DNA from: Luteitalea sp.
Lineage (GTDB): Bacteria; Acidobacteriota; Vicinamibacteria; Vicinamibacterales; Vicinamibacteraceae
Direction: 5' to 3'
Assembly (NCBI GenBank): GCA_009377605.1
Contig: WHTT01000048.1
Coordinates: 1-50,352 of the forward strand
DNA: 50,352 nt
Part shown: piece by piece, positions 1 to 50,352 of the stretch
Layout: each line of letters opens with the position of its first letter
How positions within the stretch are numbered: position 1 is the stretch's first letter
The notes under the pieces: model-generated
The model's input: only the letters and a program-made list of their open reading frames with translations
What the model was told of the DNA's origin: nothing
Database searches by the model: none
Translations under genes and position numbers: made by a program

Positions 1-1359
1 CGCCAAGCGCCGCACATGGCCGACCTGCAGGTAAACCTGAGGCCGAAGTCGGATCGCCGCACGCAAAGTCACGCCATCGCTGGGCGCGTCCGTGAGCGCA
101 TCACGCCGATGGCAAGGCAGCTCGGCGCGCGGATCCAGGTGGCCGAGGTCCCGCCCGGTCCGCCGGTCCTCCAAACGCTGGTGGCCGAGGTCTACGGACC
201 GGATCCCGATCAGCGCGTGGCACTGGCCAATACCGTGCGACAGACCTTCGAGACGACGCCGGGCGTCGTCGATGTCGATTGGTACGTCGAGGAAGAACCA
301 CCGAAGTCGATCTTGCGCGTCGACGAGGAGAAGGCCGCCGCGGCAGGCGTCAGTGCGGGAGCCGTCGCATCCGTCGTCAACATGGCAGCGAGCGGCGAGG
401 TCGCGGGCCTACTGCATGACGAGCGGTCGCGGGAAGACGTTCCGATCGTCCTGCGTCTGCCCCGCGCACTGCGGGACTCGGTCGACACCATTCGCGCGGT
501 TCGGCTGGCCGGCTTAGCGCCCGCTGGCCCAACACTGGCTGGCCCAGAACCAGCTGGCCCAGATCCAGCTGGCACTGGGCAGGTGGCCGTGGGTGAGCTC
601 ACGGCACTCGTCGCAGGCCGTGAGGCGCGCAGCATCTACCACAAGAATCTCCGCCCGGTCACGTATGTCACGGGCGACGTCGCGGGCGGCCACGAGAGCC
701 CCGTATACGCAATTCTGCAAATGAACCGTTCGCTTGCCACGGTAAGCACGCCAGACGGGTCCACCTTCGAGATCTACAACACACGCCAGCCAGAGGACAG
801 CGCCTGCTACGCGATGAAGTGGGACGGCGAATGGCACATCACCTACGAGGTGTTTCGTGATCTCGGCCTCGCATTTGCCGTGGTGCTCATCCTCATCTAC
901 ATCCTCGTGGTGGGCTGGTTCCAGTCCTTCACCACACCGCTCGTTATCATGGCGGCCATCCCGTTCTCGCTCGTGGGGATTCTTCCGGCGCACGCGGCGA
1001 TGGGCGCCTTCTTCACCGCCACGTCGATGATCGGGTTCATCGCGGGCGCAGGCATCGTCGTACGAAACTCGATCATCCTGGTGGACTTCATCGAGCTGCG
1101 CCTGCGCGACGGAATGCCGCTGGCGGACGCCGTTGTCGACGCCGGCGCCGTTCGCTTTCGGCCGATGGCCCTGACCGCCGCCGCCGTCATCGTCGCGGCC
1201 ACGGTCATCCTGTTCGATCCGATCTTTCAGGGCCTCGCCATCTCGCTGATGGCCGGCGAGGTGGCCTCGCTGCTGCTGTCACGGATGACCGTGCCCGTCA
1301 TCTACTACCTGGTGAACCGGCGGCACCTCGTCCAGCAACCAGCCACGACCGCTGCGTAA
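1..1359 (+). CDS. RND-family efflux permease, C-terminal part (5' end outside window)
   Basis: This is the 3' portion of an inner-membrane proton-driven RND pump of the CusA/heavy-metal type, which exports metals or small molecules together with a periplasmic adaptor and an outer-membrane channel. The reading frame is open from base 1 (residues RQAPH precede the first internal ATG at 16), so the gene begins upstream. The visible 450 or so residues hold the second periplasmic porter segment and then hydrophobic helices from about residue 280 onward, including [52 protein letters not shown] (the conserved helix motif of RND pumps) and a final helix ending [11 protein letters not shown]. The porter domain carries an odd Ala-Gly-Pro-rich insertion built from a 15-bp tandem repeat (523-582). 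Family-level assignment is firm; the substrate cannot be read. Confidence 0.9.
523..582 (+). repeat. 15-bp tandem repeat inside the RND permease gene
   Basis: Four head-to-tail 15-bp units start at 523, 538, 553 and 568 with the core GCTGGCCCAGANCCA. The second and third units differ at one base; the first and fourth are more divergent. They encode the pentapeptides [15 protein letters not shown] and AGTGQ. The unit length is a multiple of three, so copy-number changes keep the frame. It sits in a surface region of the porter domain where related pumps normally have a short loop. Confidence 0.75.
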
Positions 1360-1412
1360 GGTCGCGAAATTCTTACCGTGCTGAAACACAGACGGAACCC
1401 AAGGAGGGCGTG

Positions 1413-1610
1413 ATGGAGAATATGAACATCGAACGGATGCTGCGGCTCATTGCGGGCTTCTTCGTCGCGGCCAGCGTGCTCGCCGGTATCTACGTGCACC
1501 CGTACTTTTTCTGGTTCACCCTGTTTGTCGGCTCGAACCTGTTCCAGTCGGCCTTCACCAACTGGTGCCCGATGATGGCCCTGTTGAGGCGGGCTGGCGT
1601 TCGGGGCTAG
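1413..1610 (+). CDS. DUF2892 (YgaP-like) small inner-membrane protein
   Basis: A 65-residue protein with two hydrophobic segments (about residues 11-27 and 30-45, FFVAASVLAGIYVHPYFFW then FTLFVGSNLFQSAF) and the late NWCPMM motif with a conserved Cys, the typical pattern of the DUF2892/YgaP transmembrane family. Such proteins often accompany rhodanese domains or metal-efflux genes. The ATG at 1413 is preferred because AAGGAGG at 1401-1407 lies 5 bases upstream; an in-frame GTG at 1410 is too close. It follows the RND permease by about 50 bases on the same strand and is probably cotranscribed. Its function is unknown; a structural or sulfur/metal-related membrane role is only a family-level guess. 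Confidence 0.8.
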   Translation: MENMNIERMLRLIAGFFVAASVLAGIYVHPYFFWFTLFVGSNLFQSAFTNWCPMMALLRRAGVRG

Positions 1611-1613
1611 TCC

Positions 1614-1737
1614 CAATGCTGTTCACTTAGCGCCCGACCTAAAGGTCGGGCCTACACAAGTCAGCGGCAGATCGGGCAAATGTAGGCCCGACCTTTAGGT
1701 CGGGCGTCTGCGTCAGTACCTAAAATGAACAGCATTG
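1614..1737. mobile_element. MITE-like 124-bp palindromic element
   Basis: The element is bounded by perfect 12-bp terminal inverted repeats, CAATGCTGTTCA at 1614-1625 and its reverse complement at 1726-1737; similarity continues inward into TTAG. Inside are two inverted copies of a 26-bp module (1631-1656 and 1681-1706) that are exact reverse complements of each other, each itself a hairpin with 9-base arms GCCCGACCT/AGGTCGGGC. There is no open reading frame, so any movement would need an enzyme in trans. Histidine-kinase homology begins immediately after its right end. Whether it moves as a MITE or as a REP/BIME-type unit cannot be decided from one copy. Confidence 0.75.
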
Positions 1738-2389
1738 CGGTTAGGGGAGATGGCCGCGGTCGTGGCCCACGAGGTCAAGAACCCGCTCGCGGGTGTTCTG
1801 GGGTCCCTGCAGATTGTGCGGACGCATCTGGTCTCTGAGGGATCGGATGCGCAGGTGGTCGAGCTGATGGCCGCGCGCCTGCGGGCGCTCAACGCGATGG
1901 TGGATGAACGTCCTGAAGTGTGCGCGCCCGAAACCGCCCACGTTCGCGAGCGTCTGCGTGCACAGGCTGCTGCGTGATACCGCGTGGTTGTTGCGAAGCG
2001 AAGAGCGCCTCTCCGGTGTGACCGTCGATATCCAGGGCCACGATGACGTGGTGCTGCCCGCAGATTCAGAGCAGCTCCAGCAAGCGTTTCTCAACCTGTT
2101 CATGAATGCTGCGCAAGCCATGGGCAACAGCGGAGTGATTCGAGTCACGGTTCAGGCAAAGGGCGACCGGTGCGAGGTCGCGATTGCGGACCACGGCCAC
2201 GGTGTGCCCCGCGATCTGCGCGACAGGATCTTCGAGCCGTTCTTCACCACCAAGACCCGCGGCACCGGCCTTGGGCTCGCCATCGTCAAGCGAATCGTGG
2301 AGCGCCACGGCGGCAGCGTCGATCTCGCCTCCTCGTCCGAGCGCGGCACCACGGTCGTCGTGACACTTCCTCTGGCGCCCTCCGTCTGA
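1738..2389 (+). pseudogene. Sensor histidine kinase, 5'-truncated and frameshifted
   Basis: The C-terminal kinase core of a two-component sensor is recognisable in two frames. The dimerisation/phosphoacceptor H-box (RLGEMAAVVAHEVKNPLAG) begins at the very edge of the palindromic element, so the whole sensory N-terminus is missing. Near 1912-1920 one base is gained or lost: the first frame runs into AMVDERPEV and stops at 1975-1977, while homology resumes in the next frame at CARPKPPTF. The ATPase domain then continues with N-box FMNAAQAM, G1 box DHGHGVP, F-box FEPFFTTK and G2 box GTGLGLAIV. Some of these motifs remain intact, so decay is recent or a C-terminal fragment is still read from an internal start. 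No response regulator is adjacent. Confidence 0.85.
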
Positions 2390-2423
2390 GCACCTTGCAC
2401 CGTGCACCGATTCGACAGCACGG

Positions 2424-2479
2424 TCGACCTTCAGGTGGGTGCGACGCCCGCGCGCTCGTTGTTCCGGTGTCAGGGTCAT
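2424..2479 (-). pseudogene. Relic of the 5' end of a TAT-exported oxidoreductase gene
   Basis: On the minus strand, from an ATG at 2479, about 17 codons read MTLTPEQRARGRR then THLK. This nearly copies the start of the intact Gfo/Idh/MocA gene whose ATG is at 5902 (MTLTPEQRARGRRNFLK), including the bases just upstream of the start codon (GCGACCATGAC versus GTGACCATGAC). Homology stops after the twin-arginine region. The relic lies between the truncated histidine kinase and the proposed IclR operators, so it looks like what is left of a second, paralogous IclR-controlled gene. Confidence 0.6.
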
Positions 2480-2624
2480 GGTCGCATGCTTGCGGTGCCC
2501 GGCCGAACAGGACTGCTGATCGAAGGCTGCCTTCCAGGTCCGCGTTACGATCAGCACGTCGGTCGGGTCCAAAACAATATGGATGTCGACGTCCGGAGGG
2601 AGCATCCACCGGCGATGCGATGTG

Positions 2625-2691
2625 TTCTGTATAAGACAAGCAAACAGCGGAAATACGTTCTATTATGTGAGATTAGTACTGTACAACAGAA
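2625..2691. promoter_or_regulatory. Two candidate IclR operator sites upstream of the regulator gene
   Basis: Site 2625-2639 reads TTCTGT-ATA-AGACAA (10 of 12 matches to TTCTGT-N3-ACAGAA) and site 2677-2691 reads TACTGT-ACA-ACAGAA (11 of 12). Perfect copies of the same 6-3-6 palindrome occur at 6278-6292 and 6459-6473. A 15-bp inverted repeat with a short central spacer is usual for IclR-family operators. The sites lie 160-230 bases before the regulator start, between it and the divergent relic at 2479, so they could serve autoregulation, the lost divergent gene, or both. The stretch from 2390 to 2853 otherwise holds only the relic. Confidence 0.6.
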
Positions 2692-2853
2692 CGGCCTCCG
2701 TACCGGCCGAGGTACAGAGCATGAGCGGGCAGGCGGCATCGTCTGCGGTGTAGCGACATCAGTCCCGATGGTCCGGCGTTTCAATATGGGTCGCGGGCAG
2801 GCCGCGCCGCGAGTGCGCACCGGCTCCGACTCCAATGGTATGTTGACCGTCAC

Positions 2854-3684
2854 ATGCGTTCCTCCAGGCAGAATCATCAGCCGCTCGGCTACAACATTGA
2901 AGTCATCGACAAGCTCGTCCGCGTTCTAGAGATCCTTCGCGACGCGCCCGGCGGCCTGACGCTGCAGGACATCACCCTGCAAACGGGCTATGTGAAGAGC
3001 TCGATTCACCGGACGCTCGGCAGTCTCAAGTGGCACGGCTACGTCGAGCAGCCGATCCCTGGCGGGCCGTACCAGCTGGGCATCAAGTGCCTCCTGCTGG
3101 CGCGCGGCTTCACGGCCAACGTGGAGCTGCTGCCGTTTGCGAGGCCGTATCTGCGCGAGATCGTCGATGCATTCGACGAAAGCGCGTACCTCGCGATTCT
3201 GCGGGCTGGTCGCGGCATCTTCGTGGACGTGTGTGAGCCCCGGCGCCGCAATCTCCGGCTCGTGGGCCCGCTGGGCGCCGACGTGCACTTCCACGCGACG
3301 GCCGCCGGGAAAGTGCTCGCCGCCTATCTTCCGGCGTCGGTGCGGGCCCGACTGCTCTCGCAGATTCAGCTCGACCCGCTCACGCCACGGACCCTGACAA
3401 GGCGTGCCGAAGTCGAGAACGAATGGGAGAACGTGGCGCGGCGGGGCGTTGCCTTCAACCAGGAGGAGACGATCATTGGAGCGATCTTCTTAGCCGGCCC
3501 GATCTTCGACGCTGAGCGCGCCGTCTGCGGCTGCATCAGTGTGGGGATTCCGAAAGTCCGCTACTCGCGTGCGCTCGGACAACAGGTCGCAAAGGTGCTC
3601 AAGGACTCCTGCCGGCGTCTGTCCGACATGCTCGGCGCGGCCGCCTACGTCCACGAGGATCGCCAACTCCACGAGTTGCACTGA
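2854..3684 (+). CDS. IclR-family transcriptional regulator
   Basis: A 276-residue DNA-binding regulator. Residues 16-80 form the winged helix-turn-helix (VIDKLVRVLEILRDAPGGL, then LQDITLQTGYVKSSIHRTLGSL as the recognition region); residues 95-265 form the effector-binding domain with the family signatures HATAAGKVLAAYLP and RGVAFNQEETIIGA. Family members bind small carboxylic acids or sugar-derived ligands and control adjacent catabolic genes. The target set here is suggested by the repeated TTCTGT-N3-ACAGAA palindrome upstream of this gene, of the 6247/5902 minus-strand operon and of the decayed TonB receptor at 6.5 kb. The ATG at 2854 is the first start that gives the family's normal N-terminal length. 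The ligand is unknown. Confidence 0.92.
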   Translation: MRSSRQNHQPLGYNIEVIDKLVRVLEILRDAPGGLTLQDITLQTGYVKSSIHRTLGSLKWHGYVEQPIPGGPYQLGIKCLLLARGFTANVELLPFARPYLREIVDAFDESAYLAILRAGRGIFVDVCEPRRRNLRLVGPLGADVHFHATAAGKVLAAYLPASVRARLLSQIQLDPLTPRTLTRRAEVENEWENVARRGVAFNQEETIIGAIFLAGPIFDAERAVCGCISVGIPKVRYSRALGQQVAKVLKDSCRRLSDMLGAAAYVHEDRQLHELH

Positions 3685-3835
3685 CCGGAGCGCAGCCACC
3701 GAAAGGCCTGGCCGCATTTCGGCTTCAGAAGGCAGCTCCAAGGCTGTCTGCGTGAGCCGGTCTGCTGCTGCCTGCAGGCCGCCCGTCGGAACGTGTCTGA
3801 CATCCCCGCGGCGTACACGCACTCCCCGCCCACCG

Positions 3836-4462
3836 TTACCAAGGGACGAGATACCCGTAAATCTCGATCCAGTCGAGTCGCGAGCTCGCCGGTGTGCCGC
3901 CCCCGCGCATCACGTCGGTGAAACCGGTGGCAGCGATACGCTCGAGCGGTGGACGTTTGACTGGCCGTCCTTCGCTGATTGTCGCTGCGTCGAGTGTCCG
4001 CCACGTCAGGTCGGCCACGTCGAGCTCACGCACACGCCAGTCATCCGAGGCGGGCTCTGACTGGTCGCTGACCAGCCACCCGCCATCCGCGAGTTGGACG
4101 ATCAGGTGCAAGTTGCGAAAGCCACTCTGCCGGCTGCGCCACCGGATCGATCCGCCCCGGCTGAGATCGACAAGTCCGGCCCGGTGTCGCAGCCCGACCG
4201 CCCACGTGTCTAAGGCTTCGCCGGACCAGACGTAGTACGGGTCATCGGCTGGCTGGTCGTGATGGCTCTTCTTGATCCTGGCGTTGCCCGGTCCGAACAG
4301 CAGGAGCCTGAGGTCGGGATGCGCGACGTGTGCCTGCGTGACCGGCCGTGCAGCGGGCGTCTCCCGCCAATCTTCGCGCGCGAGTAGCGGCGCCCGCTGG
4401 ATCCCGTCGGTGTGGGCAGGTAGAAACAGGGCTAGTAAAACGCCAATCAGGCGAGGGGACAC
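3836..4462 (-). CDS. Secreted protein of unknown function
   Basis: A 208-residue protein from a GTG at 4462, chosen because GGAGGAGG (complement of 4467-4474) sits just upstream and because it gives a clean signal peptide (SPRLIGVLLALFLPAHTDG). The mature part is rich in Trp, Arg and Asp, with a YYVWSGEALDTWAVGLRH segment, strands such as SGFRNLHLIVQLADGGWLVS, and a C-terminal LDWIEIYG, a pattern resembling beta-sandwich carbohydrate-binding or DUF1080-like domains; I cannot name a family with confidence. It lies downstream of the TAT oxidoreductase on the same strand (147-base gap) and may belong to that transcript. A role in sugar or glycan handling is only suggested by context. Confidence 0.6.
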   Translation of the reverse strand: MSPRLIGVLLALFLPAHTDGIQRAPLLAREDWRETPAARPVTQAHVAHPDLRLLLFGPGNARIKKSHHDQPADDPYYVWSGEALDTWAVGLRHRAGLVDLSRGGSIRWRSRQSGFRNLHLIVQLADGGWLVSDQSEPASDDWRVRELDVADLTWRTLDAATISEGRPVKRPPLERIAATGFTDVMRGGGTPASSRLDWIEIYGYLVPW

Positions 4463-4609
4463 AGGACCTCCTCCGGCGCCTCTCCAGCAGCGTGATACGC
4501 GAGCCATCGCGCCCAGCGCATGAGATCACCTACCGCATCCTGCCTTCTGTGCGATGGGCCAGACGACATCGTTCGGTGGCCTCCTCAGTCGCGCGGCCCC
4601 CTGCGCCGG

Positions 4610-5902
4610 TCAGGTCGCTGTCGCGACCGGAACGCGCGTACCCGACGCGATCGCCTGGTTGGCGGCCAGGCACGCTGCGGCGATGTGCGACGCCATGTCC
4701 ACGCCACAGCGAAGATCTGTTCCCACCCGGATGGCCGAACAGAACGTCTGGATCTCGAGCCGATAGGGCAACAGGCGGTCTTCATCGCCGCCGTTGCCGA
4801 CCTGGGCTCGTTCGACGGTCTCGCCGCGCGCGTCGGCAAGACGGCTCTCGGATGCCTCCACGACGGCGTTGTCGTCGCGTGGTGTCGTCTTGAAGCTCGT
4901 CGGCTCGTCGTCGTCGGTGAACAGCATCGCGTCGCCTTCCCGGCCGAAGATGAGCGTCCCCTTCGTCCCCATGAACTGCTCGGTGATGTGGTCGAAGTCG
5001 TTGGATTCGATCGACGAGAACGTGACCGTCCGCCCACCGGGATACTCGAAGATCACGTACACGTGATCGTTCACTTCGCGATCCGTGAAGCGGTGGATGC
5101 CGCCGCTTCCCAAGGCGGCCGTCGGCACGCTGTCGAGGAACTGGCATGTTGTGCCGATTTGATGGCCACCGAGCTCGGCGACGAGTCCCTGGGAGTACGT
5201 GCGGTACAGTCGCCAATTCGCGAGGTGGTCCCAGGTTGGATAGCCCCACCGCGCGGGACTGTAGTCCGGGGAGGGCGGCTTGATGTCGCGTCGCCACGAT
5301 CGGTTGCGATGGTACATCAGCCGGACGTGATAGATATCGCCGATCAGGCCAGGCTTGATCACGTGCCCATAAGCCGCCTGATAATGCGGCGCGTAGAAGC
5401 GGTTGTACCCGATCTCGAGCACGCGCCGCTGCCGCCGCGCCTCCTCCGCCATGCGCCAGCAGCCTTCCAGGTCGTACGCCATCATTTTCTCGACGAGCAC
5501 GTGATGTCCTGTCGCAAGGGCCCCCACGGCGATCTCCGCGTGCGACCAGAGGGGCGTCGCGATGAGCACCGCTTCGAGATCCTCCTTCGCCAGCATCTCG
5601 CGCCAGTCCTCGTACAGCGCGGGGCGGGGCCAGCCGAGCGTGACGAGCGCATCAGCCGCTTCCTGCCGATGGTGAGGGTTGATATCGCAGATGGCGCGCA
5701 GATCGACGAAGTTGGGCCGGCATTGACCGAGGAGCACTTTGCCCTGCCGGCCAGGGCCGATGATGCCCGTGCGCACTGGTCCGCCCCTGAGCGGGCCCCG
5801 CAAAGCGGCCGTCGCGCCCAAGGTCGCGAGCGCGGGCACTCCGGCCATCGCCTTCAGGAAGTTGCGACGCCCGCGCGCTCTCTGTTCCGGTGTCAGTGTC
5901 AT
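4610..5902 (-). CDS. TAT-exported Gfo/Idh/MocA-family oxidoreductase
   Basis: A 430-residue NAD(P)-dependent dehydrogenase-like protein. The start is taken at ATG 5902 (GGGAG lies about 8 bases upstream; an in-frame GTG at 5908 is possible). Residues 9-35 form a twin-arginine signal (ARGRRNFLKAMAG then a hydrophobic run). The Rossmann fold follows (RTGIIGPGRQGKVLLG), with VLIATPLWSHAEIAVGAL and the family lysine motif as EKM instead of the usual EKP (HHVLVEKMMAYD). The C-terminal alpha/beta domain contains GLVAELGGHQIGTT with the likely catalytic His. Exported members act on sugars or sugar acids in the periplasm and pre-bind cofactor before TAT transport. It follows a 70-residue gene starting at 6247, and that transcript begins at a perfect IclR-type palindrome. 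Substrate unknown. Confidence 0.9.
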   Translation of the reverse strand: MTLTPEQRARGRRNFLKAMAGVPALATLGATAALRGPLRGGPVRTGIIGPGRQGKVLLGQCRPNFVDLRAICDINPHHRQEAADALVTLGWPRPALYEDWREMLAKEDLEAVLIATPLWSHAEIAVGALATGHHVLVEKMMAYDLEGCWRMAEEARRQRRVLEIGYNRFYAPHYQAAYGHVIKPGLIGDIYHVRLMYHRNRSWRRDIKPPSPDYSPARWGYPTWDHLANWRLYRTYSQGLVAELGGHQIGTTCQFLDSVPTAALGSGGIHRFTDREVNDHVYVIFEYPGGRTVTFSSIESNDFDHITEQFMGTKGTLIFGREGDAMLFTDDDEPTSFKTTPRDDNAVVEASESRLADARGETVERAQVGNGGDEDRLLPYRLEIQTFCSAIRVGTDLRCGVDMASHIAAACLAANQAIASGTRVPVATAT

Positions 5903-6034
5903 GGTCACGCTCCCTTCCGGTGTTCGTCCGCGTAGGCTTCCCGGCGCAGGGCAAGCCTCCAGCGCCTGCGTTTCACGGCCTCGACGAAGTCGAGGTGGAG
6001 CAGAAGTCGGACGGCCCCTTGCCGACTCATGTGC

Positions 6035-6247
6035 CTATCCAAGCTCCGGTCCCATGATCACGAACAGGCAATTGCTGTGGCGCGGCCAGCTCCACGCGCC
6101 GCGGTACAGGCGAATGAACGGACGCCGTATCCTGAAGCCTGCGGATTGCAGCCAGGCTTGGAGCTCGGTGGCGGTATCCGGCACGTCGACGTCGCGCGTC
6201 TGCACGCGACGGGGCGATTGGCCACGGACCGACGCGCGCATGTTCAT
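6035..6247 (-). CDS. Small protein of unknown function (70 aa)
   Basis: A 70-residue ORF starting at ATG 6247 (alternative ATG 6241) with GGAG about 7 bases upstream. It lies directly downstream of a -10-like TAGAAT (complement of 6296-6301) and a perfect TTCTGT-N3-ACAGAA site. The sequence (TATELQAWLQSAGFRI, then WSWPRHSNCLFVIMG) resembles the last helix and strand of class I methyltransferases, so it may be the tail of a truncated enzyme rather than a full gene; I cannot assign a family. It is followed after 132 bases by the TAT oxidoreductase. Position relative to promoter and ribosome-binding site supports expression. Confidence 0.5.
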   Translation of the reverse strand: MNMRASVRGQSPRRVQTRDVDVPDTATELQAWLQSAGFRIRRPFIRLYRGAWSWPRHSNCLFVIMGPELG

Positions 6248-6277
6248 GGCAGGCTCCGCGAGTAGAGCGGTCTTGCA

Positions 6278-6339
6278 TTCTGTACCACAGAAAGAATTCT
6301 AATAGAGCCCTTGCTGCCACTGTATTGCCGACTACAGTG
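6278..6339 (-). promoter_or_regulatory. Promoter and IclR-type operator for the 6247/5902 operon
   Basis: On the minus strand a -10 hexamer TAGAAT (complement of 6296-6301) is followed directly by the perfect palindrome TTCTGT-ACC-ACAGAA (6278-6292), which would cover the transcription start. A second inverted repeat, CACTGTA-N8-TACAGTG (6318-6339), overlaps the expected -35 position and could be an activator site or a second operator. The palindrome is the same motif found before the IclR gene and before the decayed TonB receptor. The promoter call rests on sequence alone. Confidence 0.55.
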
Positions 6340-6399
6340 CGATGTCAAACAATCAAATACCGGGGAGACTGGGTTGGAACCGACGTCAACCAACCTGGA

Positions 6400-6492
6400 T
6401 TGTTTTGTGTTGATAGGAGAAATATTATAGACAGAAAGTCAGACGCGTCGGTATTCGTTCTGTCAAACAGAATGATTGCTGTTAAATAGAAT
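6400..6492 (+). promoter_or_regulatory. Promoter with tandem IclR-type operators facing the decayed TonB receptor
   Basis: TTGTTT (6400-6405) and TATTAT (6424-6429) with an 18-base spacer form a plausible sigma-70 promoter. Downstream lie a perfect operator-like palindrome TTCTGT-CAA-ACAGAA (6459-6473) and a degenerate copy TGCTGT-TAA-ATAGAA (6478-6492), 19 bases apart start to start, as if two dimers bind nearly the same helix face. The receptor gene it once drove has lost its first exported domain, so the regulatory region outlives its gene. Confidence 0.55.
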
Positions 6493-6549
6493 TTGTGCTT
6501 GACGCGGCGCCGGGCCGGTGCGACATGGGGCCTATTGAGACATCGGTCT

Positions 6550-7215
6550 GGGGTGAACCGCAGTGCACGGGTCGATCCGGCGCTCGCCGTCGGCACGGCG
6601 GTCGAGAGCGTCGAGGTCGTCGGCGATGCGCCGCTGGTCGACACGCGCCACGTGGCGCTTGGACGCACGGTGACGCAGACGGAGATCCTGAATCTTCCAC
6701 TCGTCGACCGTGACGTGTATGCGCTGCTCGATCTCACCGCCGGTGTCGACGATTCGACCTCGAATAACCTGTTCGGGATTCCCGGTCAGGAGACGCTCGT
6801 CAACGGATCCGCCAACGCGGGGACGGGTGCGGTGAACTACAACCTGGACGGCGGCGCGAACACGAGTGGCCTGCGCCAGACCGGCAACATCGCGCCGAAC
6901 CCGGACGCGGTGCGCGAGTTCCGCGTGCAGACCAACAACTATTCGGCCGAACACGGCCGGTCGGAACAACTTCGGGGGAAGCCTCGGCGGGCCCGTCGTT
7001 CGGAATCGCACGTTCTTCTTTGCCAGCTACAACGGCATTCGACAGACCACCGGTGAGTTCGAGAACGGCGCGCGCGTTCCCACCGCGCTGGAACGGCAAG
7101 GGGATTTCTCCCAGAGCCTCGACGACGGTGCGCTCGTGGTGATCCGGGATCCGCTGACGGCTCAACCTCGGGTTGCGCTACGACCTGCAGCTCGCGCTCA
7201 CAGACCCGCAGAACC
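6550..7215 (+). pseudogene. TonB-dependent receptor (Oar type), multiply deleted remnant
   Basis: Pieces of a large outer-membrane receptor remain in order. The first piece runs from AVESVEVVGDAPLVDTRHV through the plug (LPLVDRDVYALLDLTAGV, NYNLDGGANTSGL) to NNYSAEHGR. At about 6960 an internal deletion joins this, in a new frame, to NNFGGSLGGPVVRNRTFFF and on to VVIRDPLTAQ. Near 7165 another deletion leads to LNLGLRYDLQ. Signal peptide, regulatory-like domain and nearly all of the barrel are missing. At about 7215-7220 it abuts an opposite-strand nitric oxide reductase fragment. It clearly cannot make a functional receptor. Intact relatives occur at 12.6, 18.2, 27.7 and 47.6 kb. Confidence 0.85.
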
Positions 7216-7219
7216 GCAA

Positions 7220-7658
7220 GTTGACCTTCGTACCCGGCCGGATCGATGACGAGCGTCCGCGTCGCCGGGTCGTACGTGTTTGCTCGCATCATCTGCGTCA
7301 GCCGCTCGCGCAGTGGTGCCTGCGCTTCAGGCACGAGCTGCGCATAGCCCCGCCCGTGCGCTGTCTGTGCCCACCGATCGAGCGCGAATGTCACCTCACG
7401 ATGGAGCCAGTCGGCGGTCCAGTCGGGCGCGACATAGCTCCCGTGTCCCCACACAGAGCCGAGCTCCATCCCGCCCAACGACTGCCAGACGTTCTGACCC
7501 TCGTGAATCTCTCCCGGGCCTAGGACGATTCGACCGTCGCTTGTGACAACGCGCTCGGGCACCGGCGGGGCCTGCTGGTAGATGCGGACGCCGACGGCGC
7601 CCAGCACCGTGAACGACACGACAATCACAGCGGTGAACGCGAACCATAACTTGCGCAT
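7220..7658 (-). pseudogene. Quinol-dependent nitric oxide reductase (qNOR), N-terminal fragment
   Basis: From ATG 7658 on the minus strand the first 145 or so residues match the N-terminal extension of single-subunit quinol-oxidising NO reductases: the first transmembrane helix (LWFAFTAVIVVSFTVLGAVG), then GPGEIHEGQNVWQSLGGMELGSVWGHGSYVAPDWTADWLHRE split over residues 45-90, and YDPATRTLVIDPAG. The intact enzyme is about 750 residues; the remaining helices and all haem/iron ligands are absent. Homology stops about 7220, where the fragment meets a TonB-receptor remnant read from the other strand. The 5' end and start codon look unharmed, so a short aberrant protein may still be made. Confidence 0.85.
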
Positions 7659-8038
7659 ACGCCATGTCTCTCACGATTCCCGCCATCCCCCACGCCGGGA
7701 AGAAGCTGGGCGAACTGCCGAAATTTCGACGGCTCGATGAGGGAATAGCTCGCTCTCCGCAGGACGCTTGCGACGGGCAAACGCGGGGGACGCAGCCAGC
7801 GGAGCAGGCACGGGTCTTGCGGTACCTCGCACGGGGCACAGATTACCTAGGGCTGGAGACATGGGAGACGACCACGACCGAGCAAAAGGCTCGCCTGATG
7901 GCCTCCACGGAGTCGCTCATGCCTGCCCGTATGGAATGGGGCCCCATGCCAGTCCCGCCCGTGGCGATACCGGGACAAGCCACGCCGTAATGGCGTCCAG
8001 ATTGCTGGACGCAATCGTTCTTCGTTGCGTTCGAATGA
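7659..8038. other. Non-coding stretch upstream of the qNOR remnant
   Basis: No convincing gene is visible here; the ORFs that exist (for example 7664-7990) show no domain-like composition. A perfect 8-bp hairpin with a 4-base loop, GCGTCCAG-ATTG-CTGGACGC, lies at 7993-8012. The region would once have held the regulatory site of the NO reductase gene, but I see no clear operator. Confidence 0.45.
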
Positions 8039-8067
8039 TTGACAGCGGTTTCGTCACGCTAGATAAT
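8039..8067 (+). promoter_or_regulatory. Strong sigma-70-type promoter with no downstream ORF
   Basis: TTGACA at 8039-8044, a 17-base spacer and GATAAT at 8062-8067 make the best consensus promoter in the window. The predicted start is about 8074. Only about 15 bases later a strong hairpin begins, so the expected product is a short RNA rather than an mRNA. Confidence 0.6.
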
Positions 8068-8088
8068 TCAATATCCTCTCCACTTCCA

Positions 8089-8131
8089 GGCCCCGCCGTC
8101 GGTAGCCGACCGACAGCGGGGCCTCTCCTTT
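8089..8131 (+). terminator. Long near-perfect hairpin followed by a pyrimidine-rich tract (terminator or short RNA)
   Basis: Arms GGCCCCGC (8089-8096) plus GTCGGT (8098-8103) pair with ACCGAC (8109-8114) plus GCGGGGCC (8116-8123), with one C/A mismatch and a 5-base loop. TCTCCTTTCC follows, a weak U/C tract. Together with the promoter at 8039 this would make an RNA of about 55 nucleotides. It could equally be an intrinsic terminator left from a lost gene. Confidence 0.55.
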
Positions 8132-8547
8132 CCTCCTTGCGATGTTGTTCTCCCCGAGTGTTTCCCTCCCTCGGCTGCTGGGTGCGGCACTGGCTGCACC
8201 CAGTCCCATCACGCCGAACTGCCAACGAAAGTGTCCACGATCCTGGAACAAGAGGCCTCGACCGCAGGTCATCCGCTTGCGGGGGCGGTTCAGCCCACAC
8301 TAGCCTTTTACACATGGCGGTTTGACGGTGGACGCGTTGCAGCCGCCGCCGCTAGCGTGTCGTTCGGAAGCCGCCAATGTTATGGGAAACGAGAAGCGCT
8401 GCAAGAGGCGAGGTGCCCGATTGGTTCTCGCAACCGCTCTAGTCTGAACGCCGAGCCTAACGCTGCGCCCTATCCTCAAGCGCTCATGATGTGAGGGACT
8501 TCACCCCTGGCAGACCGGTCGCCTGCGTCGTCGTCGGTAGATGGACC
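8132..8547. other. Intergenic region without recognisable gene
   Basis: I see no supported coding region here. Short ORFs on both strands lack domain-like composition. The sequence ends in the promoter of the porin operon. Confidence 0.4.
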
Positions 8548-8606
8548 TTGACCGACCAAACCGGTCGCATATAGAGTTCTGGAGGTGGAATTGAGACTCA
8601 GTTTCA
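8548..8606 (+). promoter_or_regulatory. Promoter of the porin/flavinylation operon with a Fur-box-like palindrome
   Basis: TTGACC (8548-8553), a 16-base spacer and TATAGA (8570-8575) form a plausible promoter about 50 bases before the porin start. Immediately downstream, at 8592-8606, lies TGAGACTCAGTTTCA, an imperfect palindrome close to the TGAGAAT-N-ATTCTCA form of Fur-type boxes (about 3 mismatches). If genuine, binding there would block the early transcribed region, making the operon iron-responsive. Confidence 0.45.
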
Positions 8607-8628
8607 TTTTGTCGTTATCCCGTCGCGG

Positions 8629-10002
8629 ATGAAGAGCCCGCTCATGACGAATGCCTCACACCTTCGGGCTGGTTCCGTGGCACCCTCTGGCGTCTGCCAT
8701 CTGTGCCTTGCTGCGGCCATTGCCTGTGTCCTCACTTGGCCTGGTAGCGTACCGTGCGTGTACGCCGCCGCCTCTGACCAGTCCGCGGATGCACCATCGA
8801 ATACCAACTCGCAGTCAGCCGACCAGCGCACCGAAGACATCGAGGAGCTGAAACGGCGGCTCGAGGTGTTGGCGCAAGAGGTGGAGAGGTTCCGCAGTGG
8901 CGAAGAGGAGCGCGAGCTGACCGCCGAGGAAACGCGCGCGCTGGGGTTGGCGCCCTCCGCGGCTTCGGCGTACACCAAGCGGCAAGGCATCTCCGTCGCC
9001 GGCTATGGCGAGGCGCTGTACGAGAACTTCGAGGGCGATCGCACCTCTCAATTCGACTTCGTGCGCGCCGTGATCTACACGGGCTACCGCTTCAGCGATC
9101 GGTTCGTGTTCAACTCCGAGATCGAATTCGAGCATGGTGGTGATGAACTGGGCGTCGAGTTCGCGTACGTCGACTACATCGTCAACCCCAGGGTGACCGT
9201 GCGCGGCGGGCTGCTCCTCATGCCGTTGGGGCTTGTCAACGAGTTTCACGAGCCCAACGTGTTTCTCGGCGCACGGCGTCCTGCCACGGAGTCGCAGATC
9301 ATTCCCTCGACATGGCGCGAGAACGGCGTGGGTGTGCTCGGCACCGTTGGTCGGTTCAGCTATCGTGGCTACCTCGTGAACGGATTCGATGGCTCTGGCT
9401 TCACGGCGGACGGGCTGCGCGGTGGCCGCCAGAACGGCGGCGAGGCGAAAGCGGATGATTTGGGTGTGGTTGGTCGTCTCGATTACGCACCGGGCCCTGG
9501 AGTGTTCGTGGGCGTTGGCGCGTACAGAGGCGGCGCGGACCAATCGGCACCCACGACCGGCGGCGGCGAGCTTCATGTGACGACGACGATCGTGGAGCTG
9601 CATGGGCAGGCACAGTTGCGCGGCTTCGATGTGCGTGGCCTGTTCGCACACGCGGAGGTAGATGGCGCGGAGGCCCTCAGCGTGGCCAACGATCTGCCGA
9701 GAGACGAGGCGGTGGCCAGCACGATGCGCGGCGTCTATCTGCAGCTTGGCTACAACGTGCTTGCCACCGTCACGGAGCGCCTCCGTCTCACGCCGTACTA
9801 CCGCTTCGAGGTCGTGGATACGCAGCGGGACGTGCCAGCAGGCTTCATTCGCGACCCGGCTCGCGACGTGACGGGTCACGTGATCGGTGCCGAGCTCCGT
9901 CCCATCTACAACATCGTCGTGAAGGCCGACTACCAAGTGACGGACAACGATGCCGGCACGGGACGCGACCAGTTCAACATCGCCCTCGGCTATGCGTTTT
10001 AA
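8629..10002 (+). CDS. Outer-membrane porin-like beta-barrel protein with N-terminal coiled coil
   Basis: A 457-residue exported protein. The signal peptide covers roughly residues 20-46 (CHLCLAAAIACVLTWPGSV, cleavage near VYAAA; an alternative start is ATG 8644). Residues 60-95 are a charged coiled-coil helix (TEDIEELKRRLEVLAQEVER) typical of trimeric OprO/P-like porins, followed by amphipathic strands (DFVRAVIYTGYRFSDRFVFN, EFAYVDYIVNPRVTVRGG) and a C-terminal Phe (FNIALGYAF), the signal for outer-membrane assembly. The next gene's ATG at 9992 overlaps its end, so the two are translationally coupled. In this operon the barrel could host or feed an electron-transfer partner, or import a substrate; the ligand is not readable. 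Confidence 0.8.
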   Translation: MKSPLMTNASHLRAGSVAPSGVCHLCLAAAIACVLTWPGSVPCVYAAASDQSADAPSNTNSQSADQRTEDIEELKRRLEVLAQEVERFRSGEEERELTAEETRALGLAPSAASAYTKRQGISVAGYGEALYENFEGDRTSQFDFVRAVIYTGYRFSDRFVFNSEIEFEHGGDELGVEFAYVDYIVNPRVTVRGGLLLMPLGLVNEFHEPNVFLGARRPATESQIIPSTWRENGVGVLGTVGRFSYRGYLVNGFDGSGFTADGLRGGRQNGGEAKADDLGVVGRLDYAPGPGVFVGVGAYRGGADQSAPTTGGGELHVTTTIVELHGQAQLRGFDVRGLFAHAEVDGAEALSVANDLPRDEAVASTMRGVYLQLGYNVLATVTERLRLTPYYRFEVVDTQRDVPAGFIRDPARDVTGHVIGAELRPIYNIVVKADYQVTDNDAGTGRDQFNIALGYAF

Positions 10003-10549
10003 CGTGGGAAAGCTGGTTGCGATTGTCGGCCTGCTCGCGATGGTTGGAGCGATCGCACGGGTCACGGCGCAGCGCATGATCAGCCGAGATGAAGCGCTGC
10101 AGCTCACCTTTCCCGGCGCCGCGATTACCTCGTCGACCGTGTTTCTGACGGAGGCGCAGCAGGCGCGCGCCGCGAAGCTCGCCGGCGAGGCGCTACCCAG
10201 CCCCCTCATCGCGCGCTATGTTGCGCGCGTTGATGGTCGTATCATTGGCCGCGCCTACGTGGACACACACGTGGTTCGCAGGAAGCGCGAGAGCTTGTTG
10301 ATCTCGCTCGACAGCCGTGGTCGCGTGAAGCGCATCGACGCGACCGCGTTTCTCGAGCCGCCGGAGTACCAAGCACCTGATCGCTGGCTGGAGCAATACG
10401 ACAACCGCGCGCTTGGCCCTGAGCTGAGCCTGCAACGGAGCATTCGCGGCATCACCGGTGCGACACTGACAGCCATGGCGACCAATGCCGCCGTGCGCCG
10501 AGTCCTTGCGCTCGACCAGGTGCTCGAAGCCGCGGCAGACCAGCGCTAG
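9992..10549 (+). CDS. Exported FMN-binding domain protein (covalent flavin carrier)
   Basis: A 185-residue protein starting inside the porin's last codons. An N-terminal hydrophobic segment (LVAIVGLLAMVGAIARVTAQ) exports or anchors it. The C-terminal half is an FMN_bind domain with the flavinylation motif ITGATLT; by analogy to NqrC/RnfG the acceptor is the Thr of GAT, about residue 158. The domain includes RIIGRAYVDTHVVRRK and a polar strand before the motif. The modifying enzyme ApbE is encoded two genes downstream. The likely role is a one- or two-electron relay outside the cytoplasmic membrane, taking electrons from the neighbouring b-type cytochrome. The terminal acceptor is unknown. Confidence 0.85.
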   Translation: MRFNVGKLVAIVGLLAMVGAIARVTAQRMISRDEALQLTFPGAAITSSTVFLTEAQQARAAKLAGEALPSPLIARYVARVDGRIIGRAYVDTHVVRRKRESLLISLDSRGRVKRIDATAFLEPPEYQAPDRWLEQYDNRALGPELSLQRSIRGITGATLTAMATNAAVRRVLALDQVLEAAADQR

Positions 10550-10570
10550 GACGACAGGACGACGGCCCTC

Positions 10571-11080
10571 ATGGAGGGTCGCCAACGAGTCACCATGCCA
10601 GCTTGGGAACGACGGTCACTCCACGTGCTGACGGTCTTGGTCACGCTCACCGGCGTCGTCTATCTTTGGATGAAGTACGCCATGGCGACCGACGACCCCT
10701 TCGCCGTCGTCAACCATCCACTCCAACCGCTCGTCCTTGCTGCACACATTCTGGCATCCCCTGCATTACTCTTGGTCTTTGGCCTGGTGTTGCAATCCCA
10801 CGTGCTTTGGCAGATTCGCACCGGTGGAACGCCGAACCGGAAGAGCGGCTACGTGATGCTGAGCAGCTTCGGTGCCATGGCGCTCTCTGGTTACCTGCTG
10901 CAGGTCGTCACGGCTCCGGCGATTCTCGAGACGATGATCGCGGTTCACGTCATCGCGGGCGTGCTGTTTGCCGTGGCGTACCTGGTCCACCTGATCATCA
11001 GTGCTCGTCTCACACGAGAGCGGCGCACAGCGGTGCCGCGGCGCTCACGCGACGCAACGGCGGTTGTGGCGGGGAAATAG
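10571..11080 (+). CDS. Cytochrome b-like integral membrane protein (four helices)
   Basis: A 169-residue protein with four hydrophobic helices: HVLTVLVTLTGVVYLWMKYA, LVLAAHILASPALLLVFGLV, GYVMLSSFGAMALSGYLLQV and IAVHVIAGVLFAVAYLVHLI. Histidines within helices 1, 2 and 4 are placed like bis-His haem ligands in DUF4405/cytochrome b561-type quinol oxidoreductases. It begins 21 bases after the FMN-binding gene (ATG 10571; a second ATG at 10595 would drop 8 residues) and precedes apbE by one base. The inferred task is moving electrons from the quinone pool or NADH-derived carriers across the membrane to the flavinylated protein. Haem content is not proven by sequence alone. Confidence 0.75.
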   Translation: MEGRQRVTMPAWERRSLHVLTVLVTLTGVVYLWMKYAMATDDPFAVVNHPLQPLVLAAHILASPALLLVFGLVLQSHVLWQIRTGGTPNRKSGYVMLSSFGAMALSGYLLQVVTAPAILETMIAVHVIAGVLFAVAYLVHLIISARLTRERRTAVPRRSRDATAVVAGK

Positions 11081-11081
11081 C

Positions 11082-12134
11082 ATGGGCCCGTGGCGCCGAA
11101 CGATCATCGCGACACTCCTCGTAGTGGTCTCGCCTCCCGCACTCAGCAGCTCCACGAAGGTCAGCCACGTACTGGTGCAACGCCACGCGTATCTGATGGG
11201 CACGTCCTGTCGTCTTGTGACCTACGCACCCAACCGAAGCGTGGGGCTCGCGCGGCTCGAAGGCATGCTTCGCGCGCTGGAGACGAGCGAAGAGCAGCTC
11301 AGCACATGGCGTAACGACACAACGCTCGCGCGATTGAATCGCCAACCGGTGGGACACCCTGTCCAGATCGGCCCTGACGCCTGCGGTCTCTTGCGGACGC
11401 TGAGACGTTGGTGGGACCAGACAGGCGGCGCGTTCGATCCAGCGATTGGGAGTCTCATCGATGCATGGGGCCTTCGCGCCGGCGGCCGCACGCCCCGGGC
11501 CGCCACACTCACACAGGCGCGTGCGCGTGCGGGGTTCAAGCACATCGCCGTCGACGCAGGCTGCCGTCTCACACGCAGGCGACCGGTCACGCTGGAGGAG
11601 GGGGCATTCGGCAAAGGCGTTGGGCTGGACCGCGCAGCGGCCGTAGCGACAGGTGCGTCTTGGCTCATTGATCTCGGCGGGCAGGTCATGGTGGGAAGCT
11701 CGCCGCCAGACGCGGCGGGCTGGGATGTTGCGCTGGCGCACCCGCTGGCACGCGAACGCCCGGCCCTCGTCGTCTCGCTCGCGTCTGGCTCACTTTCGAC
11801 CAGCGGTGGTTCGGAACGTGACGTAAGCGGGGATGGCCGGCGCATCGGCCATATATTGGATCCACGCACAGGGCGACCTGCCACGTTCACAGGATCGGTC
11901 ACGGTGTGGCATTCACAGGCGCTGGCCGCCGACATCCTGTCCACCGCGCTTTACGTGATGGGAACGGAGGCCGGCCTCAGGTGGGCCGAGGCGCACGATG
12001 TTGCCGCGTGCTTTCTTGTCCCGCGGCGCGGGGGCTCGGTGCAGGTTGTGAAGAGCGCAGCATTCAAGGGGCGCTTCGATCGAGGTTCGGTCGGAACAGC
12101 CGGGCTGGTCACCCAAGGTGAGGTCTGTCACTGA
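11082..12134 (+). CDS. apbE: FAD:protein FMN transferase (ApbE family)
   Basis: A 350-residue exported enzyme that uses FAD to attach FMN to a Thr of partner proteins. The ATG at 11082 follows the previous stop by one base, with GGCGGGG as ribosome-binding site. A signal peptide occupies residues 1-24. Family motifs occur in order: LMGTSCRLVTY near residue 40, GAFDPAIGSLIDAWGL, GAFGKGVGLDRA, WLIDLGGQVMVGS, GHILDPRTGRPA, and the metal-site ADILSTALYVMG. All key segments are intact. Its presence in the same operon as an FMN-binding protein with a TGAT motif makes that protein the obvious substrate. Confidence 0.93.
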   Translation: MGPWRRTIIATLLVVVSPPALSSSTKVSHVLVQRHAYLMGTSCRLVTYAPNRSVGLARLEGMLRALETSEEQLSTWRNDTTLARLNRQPVGHPVQIGPDACGLLRTLRRWWDQTGGAFDPAIGSLIDAWGLRAGGRTPRAATLTQARARAGFKHIAVDAGCRLTRRRPVTLEEGAFGKGVGLDRAAAVATGASWLIDLGGQVMVGSSPPDAAGWDVALAHPLARERPALVVSLASGSLSTSGGSERDVSGDGRRIGHILDPRTGRPATFTGSVTVWHSQALAADILSTALYVMGTEAGLRWAEAHDVAACFLVPRRGGSVQVVKSAAFKGRFDRGSVGTAGLVTQGEVCH

Positions 12135-12193
12135 GATGCCACCCGCCATTCGCGCCGGTCAGGCCAGCAGAAGATCGGTCGGTCGATCAAGGG

Positions 12194-12560
12194 TTGGCCA
12201 AGTCGCTTCAACTCGATGTCCGAAACGCCGCGGCACACATGATCCTCGGACGCAGTCTGATGGTCATCGGGAGATTCGAAGCGGCGCGGGTCGAGTTCGC
12301 TCACGCTATACCAGCCGGACCCCGCGGAGACTCACAAGGACCTGGGCAAGCTCCATTCGATTCAGGACCTCGGTGACGAGCAGCTCGCCAACGTGTTGAC
12401 GTACATCCGCCGCGAGTGGGGCGCGGCTAGCACTCCGGTTGGCGCAGCGACGGTCGAGGCGGTTCGGGCGCTGAAGGCGGGCTGTACGCGCCCATGGACC
12501 GATGATGAGTTGCTGGCGTTGGCAGTAGCGGGCCGAAGTGGGCGGCGACACTGCCCCTGA
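12194..12560 (+). pseudogene. Chimeric remnant: TPR-protein piece joined to a cytochrome c C-terminus
   Basis: From 12194 a TPR-like repeat is readable (AKSLQLDVRNAAAHMILG, RFEAARVEFAHA). After a one-base frame change near 12305 it continues as LYQPDPAETHKDLGKLHSIQD. Near 12366 the same frame passes directly into LGDEQLANVLTYIRREWG and TRPWTDDELLAL, the typical C-terminal end of a class I c-type cytochrome (domain after the Met ligand), ending at TGA 12558-12560. The CXXCH haem motif is absent. Two unrelated genes have thus been fused by deletion and frameshift, and neither part should be functional. Confidence 0.75.
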
Positions 12561-12628
12561 CCGCTGCTCCTGACTATCTGAGGCTCAATCTCGCAGAACC
12601 GCCTCGAACAGTTCGTACGCGGCTTGGC

Positions 12629-15600
12629 TCAGAAGATGAACTTCAGCCCGAGCTGAATGTCGCGCGCGGTGGACGCGGAGGTCAGCGCTCCGAACGTTGC
12701 GCTATCGACCACGTTGCCAGGAATGCCGAAATTGGTGTGGTTGAACAGGTTGAAGAGCTCCGCTCGGAGCTCGAGTTGTCTGGTCGCGCCAAGGTTGACG
12801 CTCTTGATGATCGACAGGTCGACGTTCTTGAACGATGGGCCGATCATCGTGTTACGGCCGAGGTCGCCGAAGTCGCCGACGGGGTTCGCAAACGCGTCGG
12901 TGTTGAAGAACCGCTCGAGGGTTCGATCGGCGATCGTGGGATCGCCCACGAGGTTTGCACGGATTCGACCACTGCCGACGTTGGCTGGATCTCCCAAGGC
13001 GAACACGGTGAAAGGATAGCCGGATCGCAGCGTCGCGATGCTCGCCACCCGCCACCCTCCAATCAGGTGACCGAGCAGCCCGGTGGCGCCGCTGCCGAAC
13101 GCCTGGCCCGGCCCAAAGGGCAGCTCGTACACGAGGCTCCCGGTGAAGCGGTGGCGCACGTCCTGGTTGCACGGTCCGTAGTCTGAGCGGAGATCGCGCG
13201 CGTGTTGAAAGCCGGCGCCCGCTTCGGCAATGAAGGTGCCTGGTGTATCGTCGAGGCAACGGGCGAAGGTATACGCCGTCAGGAAAGCTAGGCCGTTCGA
13301 GTAGCGTTGCTCGGCCTGCAGCTCGAGGCCGTGATAGCTCGCGCGACCTCCCGTGTCGAGCATGTTGATCGTGCCGAAGTTCGCAAACGGGCGCCGGCTC
13401 TGAACAGAGCCCGGTCCTGGCGCGGCCTGGTTGATGTCGTAGGCCCGGGCCATGTCCGTCCCTTTGTTCCCCACATAGGCAGCCTGCAGGACGAGGTTGG
13501 GAGCGAGCTGAAATTCGGTCGTGAGATGCCACTGCTGCACGTAGCTGTCGCGCCACTGGCGGTCGATGGCAAACACGAGCAACGGGATGTCCTCGACGTC
13601 GGCGAACGCGCGCCGGAGCTCGAAGCCAGGCACATCATCCGGCTCCAGGATACGAAGCGTCTGGCGTACGAACGGTGGATTGATCGCAATGTCAATCCAG
13701 GTGTTGGCCGACTCCTTCTGATAGAAGACGCCGTAGCCACTGCGAATGACCAGCCGCCTGGTCGGGTTCCAGGCCAGGCCGATCCGCGGCGCCACATTGT
13801 TCCAGTCCTCCTCGACGAGCGCCCGAGGGTACCCGAACTGTTCGTGCTCGGTCGCGGGCACCAGCGTCGCCTGTTCGCCGGAGAAGTCCACGGTCGAGAT
13901 CGTGTTGGTCTTGGAAGCGGGCCGCTGATGAAACTCGTACCGCACACCCAGGTTCAGCGTGAGGGATCCACTGATCCGCCAGTCATCCTGGATCCAGGGG
14001 AACAATGCCCAGCTTCGAAAGTCTGGCGCGAAGATATCGATGCTCCGCTGGCTCGTCCGCGGAATGCCCAGCAGGAAGTCGGCCATGGACGTCTCGATGT
14101 TCGGTTGACCACTGGGATGGGTAAAACGGCCATCGAACGTGAACACGCCCCGGGGAAAGATCGCCTCCGGGAAGTCGTCGAATAGCCGCTGCACCCTGGC
14201 GCCGAATTTCAGGTGATGGCTGCCCCGGACATACGACATGCTGTCGCTCAGCTCGTAGATCTGGTTCACCCATCCTCGCGGGCCGGACACGACCTGGCCC
14301 TGCCCGTGCTCGCCGAAGCTCGCGAAGCCGGTCGCGCTCATTTGAGGCAGGCCCCAGCAAGCGGGGTCCTCGGTGCAGAGGCCTTCCAGGGCCAGCTCGG
14401 AGACGACATCCCGCTCGAAGGCCCGGGACACGAGCTCGTCCTGGACGAACCGGTTGTAACTGAACCTGAGCTCGTTCAGGAGATGGCCGCCGAGGGTGCG
14501 CGTCCATCCCACGGTCGCGTTCTGCCCGCGACCGTCCTGGCTGAACCCGTCGGTGGGGAAGGTCTTGGCGCTGAGATTGTGAAAGTCCTCGACAATGTAG
14601 CGCGCAAACAATTGGTCGGTGCCCGAGGGGTTGTAGTCCACGCGCGGAAGCAACTGGTGAGTCTTGATCGTGGCCGTGTCATTGCGCTGCCAATTGAGCG
14701 CCTCATCCGGGCGATTCGGCAGGGGCACGAACTCTTCCAGCAGGGCGCGTGCCACCGGGTTGATCCGATGGCCCGGAATCACGTTGCCAGGAAAGGGGTG
14801 GCCGGTCAGCGGGTCGACGATTTGCAGGCCCTGTCCGAGCAGGTCGGAGAAGTCGCCCGCGCGCATCTCGGCGTCGGGCACACGCTCGTTGAACGTCACC
14901 CCTCTCCCGATGCGCCCGCCTTCGTAACTGGCGAAGAAGAACAGCTGATTGCGCACGATGGGCCCGCCGAGCGTGCCGCCGAACTGGTGGCGCTGGAAGT
15001 CCGGTTTGTCGGACGCAAAGAAGTTGCGGGCGCTGAGCTGGTGCCCGCGATAGAACTCGTGCATCGAGCCACGGAAGTCGTTCGTGCCAGACTTGGTGAC
15101 GATGTTGACGTGCGCCCCAGCTTCGATCCCGAACTCAGCGCTGTAGTTACTGGTCTCCACCCGAAATTCCTCGATGGCGTCGATCGAGGGGCTGAGGGCC
15201 GGGCTTTCGTGTTGGTACTCCTTGACCGTCGCGCCGTCGATGATGTAGCCGTTGTAGTTGGACCGTTGCCCGTGAACGCTAAAAGCAAGGCCCGATCCGC
15301 GATCACCACCGAGATGAGATCCCGCCGCATTCCCCGGCGATTCCGCGACGCCAGCCACCTGCACGGCCAGCTGCGTGAAGTTCCGGCCGTTGAGCGGCAA
15401 GTTCACGACCTGGACATTTTCGATGAGCGTGCCGATCTGCGAGTCGTCGGTGTGTAACAACGCAGGGATCCCCGAGACGACCACCGTATCCGTGATGTCG
15501 CCTACTTGCAACACGAAGTCCACACGGACCGTTCGGTTGACCGCGAGGCTGAGCGGCTCGGTGACTTGCGTGCCGAACCCGTCGAGCTCCGCCGAGACCG

Positions 15601-15841
15601 TGTACGTCCCGACGGGCAGCGAGGCGACTGCATAGCTTCCCTGGTCGTTGGTGACCGTGGAGCGAGTCAGCCCGGTTTCGCGGCTTGTCACCGTGATGCT
15701 GGCGCCCGGCATCGTCCCGCCTGTCGCGTCGGTCACCGTGCCCACGACGGCGGCCGTCTGTTGGCCGTACACGAGACCCGGCAGCAAGGTGAGTAGGGCC
15801 AATCCCAAGGGCACGGGTCCCGCAATCCGTTGACGTGTCAT
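12629..15841 (-). CDS. TonB-dependent receptor, Oar-like, with carboxypeptidase-regulatory-like domain
   Basis: A 1070-residue outer-membrane receptor. The start at ATG 15841 is supported by AGGAG 8 bases upstream and gives a signal peptide ending near LLPGLVYGQQ. Residues 27-110 are a beta-sandwich regulatory-like domain (AAVVGTVTDATGGTMPGASI); the plug follows (VNLPLNGRNFTQLAVQVAG, NYNGYIIDGATV, VNIVTKSGTNDFRGSMHEFY), then the long barrel (LNLGVRYEFHQRP, AWNPTRRLVIRSGYGVFYQ) to the C-terminal Phe (IQLGLKFIF). Such receptors bring oligosaccharides or other large nutrients through the outer membrane using the TonB/ExbBD motor. It is last in a minus-strand series, 83 bases after the exported DegT protein. 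Confidence 0.92.
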   Translation of the reverse strand: MTRQRIAGPVPLGLALLTLLPGLVYGQQTAAVVGTVTDATGGTMPGASITVTSRETGLTRSTVTNDQGSYAVASLPVGTYTVSAELDGFGTQVTEPLSLAVNRTVRVDFVLQVGDITDTVVVSGIPALLHTDDSQIGTLIENVQVVNLPLNGRNFTQLAVQVAGVAESPGNAAGSHLGGDRGSGLAFSVHGQRSNYNGYIIDGATVKEYQHESPALSPSIDAIEEFRVETSNYSAEFGIEAGAHVNIVTKSGTNDFRGSMHEFYRGHQLSARNFFASDKPDFQRHQFGGTLGGPIVRNQLFFFASYEGGRIGRGVTFNERVPDAEMRAGDFSDLLGQGLQIVDPLTGHPFPGNVIPGHRINPVARALLEEFVPLPNRPDEALNWQRNDTATIKTHQLLPRVDYNPSGTDQLFARYIVEDFHNLSAKTFPTDGFSQDGRGQNATVGWTRTLGGHLLNELRFSYNRFVQDELVSRAFERDVVSELALEGLCTEDPACWGLPQMSATGFASFGEHGQGQVVSGPRGWVNQIYELSDSMSYVRGSHHLKFGARVQRLFDDFPEAIFPRGVFTFDGRFTHPSGQPNIETSMADFLLGIPRTSQRSIDIFAPDFRSWALFPWIQDDWRISGSLTLNLGVRYEFHQRPASKTNTISTVDFSGEQATLVPATEHEQFGYPRALVEEDWNNVAPRIGLAWNPTRRLVIRSGYGVFYQKESANTWIDIAINPPFVRQTLRILEPDDVPGFELRRAFADVEDIPLLVFAIDRQWRDSYVQQWHLTTEFQLAPNLVLQAAYVGNKGTDMARAYDINQAAPGPGSVQSRRPFANFGTINMLDTGGRASYHGLELQAEQRYSNGLAFLTAYTFARCLDDTPGTFIAEAGAGFQHARDLRSDYGPCNQDVRHRFTGSLVYELPFGPGQAFGSGATGLLGHLIGGWRVASIATLRSGYPFTVFALGDPANVGSGRIRANLVGDPTIADRTLERFFNTDAFANPVGDFGDLGRNTMIGPSFKNVDLSIIKSVNLGATRQLELRAELFNLFNHTNFGIPGNVVDSATFGALTSASTARDIQLGLKFIF

Positions 15842-15924
15842 GGTCACACTCCTCTCGTGGCGGTACGCGAGCTCTCCGTCGCTGCGAAGAGCCTGTGCAG
15901 CTCTCCGGCAAGCAGGAAGGTCAG

Positions 15925-17259
15925 CTACGCTGTGGCCAGACGGGCCGCGTGCCGCTGAACCTTGCGGATGGCCTCCGCAATCTGATCCATGTCGCCGCGC
16001 GATCCGAGCAGCATGTTCTGCGTGAGCCACACCGCCTCGTCGCACAGGCGGTCGTTCTTCGGGCACCGATTGCGCTCCTCGAGCTCGGCGATCTGCTCGG
16101 CCGAATAGATCACCCGATAGCCACGCCCGGTCAGCGTCGCTTCGAGAAACGGCTCCTTGTTCAGCGGTGCGTACCCCCCCGACGCCGGGACGCCTTCAGC
16201 CGCCAGTGCCTCGAGAAACGCAGTGCGCGGCAGGCCAGCGAACTGCTCCGCCTCGTACCGAAACATGTACAGGTGGTACCCGTTTCGCGTGCAACCCTCG
16301 TACATCCGCGCCGTGGTGATCCCGGGAATATCCTTCAGGAGGCGAGTCAGATACACGGCATTCTCGTCGCGGACACGCGCTTGGGCCTCCAACCTCGTCA
16401 TCTGGGCCATCAGCAGGGCCGCCTGGAACTCGGTGAGGCGGAGATTGGCCCCCGCGCTTCGGTACGAGAAGTCGTACCCGCTGGTCTTCCGCCCGCGGCT
16501 GTTGTTGTGGAACGCATAGCAGGCCTCCATGAGCTCGCCATCGTCGCTCAGCACGGCGCCACCCTCGCCTGCCGTGAGGTTCTTGCTCGCCTGAAAGCTA
16601 AAGCAGCCGGCGCGGCCGTACGTGCCAACCTTACGGCCTTTCCACTCGGCAAGGTGCGCCTGGCAGGCATCCTCGACGACCGGGATGTGACGTGCGCGCG
16701 CGACCGCGAGAATCGTGTCCAGATCGGCAGCCGCACCGCCAAGGTGAACCGGGATGATGGCGCGCGTGCGATCGGTGATGGCAGCGTCGACCTCCGTTGC
16801 GTCGATTTGGAAGGTCTCGATGTCGGTGTCCACGAACACCGGCAGCGCGTGCGCCAAGAGCACCACGTTGACGGTCGCAATGAACGTATACGGCGGGACG
16901 ATCACCTCGTCGCCAGGGCCGACGCCGAGCGCTTGAAGCGCGGTCATCAGGGCGCTGGTCCCGTTGGCCGTGGCCAGGCAGTGTCGCGCTCCGGTCAACT
17001 TGGCGTACGCCGCCTCGAAGCGATTCACCTCCTCACCGCTGCCGCGGAACCAGTGGCCGCTCTGAACCACCCTCGCGAGCGCCTCCGTCTCACGCGTGTC
17101 TGCGACGGGCCACGTCGGAAACGGCTCCCGGCGCACGGGCGTTCCACCGAGCAGTGCGGGCGCCGACGTGTCGCCTCCTGCGGCGCGACGGCTGAAGAGC
17201 ACCGCGCTGCCCGCGGTGATCGCGCCCATGAACATCCGACGGTTGAGATCGCCCTTCAC
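15925..17259 (-). CDS. TAT-exported DegT/DnrJ/EryC1-family PLP aminotransferase
   Basis: A 444-residue protein from GTG 17259 (GGAGG 7 bases upstream). Residues 5-30 resemble a twin-arginine signal ([20 protein letters not shown]). The body is a complete sugar-aminotransferase fold: [48 protein letters not shown], the PLP-lysine motif [17 protein letters not shown] and [13 protein letters not shown]. Cytosolic relatives convert keto-sugar nucleotides to amino sugars; exported versions are common in Acidobacteria and Planctomycetes but their reaction is poorly known. It lies between a broken ceramidase-like gene (stop 15 bases upstream) and a TonB receptor gene, suggesting a role in processing an imported amino-glycan. 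Confidence 0.9.
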
Positions 17260-17274
17260 CGCTGTCCTCCGTTC

Positions 17275-18081
17275 TCACCCGGTTGCGCGGGTGACGGTCC
17301 GCATGAGATCGCCGACCTTGTCGTAGATGCGCTCTTCGACCGACGCGGCGAAGGCGCTTGGCTTGCCGTAGTAGATCATCGCTCCGCCCCCCTCGTAGCC
17401 GCCCTCCTCGAGCACACGTCGGGAGGGGACGTAGGCGAAGACGTCATTGCTGTACCCGGCGACCCACATCCGCGCTGGCCCGTATGTCCTCTTCAGCCGC
17501 AGCGCGTAGTCGACCACCACTTCTCCACCGAGTGCCACGAGGGTGACGTCGTCACCCAAGCGCCAGATCTGGACCGGCTCTGGCTGGGCCGCGGGAAGCG
17601 GAGCTCCAGCGTGCCGCGCGGCTTGGGGTTCGCACCGGTACCGCCGCTCGAGCGCCGCCTGCGCAACCCCGGCGTCGTCTCCGTGAAACTGAACGAAGTC
17701 GTGGCCGAGCGTCGTCCACAACCGGGCCACAATGCGTATGGCTGGCGTTGAGCAACAGGCGCGCCCGCGGCAGGCCGTAGCGTCGCTCGGCGGCTGCGGC
17801 CACACGCTCGGCAATCCGGTCGTAAACCCGAGGATGTCGGCTGTGACCAGCACCGCGCGCGTACCATGCTCGTCTTCAAGCGCGAGCGCCTTGGCATGAA
17901 GCGGCATGGCCACGCCCTGCGATGGCAGCGTTCGCGCCGCATACCCGGCCATCCAGATCTTCGCCGCAGGCGTGATGTCCACAGCGGCTACCGCCGCGCT
18001 CCATGCCGGCCGTCGGCTACACGCAAGCGCCGCGCCCACCGATCCGCCGATGAGCGTCAGGAGAGTTCGCCGGTTCATCAC
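17275..18081 (-). pseudogene. Neutral/alkaline ceramidase-like protein, frameshifted and internally deleted
   Basis: The N-terminus is normal (TAT-like MNRRTLLTLIGGSVGAALAC, then VDITPAAKIWMAGYAART and ALEDEHGTRAVLVTADILG). Near 17822 the frame changes: the zinc-ligand segment RLLLNASHTHCGPVV is present but in another frame (about 17810-17720). The original frame resumes at GHDFVQFHGDDAGVAQAAL, and the C-terminal region (VQIWRLGDDVTLVALGGE, WVAGYSNDVFAYVPSRR, GGYEGGGAMIYYG) is intact. The residual ORF is 268 codons, whereas relatives have about 450, so an internal stretch is also lost. The apparent single ORF therefore hides a mis-framed, metal-site-less protein. An intact relative lies at 31.3 kb. 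Confidence 0.8.
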
Positions 18082-18153
18082 CGCCTCTTTGCGCCTTCAT
18101 TCGGGGTGCCGCGCCACTACCTGCAGCGCGTGCGTCCGGTCAAAGCTCCGCGC

Positions 18154-21100
18154 TCAAAAGAGGACCTTCACGCCGAGCTGCACCTGCCGCGGGTCGCCGG
18201 CGCCGAAGATCCGGCCGACGGTCGAGGGCACCGAAATGTTGGCCGCCGGGTTTCCGACGTTCGCGTGGTTCGGCAGGTTGAAGAACTCCGCCCGGAACTG
18301 CACCGTCACATCGTCGCCAATCCTCGTGTTCTTGATCACGCTCAGGTCGACCACGACGTCGCCGGGGCCGAACAGCACGTTGCGCGGCGAGTTGCCGTAG
18401 GTGAAGGGCGCCGGCACGGCGAACGCCGCAGGATTGAACCAGCCGTCGATCGAGCGATCCCTGCCCGGGAGCGTCGGGTCGCTCGCGAGATCGGCGCGCC
18501 CCGAGAACCAGCCGGGCTGCGTCGCACCGAACGTCACGGAGAAGGGGGTGCCGGAGCGCACGTAGGTGACGCCCGCGAGCTCCCAGCCCCCAATGAGCTG
18601 GCCGACGAAGCCGGTGACGTTCCGCCCAAACGACTTCCCCGGACCGAACGGCAGCTCGTAGCTGTAGGCCAGCGTGAAGATGTGCCGCCGGACCTGATCG
18701 GAGTTGCCCCAGTCGGCCCCCGGATCGTACGGATTCTGGGGACCGCCGACGATCGGCGCGTTGTCGCGCGATCGGGTCCAGGAGTATTCCGCCTGGAACG
18801 CGAGCCCGCTCGAGTAGCGCTTGATCGCCTCGAGCTGCAATTGATGGAGGGTCGATCGTCCGTCGCTCGAGAGCACCAGGATGTTCGACCACGGCTGGAA
18901 CGGCCGGTGCGGCTGCACGGCCCCGGGCGCCTGTTCCCGCGGCACGTTGATCGAGTTGTTGAACCAGGGCAGATGCGTGGTCTCGTTGCCGACGTACGAG
19001 ACCCTGACCCCCAGATTCCGTCCCAGGTCGCGCTCGACGGTCACGTTCCACTGCAGCGAACGGGCGTTCTGGATGTCGCGCTGGACCGCGTTGATCGCCG
19101 GGTTGGGTGAGATCTCTCCATCGCCGGGGAACGGCCGCGCCAGCGTCAGCGACGGCGTGGCACCAGGCGCGGCCTCGAAGGTTTCGGCCAGCAGGAAGGG
19201 CGGGTTGCTGAATCCCAGTTGGCGGAAGCCGATGTAGAGCGGCAGCGTGTTGTAGAAGAGGCCGACGCCACCACGAACCACCGTCTGATCGTTCTCGAAG
19301 GGGCGGAACGCTACGCCAGCACGAGGGCCGAGGTTGTTCCAGTCCGTCTCGATCGCCCGGTCGGGGGCGCCAGCCTGCCCGGACGTGACAATCGGATACG
19401 CCTGGACGAGGCGCGCCTGCGCCTCGGGCGGCAGGCGATCGCCGGGGATCACGAGCTGATTCGAGGCGGAGTCGAAGTTGGCGACGTTGCCGTCCCGCTC
19501 CGTCCACGGTGTCTGCACCAGGTAGCGCAGCCCGAGGTTCACCGTGAGCCGCGGCGTTACCTGCCAGTCGTCCTGCGCATAGAAGCTGGCGCGCGTCTGC
19601 TTGAAGACGAGCCCCGGGCTGGGCGTGGACCGGTAGGTGAAGACCGGGTACCCCAAGAGGAAGTCGGCGAAGGCGTGCGCGGGCTGCGCCGCCGCCGACG
19701 GATCATGGTTCGTATAGCGTCCGTTGAAGTCGAAGCGTCCAAGGCCGGCGTTCTGCGCCAGCCCCGACAGCATGCCGAAGGTCTGCGGCGGTGAGTCGAC
19801 GCTGTAGAACCCGGCGTCGACGCCCGTCTTCACGGTGTGCCGGCCGAACACGTAGGTGAAGTTGTCGATGAGTTGGTGCGTGAACTGACCCCCGCCGCGA
19901 AAGCCACCGTAATCGCCGATCGAGACGTGGCCGGCGACGTTGACGTTCGGCAGCCCGCCGATGGCAAGCGGCCCATGGAGATCGGGGAAGATCGACCGCG
20001 GGTCGAAGTCCGTGTTCATGCCCGTCCGCACGCTCGTGTGCCCGAACCACCCGTAGCGCAGCTCGTTCACCGCGCGGGGAGACAAGGTCCGCGTGTAGGT
20101 GAGGTTGACATTCCGCGTCTCGTAGCCCCCATCGCTCCAGCTCCCGTACGCCGGCGGAAAGTTCTGCGCGATGAAGTAGGGCGAGCCCTTCGAGTAGTTG
20201 ACGCTGCCCCAGAGGGTATCGCGCGCGCTCAGCTTCTGGTCTACCCGTCCGCCGAAGCGGTTGATGTCGGACACGTTCTCCACGGTGACCCTGTAGTTGT
20301 TGAGGGTGCCCGCAGGACCCGCGCCCGGCTCGTTCGGGAGCGGAACGTGCTCGAGGAGCGCCTGGGTGCGCGAGTCGATCCGGGCGGTGGGGATGCGGTT
20401 GTCCGGGAAGCGACGACCGGTCTCCGGATCGATGATCGTTGGCAGCCCCGAAAAATCGCCCTGTCGCATGGCCGCGGTCGCTACCGACAGGCTGTTGACG
20501 CGGGGAAAGCGCTCGCGCAGACCCTCGTAGCTTCCGAAGAAGAACGTCCGATCGCGGCGGACGGGGCCGCCCAGCGTGAAGCCGAACTCGTTGCGGTTGA
20601 AGGGCGGCTTCGGCAGGTGGGTCGCAAAGAAGTTCTTCGCGGCGAGCGCCTTGTTGCGGTTGAACAGGAAGGCCGAGCCATGCAGCTCGTTGCTGCCGGA
20701 TTTGGTGACGACGGTCACCGACGCGGAGCCCTCGAACTCCGCTTTCTGGCTATTGGAGTCGATCTTGAACTCGGCGACCGTGTCGATCGAGGGCAGTGTC
20801 GCGGCGCCGTTCCGGAACGAATAGGCCGCGCCGCCGTTGCCGGTGTCGTTGTAGCCGACCCCGTCGACGTTGAAGTGAATTCCGCCCCAGTAGGCGCTGC
20901 CCGCCACACGCGGGTTCGACGCGCTGTCGGTCGTCACCCCGGCCGAGATCCGGATGAGGCGGTCGATGGTGCGGCCGTTCAGCGGAAGCGCGGTGATCGT
21001 CTGGCTTTCCAGGACGTTGCCGATCGTCGCGCTCTCGGTGTTGATGACCGGCGCCCCCGCCGATACCTCGACCGCCTCGGTGACCGCGCCGGGCTCCAGG

Positions 21101-21465
21101 ACGAGATCGAGGCGGACGGTGCGGTTGGCGAGCAGCCGGAGCCCTTCGACGACCTTCTGCTTGAAGCCGTCGACCTCCGCCTGCACGGTATAGGGACCTG
21201 GCGGCAAGCTCGGGGCGAGGTAGGTGCCGGTGTCGTCGGCATGCACGACGCGCTGCGCGTTGGTCTCGACATGGGTCAGGCGCACGATGGCGCCCGGGAG
21301 GATGCCGCCGGCGCTGTCGGTAACGAGGCCCACGAAGCCGCCAGTCGTGGTCTGCGCGGCTCCGACGGCGGCGGTCGCAAGCGCCGTCAGGACGAACAGG
21401 GTTCGGATGAGGGGCGTGTGTGCGCGCTGCCCGTGTGGGCGCGGCGAGCGAGGATGAGCGGTCAT
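18154..21465 (-). CDS. TonB-dependent receptor, Oar-like
   Basis: A 1103-residue outer-membrane importer. ATG 21465 has GGGGAGG about 6 bases upstream. The signal peptide spans residues 18-40 (LIRTLFVLTALATAAVGAAQ); the regulatory-like domain follows (GFVGLVTDSAGGILPGAIV), then the plug (ALPLNGRTIDRLIRISAGV, HFNVDGVGYNDTG, VTVVTKSGSNELHGSAFLF), then the barrel (LTVNLGLRYLVQTP, ENDQTVVRGGVGLFYN) ending VQLGVKVLF. It is transcribed divergently from the GATase/symporter operon; a TTGACA -35 (complement of 21575-21580) and the proposed RpiR palindrome (21547-21561) lie in its promoter region. This ties it to the same glycan locus. Confidence 0.92.
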   Translation of the reverse strand: MTAHPRSPRPHGQRAHTPLIRTLFVLTALATAAVGAAQTTTGGFVGLVTDSAGGILPGAIVRLTHVETNAQRVVHADDTGTYLAPSLPPGPYTVQAEVDGFKQKVVEGLRLLANRTVRLDLVLEPGAVTEAVEVSAGAPVINTESATIGNVLESQTITALPLNGRTIDRLIRISAGVTTDSASNPRVAGSAYWGGIHFNVDGVGYNDTGNGGAAYSFRNGAATLPSIDTVAEFKIDSNSQKAEFEGSASVTVVTKSGSNELHGSAFLFNRNKALAAKNFFATHLPKPPFNRNEFGFTLGGPVRRDRTFFFGSYEGLRERFPRVNSLSVATAAMRQGDFSGLPTIIDPETGRRFPDNRIPTARIDSRTQALLEHVPLPNEPGAGPAGTLNNYRVTVENVSDINRFGGRVDQKLSARDTLWGSVNYSKGSPYFIAQNFPPAYGSWSDGGYETRNVNLTYTRTLSPRAVNELRYGWFGHTSVRTGMNTDFDPRSIFPDLHGPLAIGGLPNVNVAGHVSIGDYGGFRGGGQFTHQLIDNFTYVFGRHTVKTGVDAGFYSVDSPPQTFGMLSGLAQNAGLGRFDFNGRYTNHDPSAAAQPAHAFADFLLGYPVFTYRSTPSPGLVFKQTRASFYAQDDWQVTPRLTVNLGLRYLVQTPWTERDGNVANFDSASNQLVIPGDRLPPEAQARLVQAYPIVTSGQAGAPDRAIETDWNNLGPRAGVAFRPFENDQTVVRGGVGLFYNTLPLYIGFRQLGFSNPPFLLAETFEAAPGATPSLTLARPFPGDGEISPNPAINAVQRDIQNARSLQWNVTVERDLGRNLGVRVSYVGNETTHLPWFNNSINVPREQAPGAVQPHRPFQPWSNILVLSSDGRSTLHQLQLEAIKRYSSGLAFQAEYSWTRSRDNAPIVGGPQNPYDPGADWGNSDQVRRHIFTLAYSYELPFGPGKSFGRNVTGFVGQLIGGWELAGVTYVRSGTPFSVTFGATQPGWFSGRADLASDPTLPGRDRSIDGWFNPAAFAVPAPFTYGNSPRNVLFGPGDVVVDLSVIKNTRIGDDVTVQFRAEFFNLPNHANVGNPAANISVPSTVGRIFGAGDPRQVQLGVKVLF

Positions 21466-21546
21466 CTGACACCTCCCCAGGGTCGGGGCAATGCGGCCGA
21501 CGAACGCGCGCGAGGCGGTGCGATACGTTCTTAACTTGACGAATGG

Positions 21547-21580
21547 TGGATAACTACTCCAAACTAGCGGCGCTTGTCAA
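21547..21580 (-). promoter_or_regulatory. Divergent promoter region with RpiR-type palindrome
   Basis: TGGATAA-C-TACTCCA at 21547-21561 fits TGGAGTA-N-TACTCCA with two mismatches, the same palindrome that overlaps the rpiR promoter at 26730. On the minus strand TTGACA (21580 to 21575) is a consensus -35 and the palindrome would cover its -10. On the plus strand TTGACG (21536-21541) may serve the GATase operon. One operator could therefore repress transcription in both directions. Confidence 0.55.
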
Positions 21581-21608
21581 GCGGCCGCGACACCATCTCT
21601 GGAGGGCC

Positions 21609-22397
21609 ATGACCCGGGCGCCGCGCATCTGGCACGTCGGCAACTGGTGCATCCATCTCGGCGCCAAGTACGTCGAGTCGCCCTTCGAATCGCCGAGCAA
21701 GGATGTCGAGCTGCTCAACTATGCCCAGCCCTTCGTCGACGCGCTCCGGACCCTGTCCGGCGCCGAGGTGGTCTCGCAGCCGTCCTGGGAGCTCTACCAC
21801 CTGTCGCCCGAGGCCTTCGACGCGCGGCTCGCCTGGGCGACGACGATCGTCTTCGCCGACGTCGAGACGAAGTGCGTGATGCTGCATCCCGATTTCTTCG
21901 ATCGCACGCGGTGGGGGCACGCGCCACTGGTCTTCCCCGATCGCTTCGACCTGCTGCGCGACTGGGTGAGGCGTGGCGGCCACTTTCACATGAACGGCGG
22001 GTGGCTGAGCTTCGGCGGCGAGCTGGGCAAGGGCGGGTGGGGACGGTCACGCTTCCAAGGCGTGCTGCCCGTCGAGTGTCTGCCGCACGACGACCTGGTG
22101 GAGTCGACGGCGGGGTACCAGGTCCGCTGCAGCCATCCAGAACACCCGATGATGCGCGGCCTCGAGTGGTCCACCGCCCCGCCACTGCTGGGGTTCAACG
22201 AGTGCCGGCTCCGCGCGGACGCGACCTCTCTGGTCGAGATCCATGATCAGGGGCGCTGGCATCCGCTGCTGGCCCTCCGCCCTTTCGGCGACGGGCGGGT
22301 CTCGTGCTGGATGAGCGGCGCGAGCCCCCACTGGGGCATCAACTTCATGCGCTGGCGGCAGTACGACCAGTTCTGGCGCCAGGTCTTCACGCCTTGA
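21609..22397 (+). CDS. GATase1-like (class I glutamine amidotransferase-fold) protein
   Basis: A 262-residue cytoplasmic protein. ATG 21609 is chosen over an earlier in-frame ATG (21543) because GGAGGG lies just upstream and the earlier one falls inside the operator. It has the fold of putative glutamine amidotransferases (PF07090-like): RIWHVGNWCIHLGAKY at the start, TIVFADVETKCVMLHPDFF, DLLRDWVRRGGHFHMNGGW, and HPMMRGLEWSTAPPLLGFN. I do not see a confident Cys-His-Glu catalytic triad, so it may bind a ligand rather than hydrolyse glutamine. It is the first gene of a plus-strand operon and is 6 bases before a symporter gene. A truncated copy of the same gene sits beside another symporter at 37484. 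Confidence 0.75.
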   Translation: MTRAPRIWHVGNWCIHLGAKYVESPFESPSKDVELLNYAQPFVDALRTLSGAEVVSQPSWELYHLSPEAFDARLAWATTIVFADVETKCVMLHPDFFDRTRWGHAPLVFPDRFDLLRDWVRRGGHFHMNGGWLSFGGELGKGGWGRSRFQGVLPVECLPHDDLVESTAGYQVRCSHPEHPMMRGLEWSTAPPLLGFNECRLRADATSLVEIHDQGRWHPLLALRPFGDGRVSCWMSGASPHWGINFMRWRQYDQFWRQVFTP

Positions 22398-22403
22398 CGC
22401 GCC

Positions 22404-23906
22404 GTGGCCTCGTCCAACTTCACCGCGCTCGACTGGGGCATCGTCGTTGCCTACCTCGCGTTCTCGCTTGGCGTCGGGTTTCGAGTGAAACGTCACGTCG
22501 AAGACCTTCCCGACTACCTGGTGGCGGGCCGTCGCGTACGCCTCGCGCTCGGCGTGGCGACGTTCGTGGCGACCGAGATCGGGACGGTCAGCTTCGTCTA
22601 CCTGGCCGAGCTCGGCTACGTTGCGGGCTTCGCGTGCTTCGTAATCGGGCTGCTGCAGATGGCAGCCTACGCGCTCGTCGGAGGAACCGGCTTCATCGTC
22701 GCAGGGCTGCGGCGCGCCGGCGTGATGACGATCCCGGAGTACTACGAGCGGCGCTTCGGGCGCGGCGTGCGGCTGCTCGGCGGCACGATCCTGTTCGCGG
22801 GCGGCGTGCTGAACATGGGGATCTTCCTGAAGTTCGACGGCATCCTGCTCTCCGAGGTGATGGGGTTCGGTCCGGAGGCCATCGCCCGCATCATGGCGGT
22901 GATGCTCGTCATCGTCATTTCGTATACGGTGCTGGGCGGGATGTTCTCCGTCGTGGTGACCGACTTTCTCCAGTTCGTCGTCCTCGCGGTCGGCATGCTC
23001 GCGGCGACGGTGGCCGTGCTCATGGCGTTGCCGCCGGCCCAGCTCTCGGCAGCCGTGGCTGACGGCCTAGGAACCGCCGGCGTGAACGCGCTCGTCAATC
23101 CGCGGTTCGGCTGGGTCTTTCTCGTCTGGGTGTTCGTGAGCAACGTCGCGGCCGCGGCCATCTGGCAGCCTGCCACGTCGAAGGCGCTTGCTTCGGAGAG
23201 CCCGGAGGTCGCCCGCAAGATGTATCTCTTCACGGGGCTCGCCTTCGCCGGCCGCGCGATGATTCCCATGCTGTGGGGCGTGGCGGCCCTGGCCTACTTC
23301 GGCAGCGACCTGCCGACGACGGCCGCGATGCCGCGGCTGCTGGCCACGGTGGTGCCAAGCGGCCTGCTCGGGCTGCTCGTGGCAGGGATGCTCGCCGCGT
23401 CGATGTCCACCTACAGCGCGTACATGCTCGCCTGGAGCTCCGTGCTCGCGCGCGACGTGATCGGCTGCGTCCGGCCGACCGCCCTGCCCGAACGGACAAC
23501 GATGTGGATCGCCCGCTGCGCGACCGGGTTCATCGGCGTCTTCCTCCTGGTGTTCGGACTCTGGTATGAGATTCCTGCGACCGCCTACCAGTACCTGTTC
23601 ATCACGGGCGCGATGTACACGTCCGGTGCCATTGGGTGCGTTGCGGCAGGGCTGTACTGGCCGCGCGCGAACGTTGCAGGCGCGTATGGCGCGTTGCTCT
23701 GCGGGGCCGCTGCCCCGGCGGGCTTCCTGCTGCTCGAGCGCATGCGCGACGACCTGCCCTCCTGGCTTGGCTTCATCACCGACGTGAACGTGTCGGGCCT
23801 GCTGGGATTCGGACTCGCCGCGTTCGGCATGCTGGCCGGGTCGCTGCTCACGACGACGCCAAGCGCGCCGCCCACTCCCGTGACGCCTGTGAGCAAGGGG
23901 CCATGA
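22404..23906 (+). CDS. Sodium:solute symporter (SSS family)
   Basis: A 500-residue inner-membrane transporter starting at GTG 22404. About 13 hydrophobic helices are visible, with SSS hallmarks: DYLVAGRRVRLALGVATFVA near residue 36, FVATEIGTVSFVYLAELG, GVMTIPEYYERRFGRGVR, ISYTVLGGMFSVVVTDFLQF and LVAGMLAASMSTYSAYMLAW. Family members use the sodium gradient to import sugars, sialic acid, nucleosides or small acids. Its stop overlaps the next small gene (ATGA), and it lies in one transcript with an AGE-type epimerase, which makes an N-acylated sugar a fair guess for the cargo. Confidence 0.92.
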   Translation: MASSNFTALDWGIVVAYLAFSLGVGFRVKRHVEDLPDYLVAGRRVRLALGVATFVATEIGTVSFVYLAELGYVAGFACFVIGLLQMAAYALVGGTGFIVAGLRRAGVMTIPEYYERRFGRGVRLLGGTILFAGGVLNMGIFLKFDGILLSEVMGFGPEAIARIMAVMLVIVISYTVLGGMFSVVVTDFLQFVVLAVGMLAATVAVLMALPPAQLSAAVADGLGTAGVNALVNPRFGWVFLVWVFVSNVAAAAIWQPATSKALASESPEVARKMYLFTGLAFAGRAMIPMLWGVAALAYFGSDLPTTAAMPRLLATVVPSGLLGLLVAGMLAASMSTYSAYMLAWSSVLARDVIGCVRPTALPERTTMWIARCATGFIGVFLLVFGLWYEIPATAYQYLFITGAMYTSGAIGCVAAGLYWPRANVAGAYGALLCGAAAPAGFLLLERMRDDLPSWLGFITDVNVSGLLGFGLAAFGMLAGSLLTTTPSAPPTPVTPVSKGP

Positions 23907-24178
23907 CGAGTGGTGCGGCGGCGTGGCTCGTCGTGTTCACAATCGCGGCGCTGGTGTTCTTCGGCATCGCCGGCTGGGTGACCGTGGCGGGGCTGCGCGA
24001 TCTGCGCCATCTGCTGCGCCGGCCGCATCGGACGGCCATTCCCGCGCCGTCGACGCCAGAGGACGGGACAGACTCGGCGGGCAGTTCTTCCCTTTGCTCT
24101 TCGACCCCGAGGCGGTCGCGCTGTAGAGAAGGCGGTACGCGCGTGGAGCTCCGCCGCGAGAACGGAGAACGTCAGTGA
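23903..24178 (+). CDS. Small single-helix membrane protein overlapping the symporter (possible accessory subunit)
   Basis: A 91-residue protein whose ATG overlaps the symporter stop and whose stop overlaps the next start (GTGA). One strong transmembrane helix spans residues 7-28 (AWLVVFTIAALVFFGIAGW), followed by a basic segment (LRDLRHLLRRPHR) and a polar, low-complexity tail. Size, topology and tight coupling resemble the small accessory subunits reported for some sodium symporters. The tail is not conserved-looking, so only the first 40 residues may matter. Function inferred from context only. Confidence 0.6.
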   Translation: MTSGAAAWLVVFTIAALVFFGIAGWVTVAGLRDLRHLLRRPHRTAIPAPSTPEDGTDSAGSSSLCSSTPRRSRCREGGTRVELRRENGERQ

Positions 24179-25503
24179 ACAGCGGTTTCGTGTCGAGACG
24201 CGCGTTTCTCGGTGCCGCGACGTCGGTGCCGGCCGGACTCCCGGCGCTGCTTCCTGCGCTCGAATCGGCTGGCGGAATCCAGCCGGACGGGATGGAGCTG
24301 CAGCTGGCCGGCCATTCGATCGCGCAACTCCGGGACGTGTATTGGCGCGATCTCTTCGACGACTACCTGCCCTTCGTGGAGCGCCATGTCTTCGATCATG
24401 CGCGCGGCGGATTCATGTGCGAGGTGGATCTCGATGGGCGGCGCGTCTCGACCGACAAGAGCAGCTGGTTCGATGGACGCGGCCTGTGGGTGCTCGCGTT
24501 CCTCTACCACCACTTCGGGCGAGACGCTCGATGGCTCGAGATGGCGAGGAAGACGGCCGAGCTCCTGCTCCACACCCGTCCGGCGGGTCGGGATGACCTC
24601 TGGCCGAGGACGTACACACGCGACGGGCAGCCGCTGCTGCCGGCCGACGGCGAAATCTATGGTGACCTCTTCGTGGCCGAAGGGCTCGCGGAGTACGCGG
24701 CGGCGACGGGCGATCAGAGGCATGCGGCGGTTGCACGGGAGCTGATCCTCAAGTGCGTCCGCCTGTACGACCGCGAGGACTACCGGCCGCAGATCGGCCA
24801 AACCTACCTCGGGCCGGACGCGCGTCCCTTTCCCGGTGCCCGCATTCTCGGCGTATGGATGGTCCTCTTGCGCGTGTGCACCCAGATCCTCGAGCGACGA
24901 GACGACTCGGAGATCGAGGCCGTGGCGCGGCGAACGGTCGACGCGATCATGCACGCGCACTTCAATCCCGATTTCGAGCTGTTCAACGAGCTGGTGAACC
25001 ACGATCTCTCGCGTCCGGACAACGAGTACGCGCAGCTCGTCTACACGGGACATTGCGTCGAGGTGCTCTGGATGGTGCTGCTCGAAGCGCGCCGGCGGCG
25101 CGATACCGCGCTCTTCGAGCTTGCGGCCGCACGGTACCGACGGCACATCGCCGTCGCGTGGGACGACGTGTTCGGGGGCGTGTTTCGCAACCTGCAGGAC
25201 GTCGAGCGGAATGTGTGGCTGACTGACAAGGTCCTGTGGGCGCAGGAGGAGGTCTTGATCGGGACGCTGCTGCTGGTGGAAGCCGGGATCGAGTGGGCAG
25301 CGGAGCAGTTCTCGCGGATGTATCGGTACGTGAGAGCCACCTTTCCGCTGGCCGACCGCGGCAGGCCGATCTGGATGTACGCGGGCAATCGCCGCATGGA
25401 GTACGCGTCGTTTCTGGCGATGCCCAGGCGGTTGGAGAACTACCATCACCCCCGGCACCTCATGCTGAATCTCCTCGTGCTCAACCGCATGCGTGACGGG
25501 TAG
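24175..25503 (+). CDS. AGE-family (N-acylglucosamine 2-epimerase-like) sugar epimerase/isomerase, TAT-exported
   Basis: A 442-residue protein from GTG 24175, overlapping the preceding stop. Residues 5-35 carry a twin-arginine motif and hydrophobic core (VSRRAFLGAATSVPAGLPALLP). The rest is the (alpha/alpha)6 barrel of the AGE superfamily: GFMCEVDLDGRRVSTDKSSW, GRGLWVLAFLYHHFGRDARW, GEIYGDLFVAEGLAEYAAA, ELFNELVNHDL, TGHCVEVLWMVLLEA, VWLTDKVLWAQEEVLIG and the late Arg/Met helix RRMEYASFLAMPRRLENYHHPRH. Relatives interconvert GlcNAc/ManNAc, glucose/mannose or cellobiose forms. The exported location suggests periplasmic preparation of a sugar for the adjacent symporter; the exact sugar is not determinable. 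Confidence 0.85.
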   Translation: MNSGFVSRRAFLGAATSVPAGLPALLPALESAGGIQPDGMELQLAGHSIAQLRDVYWRDLFDDYLPFVERHVFDHARGGFMCEVDLDGRRVSTDKSSWFDGRGLWVLAFLYHHFGRDARWLEMARKTAELLLHTRPAGRDDLWPRTYTRDGQPLLPADGEIYGDLFVAEGLAEYAAATGDQRHAAVARELILKCVRLYDREDYRPQIGQTYLGPDARPFPGARILGVWMVLLRVCTQILERRDDSEIEAVARRTVDAIMHAHFNPDFELFNELVNHDLSRPDNEYAQLVYTGHCVEVLWMVLLEARRRRDTALFELAAARYRRHIAVAWDDVFGGVFRNLQDVERNVWLTDKVLWAQEEVLIGTLLLVEAGIEWAAEQFSRMYRYVRATFPLADRGRPIWMYAGNRRMEYASFLAMPRRLENYHHPRHLMLNLLVLNRMRDG

Positions 25504-25549
25504 CTTATTCCCGGCGCTCACTTGAGTTGTCAGTCGCGCTGGCTGTAGT

Positions 25550-25570
25550 TATCAGCTATCAGCTATCAGC
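25550..25570. repeat. Three tandem copies of the heptamer TATCAGC
   Basis: Exact units occupy 25550-25556, 25557-25563 and 25564-25570, in the gap between the epimerase and deacetylase genes. The preceding bases GTCAGTCGCGC contain no further clear unit. Such heptamer arrays are short intergenic repeats elsewhere; no function is evident here. Confidence 0.8.
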
Positions 25571-25665
25571 TTAGGCGCGAGCGGCTGATTCAGGTGAGAC
25601 GCCCGACCCTGGAGCCGATCGCACGCGACCGCGCGCGTGGCATCGAAGACTGGAGCGAGTTCGCT

Positions 25666-26685
25666 ATGAAGAGGCGTGAGTTTCTCGAAAAGGCCCTCGT
25701 CGGCGGTGCCGTGGTGCAGGCAGACGCCTCCGCTTCCACGGAGCGCGAGGTGGAGGCACAGGGCGCCGCGGGGGCGCCGGCGGAGATGCTCCGCCAGGGA
25801 GAGGTCATCATCGAGCGACCGGTGCCCGGTAGGCCTCACGAGGGCAAGGTGCTGGCCGCCATCCAACCGCACTCTGACGACATTCCGCTATTCGCCGGCG
25901 GCACGGTCGCCAAGCTCGTCAACGAAGGCTATTCGGGATACCTGATCCGCATGACCAACGACGAGAAGGCGGGCCGTGGCACCACCGTCGGAGCCGTGGT
26001 GCTGAACAACGAACGCGACAACGATGCCGTCGCCAAGACGCTCGGCCTGACGAAGGTCTTCAACCTGAACTACCGCAACCACCGCATGGACAACGAGTCT
26101 CGCCAGGAAATACGCGGACGGCTCATCCACCTGTTCCGCCTCCTGCGCGTGGACACGATCCTCGGCTACGACCCGTGGGGGCACTACGAAGAGAATCCGG
26201 ACCACTACGTGACGGCGCAGGTCGTCGAAGCCGCGTGCTGGATGGCGGGATCGAGCCGAGACTACGTGGAGCAGCTGGAGGCCGGCCTCGAGCCCCACGG
26301 CGTCGGTGAGAAGTACTATTTTGCGAGGGGCCCGCAGCTGGTCAACCGTATCGTGGACATCAGCGCGACCATCGATCGAAAGGTGGACGCCAACCGCGTC
26401 AACGTCACCCAGGGGCCTGCCGGGGAGAACGGCGCTCGCCTGAGGGCCCTGCTCGCGGCCAAGCAACAGCGGTTGCCCCTCCTGGGGAATGACGACGAGA
26501 CCGCCAATCGCCAGTACATCAAGCACATCGTGCTCGATCTGGACTCCATGCGGCTTCGTGCCGTGCCCTCGGACAGGGAGATAGGTCGGCGCTACGGGCT
26601 CGAGTGGGCCGAAGCGTTCCACTACATCGGTCCGGCGGAGAACAGGCTGGCGCGATACATCGCGGAGAACGCGGTGCCGATCTGA
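25666..26685 (+). CDS. PIG-L/LmbE-family deacetylase
   Basis: A 339-residue zinc hydrolase. ATG 25666 starts a KRREFLEKALVGGAVV leader that looks like a weak TAT or signal segment, which suggests export. The metal motif reads PHSDD (usual AHPDD) in VLAAIQPHSDDIPLFAGG, and the distal zinc ligand lies in NPDHYVTAQVVEAAC (the H of PDH). Between them VFNLNYRNHRMDN and RVDTILGYDPWGHYEENPDH are typical of the family. PIG-L enzymes remove N-acetyl groups from GlcNAc-containing molecules, which fits the amino-sugar theme of the locus. It is separated from the epimerase by a 162-base gap and from rpiR by a promoter. Confidence 0.88.
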   Translation: MKRREFLEKALVGGAVVQADASASTEREVEAQGAAGAPAEMLRQGEVIIERPVPGRPHEGKVLAAIQPHSDDIPLFAGGTVAKLVNEGYSGYLIRMTNDEKAGRGTTVGAVVLNNERDNDAVAKTLGLTKVFNLNYRNHRMDNESRQEIRGRLIHLFRLLRVDTILGYDPWGHYEENPDHYVTAQVVEAACWMAGSSRDYVEQLEAGLEPHGVGEKYYFARGPQLVNRIVDISATIDRKVDANRVNVTQGPAGENGARLRALLAAKQQRLPLLGNDDETANRQYIKHIVLDLDSMRLRAVPSDREIGRRYGLEWAEAFHYIGPAENRLARYIAENAVPI

Positions 26686-26713
26686 GCGGCGCGGCCGTCT
26701 TCACGGAAAGCAC

Positions 26714-26744
26714 TTGACATTTCGTCGTGTGGAGTAATACTACA
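26714..26744 (+). promoter_or_regulatory. rpiR promoter overlapped by its proposed operator
   Basis: TTGACA at 26714-26719 is a consensus -35. The palindrome TGGAGTA-A-TACTACA (26730-26744; one mismatch to TGGAGTA-N-TACTCCA) covers the -10 position. A sister site lies at 21547-21561 in the divergent TonB receptor/GATase promoter. This layout is what autorepression by an RpiR dimer would need. AGGAGG at 26761 precedes the gene start. Confidence 0.6.
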
Positions 26745-26774
26745 CCATAAGCTCCAATTGAGGAGGCAAACTTC

Positions 26775-27653
26775 ATGATGCCGACCCGCGTGACCGACGT
26801 TGCTCCGGCCCGCGCCGGCTGTTTGCTCCGCATCACCAGCGCCAGCGGGCTGTTCAAGCCCGCCGAGGCCGCGGTCGCGGAGTTCGTGCTCGCCAACGCC
26901 GACCGGGTGCTGCACATGTCGGTGTCGGAAGCGGCGCGCGACGTCGGCGTGGGCGAGTCGACCGTGATCCGCTTCTGCCGCACGCTCGGCTACAAGGGGT
27001 ACCAGGAATTCAAGATCCGGCTGGCCCAAGACCTCGTGCAGCCGGTCGAATTCATCCACAGCAACATCACGTTCCAGGACAGCGCCGCGGAGCTCTGTCA
27101 GAAGGTCTTCGAAACCAACCGGCAGGCGGTCGAGAACACGATGCGCGCCCTGGATCCGGCGATGGTCGAGATCGCCGCCAAGTCGATCGTGCAGGCGCGC
27201 CGGATCGACATCTTCGGTGTCGGCTATTCGTACTTTTCAGGCCTCGACGCCAAGCTGAAGCTCGTGAGGTTCGGCCTGACGGCTGACGCGTATGGCGATC
27301 CGCACCTGCAGGTCATGGCCGCCGTGTCGCTCAAACCTGGCGATGTCGCGATTGGGATCTCCCACTCCGGGAGCACACGGGACGTCGTCGACGCCCTCGG
27401 TCCGGCGCGCAAGGCCGGCGCCACGACCATCGCCATTACCAATTACAGCCCATCGCCGCTTACACGTCTGTCCGACATCGTGCTGCTCACCGCCGCAACG
27501 GAATCGCCGCTGGGCGGTGAGGTGCTGACCTCGCGCATCGCGCAGCTGTGCGTGATCGATGCCTTGTCGGTCGCGGTCGCCGTGACGATGGGGGAGAGCT
27601 GTCTGGATCTGATCAAAAAGACATCGCAGGCCGTTCGGAAGAAGCGCTACTGA
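26775..27653 (+). CDS. RpiR/MurR-family sugar-phosphate-sensing regulator
   Basis: A 292-residue regulator. Residues 22-95 form the N-terminal helix-turn-helix (GLFKPAEAAVAEFVLANADR, SVSEAARDVGVGESTVIRFC, RTLGYKGYQEFKIRLAQDL); residues 125-265 form a SIS domain that binds phosphosugars (RIDIFGVGYSYFSGLDAKLK, DVAIGISHSGSTRDVVDAL, ATTIAITNYSPSPLTRLSD). ATG 26775 follows AGGAGG by 8 bases. MurR, NanR-like and related proteins of this family sense amino-sugar phosphates such as MurNAc-6-P or ManNAc-6-P. The kinase and SIS isomerase at 43.7-45.5 kb could produce its ligand. Confidence 0.93.
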   Translation: MMPTRVTDVAPARAGCLLRITSASGLFKPAEAAVAEFVLANADRVLHMSVSEAARDVGVGESTVIRFCRTLGYKGYQEFKIRLAQDLVQPVEFIHSNITFQDSAAELCQKVFETNRQAVENTMRALDPAMVEIAAKSIVQARRIDIFGVGYSYFSGLDAKLKLVRFGLTADAYGDPHLQVMAAVSLKPGDVAIGISHSGSTRDVVDALGPARKAGATTIAITNYSPSPLTRLSDIVLLTAATESPLGGEVLTSRIAQLCVIDALSVAVAVTMGESCLDLIKKTSQAVRKKRY

Positions 27654-27730
27654 TCGTGGTTCGCGCTGGCGGTGGTGACACAGAGCACGCAGCAGTCCGC
27701 GTTCGGGGCCCCAGCACCCGGAGGTGTCAT

Positions 27731-30700
27731 GTGAGAAGACGGCATTCGCGAATCGTCGTCATCGTGATCGGTCTGGTCGTCGGTGGTGTGGGTCTCAGCG
27801 ACGCTCAGACCGAGAAGGGATCCATCACCGGCGTGGTCCAGGACAGTTCCGGTGGAGTGCTGCCTGGTGCGACCGTCACGGTGACGAACCTCGGGACCCA
27901 GCTGTCGGCCGAGTATGTCAGCAATGATGCCGGCCGGTACGAAGCGCCATTCCTGACTCCGGGCAGATACCGGATCGCCGCCTCACTGGCAGGGTTCGCG
28001 ACGGCGATCATCGAGGAGGTCGAGCTCAACGTTGGCGGGAGGGCCACGGCGAACCTGACGCTGCCTCCCGCCTCTGTGACGACGGACGTCACGGTCCGGG
28101 CGCAGCCCACGCTGGTGCAGACCGAAACGGCCACCATCGGCCAGGTGGTCGACGCCGCCCGCCTCACGCAGTTGCCGACCCTCGATCGCAACATCTATGA
28201 CTTCATGCTCTTGACCTCGAATGTCACCGGGCCGCCTGGCGGCAATGCCCCGGCCTTCCGGCTCGAGAGCGGTGGCTCCTTCGCGATCTCCGGCACGCGC
28301 CCCTCGTCTATCACCTTCCGCATCGACGGGCTGTCGAACACCGATCCCGGCTTCGGCACGCCGACGATCACGCCGATGCTCGATTCGGTCCAGGAGTTCC
28401 AAGTGCACAACAACGCGTACTCGGCGGAGTACGAGGGGATCGGCCAGGTCAACGTCGCCACCAAGTCCGGCACGAGCCAGTATCACGGAGCCTTCACGGA
28501 GTTCTATCGCAGCGAGGATCTTCAGCCCACGCATCCGCTGCTGGACGAGAAGACGCCGCTGAACTTCGACCAGTTCGGCGGCACACTCGGCGGGCCGGTC
28601 CCATTCAGCGGCCGGACGTTCTTCTTCTTCGCCTACGAAGGCCGCCGGCACGACAACCTCAACATCGGGCGCACGGCCGTTCCCACGGACGCCGAGCGAT
28701 CCGGCGATTTCTCGGCCAGCCTTGGGGGGTGTCTCGTCTCCGACGGGCAAACGGTCCCGCTGCTAGGGAGCGACGGACAGCCAACTGGCGGATGCGTGCG
28801 CGAGGGCCAGATCTTCAACCCGTTCACGACCAGCGCCAATCCGTCGTTCGACCCAGGCCAGCCGGCCTCGGCGTTCAATCCACAGTTGATCCGCCAGCCG
28901 TTCCCGGGCAACGCGATTCCAAGCAGCCTCGTGGGCTCGACCGCGCAAGCGCTCTTCGAGGCGCAGGTCCCGCTTCCGAATCAGAATCAGTTGGGCGACG
29001 ATCTGTCGAACTACCAGGGGCTCACCGGCGCGGACATCAACTACGACCAGTGGTCGGTTCGGGTCGACCACAATTTGACCGACTCCGATCGCGTCTACGG
29101 GCGAGTGGCCATCCAAGATAACGTTCGGATGAACCAGCCGCTCGTGCCCTTCACGACGAAGAATCTCCAGGGCAAGGGCCGTGTGGCTTCGGGAACCTGG
29201 GCGCGGGTGCTGGGGGCGAACGCCGTCAACGAGCTCCGCGTCGGCTACGTCCGCGGCATCTACGGGGACTTCATCGACGAGATCGATCCGTCGCAGTTTG
29301 GCATCGAGAATACGACGCTGCCCACGCTCCCGCGCTTCTTCCTCAGCGGGGCCGCACTCAGCTACGGCGGCTTCTCGGGGTCGGTGCTCAACGAGACGCA
29401 GGATACATTCCAGGTGGCCGACAACTTCTCGTGGCTGCGCGGCAAGCACGCGCTCAAGGCTGGGTTCGAGCTGAGCTACAACACGTTCCACAACGCAGAG
29501 CGGTTCGGGGCGAATGGCACGGCCAACGTCACTGGTCTCTATACGGTCGCGTATAACGCCGGCATGACCGCCGGGCGCGCCCACTCGCTTGCCGATTTCG
29601 TGCTGGGCCTTGCCGAGAGCACCTCGCTCAACCGGCCGGCGCAGGTCGAGGTGCAGAACATGCCCTGGGCCGTCTACGTGCAGGACGACTGGAATCTCAA
29701 CGATCGCATCACCATCAGCGCCGGGCTCCGATACGAGTACCACCACCCCTGGAAAGAGGAGAATCTCGGCGGCGCGGCGCTCGACCTCTCGAATGGAGGC
29801 CAGCTGTTCGTCGTCGATCCAGAAGTCGCGACGCTCTCCGACACGCCGCTGGTCGTGTGCTGCGCACCGCGCCGCGCCGTCGAGGCCGACCGCAACGATT
29901 TCGCGCCCCGCGTGAGTGCCGTATACCGTCCATTCGCCAGCGACGAGTTGGCTATACGGGCGGGGTACGGACTCTATTACTCGGACACCACACAGTTCTT
30001 CACATGGCGCAGCTACGAGCCGCTGCGCGGCGCGATCTATGACGGCGTCGCCGGCGACTTCCGGAATCCCGGCAGCCGCCTCGAGAACCTGTTCCCCGTG
30101 TCGAGCTTCGTCCAGGGCGGCGGTGTCGAGCCGTTCTTCCCGAGCGGCGTGGCCGGGCTGACCACACCCGTCATCAGCGCGGGCGGCGTGCTCGCGAGCC
30201 ACCTCAACCGGACGCCCATGTCCCATCAGTGGAGTGTGAGCGTCCAGCGCGAGATTCTCCCGCGCATGCTGCTGGACGTCACCTACCAAGGCTCGATCGG
30301 CCGCAACCTGCCGACGCAATGGATTTTCAACCAGCCGCCGCCGAGCCCGGTTCCCGTCGATTTCAGCAGCACGGATGCGGCGGCGAATCCCTACCTGCGC
30401 CGCCCGTACGAGTGCTGTTCGACCGGATCGTTCTTCTACAACGGCAACATCGAGGAATCGCAGTACAATGCGCTCACGATCAAGGTCGACAAGCGCTTCG
30501 CGAACGACTACCAGTTCCTCGCAAGCTACACGTACTCGGCGAGCTACGACCATGGCAGCGACGTGTTCGCCGTCGGCAATACCTTCAACATCTTGTCCAA
30601 CAGCCGAGATATCGAGCAGGATTGGGGCCGTTCGTCCTACGACGTGCCGCACCGGGTCGTCGCCAGTGGCAGTGTGATTCTGCCGTTCGGCCAAGGCCGG

Positions 30701-31255
30701 CGCTTCCTCGATCAGGGCGGCGTTGTGAATGCGCTCGTCGGCGGCTGGCGGGCGTCAACCAACGTCGTCATTCAGAGCGGATTCCCGTTCACTCCGCTCA
30801 TCCGCAACCGCAGGGCGAACACCGGGTACGCGCTGTCGACCGAGCGCGGCGATCTCATCGGGAACCCGTACTGGTCCGACGACGAGTGGAATCGGCTTGT
30901 CGACGAGTGGAAGCGCGCCGACGATACACGCCTCTTCATCATCAACCCCGACGCCATCAGCCTCGATTACGCGCCGGGAACGTTCGGCAGCATCCCGCGC
31001 AACTTCTTCCGCGCGCCGTACGGCTATCGGCTCGACCTGTCGTTCGCGAAGGTGTCCGACCTGCCGGGCCGCGTGCAGCTCGAGGTGCGGGCCGATATCA
31101 TCAACGCGACCGGCGAGCGGCTGCACCGGCTCGATCTGTCGCAACTCGTCCGCGCCAATAATCTGCTCACGCACCCGACCATGGGCAGCGTCGGCACGTA
31201 CAACGAGCTATTCAATCCCCGCGTGATTCAGCTCGGGATGCGGCTGACCTTCTGA
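27731..31255 (+). CDS. TonB-dependent receptor, Oar-like
   Basis: A 1174-residue receptor. GTG 27731 is preferred (GGAGG at 27720-27724, six bases away; the ATG at 27729 reads straight into a stop). The signal peptide is residues 7-26 (IVVIVIGLVVGGVGLSDAQ); then the regulatory-like domain (GSITGVVQDSSGGVLPGAT), plug (LPTLDRNIYDFMLLTSNV, SITFRIDGLSNTDPG, VNVATKSGTSQYHGAFTEFY), and barrel, ending VIQLGMRLTF. It contains paired cysteines around residues 335-355 (GGCLVSDGQ, GGCVREGQ) and a CCAPRRA segment, so surface loops may be disulfide-bonded. It is 78 bases after rpiR and one base before the ceramidase-like gene, i.e. inside the catabolic transcript. Confidence 0.92.
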   Translation: MRRRHSRIVVIVIGLVVGGVGLSDAQTEKGSITGVVQDSSGGVLPGATVTVTNLGTQLSAEYVSNDAGRYEAPFLTPGRYRIAASLAGFATAIIEEVELNVGGRATANLTLPPASVTTDVTVRAQPTLVQTETATIGQVVDAARLTQLPTLDRNIYDFMLLTSNVTGPPGGNAPAFRLESGGSFAISGTRPSSITFRIDGLSNTDPGFGTPTITPMLDSVQEFQVHNNAYSAEYEGIGQVNVATKSGTSQYHGAFTEFYRSEDLQPTHPLLDEKTPLNFDQFGGTLGGPVPFSGRTFFFFAYEGRRHDNLNIGRTAVPTDAERSGDFSASLGGCLVSDGQTVPLLGSDGQPTGGCVREGQIFNPFTTSANPSFDPGQPASAFNPQLIRQPFPGNAIPSSLVGSTAQALFEAQVPLPNQNQLGDDLSNYQGLTGADINYDQWSVRVDHNLTDSDRVYGRVAIQDNVRMNQPLVPFTTKNLQGKGRVASGTWARVLGANAVNELRVGYVRGIYGDFIDEIDPSQFGIENTTLPTLPRFFLSGAALSYGGFSGSVLNETQDTFQVADNFSWLRGKHALKAGFELSYNTFHNAERFGANGTANVTGLYTVAYNAGMTAGRAHSLADFVLGLAESTSLNRPAQVEVQNMPWAVYVQDDWNLNDRITISAGLRYEYHHPWKEENLGGAALDLSNGGQLFVVDPEVATLSDTPLVVCCAPRRAVEADRNDFAPRVSAVYRPFASDELAIRAGYGLYYSDTTQFFTWRSYEPLRGAIYDGVAGDFRNPGSRLENLFPVSSFVQGGGVEPFFPSGVAGLTTPVISAGGVLASHLNRTPMSHQWSVSVQREILPRMLLDVTYQGSIGRNLPTQWIFNQPPPSPVPVDFSSTDAAANPYLRRPYECCSTGSFFYNGNIEESQYNALTIKVDKRFANDYQFLASYTYSASYDHGSDVFAVGNTFNILSNSRDIEQDWGRSSYDVPHRVVASGSVILPFGQGRRFLDQGGVVNALVGGWRASTNVVIQSGFPFTPLIRNRRANTGYALSTERGDLIGNPYWSDDEWNRLVDEWKRADDTRLFIINPDAISLDYAPGTFGSIPRNFFRAPYGYRLDLSFAKVSDLPGRVQLEVRADIINATGERLHRLDLSQLVRANNLLTHPTMGSVGTYNELFNPRVIQLGMRLTF

Positions 31256-31256
31256 T

Positions 31257-32654
31257 GTGCGTCATTCCGAGCCGACGTGCCGTGGACGGGGCGCCCGAGC
31301 GGCGCCCGGACCGCTGCCTCTGGGGCGTCCTGTGCTGACAGCCGGATTCGACAGGTCGTGCATCTCGCCGGCGCCGGGCATGCCGCTCGCCGGATACGCC
31401 GCCCGCGAGGGCGTGTGCCTCGGCGTGCACGACGATCTATTCGCCCGCGCGCTCGTGCTCGAGGAAGAGGGGGAGGCGCTCGTCCTTGTCAGCGTCGATC
31501 TGCTCGCCCTATCCGACGTCTTCGTGCAGCGCGTGCGGCAGAACATCTACGCCAGGACCGGCATCCCGCGGCGCGGCATCATGGTGTCGGCGACGCACAC
31601 GCATGCCGGTCCTGTCACCATCTCGACGTTCTTCAATCCAGGCGAGACCCTCGATGCCGGATACATGGACCATCTCGCAAGGGTGATCGAGGACGGCGTT
31701 GTGCGCGCCTGGCGCTCGCGGCGGCCAGCACGGATCGGTGTCGGTGTCACCAGCGTGGACGGGTTGGGGGCGAACCGACGAAGTGTGAATCGCCGTCCGA
31801 TCGATCCAGACGTCGGCGTGATTCGCGTAGAGGAGTCCAGCGGTCGCCCGATGACCGTCGTCGTGAACTACGCCTGCCACCCTACGGTCCTCGGGCCGGA
31901 CAATCTCCTGGCGTCCGGCGACTTTCCGGCCTTCGCCGTCGCGCGGGTGGAGGCGGGGCCCGGCCAGGGAGCCCGTGCGATGTTCGTCAACGGCGCGCAG
32001 GGCGACGTCAGCGTCGGGCATTCCTCGGAGCTGAGCGCCATCGGGGTGATCACACCCGGACGGACCTTCGAACGTGCCGAAGAAATCGGCAATCGCCTCG
32101 CGGATGCCGTGCTCGCGACATTGCCGTCGATCTCGACGACACCCCGCGCGTCGATCGCCGCGCGATCCGAGCCCGTGGAGCTGGCCTGGAGGCAGTTCCC
32201 GCCGCCCGACCAGACGAGGGCGACGCTCGAGGCCGCCACCGAGCGGCTCAACCACATGCTGGCGGGGGGGGCCTCGCCCGACGAGGTCGCCCGCGCGCGC
32301 ACCGAGCGCCTGTATGCGTCGATCACGCACTTCTACGGAGGCGAGGCTCACGCCGCCCAGGGCCCTCTGACGATCGAGGTGCAGGCCTTTCGCATCGACG
32401 GCGCAGCGCTGATTGCCGTGCCGGCTGAGGTCTTCGTGTCAATCGGTCTCCGGGTCAAGCGTGCCGCGCCTCGGCCGATCCTGCTGGCGGGCGTGACCAA
32501 CGGGTACATCGCGTACCTGCCGGATAGCGGCGCCTATGCCGTGGGCGGGTACGAAGTCGTCTCCTCCAAGTGCGCGGAGGACTCAGAGGCTCGGCTCGTC
32601 GATGGGATCCTCGCACTCCAGCGGCGGCTGTTCGACGGAGCGGCAACGGCATGA
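31257..32654 (+). CDS. Neutral/alkaline ceramidase-like hydrolase, no signal peptide
   Basis: A 465-residue protein of the neutral/alkaline non-lysosomal ceramidase N-terminal domain type. GTG 31257 lies one base after the receptor stop, but a later in-frame GTG about 31335 (VLTAGFDRSCISPAPGMPL) is an equally plausible start. Zinc-site motifs are intact: GIMVSATHTHAGPVTISTF and VVVNYACHPTVLGPDNLL; VNGAQGDVSVGH and GVTNGYIAYLPDSGAYAVGGYE complete the family pattern. Unlike the TAT-bearing relative at 17.3 kb it has no export signal, so it should act in the cytoplasm on an amide-linked substrate. In a sugar locus the substrate need not be ceramide; an N-acyl sugar is possible. Confidence 0.85.
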   Translation: MRHSEPTCRGRGARAAPGPLPLGRPVLTAGFDRSCISPAPGMPLAGYAAREGVCLGVHDDLFARALVLEEEGEALVLVSVDLLALSDVFVQRVRQNIYARTGIPRRGIMVSATHTHAGPVTISTFFNPGETLDAGYMDHLARVIEDGVVRAWRSRRPARIGVGVTSVDGLGANRRSVNRRPIDPDVGVIRVEESSGRPMTVVVNYACHPTVLGPDNLLASGDFPAFAVARVEAGPGQGARAMFVNGAQGDVSVGHSSELSAIGVITPGRTFERAEEIGNRLADAVLATLPSISTTPRASIAARSEPVELAWRQFPPPDQTRATLEAATERLNHMLAGGASPDEVARARTERLYASITHFYGGEAHAAQGPLTIEVQAFRIDGAALIAVPAEVFVSIGLRVKRAAPRPILLAGVTNGYIAYLPDSGAYAVGGYEVVSSKCAEDSEARLVDGILALQRRLFDGAATA

Positions 32655-33745
32655 CGTCGCCCATCGCCGGACCCGGATTCTCCGCCGCGGCGCCAGACCC
32701 GTCGCGGTCCGTGCGGGTCGGCGTCATCGGCCTTGGGATCATGGGCGAGCAATACGTTCGCATCTACCAGGCGCATCCCGCGGCGCGGGTCACCGCGATC
32801 AGCACGCGCCGCGAGGATCGACTGGCGGAGGTCGGCGCTCGATATGACGTGGCGGGCCGGCACACCGACTTCCGCGACCTGCTCGCGCGCGACGACGTGG
32901 ATGCGGTCTGTGTCGCCACGCCTGACGACGTGCACCACGCGCCCGTTCGCGCCGCGATCGAGGCCGGAAAGCACGTGCTCTGCGAAAAGCCGTTTACGAC
33001 GGATCTGGCCGAGGCGGACGACATTCTGGCCATGCTGCGCACGCGCCCCCGACAGAAGCTGCAGGTCGCGTTCAACCATCGCTGGCTCTCTTCCTACCAT
33101 CACGGCGCCGCCGCGATTCGGAGAGGGGACATCGGCCGCCCGGTGTCAGGCTTTGCGCGGAAGAACGACACGATCTACGTGCCGACGGAGATGCTCCCAT
33201 GGGCTGCCCGGACGACCCCGATTCACTTCCTCGGGGCGCACGACATCGATCTGATGCGCTGGTTCTTGGCGGCCGAGCCGGTCACGGCCTACGCCCGCGG
33301 CGTCAGAGGCGTGCTGGCCAGTCGAGGCGTGGAGACGTGGGACGTGGTGCACGCCCTCGTGTCGTTCGAAGGGGGCGCGGTGGCGGCGTTCGAGGCCGCA
33401 TGGATCTATCCGAACGCGTTTCCGACGCTGACCGATTCGTTCCTCGAAGTCATCGGCACCGAGGGCCATCTGCATTTCGACCGGAAGCGCGAGTCGATCG
33501 AGATGAGCACCGCGACGGCTTTCACGTTTCCGAAGACGTTCCTGCTGTCCGACGTGTTCGGCCGGATGCGTGGAGCGTTCGTGGAATGCCTCTCGGACTT
33601 CGTCGCGGCCGTCACGGAGGATACCGAGCCGCGCGTGACCGCGTTCGATGGCCGGCAGGTGACGGCGGTGCTCGACGCCGTCACGCGATCACTCGTCAGC
33701 GGCCGGCCCGAAGGGGTCGTCAGGAAACAGACGTCGAGGGATTAG
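32651..33745 (+). CDS. Gfo/Idh/MocA-family dehydrogenase (cytosolic)
   Basis: A 364-residue NAD(P)-dependent sugar or inositol-type dehydrogenase; its ATG overlaps the previous stop. Rossmann domain: VRVGVIGLGIMGEQYVRIYQ, VDAVCVATPDDVHHAPVRAA and the canonical EKP lysine motif (KHVLCEKPFTTDL). C-terminal domain: TPIHFLGAHDIDLMRWFL with the conserved His/Asp pair, FLEVIGTEGHLHFDR. No signal peptide, in contrast to the 4.6-kb paralogue. It could oxidise or isomerise the sugar entering through the symporter that follows 40 bases downstream. Confidence 0.92.
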   Translation: MTSPIAGPGFSAAAPDPSRSVRVGVIGLGIMGEQYVRIYQAHPAARVTAISTRREDRLAEVGARYDVAGRHTDFRDLLARDDVDAVCVATPDDVHHAPVRAAIEAGKHVLCEKPFTTDLAEADDILAMLRTRPRQKLQVAFNHRWLSSYHHGAAAIRRGDIGRPVSGFARKNDTIYVPTEMLPWAARTTPIHFLGAHDIDLMRWFLAAEPVTAYARGVRGVLASRGVETWDVVHALVSFEGGAVAAFEAAWIYPNAFPTLTDSFLEVIGTEGHLHFDRKRESIEMSTATAFTFPKTFLLSDVFGRMRGAFVECLSDFVAAVTEDTEPRVTAFDGRQVTAVLDAVTRSLVSGRPEGVVRKQTSRD

Positions 33746-33785
33746 CCAGCGCCCGTCCCCTGCCGGGGCGGCAGCGGAGCACCGG

Positions 33786-35537
33786 ATGCCGAGTCGTCTC
33801 GAGACCGCCGATCACATCGTCATCTTCGGCTACTTCGCGCTGCTCACGCTGATTGGACTCTACTTCTGGCGACGGATGCGTCACGTCCGCGACCTGTTCG
33901 CGGCCGGACGGAGCGTGCCGTGGTGGCTCACCGGCATCTCGTTCTACCTGACCGGCTTCAGCGCCTTCACGTTCGTCGCCTACTCCGAGATGGCGTATCG
34001 ATACGGGCTCGTGGCGATCACGCTTGCTTGGAGCGCGGCAGCGGCCATGCTGGCGGGCAGCGTGTTCCTTGCCGCGCGATGGCAGCGCGCGCGGATCATC
34101 AGCCCCGTCGAGTTCCTCGAGGCGCGCTTCAGCCCGGCGCTGCGGCAGGTGCTGGCCTGGACCGGTATCCCCCTGAAGGTGATCGACGACGGGCTCAAGA
34201 TCTACGCGACCGGCATCTTCGTCTCGGTCGGGATGGGCTACGACCTTCGCACGAGCATCCTGGTCAGTGGACTCGTGATGCTGCTCTACACGTTCATGGG
34301 CGGTCTGTGGGCCGTCATGGTGACCGACTACGTCCAGTTCATCGTGCTGACGCTCGGCGTCGTGGTGCTCTTTCCGCTGGTCGTCAGCCGTCTCAACGGG
34401 TTCGAGGCGATGTTTCGAGGCGCGCCGGCGGACTTCGGCGCGCCGGTGGGAGGGCCGATCACCCCTCTGTACGTATTCGCGTTCTACCTGCTGGTGATGC
34501 TCAGCTACAACGGGAACTGGGCCTACGCACAGCGGTTCTACAGCGTACGTGACGAGCGTGCGGCACGGAAGGCCGGACTGCTCGCCACGGCGTTGATGAT
34601 CGTGGGACCACCGCTCTTCATCCTGCCGGCCGTTGCGGCGCGCACACTGATGCCCGAGCTGATGGTTCCGCCCAACTCGCCCCAATACACGTATGCGGCG
34701 CTCGCCCTCGAGCTCCTGCCGGCCGGACTGATGGGCCTCATGATTGCGGCCATGTTCTCCGCGACCATGTCGACGTTGAGCGCGGACTACAACGTCATCG
34801 CGAGCGTCATCACGGAGGATGTCTACCGCCGCCTGATCGATCCGGAGGCCTCACAGCGCAAGCTGGTGCTCGTCGGACGGATCGCGACGCTCGCCGTGGG
34901 CCTGCTCACGATCGCCACCGGCATCATGCTCGTCACCACCGCGCAGCGGGGACTCTTCGAGGTGATGGTCACGGTGTTCGGCCTCTTCGTCGGGCCGATG
35001 TTGCTGCCGATGCTCGCGGGCCTCGTGAGCCGGCGGCTGACGTTTCGCGGCGCCGTGGCCGGCATTGCCGCGGGGCTGATCTCGGGCGTGTCGCTCTTCG
35101 TCTACAAGACATGGTGGCTGGCCGGGAGGCCCGACATCGACCCGAATTGGCTGCGCTACGACTACGAAGCGATCACCATTCTGACCAACATCGCCGTGAC
35201 GGCCGGCGCGATGGCGATCGTGAGTGCGCTGGGAAGCGTGAGTCCAGGGGAGCGCCGCCGGATCGCCGACTTCTTCGCGCGCCTCGCCCGGCCGATCGAC
35301 GAGGACGCACCCGCCGAATCGGTGGGCGGCGAAACGTTCACGCCGCTGATGATCATCGCGCAGGTGACCGCCGGCACGGGCGTGCTCCTGCTGATCGCCG
35401 CCGCCGCGCAGTCCGCGGGGGCGGGCCAGCTGATCAACGCGGGCGCGGGCGCGGTCGTGCTGATGATTTCGGCGGGGTGTTATCTGTCCGGCCGCTCCAT
35501 AGCCGGGAGGACGGTTCGCGCCGTCGATCAGGACTAG
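33786..35537 (+). CDS. Sodium:solute symporter (SSS family), long form
   Basis: A 583-residue transporter with about 14 helices. Signatures: LFAAGRSVPWWLTGISFYLTG near residue 39, FVAYSEMAYRYGLVAI, IISPVEFLEARFSPALRQV, YTFMGGLWAVMVTDYVQFIV, MIAAMFSATMSTLSADYNVI and ITEDVYRRL. The polar C-terminal region (residues 485-520, RIADFFARLARPIDEDAPAES) precedes extra hydrophobic helices. SSS proteins of this SGLT-like branch typically move sugars or sugar acids with sodium. A 55-codon ORF separates it from the third symporter. Confidence 0.9.
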   Translation: MPSRLETADHIVIFGYFALLTLIGLYFWRRMRHVRDLFAAGRSVPWWLTGISFYLTGFSAFTFVAYSEMAYRYGLVAITLAWSAAAAMLAGSVFLAARWQRARIISPVEFLEARFSPALRQVLAWTGIPLKVIDDGLKIYATGIFVSVGMGYDLRTSILVSGLVMLLYTFMGGLWAVMVTDYVQFIVLTLGVVVLFPLVVSRLNGFEAMFRGAPADFGAPVGGPITPLYVFAFYLLVMLSYNGNWAYAQRFYSVRDERAARKAGLLATALMIVGPPLFILPAVAARTLMPELMVPPNSPQYTYAALALELLPAGLMGLMIAAMFSATMSTLSADYNVIASVITEDVYRRLIDPEASQRKLVLVGRIATLAVGLLTIATGIMLVTTAQRGLFEVMVTVFGLFVGPMLLPMLAGLVSRRLTFRGAVAGIAAGLISGVSLFVYKTWWLAGRPDIDPNWLRYDYEAITILTNIAVTAGAMAIVSALGSVSPGERRRIADFFARLARPIDEDAPAESVGGETFTPLMIIAQVTAGTGVLLLIAAAAQSAGAGQLINAGAGAVVLMISAGCYLSGRSIAGRTVRAVDQD

Positions 35538-35544
35538 ACGTTCC

Positions 35545-35712
35545 ATGCGCTGGCTGAATCTTGCGGATGACGGTCGTTGGATCTCCGGCGCGGCGCCCGG
35601 CGACGGCGCGGTCGTAGATCTCGCCGAGGCGTGCCGGAGCGCCGGCGATCAGATTGTCTGCGAAATCGATCGCATCGGCGCCTTGCGAACGAAGATTGGG
35701 AGGCAGCCGTGA
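35545..35712 (+). CDS. Small ORF (55 aa) between two symporters
   Basis: ATG 35545 starts seven bases after the preceding stop, and the TGA (35710-35712) overlaps the GTG of the next symporter. The product (MRWLNLADDGRWISGAAPGD, then VVDLAEACRSAGDQIVCEID) is soluble, acidic and has no transmembrane segment. It faintly recalls the N-terminal strand of fumarylacetoacetate-hydrolase-like proteins and may be a remnant of one. It is a real open frame in a position where translation coupling would help the symporter, but expression is unproven. Confidence 0.4.
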   Translation: MRWLNLADDGRWISGAAPGDGAVVDLAEACRSAGDQIVCEIDRIGALRTKIGRQP

Positions 35713-37487
35713 TCGCGGTCGATTGGGTCGTGGTTGCGCTGTACTTCGTGTTCATGCTGGCCGTCGGCTTGTATTTCGTGCGGCGGGGCGGCCGGAGCGT
35801 GGCGGACTATTTCATCGCCGGCCGCGACCTGCCATGGTGGGTCATCGCGCTGTCGGCCGTTGGCACGTACACGGACGCGGGCCTGGCTCCCGCGGTGACG
35901 ATGCTGACGTATCAAAACGGGCTCCTCGGCAACGCCGTCTGGTGGATCCCGTACGTCGTCTGGATGCCGCTCGGCGCGGTGCTGTGGTCGAAGTACTGGA
36001 GGCGGCTGGGCACCATGACGTCTGCCGAGTTGCTGACGGTGCGATACAGCGGCCGTTTCGCGTCCGGCTACCGCGCCGTCTATGCGTGCTTCATGAGCTT
36101 CGGCTTCATCGTCGTCCTCATGGGGTACGTGTCCGCGTGGCTGGGCGCGGCGCTCGGTCCGATCCTGGGATGGGACCCCCTTCATCTGATGCTGGTCGCC
36201 GGCCTGATCACGGCTTGCTACACCACCACGTCCGGTCTCTACGGCGTGGCGTATACCGATGCGCTCCAGTTCGGGATCTTCCTGGTTGGCAACATCGTCC
36301 TGGTGCCCATCGTGATGGCGCACGCCGGCGGGATGGACGCGATTTACCGGACCGTGGCCTCATCGCGCGGCGAATCGTTCTTCGATCTGAGCCTGCCCAC
36401 TCCCGGGCTCGACACGTTGACGATCGCGGCGTTCGTCGTGCAGGGACTTTTCTTCGCGGCGTCGCCAACGGGCGGTGAGGGATTCACCGCACAGCGCTTC
36501 ATGGCTGCGCGCAACGAGCTCCACGCGCAGGTCGGGCAGCTTCTCAACACGATGCTCACCCTGATCGTTCGGGTGATGCCGTTCCTGTTCCTGGGCCTGA
36601 CCGCCGCTGCGCTCTATCCAGCGGGATCGCTGGCGGAACCAGCCGAGGCGTGGGCTCGCATGGTGGGCGCCTACGCCCCCGCGGGGCTCCTCGGTGTGCT
36701 CGTGGCAGGAGTGCTTGCCGCCTACATGTCCACGGTCAGCACGGAGATGAACTGGGGCGCCTCGTACATCGTGAACGATCTGTATCGGCCGGTGCTAAGG
36801 CCCGACCGGACCGAGCGTCACTATGTGTGGGCGGGCCGGGTCGGGTCGTTGCTCCTGTTCGCGCTCGCGTTGATCGTCGCGTACTACTTCGTGCAGGGGC
36901 TGCGGGCGTGGTTCCTGTTCATCAACTCGGTCGTGTTCGCTTTCATTCTGCCGCTGTCGTGGCTGCGGTTCTTCTGGTGGCGCCTCAACATCTATGGCGA
37001 GGCCGCCACGCTCGTGATCGGTCTCCCGCTCAGCTATGTCGTGTGGTTCCCGCTGGGGTTCTCGAACGAGCAGGTGTATCCGTTCTGGAAGGGATTCCTG
37101 CTGCTCTTCGGTCTGGGTGCCATGACCAGCATCGTCGTGAGCCTGCTGACGCGGCCAGAGCGCATCGACACGCTGCGAGCTTTCTACGATCGCTGCCGGC
37201 CGCCGGGATTCTGGGGACCCGTGGTCGGCGCGCTCTCGACCGGAGAGCGGATTGCCATCCGTCGAGAGACGATGCGCGATCTGATCGACTGCGCGCTCGG
37301 CATCGCGTTCGCCACGGCGTGTATCGTCGCCGTCATCGCGCCGCTCGGCAAGCACCTGGCGATCGCCGCGTCGAGCCTGACGATCATGTTCGCCAGCGGC
37401 GGCCTGTTCATCGCCCGCTGGGCGCGCCGGGGGGTGTTCCGCGGGCTCGGGGCCTGTCAATCGGGATCGCGTGTGGAGCTGTTGTGA
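35709..37487 (+). CDS. Sodium:solute symporter (SSS family)
   Basis: A 592-residue transporter from GTG 35709, supported by GGGAGG a few bases upstream; an extended frame from 35577 only reads through the overlapping small ORF. Hallmarks: VALYFVFMLAVGLYFVRRGG, ADYFIAGRDLPWWVIALSAVG, YTDAGLAPAVTMLTYQNG, YTTTSGLYGVAYTDALQFGI, LVAGVLAAYMSTVSTEMNWG. About 14 helices, with a cytoplasmic segment RPERIDTLRAFYDRCRPPGFW between late helices. Its stop overlaps the start of a GATase-like relic, the same neighbour order (reversed) as at 21.6-23.9 kb, so these symporter/GATase pairs likely share ancestry. Confidence 0.9.
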   Translation: MIAVDWVVVALYFVFMLAVGLYFVRRGGRSVADYFIAGRDLPWWVIALSAVGTYTDAGLAPAVTMLTYQNGLLGNAVWWIPYVVWMPLGAVLWSKYWRRLGTMTSAELLTVRYSGRFASGYRAVYACFMSFGFIVVLMGYVSAWLGAALGPILGWDPLHLMLVAGLITACYTTTSGLYGVAYTDALQFGIFLVGNIVLVPIVMAHAGGMDAIYRTVASSRGESFFDLSLPTPGLDTLTIAAFVVQGLFFAASPTGGEGFTAQRFMAARNELHAQVGQLLNTMLTLIVRVMPFLFLGLTAAALYPAGSLAEPAEAWARMVGAYAPAGLLGVLVAGVLAAYMSTVSTEMNWGASYIVNDLYRPVLRPDRTERHYVWAGRVGSLLLFALALIVAYYFVQGLRAWFLFINSVVFAFILPLSWLRFFWWRLNIYGEAATLVIGLPLSYVVWFPLGFSNEQVYPFWKGFLLLFGLGAMTSIVVSLLTRPERIDTLRAFYDRCRPPGFWGPVVGALSTGERIAIRRETMRDLIDCALGIAFATACIVAVIAPLGKHLAIAASSLTIMFASGGLFIARWARRGVFRGLGACQSGSRVELL

Positions 37488-37577
37488 GCCGGCCGCGTCG
37501 AATCTGGCACGTGGGAAGCCGGTGCATCCACGGACGTCGACGTGGTCAACGACGCCCAGCCGTTTGCGGAAGCCTAG
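37484..37577 (+). pseudogene. Truncated GATase1-like relic
   Basis: GTG 37484 begins PRRIWHVGSRCIH, matching residues 5-16 of the intact gene at 21609 (PRIWHVGNWCIH). After 37531 about 14 codons are missing and the frame shifts; it resumes as DVDVVNDAQPFAEA (intact: DVELLNYAQPFVDA) and stops at TAG 37575-37577. All the rest of the gene is gone. The stop overlaps the ribosome-binding site of the next gene, so translation of the relic could still couple symporter and glycosidase expression. Confidence 0.8.
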
Positions 37578-37590
37578 GAGGCAGTGCACG

Positions 37591-39255
37591 ATGCGATTAC
37601 GAAGACGGCTCTTCACGTGGCTGACGGGTGCCCTCGTCCTCGTGACCGCCGCCGCGGTGCTGGCCGCCCGTGGGCCAGCCCAGGGCGGCGCGCCGGAGCG
37701 ACACAGCATTTGGGTGCATCCTCCGGAAGTCGGCCGAACGCCGGCAGCAGTTCGCGCGTTCGTCGAGCAGTGCCGCCGGGCGCACATCGAGACGGTCATC
37801 CTGCTCGTGAAGGGGATGAACGGGGAGATTTACTGGCCCAGCCGGCGCTTCGCCGACGCCGTCGTCAAGGGCTACGAGTCGTTCGACCTGCTCCGCGAGC
37901 TGCGTGCGGCGGCCCGTCCGCATGGCATCAAGGTGCATGCGTGGCTGGTGGACTTCGTCGAAGGCGTCAACGGCGCCGCGGTGCGTGCCCACCCGGAGTG
38001 GGCGCAGCTCAATCCGGCGGGCGGAACGACCGCGACCGAGACACTCGGGACGCGGCGGCGTCCGTACCCCTATATCTGGATGTGTCCGGCGCGCCGGCCG
38101 GGATACACGGACCAGTGGCTGCTGCCCATGATCGAGGAGCTCGCCAGGCATCCCGCCGTGGACGGAATCCATCATGACTACGTCCGGTATCCCGGAGACG
38201 TGGCCCCCGACAGTTTCTGCTTCTGCGATTACTGTCTCGCACACGTTCCGCGGTACGCGATGCTGGCGTACGAGACACGGCCTGCCGAGCGGTACGACGT
38301 CGACGTGCGTCAGGAGCGCGTGGAGGCGAACTGGTGGACGGATCCGACGATGCTGCCACGAACCTACAGCGAGGCGGAGCGACGCGCGCGCGCCGATTTC
38401 CTGCTGAACGGTCGGACGATTCCCGGTGGCTCGCCCGACGTGCGCTACTTCTTTTATGACTACCGCGTGCAGCAGATCAACAACTTCGTGCGCGAGGTCC
38501 ACGAGCTCGTGAAGAGAAGCAATCCGAAGCTCGAGATCTCGGCTGCCGTCTTCAAGAACCCCGTGCAGAGCGCCCGTTTCATCGGCCAGCAATGGCATCG
38601 CTGGAACGAGTGGATCGATATCTACACGCCGATGACGTACCGCAGCCACTTCGCCGGCAGCTTCGAGGCCTATTTGGATCATCTCGAAGAAACCACGCGC
38701 CGGCAGCTCGAGTGGACGCGGCACGGCCGGCCGCTGGAGGCGGGCATCGCGACGACATACCTGTACCGGGAGGAGCTGCAGCCGTTCGACGACATGAACG
38801 ATGCAATCGACGCGTTGAGAGATCTGCCGGGAAAGGTAGACGACGCTCGGGTCGTCCAGCGTCAGCTCAATACCGCCGTCTACGTTTTGGAGGGCGCCTC
38901 CGGCGACGTCGATGCGGCGCGGCAGGCGATGATGAAGCAGCTGGTCGCCGCCCACGACCGGTTGCAGAAGCGCCTCGCGCCGCTCGCCCCTGACGTCGCA
39001 AGGCATCTCGATCAGCTGGCCGGATCCGCGGAGCGCGCGACGCCCGAGCAGCTTCCCGCTGCGCTCGCCAGCCTGTCCTCAGCGCTCGCGAAAGTGCGTG
39101 CGGATCTGCCGCCGGGATTCTGTCCCCCAGAGAAGCTGATTCGCGCGATTGATGCCGCGCGTCGCGCACAGCCGGACGGCATCGTCATCTTCGCGGCCAG
39201 CAGTCTCACGCGAGAGAAGCTCTGGCCGGCGCTCGAGAAGGCATTCACGAGATGA
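37591..39255 (+). CDS. GHL10-type glycoside hydrolase-like protein, exported
   Basis: A 554-residue secreted protein. ATG 37591 follows TAGGAGG. Signal peptide residues 1-28 (LFTWLTGALVLVTAAAVLAA). Residues 35-400 fit the PF02638-like TIM-barrel: HSIWVHPPEVGRTPAAVRAF, VILLVKGMNGEIYWPSRRF, HGIKVHAWLVDFVEG, DGIHHDYVRYPGDVAPDS, then a FCFCDYC cysteine cluster, and DIYTPMTYRSHFAGSF. The C-terminal 120 residues are helical (LQKRLAPLAPDVARHLDQLA). Family enzymes cleave or handle poly-amino-sugar or uronate glycans. It overlaps the lyase gene downstream (ATGA), placing both in one degradative unit. Confidence 0.85.
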   Translation: MRLRRRLFTWLTGALVLVTAAAVLAARGPAQGGAPERHSIWVHPPEVGRTPAAVRAFVEQCRRAHIETVILLVKGMNGEIYWPSRRFADAVVKGYESFDLLRELRAAARPHGIKVHAWLVDFVEGVNGAAVRAHPEWAQLNPAGGTTATETLGTRRRPYPYIWMCPARRPGYTDQWLLPMIEELARHPAVDGIHHDYVRYPGDVAPDSFCFCDYCLAHVPRYAMLAYETRPAERYDVDVRQERVEANWWTDPTMLPRTYSEAERRARADFLLNGRTIPGGSPDVRYFFYDYRVQQINNFVREVHELVKRSNPKLEISAAVFKNPVQSARFIGQQWHRWNEWIDIYTPMTYRSHFAGSFEAYLDHLEETTRRQLEWTRHGRPLEAGIATTYLYREELQPFDDMNDAIDALRDLPGKVDDARVVQRQLNTAVYVLEGASGDVDAARQAMMKQLVAAHDRLQKRLAPLAPDVARHLDQLAGSAERATPEQLPAALASLSSALAKVRADLPPGFCPPEKLIRAIDAARRAQPDGIVIFAASSLTREKLWPALEKAFTR

Positions 39256-42200
39256 AGCGGCTGGGAATCGCGGCCGGCCTGGTCTGCGCACTGTGCCTGC
39301 GGCACGGCGGAAGCGGTGCACAGGGTGGCAGTGTTCTGGCTGTCCTCGAGCCGGTCGTCCTCGCGGAGTCCTTCGACGGCGACGATCTGGGACAGTGGGC
39401 GAGCTATCCGCCAGCACAGGACGTCGGGTACGAGCCGTCGCTGAGCCCGACGACCGCCTTCGACGCACCCGGCGGTCGCGCGCTGATGCGAGTCGTGACG
39501 CCCGTCGTGTCTGGCCCGATCACCATTGGTTTCATCAAGGAAGTCGGCCTCGTGGCGTCGCAGGGAGCCGACCTTGCGTTCGCGTACCGACTCGAGCCGC
39601 GCGCCCTCGCCGCTGAGCTCGAAGTGGGGCTGGCGGGAGCCGACGGACGGCGATACACCTGGCGCCTGCTGGCGTCGGCCGGTGCCTGGACCAGCGCCGC
39701 GGGGCGGTTCTCGCAGTTCCGCGATGGAGCCGGCCGGGGGCTGGTGGCTGGTACGCGGATCGAAGCGGTCTACGTCGTGGCGCACATCGTGCACGCGGCC
39801 CCGGATATCACGTCCCGCCTTCTGCTGGACGACGTGCGGATCGCCGCGTCGCGACAGGTGTCGTTCGACGTGCGGCAGCCAGCCAGCACGCGAATCGAGC
39901 CGTGGCGCGACGGTGTATCCTCGGGGGTGCTCCGTACGGGCAGCACCCTATCGATTGAAGCACGCGCGCCGGTTCCGCTGAAGCGGGCGATCTGGTCCCT
40001 GGCGGGGCGTGCGGGTCAGTCGATCGCCCGTGGCGCGTTGGACGACGATAACGGGTCCGACGATGGAAAGGCCGCCGGCAACAGGTGGAGCGACGCGACA
40101 GCCTACAGGGTCCGTGCCGAAGATCCGCGGGGCATCTGGCGCTTGCGCCTCGACGGCACGACGGCCGACGGCCGCCGGATCGAGACGACCGTGCGACTGC
40201 TTGTCCTGCCGCCTCTCTCCGCACGTCATCCCCGTCTCTATTTCGATCCACAGGCTGTCGGCACGATTCGCGGAAGGCGGCAGCATCCTCGCCTGACCAC
40301 GCTGTGGACGACGCTAGAGAAGGCGGCCCGCGCCTCGCGCGAGACGGGGCCCATCGCGCACGGTGGCGAGGTCTTCACCCGGCTGGACGCGGCGTACTTG
40401 CTTCCATCGCTCCCTGGATACTTCGACGTGCTGAATCGCGCGCGCAGCCGAATAACCAGCAACGCGGCTGTCGGCTTCGTCAACCGCGACCGCGAGGCGC
40501 GTGCCGCCGCTCGGACGGCCCTCCTCGAGGTCAGCAGGTGGGAGACGTGGGCGCCGCCCTGGTTCGAAGCCCATGGGCAGCACACGTACTACCCGGCCGG
40601 CCAGCTCGCGTCGGCCGTCGCACTCGCGTACGACCTGCTGTATGCGGACCTGTCGGGCGACGAGCGACGGCTCGTCCGACGGGCGCTGCTGGAGCGATCG
40701 ATTCTTCCGACGTGGCGTGAGTACGTGCTCGACAACCGCGTGATGGCCGACACGAGCAACTGGATCGCCCACACCGTCGGCGGAGCGATCATTGCCGCTG
40801 CTGCGATCGTCGGCGACGGCTCCGCAGAGGAGGACAACGAGCTTTCGCTCCCGCTGAACGGGCTGCTCATGAAGATCGAGGATCACATGGCCGCGTCGTT
40901 CCTGGCGGACGGCAGCTACGGCGAGGGCATCAGCTACCTGGAGTTCGATCTGGAAACGCTTGGTCCGATGCTCTGGGCCCTGGAACGAGTGTTCGGGCAG
41001 TCCTACTGGGAGAGCACGCACGTCGTCGAGTCGCTACGGTATCCCTTGCACACGCTGGCCGATCCGATCCACGAGAGCCTCGACATGGGAGATACGCATC
41101 CCCCCGCTGGGCACTCCATTCGGGCGATCGTCGCCCGGTCCACGGATCCGGTGATTCGCTGGTACGCCAGCCGGTTCGAGCCGCGGACGATCTATGACTT
41201 CCTGTTCTTCGACGACCGCGTCGCTCCGCAGCCGCCGGCCGGAGGCGGATCGCGGCTGTTCAGGGAGAAAGGAGACGCGGTGTTCCGCGCCGGCTGGGGT
41301 CCCGATGGGGGGCTCGTTCTGTTCCGCGCGGGCCCAACGTTCAACCACAACCACGCCGATCAGGGGTCGTTTCAGTTCCGTGCCCTGGGCGAGACGCTGA
41401 TCACGGAGGCTGGATGGTCCGACTATTACAAGGATCCGTACTACGACACGTTCTTCACACAGGCCGCGGGCCACAACACGCTCCTCGTCGATGGCAACCC
41501 CGCTAGCCAGGACATCGCCGACACGGGTCAGTTCGCAGCCCTGAATCGACACCCGCGCATCACGGATGTCATTCTGAGCCCGTCCTACGATGCGGTGGGA
41601 AGTGAGCTTGCCCCGGTTTACCGCGGCCGGCTCGCGAGCTACACGCGCCGGCTCGCCTACATCAAACCGGACTACCTCGTCGTCTTCGATCGCGTCCGCA
41701 CGAGCGGAGAACCCGCCGGCTTCACCGTGCGGCTGCATGTGCCGGCGAAGCGCGGGCTGACGGTCGCCGGGAGCGGCGTCTCTGCGACGGCGACCTATAC
41801 CGGTACTAACGCCGCCCTGGCCGTTCGGCCGTTCTCGTCAACCGCAATGCGGCTGATGGCTGGAGAGGGACACCTTCCCTTTCCGGTGTTGTCCGCCCGC
41901 ACGCCGCCCGACGTCCCGCCGCAGCCAGCCTATCTCGATCTGGTGACGGCCGACCGTGCCGCGGACGCCTGGTTCATGGTCGTCCTGCTCCCCCGTAAGA
42001 CCAGGGAAGCGGCGAGCGCGGCCGCGGCGGGTCTGGAGCTGCTGTCGGCACCAGGCTGGTCGGGTGTGTCGACCATCGCTCGAGGCGGCGCTCGCGATGT
42101 CGTGGCGTTCAGCACGAGCGCCGCGTCAGAGGAGTCGGCCGTCGCAGGCTGGCGCACGGACGCTGCGGCGTGGACGGCACGCATCGCGGGACCTGGCGTC

Positions 42201-42491
42201 CAGCGGATTGGCGCACAGCAGGTTCGCGGACTGCGGCACGGCGATCGGTCACTGTTCGAGTCCGACCGCGCGGTCAGCGTGGCGCTCGACTATGGATCGG
42301 CCGGTCTGACCGGCGTCATCGAGGCGGATGGTCCGACGCACGTCCGCATTCACGTACGGCAGGCGCCCGTCAGGACGACCCGAAACGGCACTGTCGTGGC
42401 AGCAGCCTATGATCCGGCGGCAGGCATGCTGTCGCTGCCGGTCGAGGCCGGGGCGAATGCGATCGAGGTTGCAGGGGTGACCGATCGATGA
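39252..42491 (+). CDS. Heparinase II/III-family polysaccharide lyase, exported
   Basis: A 1079-residue secreted protein. Signal peptide residues 1-24. Residues 30-200 look like a carbohydrate-binding jelly-roll (AESFDGDDLGQWASYPP, RLLLDDVRIAASRQ); a short beta domain follows to about 320; residues 330-640 are the (alpha/alpha)6 toroid with ADTSNWIAHTVGGAIIAAAA and GSYGEGISYLEFDLETLG; residues 690-850 hold the heparinase II/III beta domain with the signature TFNHNHADQGSFQFRALGE and a second HNTLLVDG. The residues expected for lyase catalysis (Asn, His, Tyr in these segments) are present. Lyases of this class eliminate at uronic acids in heparin, chondroitin or alginate-like polymers; which polymer is cut here is not readable. 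Confidence 0.88.
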   Translation: MKRLGIAAGLVCALCLRHGGSGAQGGSVLAVLEPVVLAESFDGDDLGQWASYPPAQDVGYEPSLSPTTAFDAPGGRALMRVVTPVVSGPITIGFIKEVGLVASQGADLAFAYRLEPRALAAELEVGLAGADGRRYTWRLLASAGAWTSAAGRFSQFRDGAGRGLVAGTRIEAVYVVAHIVHAAPDITSRLLLDDVRIAASRQVSFDVRQPASTRIEPWRDGVSSGVLRTGSTLSIEARAPVPLKRAIWSLAGRAGQSIARGALDDDNGSDDGKAAGNRWSDATAYRVRAEDPRGIWRLRLDGTTADGRRIETTVRLLVLPPLSARHPRLYFDPQAVGTIRGRRQHPRLTTLWTTLEKAARASRETGPIAHGGEVFTRLDAAYLLPSLPGYFDVLNRARSRITSNAAVGFVNRDREARAAARTALLEVSRWETWAPPWFEAHGQHTYYPAGQLASAVALAYDLLYADLSGDERRLVRRALLERSILPTWREYVLDNRVMADTSNWIAHTVGGAIIAAAAIVGDGSAEEDNELSLPLNGLLMKIEDHMAASFLADGSYGEGISYLEFDLETLGPMLWALERVFGQSYWESTHVVESLRYPLHTLADPIHESLDMGDTHPPAGHSIRAIVARSTDPVIRWYASRFEPRTIYDFLFFDDRVAPQPPAGGGSRLFREKGDAVFRAGWGPDGGLVLFRAGPTFNHNHADQGSFQFRALGETLITEAGWSDYYKDPYYDTFFTQAAGHNTLLVDGNPASQDIADTGQFAALNRHPRITDVILSPSYDAVGSELAPVYRGRLASYTRRLAYIKPDYLVVFDRVRTSGEPAGFTVRLHVPAKRGLTVAGSGVSATATYTGTNAALAVRPFSSTAMRLMAGEGHLPFPVLSARTPPDVPPQPAYLDLVTADRAADAWFMVVLLPRKTREAASAAAAGLELLSAPGWSGVSTIARGGARDVVAFSTSAASEESAVAGWRTDAAAWTARIAGPGVQRIGAQQVRGLRHGDRSLFESDRAVSVALDYGSAGLTGVIEADGPTHVRIHVRQAPVRTTRNGTVVAAAYDPAAGMLSLPVEAGANAIEVAGVTDR

Positions 42492-43714
42492 TGAACAGGC
42501 GCGAGCTGCTGCGCGTGGCCGGCGGGGCGGCAGCGGCTCTGCCTGTCGGCCGGCGCATGTTGCAGCGGCCCTTCCCGAATCGCGAGCTCGATTACGTGGA
42601 CTGGAGCTGGGCACGCTGGCGCGACATGACGACGAGTGTGCGTCCAGCCTTGAGAACGCCACAGAGCGGGTCCGCCGAGCTGCTCGACCTGCAGCACCCT
42701 GAAGCGGCACCGGTGAGGCCTTCGTGGGAGAATCGCCGGCGCGCTATTCAATCGACGTTGGCGGCGTTCATTGGCAAGTCCGTATCGCAACCGGTGGCGC
42801 TCCAGGCCGAGACCCTCGAGGAGACCGACGAAGGCTCGCACCTGCGGCGGCACGTGCGGATCATGGCGGCCACCGGCGAGTGGATTCCAGCCTATCTCCT
42901 GGTACCCCACGGAGGAGACTTCCCGGCGCCGACGGTCCTGTGCCCCCACCAGACGACACAGGCGGGAAAGCGGGAGCCAGCCGGGTTGTCGGGAGATCCG
43001 GAACAGGCCACGGCCCGTCATCTCGTCGATCGAGGGTTCGTGACGCTCACGTGGGACGCCATCTGCTTCGGCGAGCGCCACGATCGGGCCACGGGCCACT
43101 ACGGCGACGCGATCCCGTTCTACAGGGCGCATCCGCGCTGGTCGCTGCTCGGCAAGATGATCGCGGATCTGAGCCGGGCCATCGACTACCTGAGCACGCT
43201 CGAGATCGTCGATCGCACGCGGATCGGATGTGCGGGCCATTCGCACGGCGGCATTACGACCCTGTTCGGTCTGGCGCTCGAGCCGCGTCTCGCTGCCGGC
43301 GCGAGCAACTGCGGGTTCGACACATTTCGCATCGACGGCAACGTCTGGCGCTGGTCTCACGCCACTGCGCTGATGCCGAGGCTCGGCTTCTATGTCAGCA
43401 GCCCGTATCTGACGATGGATCGCTACCGTGCCATGCCCGATTCCGAAGTGATCCAGGTGCCATTCGATCTTCATGAGATGCTCGCGCTCGCTGCACCGCG
43501 TCCGCTCTGGTTATCCACGTCGGACGACGACGTTGTGTTTCCCAATGCCGGGTGGAGCGTGCGCATGGCGATGGCGAGGCTGCAGCCCGTCTATGCTGCA
43601 CAGGGCGCGGCCGGCCGTCTGCGCGCCATCTACTTCAAGGGCGGCCATCGTCTGCCCGTGTCGGTCGCGCAGCAGATGTACGGCTGGCTGGAAAGGATCC
43701 TGAGGGCCGAATGA
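42488..43714 (+). CDS. Alpha/beta-hydrolase, acetyl-xylan-esterase/dienelactone-hydrolase type, exported
   Basis: A 408-residue protein whose ATG overlaps the lyase stop. The leader MMNRRELLRVAGGAAAALPV is a short TAT signal. The hydrolase core has PAYLLVPHGGDFPAPTVLCP (oxyanion strand), VTLTWDAICFGERHDR, the nucleophile elbow GCAGHSHGGITTLFGL (Ser), RPLWLSTSDDDVVFPNAG (acid) and FKGGHRLPVSV (His). The triad is complete. Relatives deacetylate or demethylate polysaccharides, which would expose the glycan to the neighbouring lyase and glycosidase. Confidence 0.85.
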   Translation: MMNRRELLRVAGGAAAALPVGRRMLQRPFPNRELDYVDWSWARWRDMTTSVRPALRTPQSGSAELLDLQHPEAAPVRPSWENRRRAIQSTLAAFIGKSVSQPVALQAETLEETDEGSHLRRHVRIMAATGEWIPAYLLVPHGGDFPAPTVLCPHQTTQAGKREPAGLSGDPEQATARHLVDRGFVTLTWDAICFGERHDRATGHYGDAIPFYRAHPRWSLLGKMIADLSRAIDYLSTLEIVDRTRIGCAGHSHGGITTLFGLALEPRLAAGASNCGFDTFRIDGNVWRWSHATALMPRLGFYVSSPYLTMDRYRAMPDSEVIQVPFDLHEMLALAAPRPLWLSTSDDDVVFPNAGWSVRMAMARLQPVYAAQGAAGRLRAIYFKGGHRLPVSVAQQMYGWLERILRAE

Positions 43715-44712
43715 CGCTGCTCCTGGCGATTGACGGCGGCGGAACCGGGACTCGGTGCATCGCGGTTGACCCCGGCGGGCGCACGAGGGGCGACGGTAGG
43801 GCCGGTCCGTCCAATCATCTGCACGTGCCGCTGGTGACGGCCACGGAGGCGCTCAGGATGGCGACGAGCGAGGCGCTCTCGAAGGCGGGCGCGACCATTC
43901 AAGACGTCGCACTCGTCTCCGCCGGTCTCGCCGGAGTGGATTTCGACGGCACGGGTGCGGACACTGCGGCCGGAATGCTGCGTTCGATCGGGTTCGGTCG
44001 GGTAGTCGTCCATGGTGACATGGTCATTGCGCATCGGGGTGCCCTCGCGGGCGATCCGGGCGTCGTCGCGCTCGCCGGCACGGGTTCGGCGGTGCTGGGG
44101 ATTACGCGCGGAGGCGCGACGATCAAGGCGGGGGGCTGGGGTCCGCTGTATGACGATCAGGGGAGCGCCTATCAGCTTGGCCGCCTCGGCCTCGTCGCAG
44201 CCGCCGAAGCGTTCGACGGGAGCGGCCCAGCGACGGCGCTCGTCGAGAGACTGACGGCCGCCCTTGGCGCCTCGAACCTTCCCGACACGGTCGCCCGTCT
44301 GTACGGCACGGCGTCCGGGCAGCAGCGCGTTGCGGCGCTCGCGCCCGTGGTGACCGCCTGCGCCGACGAGGGGGACGACGTGGCGGCTGCGATCTGCGGG
44401 CGGGCGGGCGCAGCCCTGGCGCGAGCGGTGCTGGCCGTGATTCGGCGTCTGCACGCGCTGGAGGCGCGCGAAGGGCGGGCGGCGGGCGGCGCTCGCGAAG
44501 CTCCAGCGTGCCTTGCGTCGTATCAGGGCGCCGTCCTCGAACGATCCGGCCTTGTGCGTGCGGCCTTTCTCGAAACCGTTCGCGCTGGCGAACCCCAAGT
44601 CGAGGTGCGGCCGCCGCGCTTCGCGCCGATCGTCGGAGCGGTACTGCTCGGCATGTGCGACGCGAAGTGGGACCTTCGGCTCGAGAGCCTGGAGACGGCG
44701 AGTGGCGTTTGA
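43711..44712 (+). CDS. BadF/BadG-type ATPase, N-acetylglucosamine kinase-like
   Basis: A 333-residue actin-fold kinase, ATG overlapping the esterase stop. Phosphate-1 loop: LLLAIDGGGTGTRCIAV at residues 3-19; phosphate-2 region VVALAGTGSAVLGI near 117; KAGGWGPLYDDQGSAYQLGR near 137 is the characteristic GlcNAc-kinase segment; a C-terminal QGAVLERSGLVRAAFLE follows. Such enzymes phosphorylate GlcNAc or related amino sugars at C6. Its product could be the ligand of the RpiR regulator. No signal peptide, so it acts after uptake. Confidence 0.9.
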   Translation: MTLLLAIDGGGTGTRCIAVDPGGRTRGDGRAGPSNHLHVPLVTATEALRMATSEALSKAGATIQDVALVSAGLAGVDFDGTGADTAAGMLRSIGFGRVVVHGDMVIAHRGALAGDPGVVALAGTGSAVLGITRGGATIKAGGWGPLYDDQGSAYQLGRLGLVAAAEAFDGSGPATALVERLTAALGASNLPDTVARLYGTASGQQRVAALAPVVTACADEGDDVAAAICGRAGAALARAVLAVIRRLHALEAREGRAAGGAREAPACLASYQGAVLERSGLVRAAFLETVRAGEPQVEVRPPRFAPIVGAVLLGMCDAKWDLRLESLETASGV

Positions 44713-45481
44713 GCTCTACCTCGAGCAGGTCTTGCAAGCACTCGAGCGTCTGCGGCGCGACCAGCACGCATCGATCGGTGCGGCGGCGTCTCTGGTTGCG
44801 ACCGCCCTCGCGTCGGAGGGTGTGCTCCATGTCTTCGGCTCAGGACATTCGCGTTTGCTGGCGGAGGAGGCGTTCTATCGCGCCGGCGGCCTGGCGGCCG
44901 TCAACCCGATTCTCGATCGCCGGCTGATGTTCTTCGATGGCGTTCTCGCGAGTACGAACGCGGAGCGTGAAGAGGGGTACGCCGCCCGCATCCTTGCGCG
45001 CGAGGACATCCGCGCGGTCGACGCGGCGATCGTGGCGTCGAATTCCGGGCGCAATGCGGTACCTGTCGAGATGGCACTTGGCCTGCGCGCCCGGGGCGTC
45101 AAGGTAATCGCGGTTACGAGCCTGACCCACTCTCGGGCGGTTGCAGCACGACACGCCTCGGGGCGCAAGCTGTACGAGCTGGTGGACGTCGTGATCGACA
45201 CTGGCGTTCCCACGGGCGACGCGGCAACGAAGTTACCCGACCGTGCGCTCCGGATGGGACCGCTCTCGACCATCATCGGTGCTGCGATCGTGCACGCGGT
45301 CACGATCGAAGCGTCCGTCCTGCTGCTGCAACAAGGCCACTTGCCGCCGGTGCTCGCGAGCGCGAACCTGGATGCAACCTCGCCGGATGATCTCCGTCGG
45401 ACGCTCGCCAGGTATGCCGGCCGGATCCGGTATCTGGACGTCGAGCGGCCACGGGCGGCGGAAGGCTCTCCCGCAGGTTAG
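44702..45481 (+). CDS. SIS-domain sugar-phosphate isomerase-like protein (UPF0309 type)
   Basis: A 259-residue protein from GTG 44702, overlapping the kinase gene by 11 bases. SIS motifs: LHVFGSGHSRLLAEEAFYRA, AGGLAAVNPILDRR, AAIVASNSGRNAVPVEMALG, VIAVTSLTHSRAVAARH, and a late helix LSTIIGAAIVHAVTIEAS. The family binds phosphorylated amino or keto sugars. Paired with the kinase it would convert the phosphorylated sugar toward fructose-6-P-like intermediates. It is the last gene of the long plus-strand series; about 150 bases without a gene follow. Confidence 0.88.
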   Translation: MAFELYLEQVLQALERLRRDQHASIGAAASLVATALASEGVLHVFGSGHSRLLAEEAFYRAGGLAAVNPILDRRLMFFDGVLASTNAEREEGYAARILAREDIRAVDAAIVASNSGRNAVPVEMALGLRARGVKVIAVTSLTHSRAVAARHASGRKLYELVDVVIDTGVPTGDAATKLPDRALRMGPLSTIIGAAIVHAVTIEASVLLLQQGHLPPVLASANLDATSPDDLRRTLARYAGRIRYLDVERPRAAEGSPAG

Positions 45482-45628
45482 TCATGAGACCCAGTCAGTG
45501 TATTTACATATGGGTCAACCCGGTCAAGGAACATTCGGCTGACACTATAAGTCAATCAGTTACTGCGTTTGTCAACCAGGGCTGCTGCTCATAGCCATGT
45601 TGACGGAGCGCTATTGAAGCCGTCCTGG

Positions 45629-46415
45629 TCATTGACGGTGTGCTGCCTTGGCAGCCGGCATCTCACCGGCCCCGCACAATCGTGCCGGCGAGACCTCCGC
45701 GAGATCCAGCCAGTCTGCCGGCTTTCCTGCCATCGCGAGCACCGCCACCTCCGCGATCGCGGCGCTGGTCGTCACGCCGAACCCGCCTAACGCCGCGACG
45801 TGATACAAACCGGTCAGGGTAGGATCGGGTCCCACGACTGGACGACGATCTGGCGCAAATGTGCGCAAGCACGCCCAGGACCGTCGGAGCGTGAGATGCC
45901 CGAGACCAGGCGCGTGACGAGCAAGCGTCACGGCCAACAACTCGGCCGCCGTTGGATCCGCCGGCGGACAACCGGGAGGGTGAGCGGTCTCATCGCACGG
46001 CGAGAGCAGCAGCGCGTCGCCCTCCCGGCGCGCATAGAGCTCGTCGCGCCACACCCAGACGAAGGGGGCCTCACGCGGCCACGGGTTGGCGAGAGGACCA
46101 CTGACAAAGAGGTGGCGGCGGAAGGGTTGCAGCGGCAACGGAACGGACGCCGGACGCAGCCTGCCCGCCCAGGCACCGGTCGCATCAATGACGGCGTCGG
46201 CACGGATCGTTCGCGCACCCACGCGGACGCCCGTGACGCGGCCGCCTTCGACCAGCAGCTCGTCGACCGCGCAGCCTGTGCAGAGCCTGAACCCGCGATC
46301 ACGCGCGAATCGCAGGTAGGGCGGATGCCGCTCGCCCGAGCGCCCACGCCGTGGATGCACCCGCGAATCCGGCACCAATGACGACCCATCGGGTGTGCGT
46401 GGGCAGCGCGTTCAT
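45629..46415 (-). pseudogene. FAD-dependent amino-acid/amine oxidoreductase (DadA-like), internally deleted
   Basis: ATG 46415 starts a normal FAD Rossmann segment (RWVVIGAGFAGASTAWALGR). About 46335 the sequence jumps, in another frame, to HPPYLRFARDRGFRLCTGC and continues through ELLVEGGRVTGVRVG, VIDATGAWAGRLRP, RRSWACLRTFAPDRRPVVGPD and YHVAALGGFGVTTSAAIAE to the stop at 45629. Roughly 130 residues that should link the two parts are absent. Intact relatives are about 380 residues and oxidise D-amino acids, glycine or sarcosine. The C-terminal half still forms a 250-codon open frame. Confidence 0.85.
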
Positions 46416-46469
46416 AGCCGGTGACACCATAGCGTGACGGCGGACTCGTCGCCCTGCTCTCCCCCAGCG

Positions 46470-46935
46470 TCACCGCCGTGCGCGAGTGCCGCCGTGCCTC
46501 AATGCGATCTCGGTTCGCAGGCGCTCGATCATGTGCTCGGCATCACGTTTGACCAGTCTGGTGAACAGAAACGGCGGCACGGTAAAGGCGGGCTGCACGG
46601 TCAGCTCGTACGTGACCGTCGTGCCAGCGTCGTGTTCGTGCACACGCCAGAGGCCCTCGTAGCGCGTGAAGCTGTCGGCCGCCGTGTCGCAAAAGTGAAT
46701 CACGTCGCCCTGCTCGTGCACCTCCAGGACGAGGTGCAGGCGTTTCGAGAACAGCAGGATGCGCGCCACCGCCTCCTGCTCGACGAGCGCCCGGGACGCG
46801 CTATGCTCGCGGACAATGCTCCTACGAACCTCCGGCATGAACTGCGGAATCTGTTCGTAGTCGGTGAGCACGTTCCATACGGTGGCCGCCGGTTGGGCGA
46901 CCTGGAATGCCGCTGTGACGCGGTAGGTGCCACGA
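46470..46935 (-). pseudogene. SRPBCC/START-like domain protein fragment
   Basis: Reading from about 46935 on the minus strand: GTYRVTAAFQVAQPAATVWN, LTDYEQIPQFMPEVRRSIV, VARILLFSKRLHLVLEVHE, SFTRYEGLWRVHEHDAGTTV and FLFTRLVKRDAEHMIERLR, a nearly complete polyketide-cyclase/COQ10-type ligand-binding domain. There is no in-frame start before the first strand; upstream the frame joins a different gene remnant at about 46935. A GTG inside the domain (VLTDYE) could start a shorter product. Function of the ancestor unknown. Confidence 0.7.
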
Positions 46936-47448
46936 TCGCGCGTAGACCGTCGGGAACGAAATCGACCCTGTCGATCAATAGGTCAGAGGGGGCCTCGTAG
47001 CCGAAGCGGTGATAACCGTAGCCGCTAGTGTAGCGCGCGGTTGGGATGTCGGCCCCCAGCCAACGACCGTCGATGGCGACCAGATCCCGTCGAGCAACTT
47101 GATTGGCGGGCTCCAGAAGCCACCCATCTCGCCCCTGATGTGCCAGCCACAGGCGGGATAGAGGCCGGCGGTGTCACCCATCATGTAGCCGCGGTCACCG
47201 GTCACCAGCGCCCTGCGGTCGTCGAGGCGAGTGCTTTCCGACAGCTCTTCACGCCGTGAGCCGTTGAAAACAGCCGCGATATCATCGGCTTGGGTAACAG
47301 CGCTGCGTGTGACGAGCGGCTCGTTTGCCAACCCCGTTGTGTCGCCTGGGCACCACGCACCGCGCGTGGGCAGAGCGGCACCGCACGGTGAGGCCGTGAG
47401 ACCCGCCACAGTGGTGGCAACCGCCAGCACGAGCCCCAGAATCCTCAA
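46936..47448 (-). pseudogene. N-terminal part of a secreted hydrolase-like protein, frameshifted and fused to the SRPBCC fragment
   Basis: From TTG 47448 there is a signal peptide (RILGLVLAVATTVAGLTAS), then SAVTQADDIAAVFNGSRREE, GYMMGDTAGLYPACGWHIRG and EMGGFWSPPIKLLDGIW. At about 47085 the frame shifts and continues as LVAIDGRWLGADIPTARYTS, GYGYHRFGYEAPSDLLIDRV, DFVPDGLRAIV. The pattern resembles the N-terminal beta domain of large secreted glycosidases (trehalase/MGH1-like), but I cannot name the family. At about 46936 it is cut and joined to the SRPBCC fragment. Stretches of clean sequence on both sides of the frameshift suggest recent inactivation. Confidence 0.65.
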
Positions 47449-47509
47449 CTCATCAACTCTCTGAATCGTGGTCCGTAGGAACGTAGCGAGAGGACGTGTG
47501 CACGTAGTA

Positions 47510-47540
47510 GGTAGCAAGGGGTCTTTAACCCCTCGCTACC
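47510..47540 (-). terminator. Strong hairpin downstream of the TonB receptor gene
   Basis: GGTAGC (47510-47515) and AGGGG (47517-47521) pair with CCCCT (47529-47533) and GCTACC (47535-47540), with a single A/C mismatch and a 7-base loop. It lies 11 bases beyond the receptor's stop at 47552. No clear T tract follows on either strand, so termination may be bidirectional or factor-assisted. Confidence 0.6.
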
Positions 47541-47551
47541 CATAGAAGAAA

Positions 47552-50352
47552 CTAGAACCGACCGACCACCGTCAACTGGAATGCACGTGCGGGCTGGCGG
47601 TTCCGCATCTCCAGGAAGTTCGGGCTCCAGCTCTGATTCGCGCTGCTGTAGGTGAACTGGGTGAAATCGCCGCCGTTCAGCAGGTTGAAGATGCTGCCCG
47701 CCACCTCGAACTGGTAGCGGTCGAGTCTGAAGAGCTTCCCAATCCTCAGGCCAACCGCGGTGATCGGGGGCGCCTGAACCTGGCCCTCGCCCCGCGTGCT
47801 GTAGACGTAGCGATTCCGTGTCGAGAGTGGATTCGGCTGCGTCGTTCCATCGGGCAGCGTGAAGCGCTCTGGCCCGTAGCGTGTGATCTCGGGGTCGTCC
47901 GCATCGAGCCGTGTGAGAATGGGTCCCGACCATGGGCCGGCCTGGACCGTGAGGTTACCGGCAACGTTGACGCCCCACGGTGCTTGCCACACGGCACCAC
48001 AGTTGCCGCGATACTTCATCCACGTCGGTCCATAGCTCAGCACGCTGCCAGAGTCCGGCAGCGAATTTTCTTCGTTGTTCCCACGCGGCATGTAGAGATT
48101 GCCATCATTCGGAAAGGCGTCTGGGTGGATGAAGCCCGCCCTGTCGGTCGGATTCCAGGTGCCGGCGATCTTGTGCCACTGCCGGTTGAATCCCGCCATG
48201 AACTGGACCCCGTTGGACATGTTCTTCGTCACGGTGAGCTCCATGGCCTGATACTTCAACTGGCTCCACGAGTTGTTCGTCTGCTGATCGGTGGCGCCGC
48301 GGTTCGGATCGATGCGACCCCAGCCGCCAAACGGTTGACCAGGCGCATCCGGCCAGAAGCCGTTGATCTCCAGCTCCGCCCAGGTATCGTTGTACACACG
48401 GTTGATGTACGCCACGTCGATACCGATCTGCCAGGGGAGCTGCGTCCGATATCCCACGATCAGCTCGTCGACATATGGCTGGTGAAGGTCCTCGTCGATT
48501 TGCTCGCCCGCAATCGTCGTGGTCGACGCAGCGTCGAATTCCTCGGTCTCGAACTCGCCGTCGAGATCGTTGTCGTACAACGTGCGCACAGACACGGTGT
48601 TGTCCGCGCCAAACGTCGTTACCGCGTCACGCCCCATCACCTGCTCACCGACGAGCACCCAGCTCGCGCGCAGCACATTTCTCGCGTCCTCCGTGAGGAG
48701 ATACGTCGCGCCGACGCGCGGTTGGACGGTCCACGACCGCTGACGGGTGATGTCGAAGACCTGGTCCACACGCTTCACGTAATCGAAGCGCATCCCGACG
48801 TTCGCTGTCAGTCGCGCCGTCGGCTTCCAATCGTCCTGCAGGTAGAACGCGTAGTTGCTGTCGCGCGCTTGGCGGGTCGTGATCTCGATTGGATCGGCGT
48901 AGTCGCGTCGGAAGGCTATCGTTCCTAGCGACGGATTGCTCGAGTCGACCGGCGTACGGAACTCCTGGAAGAACCCGTCGTTCGAGTACACGCGTGTCTG
49001 GTCGTACGTGTTTCGCGGCTCCAGGAAGAACCCGGTCTGGATCTCGTGTGATCCGCCCACGCCTTGGGTGTAGTAGGTCAAGTCGCCACGGATCAGCCAG
49101 AGTGACGCTGGGGAGTAGGTCCTGTAGTCGACGTTACCACCTTCGAGAATCCGCCCGTTGCCGGTGATGACGCCCTCCGAGATTTCTGTTCCTTCGTAGA
49201 TCTCGATGTTGGGGCCGCTTCCCTCGAATCCAAACGTCGTGTACGTGCTCTCGTCGTTCCCGCTCTTGTCGTTGTACCCGACGGAGAACGTGGTCGTGAG
49301 ACTATCGCCCCACGCTGAGGTCAACTTGACGTTGTACAGGTTGCCACCGTTGGAGTACGCGCCAATGGGCTCATAGAGGTACTCCCAGTTGTTCTGTCCC
49401 GACGTGCGGTCACGTTGGAAGACGCCAACGAGCTCGTGTGCCGGGCCGAGCCGGGTGGTCACCTTGGCATAAGGTTGGAACCCTTTGATCTTGTTCGGAA
49501 ACAGCTCGGTGCCAGGGAAGTAACCCTGAATGTCGTTGACTTGCTTGTCGATGCGGCCGATACCGCTTTCTACGCGAGAGAAGCGTGCCGAGCCGAAGAA
49601 CCAGGCGCGATCACGCTGGATGGGCCCGCCGAGGCTGCCATCGAACTGACTCACCTTGGCCTGCACGGGGCTCCCGCCGGTGGAGATCCGCTCACCGCCA
49701 CCGAGCTCAGAAGCCAGATCGAACACCGTACTGGCGCTCGTGTTGTCCGCGTTCCAGTCGAACGGCTGATACGCAAAGCCAGCCGAGCCCCTGAGGTCGT
49801 TCCCACCGCTCTTGGTAATGACATTGACCGCGAGCCCCGTCCCCATGGGCGTCGCGGCGTCCACACCGCCGGTCTTCACCTGCGTGTCCTGGATCATGTC
49901 GGAATCCATCTGCACGTAGGTGACCTGAAAGTCGTTGTAGTTGCCGGCCTGCATTCCTTCGAGCTGGACGACGTGCGCGAAGTGCTCGGTGGCATGACCG
50001 AAATACACCATCCGACCGCTGCCATCGTCGAACGGCCGCGAGTGCACACCTGGGGTTTGCTCGAGGAAGTCCGTCCAGTTCTTTCGTGCCGCGATCGGGA
50101 GGCTCTTCTGGAACTCGCCATCGATGTTGAGCACGTTGCCCGGCTTGGAGACTTCGAGCATCGGCGACTCACCCGAGACGGTGACGGTCTCCTCCAACGC
50201 GCCCACGTTCATCGTGACGTCGACGGCAAACGTCGCACCGGTGCGGAGAAGGATGCCGTCCCGCTTGAATGTCGAGAAGCCTGTGAGCTCCGCGGTGATG
50301 GTGTACGTGCCAGGTGCGAGATTGATGAGACGATAGTAGCCCTCACCATCGG
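47552..50352 (-). CDS. TonB-dependent receptor (Oar-like), 5' end outside window
   Basis: The frame is open to the last base of the window and reads GEGYYRLINLAPGTYTITAE before the first internal Met at 50212, i.e. the end of the N-terminal regulatory-like domain. About 933 residues are visible: ETVTVSGESPMLEVSKPGNV (plug start), FLEQTPGVHSRPFDDGSG, GVDAATPMGTGLAVNVITKS with GGNDLRGSAGFAY, GGPIQRDRAWFFGSARFSRV, then barrel strands (RLTANVGMRFDYVKRVDQVF) to the C-terminal FQLTVVGRF. It belongs to a different branch from the other three (shorter plug, EFDAASTT loop). A strong hairpin lies just after the stop. The substrate is unknown. Confidence 0.9.
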   Translation of the reverse strand, partial: DGEGYYRLINLAPGTYTITAELTGFSTFKRDGILLRTGATFAVDVTMNVGALEETVTVSGESPMLEVSKPGNVLNIDGEFQKSLPIAARKNWTDFLEQTPGVHSRPFDDGSGRMVYFGHATEHFAHVVQLEGMQAGNYNDFQVTYVQMDSDMIQDTQVKTGGVDAATPMGTGLAVNVITKSGGNDLRGSAGFAYQPFDWNADNTSASTVFDLASELGGGERISTGGSPVQAKVSQFDGSLGGPIQRDRAWFFGSARFSRVESGIGRIDKQVNDIQGYFPGTELFPNKIKGFQPYAKVTTRLGPAHELVGVFQRDRTSGQNNWEYLYEPIGAYSNGGNLYNVKLTSAWGDSLTTTFSVGYNDKSGNDESTYTTFGFEGSGPNIEIYEGTEISEGVITGNGRILEGGNVDYRTYSPASLWLIRGDLTYYTQGVGGSHEIQTGFFLEPRNTYDQTRVYSNDGFFQEFRTPVDSSNPSLGTIAFRRDYADPIEITTRQARDSNYAFYLQDDWKPTARLTANVGMRFDYVKRVDQVFDITRQRSWTVQPRVGATYLLTEDARNVLRASWVLVGEQVMGRDAVTTFGADNTVSVRTLYDNDLDGEFETEEFDAASTTTIAGEQIDEDLHQPYVDELIVGYRTQLPWQIGIDVAYINRVYNDTWAELEINGFWPDAPGQPFGGWGRIDPNRGATDQQTNNSWSQLKYQAMELTVTKNMSNGVQFMAGFNRQWHKIAGTWNPTDRAGFIHPDAFPNDGNLYMPRGNNEENSLPDSGSVLSYGPTWMKYRGNCGAVWQAPWGVNVAGNLTVQAGPWSGPILTRLDADDPEITRYGPERFTLPDGTTQPNPLSTRNRYVYSTRGEGQVQAPPITAVGLRIGKLFRLDRYQFEVAGSIFNLLNGGDFTQFTYSSANQSWSPNFLEMRNRQPARAFQLTVVGRF

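Follow-up and report, generated by a model that had tools for sequence, protein, structure and literature searches.

The window, a 50,352-nucleotide stretch of a Luteitalea sp. assembly (contig WHTT01000048.1), carries at 8629-12134 of its forward strand four tightly spaced genes encoding, in order, a porin-like outer-membrane barrel (A), a predicted FMN carrier of the ApbE type (B), a four-helix, histidine-rich membrane protein (C) and ApbE (D), with a promoter-like site and a putative operator upstream (Table 1). All four genes are present with the place and spacing reported in the first-pass annotation of this DNA. A motif scan found no CxxCH in any of the four proteins, and an Rfam search of the window and of the related loci L006 and L007 returned nothing at gathering score.

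Table 1. Features of the four-gene locus, in window coordinates
Feature	Position	Strand	Basis
Promoter-like site, TTGACC-18-TAGAGT	8548..8577	+	Consensus scan; shortly before operator
Putative Fur-type operator palindrome, ATTGAGACTCAGTTTCATT	8590..8608	.	De novo palindromic motif, 26.1 bits
Gene A, porin-like outer-membrane barrel, N-terminal coiled coil, 457 aa	8629..10002	+	ORF, alignment, linkage to B
Coiled-coil-like stretch of A, about residues 66-92	8824..8904	+	Conserved heptad-like sequence
Gene B, FMN_bind carrier, signal-type N-terminus	9992..10549	+	PF04205, RnfG profile match
Codon of predicted flavinylated Thr, residue 158 (ATG numbering)	10463..10465	+	Acceptor conserved among relatives
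Gene C, four-helix membrane protein, 169 aa	10571..11080	+	Conserved His, AlphaFold2 model, profile match
Gene D, ApbE, FAD:protein FMN transferase, 350 aa	11082..12134	+	PF02424

The first-pass annotation had staked its reading on the porin being conserved with the other three genes, and this is what we found. B was detected in at least 112 of 396 sampled Acidobacteriota genomes, with a porin gene upstream on the same strand in at least 100 of these 112; both counts are lower bounds, as the searches scored the best eight candidates per genome for B and the best four for A. The distance from A to B is at most 230 nt in 93 genomes and 0.6-1.9 kb in seven, with a median gap of 51 nt, and chance synteny was dropped as an explanation, the linkage of porin and B being far beyond chance. 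C comes after B in 37 of another 40 loci, the full order A-B-C-D occurs in 21 of the 28 genomes of the class that have a B match, and all four genes lie within 4.5 kb on one strand in 52 of 72 loci (those of the phylum plus four plasmid records). Three Pseudomonadota plasmids carry the order A-B-D-C, our view of distant phyla being drawn from plasmid records only. No genes other than these four recur throughout the compared neighbourhoods. The proposed grouping of ApbE, its likely target, a four-helix membrane protein and a barrel thus holds across Acidobacteriota loci, and A-B-C-D is a conserved Acidobacteriota module.

The identity of the flavin transferase was readily confirmed, D matching PF02424 at 204 bits (cut-off 25.6) over profile positions 1-266 of 266. 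An alignment of 21 sequences has 53 invariant positions, including His257, Asp284 and Thr288. C and D are fused in one ORF at L007/L038 and at L144; in the L007 fusion a further hydrophobic stretch, read from the sequence, lies ahead of the ApbE part, which would therefore face outside.

B, whose translation may start at ATG 9992 (185 aa) or, as in L006, at GTG 10004 (181 aa), is a borderline member of the FMN_bind family (PF04205), scoring 21.7 bits, just below the cut-off of 22, and 22.9 bits in a six-frame search. Its Bradyrhizobium homologue reaches 36.2 bits, and the B profile matches RnfG of the solved Rnf complex 9eri (E 4.9e-7). The Thr of the TGAT motif noticed earlier, at about residue 158, is exactly residue 158 by ATG numbering; all 90 unique relatives have Thr (78) or Ser (12) at this acceptor position, and the surrounding G-A-[ST] motif keeps Gly two residues before the acceptor in 90 of 90 and Ala in 81 of 90. 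The published flavinylation motif, D-x-x-[ST]-G-A-[ST], has an Asp six residues before the acceptor, as given in passages of PMC12052999. This Asp occurs in 0 of the 90 relatives, where Arg (72) or His (9) is found instead; in B of this locus the position is Arg152 by ATG numbering. According to the same passages, changing the Asp to Ala had only minor effects, so its absence weakens the case for a flavinylated carrier without overturning it. We regard B as likely to be an ApbE-flavinylated FMN_bind carrier and the target of D.

For C, which starts at 10571 or, as in its relatives, at 10595, the earlier description as a four-helix, histidine-rich membrane protein proved apt. AlphaFold2 modelled four long helices from a three-row alignment (mean pLDDT 78), and two membrane histidine pairs, residues 59 and 77 in helix 2 and residues 126 and 140 in helix 4, are kept in full in 75 of 75 unique relatives. 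The match of C to cytochrome b561 (PF01292) is weak (22.7 bits; cut-off 30.1), and the C profile aligns with the small protein of the Pseudomonadota clusters (hhalign E 1e-15). Judged by its sequence and model, C is a probable di-haem b-type cytochrome. Assignment to the DUF4405 cytochromes was rejected (PF14358 at 14.2 bits, cut-off 26.7; four helices, not six). Foldseek with the model found nothing down to a threshold of E 0.001, and a search of solved structures with the C profile gave no relevant match. In VIA-align, designed four-helix proteins ranked highest, with Z up to 13.0, and cytochrome b6f chains reached Z 9.8-10.8 (rmsd 3.8-4.2 over 134-139 residues); both results were set aside as evidence, the b6f scores because they fall in a range common to helical bundles.

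A begins with a signal-like N-terminus, followed by the coiled-coil-like stretch and a barrel ending in Phe. A C-terminal Phe is usual in outer-membrane proteins, and of 75 unique relatives 73 also have Phe at the aligned position and two have a gap; together with the heptad-like stretch, this residue agrees with the outer-membrane barrel with coiled coil predicted earlier. Several coiled-coil families match weakly among the relatives of A, and A itself reaches no Pfam family at cut-off. Porin_O_P (PF07396) is above cut-off in the relatives L068, L076, L182 and L195, gives no match to A of the window and matches one of 23 close relatives (E 0.045). A TonB-type function was dropped, as the Pfam search found no plug or TonB family, and so was the idea that A is itself flavinylated, as the motif scan found no [ST]GA[ST]. 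We set aside the AlphaFold2 model of A (three-row alignment, pLDDT 34) as unreliable; a solved-structure search with the A profile gave no relevant match, and a phage collection held one unannotated match at 25% identity. Relatives of A also adjoin imelysin or di-haem oxidoreductase genes with no flavin module annotated alongside, so that a role as a substrate pore fits better. Whether A and B overlap in translation, as put forward in the first-pass annotation, is uncertain, and the overlap is not conserved: the position of the B ATG is ACG in the sister locus L006, the GTG one base past the A stop is kept in both, and at other loci tens of bases usually separate the two genes.

The palindrome ahead of A agrees at 15 of 19 positions (counted by hand) with the Fur box that PMC1790865 quotes for Xanthomonas. 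The E. coli Fur consensus, for its part, outscored 1,996 of 2,000 permuted palindromes. The de novo motif reached a log-likelihood of 291 with 27 seeds and 25 iterations, against 31-48 in eight shuffled sets run with 15 seeds and 15 iterations. The promoter-like site is weak alone, with one found in the region against 0.8 expected from shuffles. At 17 bits, a box lies upstream of the first gene in 41 of 58 testable module loci, a partly in-sample count because boxes from 54 loci trained the motif; 10 of the 68 Acidobacteriota loci had been dropped for too little upstream sequence, and 17 of the 58, L006 included, have no box at this score. The same motif gave three matches in 659,628 other bases of the module loci and none in reversed sequence.

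Less dependent on training are loci outside the training set and whole-genome pattern searches. Among the former, boxes precede module, porin or replacement-barrel genes at L068, L069, L070, L073, L188, L189, L192, L193, L196, L197 and L198, and L071, L072, L190 and L195 have the module with no box. The box is also missing at the porin paralogues that adjoin a di-haem oxidoreductase (L178-L186, L191), which means that iron repression does not go with the porin family in general. Searching the organism's own genome at up to two mismatches returned four places, and the backward pattern none. The three sites outside the module lie directly upstream of TonB-dependent receptor ORFs, of which one is a siderophore receptor above the NCBIfam cut-off and one (L203) is cut off after the plug domain; a weaker site (22.4 bits) lies 26 nt ahead of feoA-feoB ORFs, and only one FUR-family protein was found in this genome. 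In the sister genome G116, each of the three receptors has an orthologue preceded by the box; next to L215, one of the four sites in G116, no iron gene was recognised, and the G116 module, L006, has no box, the best candidate showing four mismatches. Every place at up to one mismatch in G107, G015, G156 and G078 lies at this module. In six loci the gene immediately upstream, reading in the same direction, belongs to the FUR family (Pfam-confirmed for L144 only).

FeoB was found in 24 of 28 module genomes versus 72 of 121 others (P 0.006, uncorrected for kinship), counted by hand at E 1e-20, as the default FeoB_N threshold matched 149 of 149 genomes and was uninformative. The operon itself contains no iron transporter gene; of the 103 sequences searched, G156 alone yielded a ZIP gene, which lies divergently beside the module. 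These sequence patterns point to a Fur-regulated operon whose promoter box is common to iron genes of the genome, and they fit the alternative raised in the first-pass annotation, that a metal is passed. Fur regulons also hold other genes, so the box speaks for iron control and not for the substrate.

The four-gene unit, its conserved acceptor and putative haem-ligand residues and the common operator sequence form the observed base for the reading that we favour with fair confidence: an iron-repressed iron-acquisition module in which electrons would run from quinol over two b haems and covalent FMN to Fe(III), served by a dedicated porin. When iron is scarce, a Fur-family repressor would leave the operator and the four genes would be switched on, as the box and the genes sharing it suggest. 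Judging from the motif, the partner and the signal-type N-termini, D would place FMN on Thr158 of B in the periplasm. The conserved histidines and helix layout of C are consistent with an inner-membrane protein holding two bis-histidine b haems, which would pass electrons from the quinone pool outward to the FMN of B. B would then turn Fe(III) species to Fe(II) in the periplasm, Fe(II) would enter the cell via FeoB, whose genes carry the same box in this genome, and A would let iron species through the outer membrane. A more specific version, which we put forward tentatively and consider somewhat doubtful, is a reductive iron trap that works without TonB at the outer membrane, with a porin for ferric species and the flavoprotein at its periplasmic mouth. 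B would perhaps sit on the coiled coil of the porin, reducing iron as it emerges, and quinone-pool electrons would drive net iron uptake.

Alternatively, the module might supply electrons under iron control to some other periplasmic enzyme (a peroxidase, a multicopper oxidase or one for stress repair), whose substrate the porin would admit. A cytochrome c peroxidase gene indeed lies ahead of the porin in Ideonella, a multicopper oxidase gene lies between A and B in L158 and also beside the Methylocystis cluster, and L195 and L196 have a di-haem oxidoreductase in the same cluster; such partners vary by genome, however, whereas the four module genes recur throughout, and we judge this explanation unlikely. 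The first-pass annotation had instead suggested that electrons pass at or across the outer membrane, with B, alone or on A, feeding acceptors there or beyond. The tight A-B linkage would suit this, the coiled coil of A could hold a partner, and DUF3570 proteins of about 420 residues are also flavinylated by ApbE according to passages of PMC8238504. It nevertheless appears very unlikely, as A has neither a haem-binding nor a flavinylation motif and has relatives with no annotated flavin module, B is a single small FMN domain with a signal-type N-terminus, and an unsystematic look at the neighbours scanned revealed no multihaem outer-membrane cytochrome. Conduits of the MtrAB/PioAB type have c-type haem motifs encoded with the barrel, and A-D contain none. 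Of the earlier interpretation, the conserved unit and the metal alternative therefore stand, while the electron passage and the translational overlap do not.

A device of the same design for copper or manganese, controlled by a FUR-family regulator other than Fur proper, also strikes us as improbable. The family is wider than Fur and includes Zur, Mur and PerR, copper-related genes flank the Methylocystis cluster, and a palindrome variant, TTGCGAAT-TTCGCAA, occurs at L156 and L173, both with a local FUR-family gene; in the organism's own genome, however, the box precedes feoAB and TonB receptors, among them a siderophore receptor that reaches its cut-off, and the FUR-family protein found is a single one. 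That the module runs in reverse, oxidising a metal or an organic donor and feeding the quinone pool, is hardly credible: plasmids of the manganese-oxidising Ca. Manganitrophus carry a porin relative with a Fur-like box, but no FMN gene is annotated beside that porin, FMN potentials are generally low for Mn(II) oxidation, and iron-repressed expression suggests acquisition.

Iron acquisition also links the favoured reading to the closest known systems. Clusters of PepSY-like, DUF2271 and ApbE proteins, as described in passages of PMC8238504, likewise pair a haem-type membrane protein with an extracytosolic carrier that ApbE flavinylates; they are implicated in iron assimilation, with iron reduction proposed, Fur repression cited for two species and a TonB receptor in some. 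Measured against those descriptions, our module differs in its FMN_bind carrier with an Asp-less motif, its four-helix membrane protein with no Pfam family at cut-off and its porin as outer-membrane partner. DUF4405 and FezC, in passages of PMC11334425, are, like C, small b-type membrane cytochromes with four conserved histidines; DUF4405 often adjoins apbE and is described there as six-helix, unlike C, and FezC is a ferrosome protein. The main text of neither paper mentions 'porin' or 'Acidobacteri'. B shares the FMN_bind domain with RnfG and NqrC, but its motif lacks the Asp and no Rnf or Nqr genes were recognised in the operon. Relatives of A, in turn, head porin-imelysin-di-haem oxidoreductase loci on Pseudoalteromonas and Parabacteroides plasmid records, akin to the imelysin/EfeB-like iron-uptake loci in passages of PMC3143127; these differ from the module in that no flavin module and no box were found. 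A survey of openly accessible journal papers, most of them at listing level, yielded no description of such a module.

The module is best read as a new variant of flavinylation-based iron reduction that would add the porin as a fourth protein type to flavinylation systems, and C points to another cytochrome class, with four helices, in addition to those in the passages of PMC8238504 and PMC11334425. B would represent a natural ApbE target family with the motif Asp replaced, which bears on target recognition by ApbE. Acidobacteriota are abundant in soils, and to our knowledge little is known about how they acquire iron; the module would give them a concrete, testable iron route, a flavin-haem electron chain with its own pore. 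If the iron trap proved true, it would constitute a distinct flavinylation class, set apart by its dedicated porin, its ApbE site without the Asp and its four-helix cytochrome with two haems, and could serve many Acidobacteriota as a main iron route.

Four co-directional genes, encoding a porin-like outer-membrane barrel (A), an FMN_bind carrier (B), a four-helix, His-rich membrane protein (C) and an ApbE protein (D), form a module whose simplest account, and a probable one, is a Fur-controlled periplasmic ferric reductase. Its genome holds four ApbE matches and one FMN_bind match, so that B is the sole FMN_bind candidate for D. The first-pass annotation had asked whether the gene order recurs across Acidobacteriota, and it does: B matched (E 1e-5) in 28 of 149 genomes of the class Vicinamibacteria, 21 of which keep A-B-C-D. 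The other seven had A-B-C (two), B-C-D at a contig edge (two), a lone B paralogue (one) or were divergent (two). Among 396 genomes sampled across the phylum, B was found in at least 112 and the porin in at least 127, with the best eight B and best four A candidates scored per genome. The proposed tie between porin and carrier was borne out, as 100 of the 112 had the porin ahead of B in the same orientation (within 230 nt in 93, at 0.6-1.9 kb in seven). Among the 12 exceptions, the porin was on another contig in three and B at a contig edge in three; the remainder showed no porin match near B. Forty further loci, picked across families and including two with an ApbE match in two pieces, had the orders DABC (20), ABCD (8), ABC without D inside the fetched stretch (8) or others (4), with C coming after B in 37. 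In 52 of 72 loci (the window, L006 of sister genome G116, 24 from the class, 42 more from the phylum and four plasmid records) the four genes shared a strand and fitted within 4.5 kb. Bar some exceptions, the orders ABCD and DABC group apart in the B tree; flanking genes recur within subgroups only, and C and D are fused as a single ORF in L007/L038 and L144.

Features of the window and of compared loci
Feature	Location	Strand	Description
Module, A to D	8629-12134	+	four co-directional genes
A			457 aa; no family reaching cut-off in Pfam or NCBIfam
B	start ATG 9992 or GTG 10004		185 or 181 aa; FMN_bind match at cut-off
C			169 aa; cytochrome b561 and DUF4405 matches, both below cut-off only
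D			350 aa; ApbE, 204 bits
Fur-type site	8590-8608		13 bases past a -10-like hexamer, 20 bases ahead of the A start codon
ORF	6939-7658	-	239 aa; first part matches NorB cytochrome c-like domain (PF22085, 136.9 bits)
Two overlapping ORFs, different frames	6493-7249	+	read like pieces of one carboxypeptidase-type TonB receptor
TonB-dependent receptor ORF	L203		includes a plug domain, past which the ORF is cut short
Siderophore receptor	L204		TIGR01783, 329.6 bits (cut-off 223.5)
TonB-dependent receptor	L205 1210-3987	-	N-terminal CbiX chelatase-type domain; Fur-type box at start
ZIP-family transporter, G156	L138 6533-7288, L207 1608-2363		PF02535
Ca. Manganitrophus plasmid porin	L068 6658-8047, L069 6658-8047		37% identical to A; Fur-like box upstream

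Elsewhere in the window, the PF22085 match of the 239-aa ORF spans positions 1-112 of 181, so that this ORF resembles the remnant of a decayed nitric oxide reductase gene. Carboxypeptidase-type TonB receptors are common, and the first piece of the overlapping pair had no Pfam match.

Residue conservation was assessed in 90 unique near-full B and 75 unique C sequences. The acceptor in B is Thr (78) or Ser (12), preceded by an invariant Gly at -2. The published flavinylation motif has a conserved Asp as its first residue, and PMC12052999 reports a minor effect when Ala replaces it; none of the 90 has Asp at -6, where Arg (72), His (9), Val (4), Pro (2), Ala (2) and Lys (1) occur. In C, His 59, 77, 126 and 140 are invariant and are placed by a structure model in helices 2 and 4 of four, while His 49, in the loop preceding helix 2, is kept in 70 of 75; loop charges suggest that both ends are cytoplasmic. 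Six loci (L054, L055, L057, L060, L064, L066) encode a second FMN protein resembling B (identity 43-51%, GASFT or GSSFT site), without A or C alongside in inspected loci and 6-7 kb from the module in four genomes.

Outside the phylum, Ideonella, Bradyrhizobium and Methylocystis plasmids carry porin, FMN-binding, ApbE and small-protein genes in that order. Their A and B are homologous to those of Acidobacteriota (hhalign E 6.4e-69 and 2e-18), and the Pseudomonadota small protein to C (1e-15), with the four membrane His aligned. Novosphingobium and Sphingomonas have a like arrangement, but another barrel replaces A, annotated as DUF6662 in Sphingomonas, with a similar ORF in Novosphingobium. At L193, L073 and L198, B-like genes are preceded by a different barrel instead of the porin (DUF6662 by Pfam in L193, by annotation in L198). 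No flavin gene is annotated near the Ca. Manganitrophus porin.

Where relatives of A stand apart from a flavin module, they precede imelysin and di-haem oxidoreductase genes in Pseudoalteromonas and Parabacteroides, and follow di-haem oxidoreductase and Rieske genes in Hymenobacter. In ten Acidobacteriota loci (L178-L186, L191; Pfam on cluster representatives), a di-haem oxidoreductase-type gene adjoins a porin paralogue, joined in six by a small cupredoxin-like gene (match below cut-off); these paralogues have no Fur-like box at 17 bits. L195 and L196 combine oxidoreductase and flavin genes in one cluster, and A and B of L158 are separated by a multicopper oxidase gene. These neighbours indicate that the porin family accompanies periplasmic redox proteins, several of which are tied to iron in PMC3143127. 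Electron supply by the module to another periplasmic enzyme is possible, if unlikely.

De novo motif discovery in 54 upstream stretches yielded ATTGAGACTCAGTCTCAAT / ATTGAGAATGATTCTCAAT with a log-likelihood of 291, versus 31-48 in eight shuffled sets that were given fewer seeds and iterations. Upstream of modules, the E. coli Fur consensus outscored 1,996 of 2,000 permuted palindromes, those reaching its score including TGAG..CTCA words of the same kind. By our count, the window site shares 15 of its 19 positions with the Xanthomonas Fur box given in PMC1790865, AATGAgAATcATTctCATT. Of 58 loci, 41 had the box in the 700 nt preceding the start of the first gene's domain, a partly in-sample count; ten loci with too short upstream sequence were left out. 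The remaining 659,628 bases of these loci held three matches, and reversed sequence gave none. In L153, L156, L161, L164, L167 and L173 the next gene upstream, in the same orientation, belongs to the FUR family, and such a gene lies nearby in L144 (confirmed by Pfam) and L193, eight of 103 sequences searched. In L156 and L173, where a FUR-family gene heads the operon, the upstream palindrome is of the TTGCGAAT-TTCGCA type, as would fit a joint change of regulator and operator.

In the module's own genome, which has one FUR-family match, ATTGAGANTNANTCTCAAT occurs at up to two mismatches in four places, its backward control in none. One is this operon; the others directly precede the TonB-dependent receptor ORFs of L203, L204 and L205. 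A 22.4-bit site lies 26 nt ahead of a feoA ORF, followed by feoB (TIGR00437, 449 bits versus 316). In G116, whose module has no box, three of four sites precede the orthologous receptor genes; the remaining one (L215 1501) has no recognised iron gene beside it and a ribosomal-protein S4-like ORF on one flank. All sites at up to one mismatch lie at the module in G107, G015, G156 and G078, the last with a pair of them 0.2 kb and 0.9 kb upstream; this search found none in G291, whose module has a 24.8-bit site by motif. In G156, a ZIP-family transporter gene (44.3 bits versus 35.1) diverges from the module and shares its box. FeoB (E 1e-20 or better) was found in 24 of 28 module genomes versus 72 of 121 others (P 0.006, hand count, kinship ignored).

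If the module is a ferric reductase, electrons would pass from quinol to C, then to FMN on B and finally to Fe(III) coming in through A, and the resulting Fe(II) would be taken up by FeoB; we infer Fe(III) as substrate and the selectivity of A. Electron passage at the outer membrane, as initially proposed for this porin-linked operon, appears improbable, and we give equally little credence to a metal other than iron. Electron flow in the reverse direction is very improbable. PMC8238504 and PMC11334425 describe carriers that are flavinylated and paired with haem-type membrane proteins, some of them under Fur control and linked to iron. The module differs in its dedicated porin, four-helix cytochrome outside DUF4405 and Asp-less flavinylation site, features undescribed in the literature examined, and therefore represents a further form of flavinylated-carrier systems.
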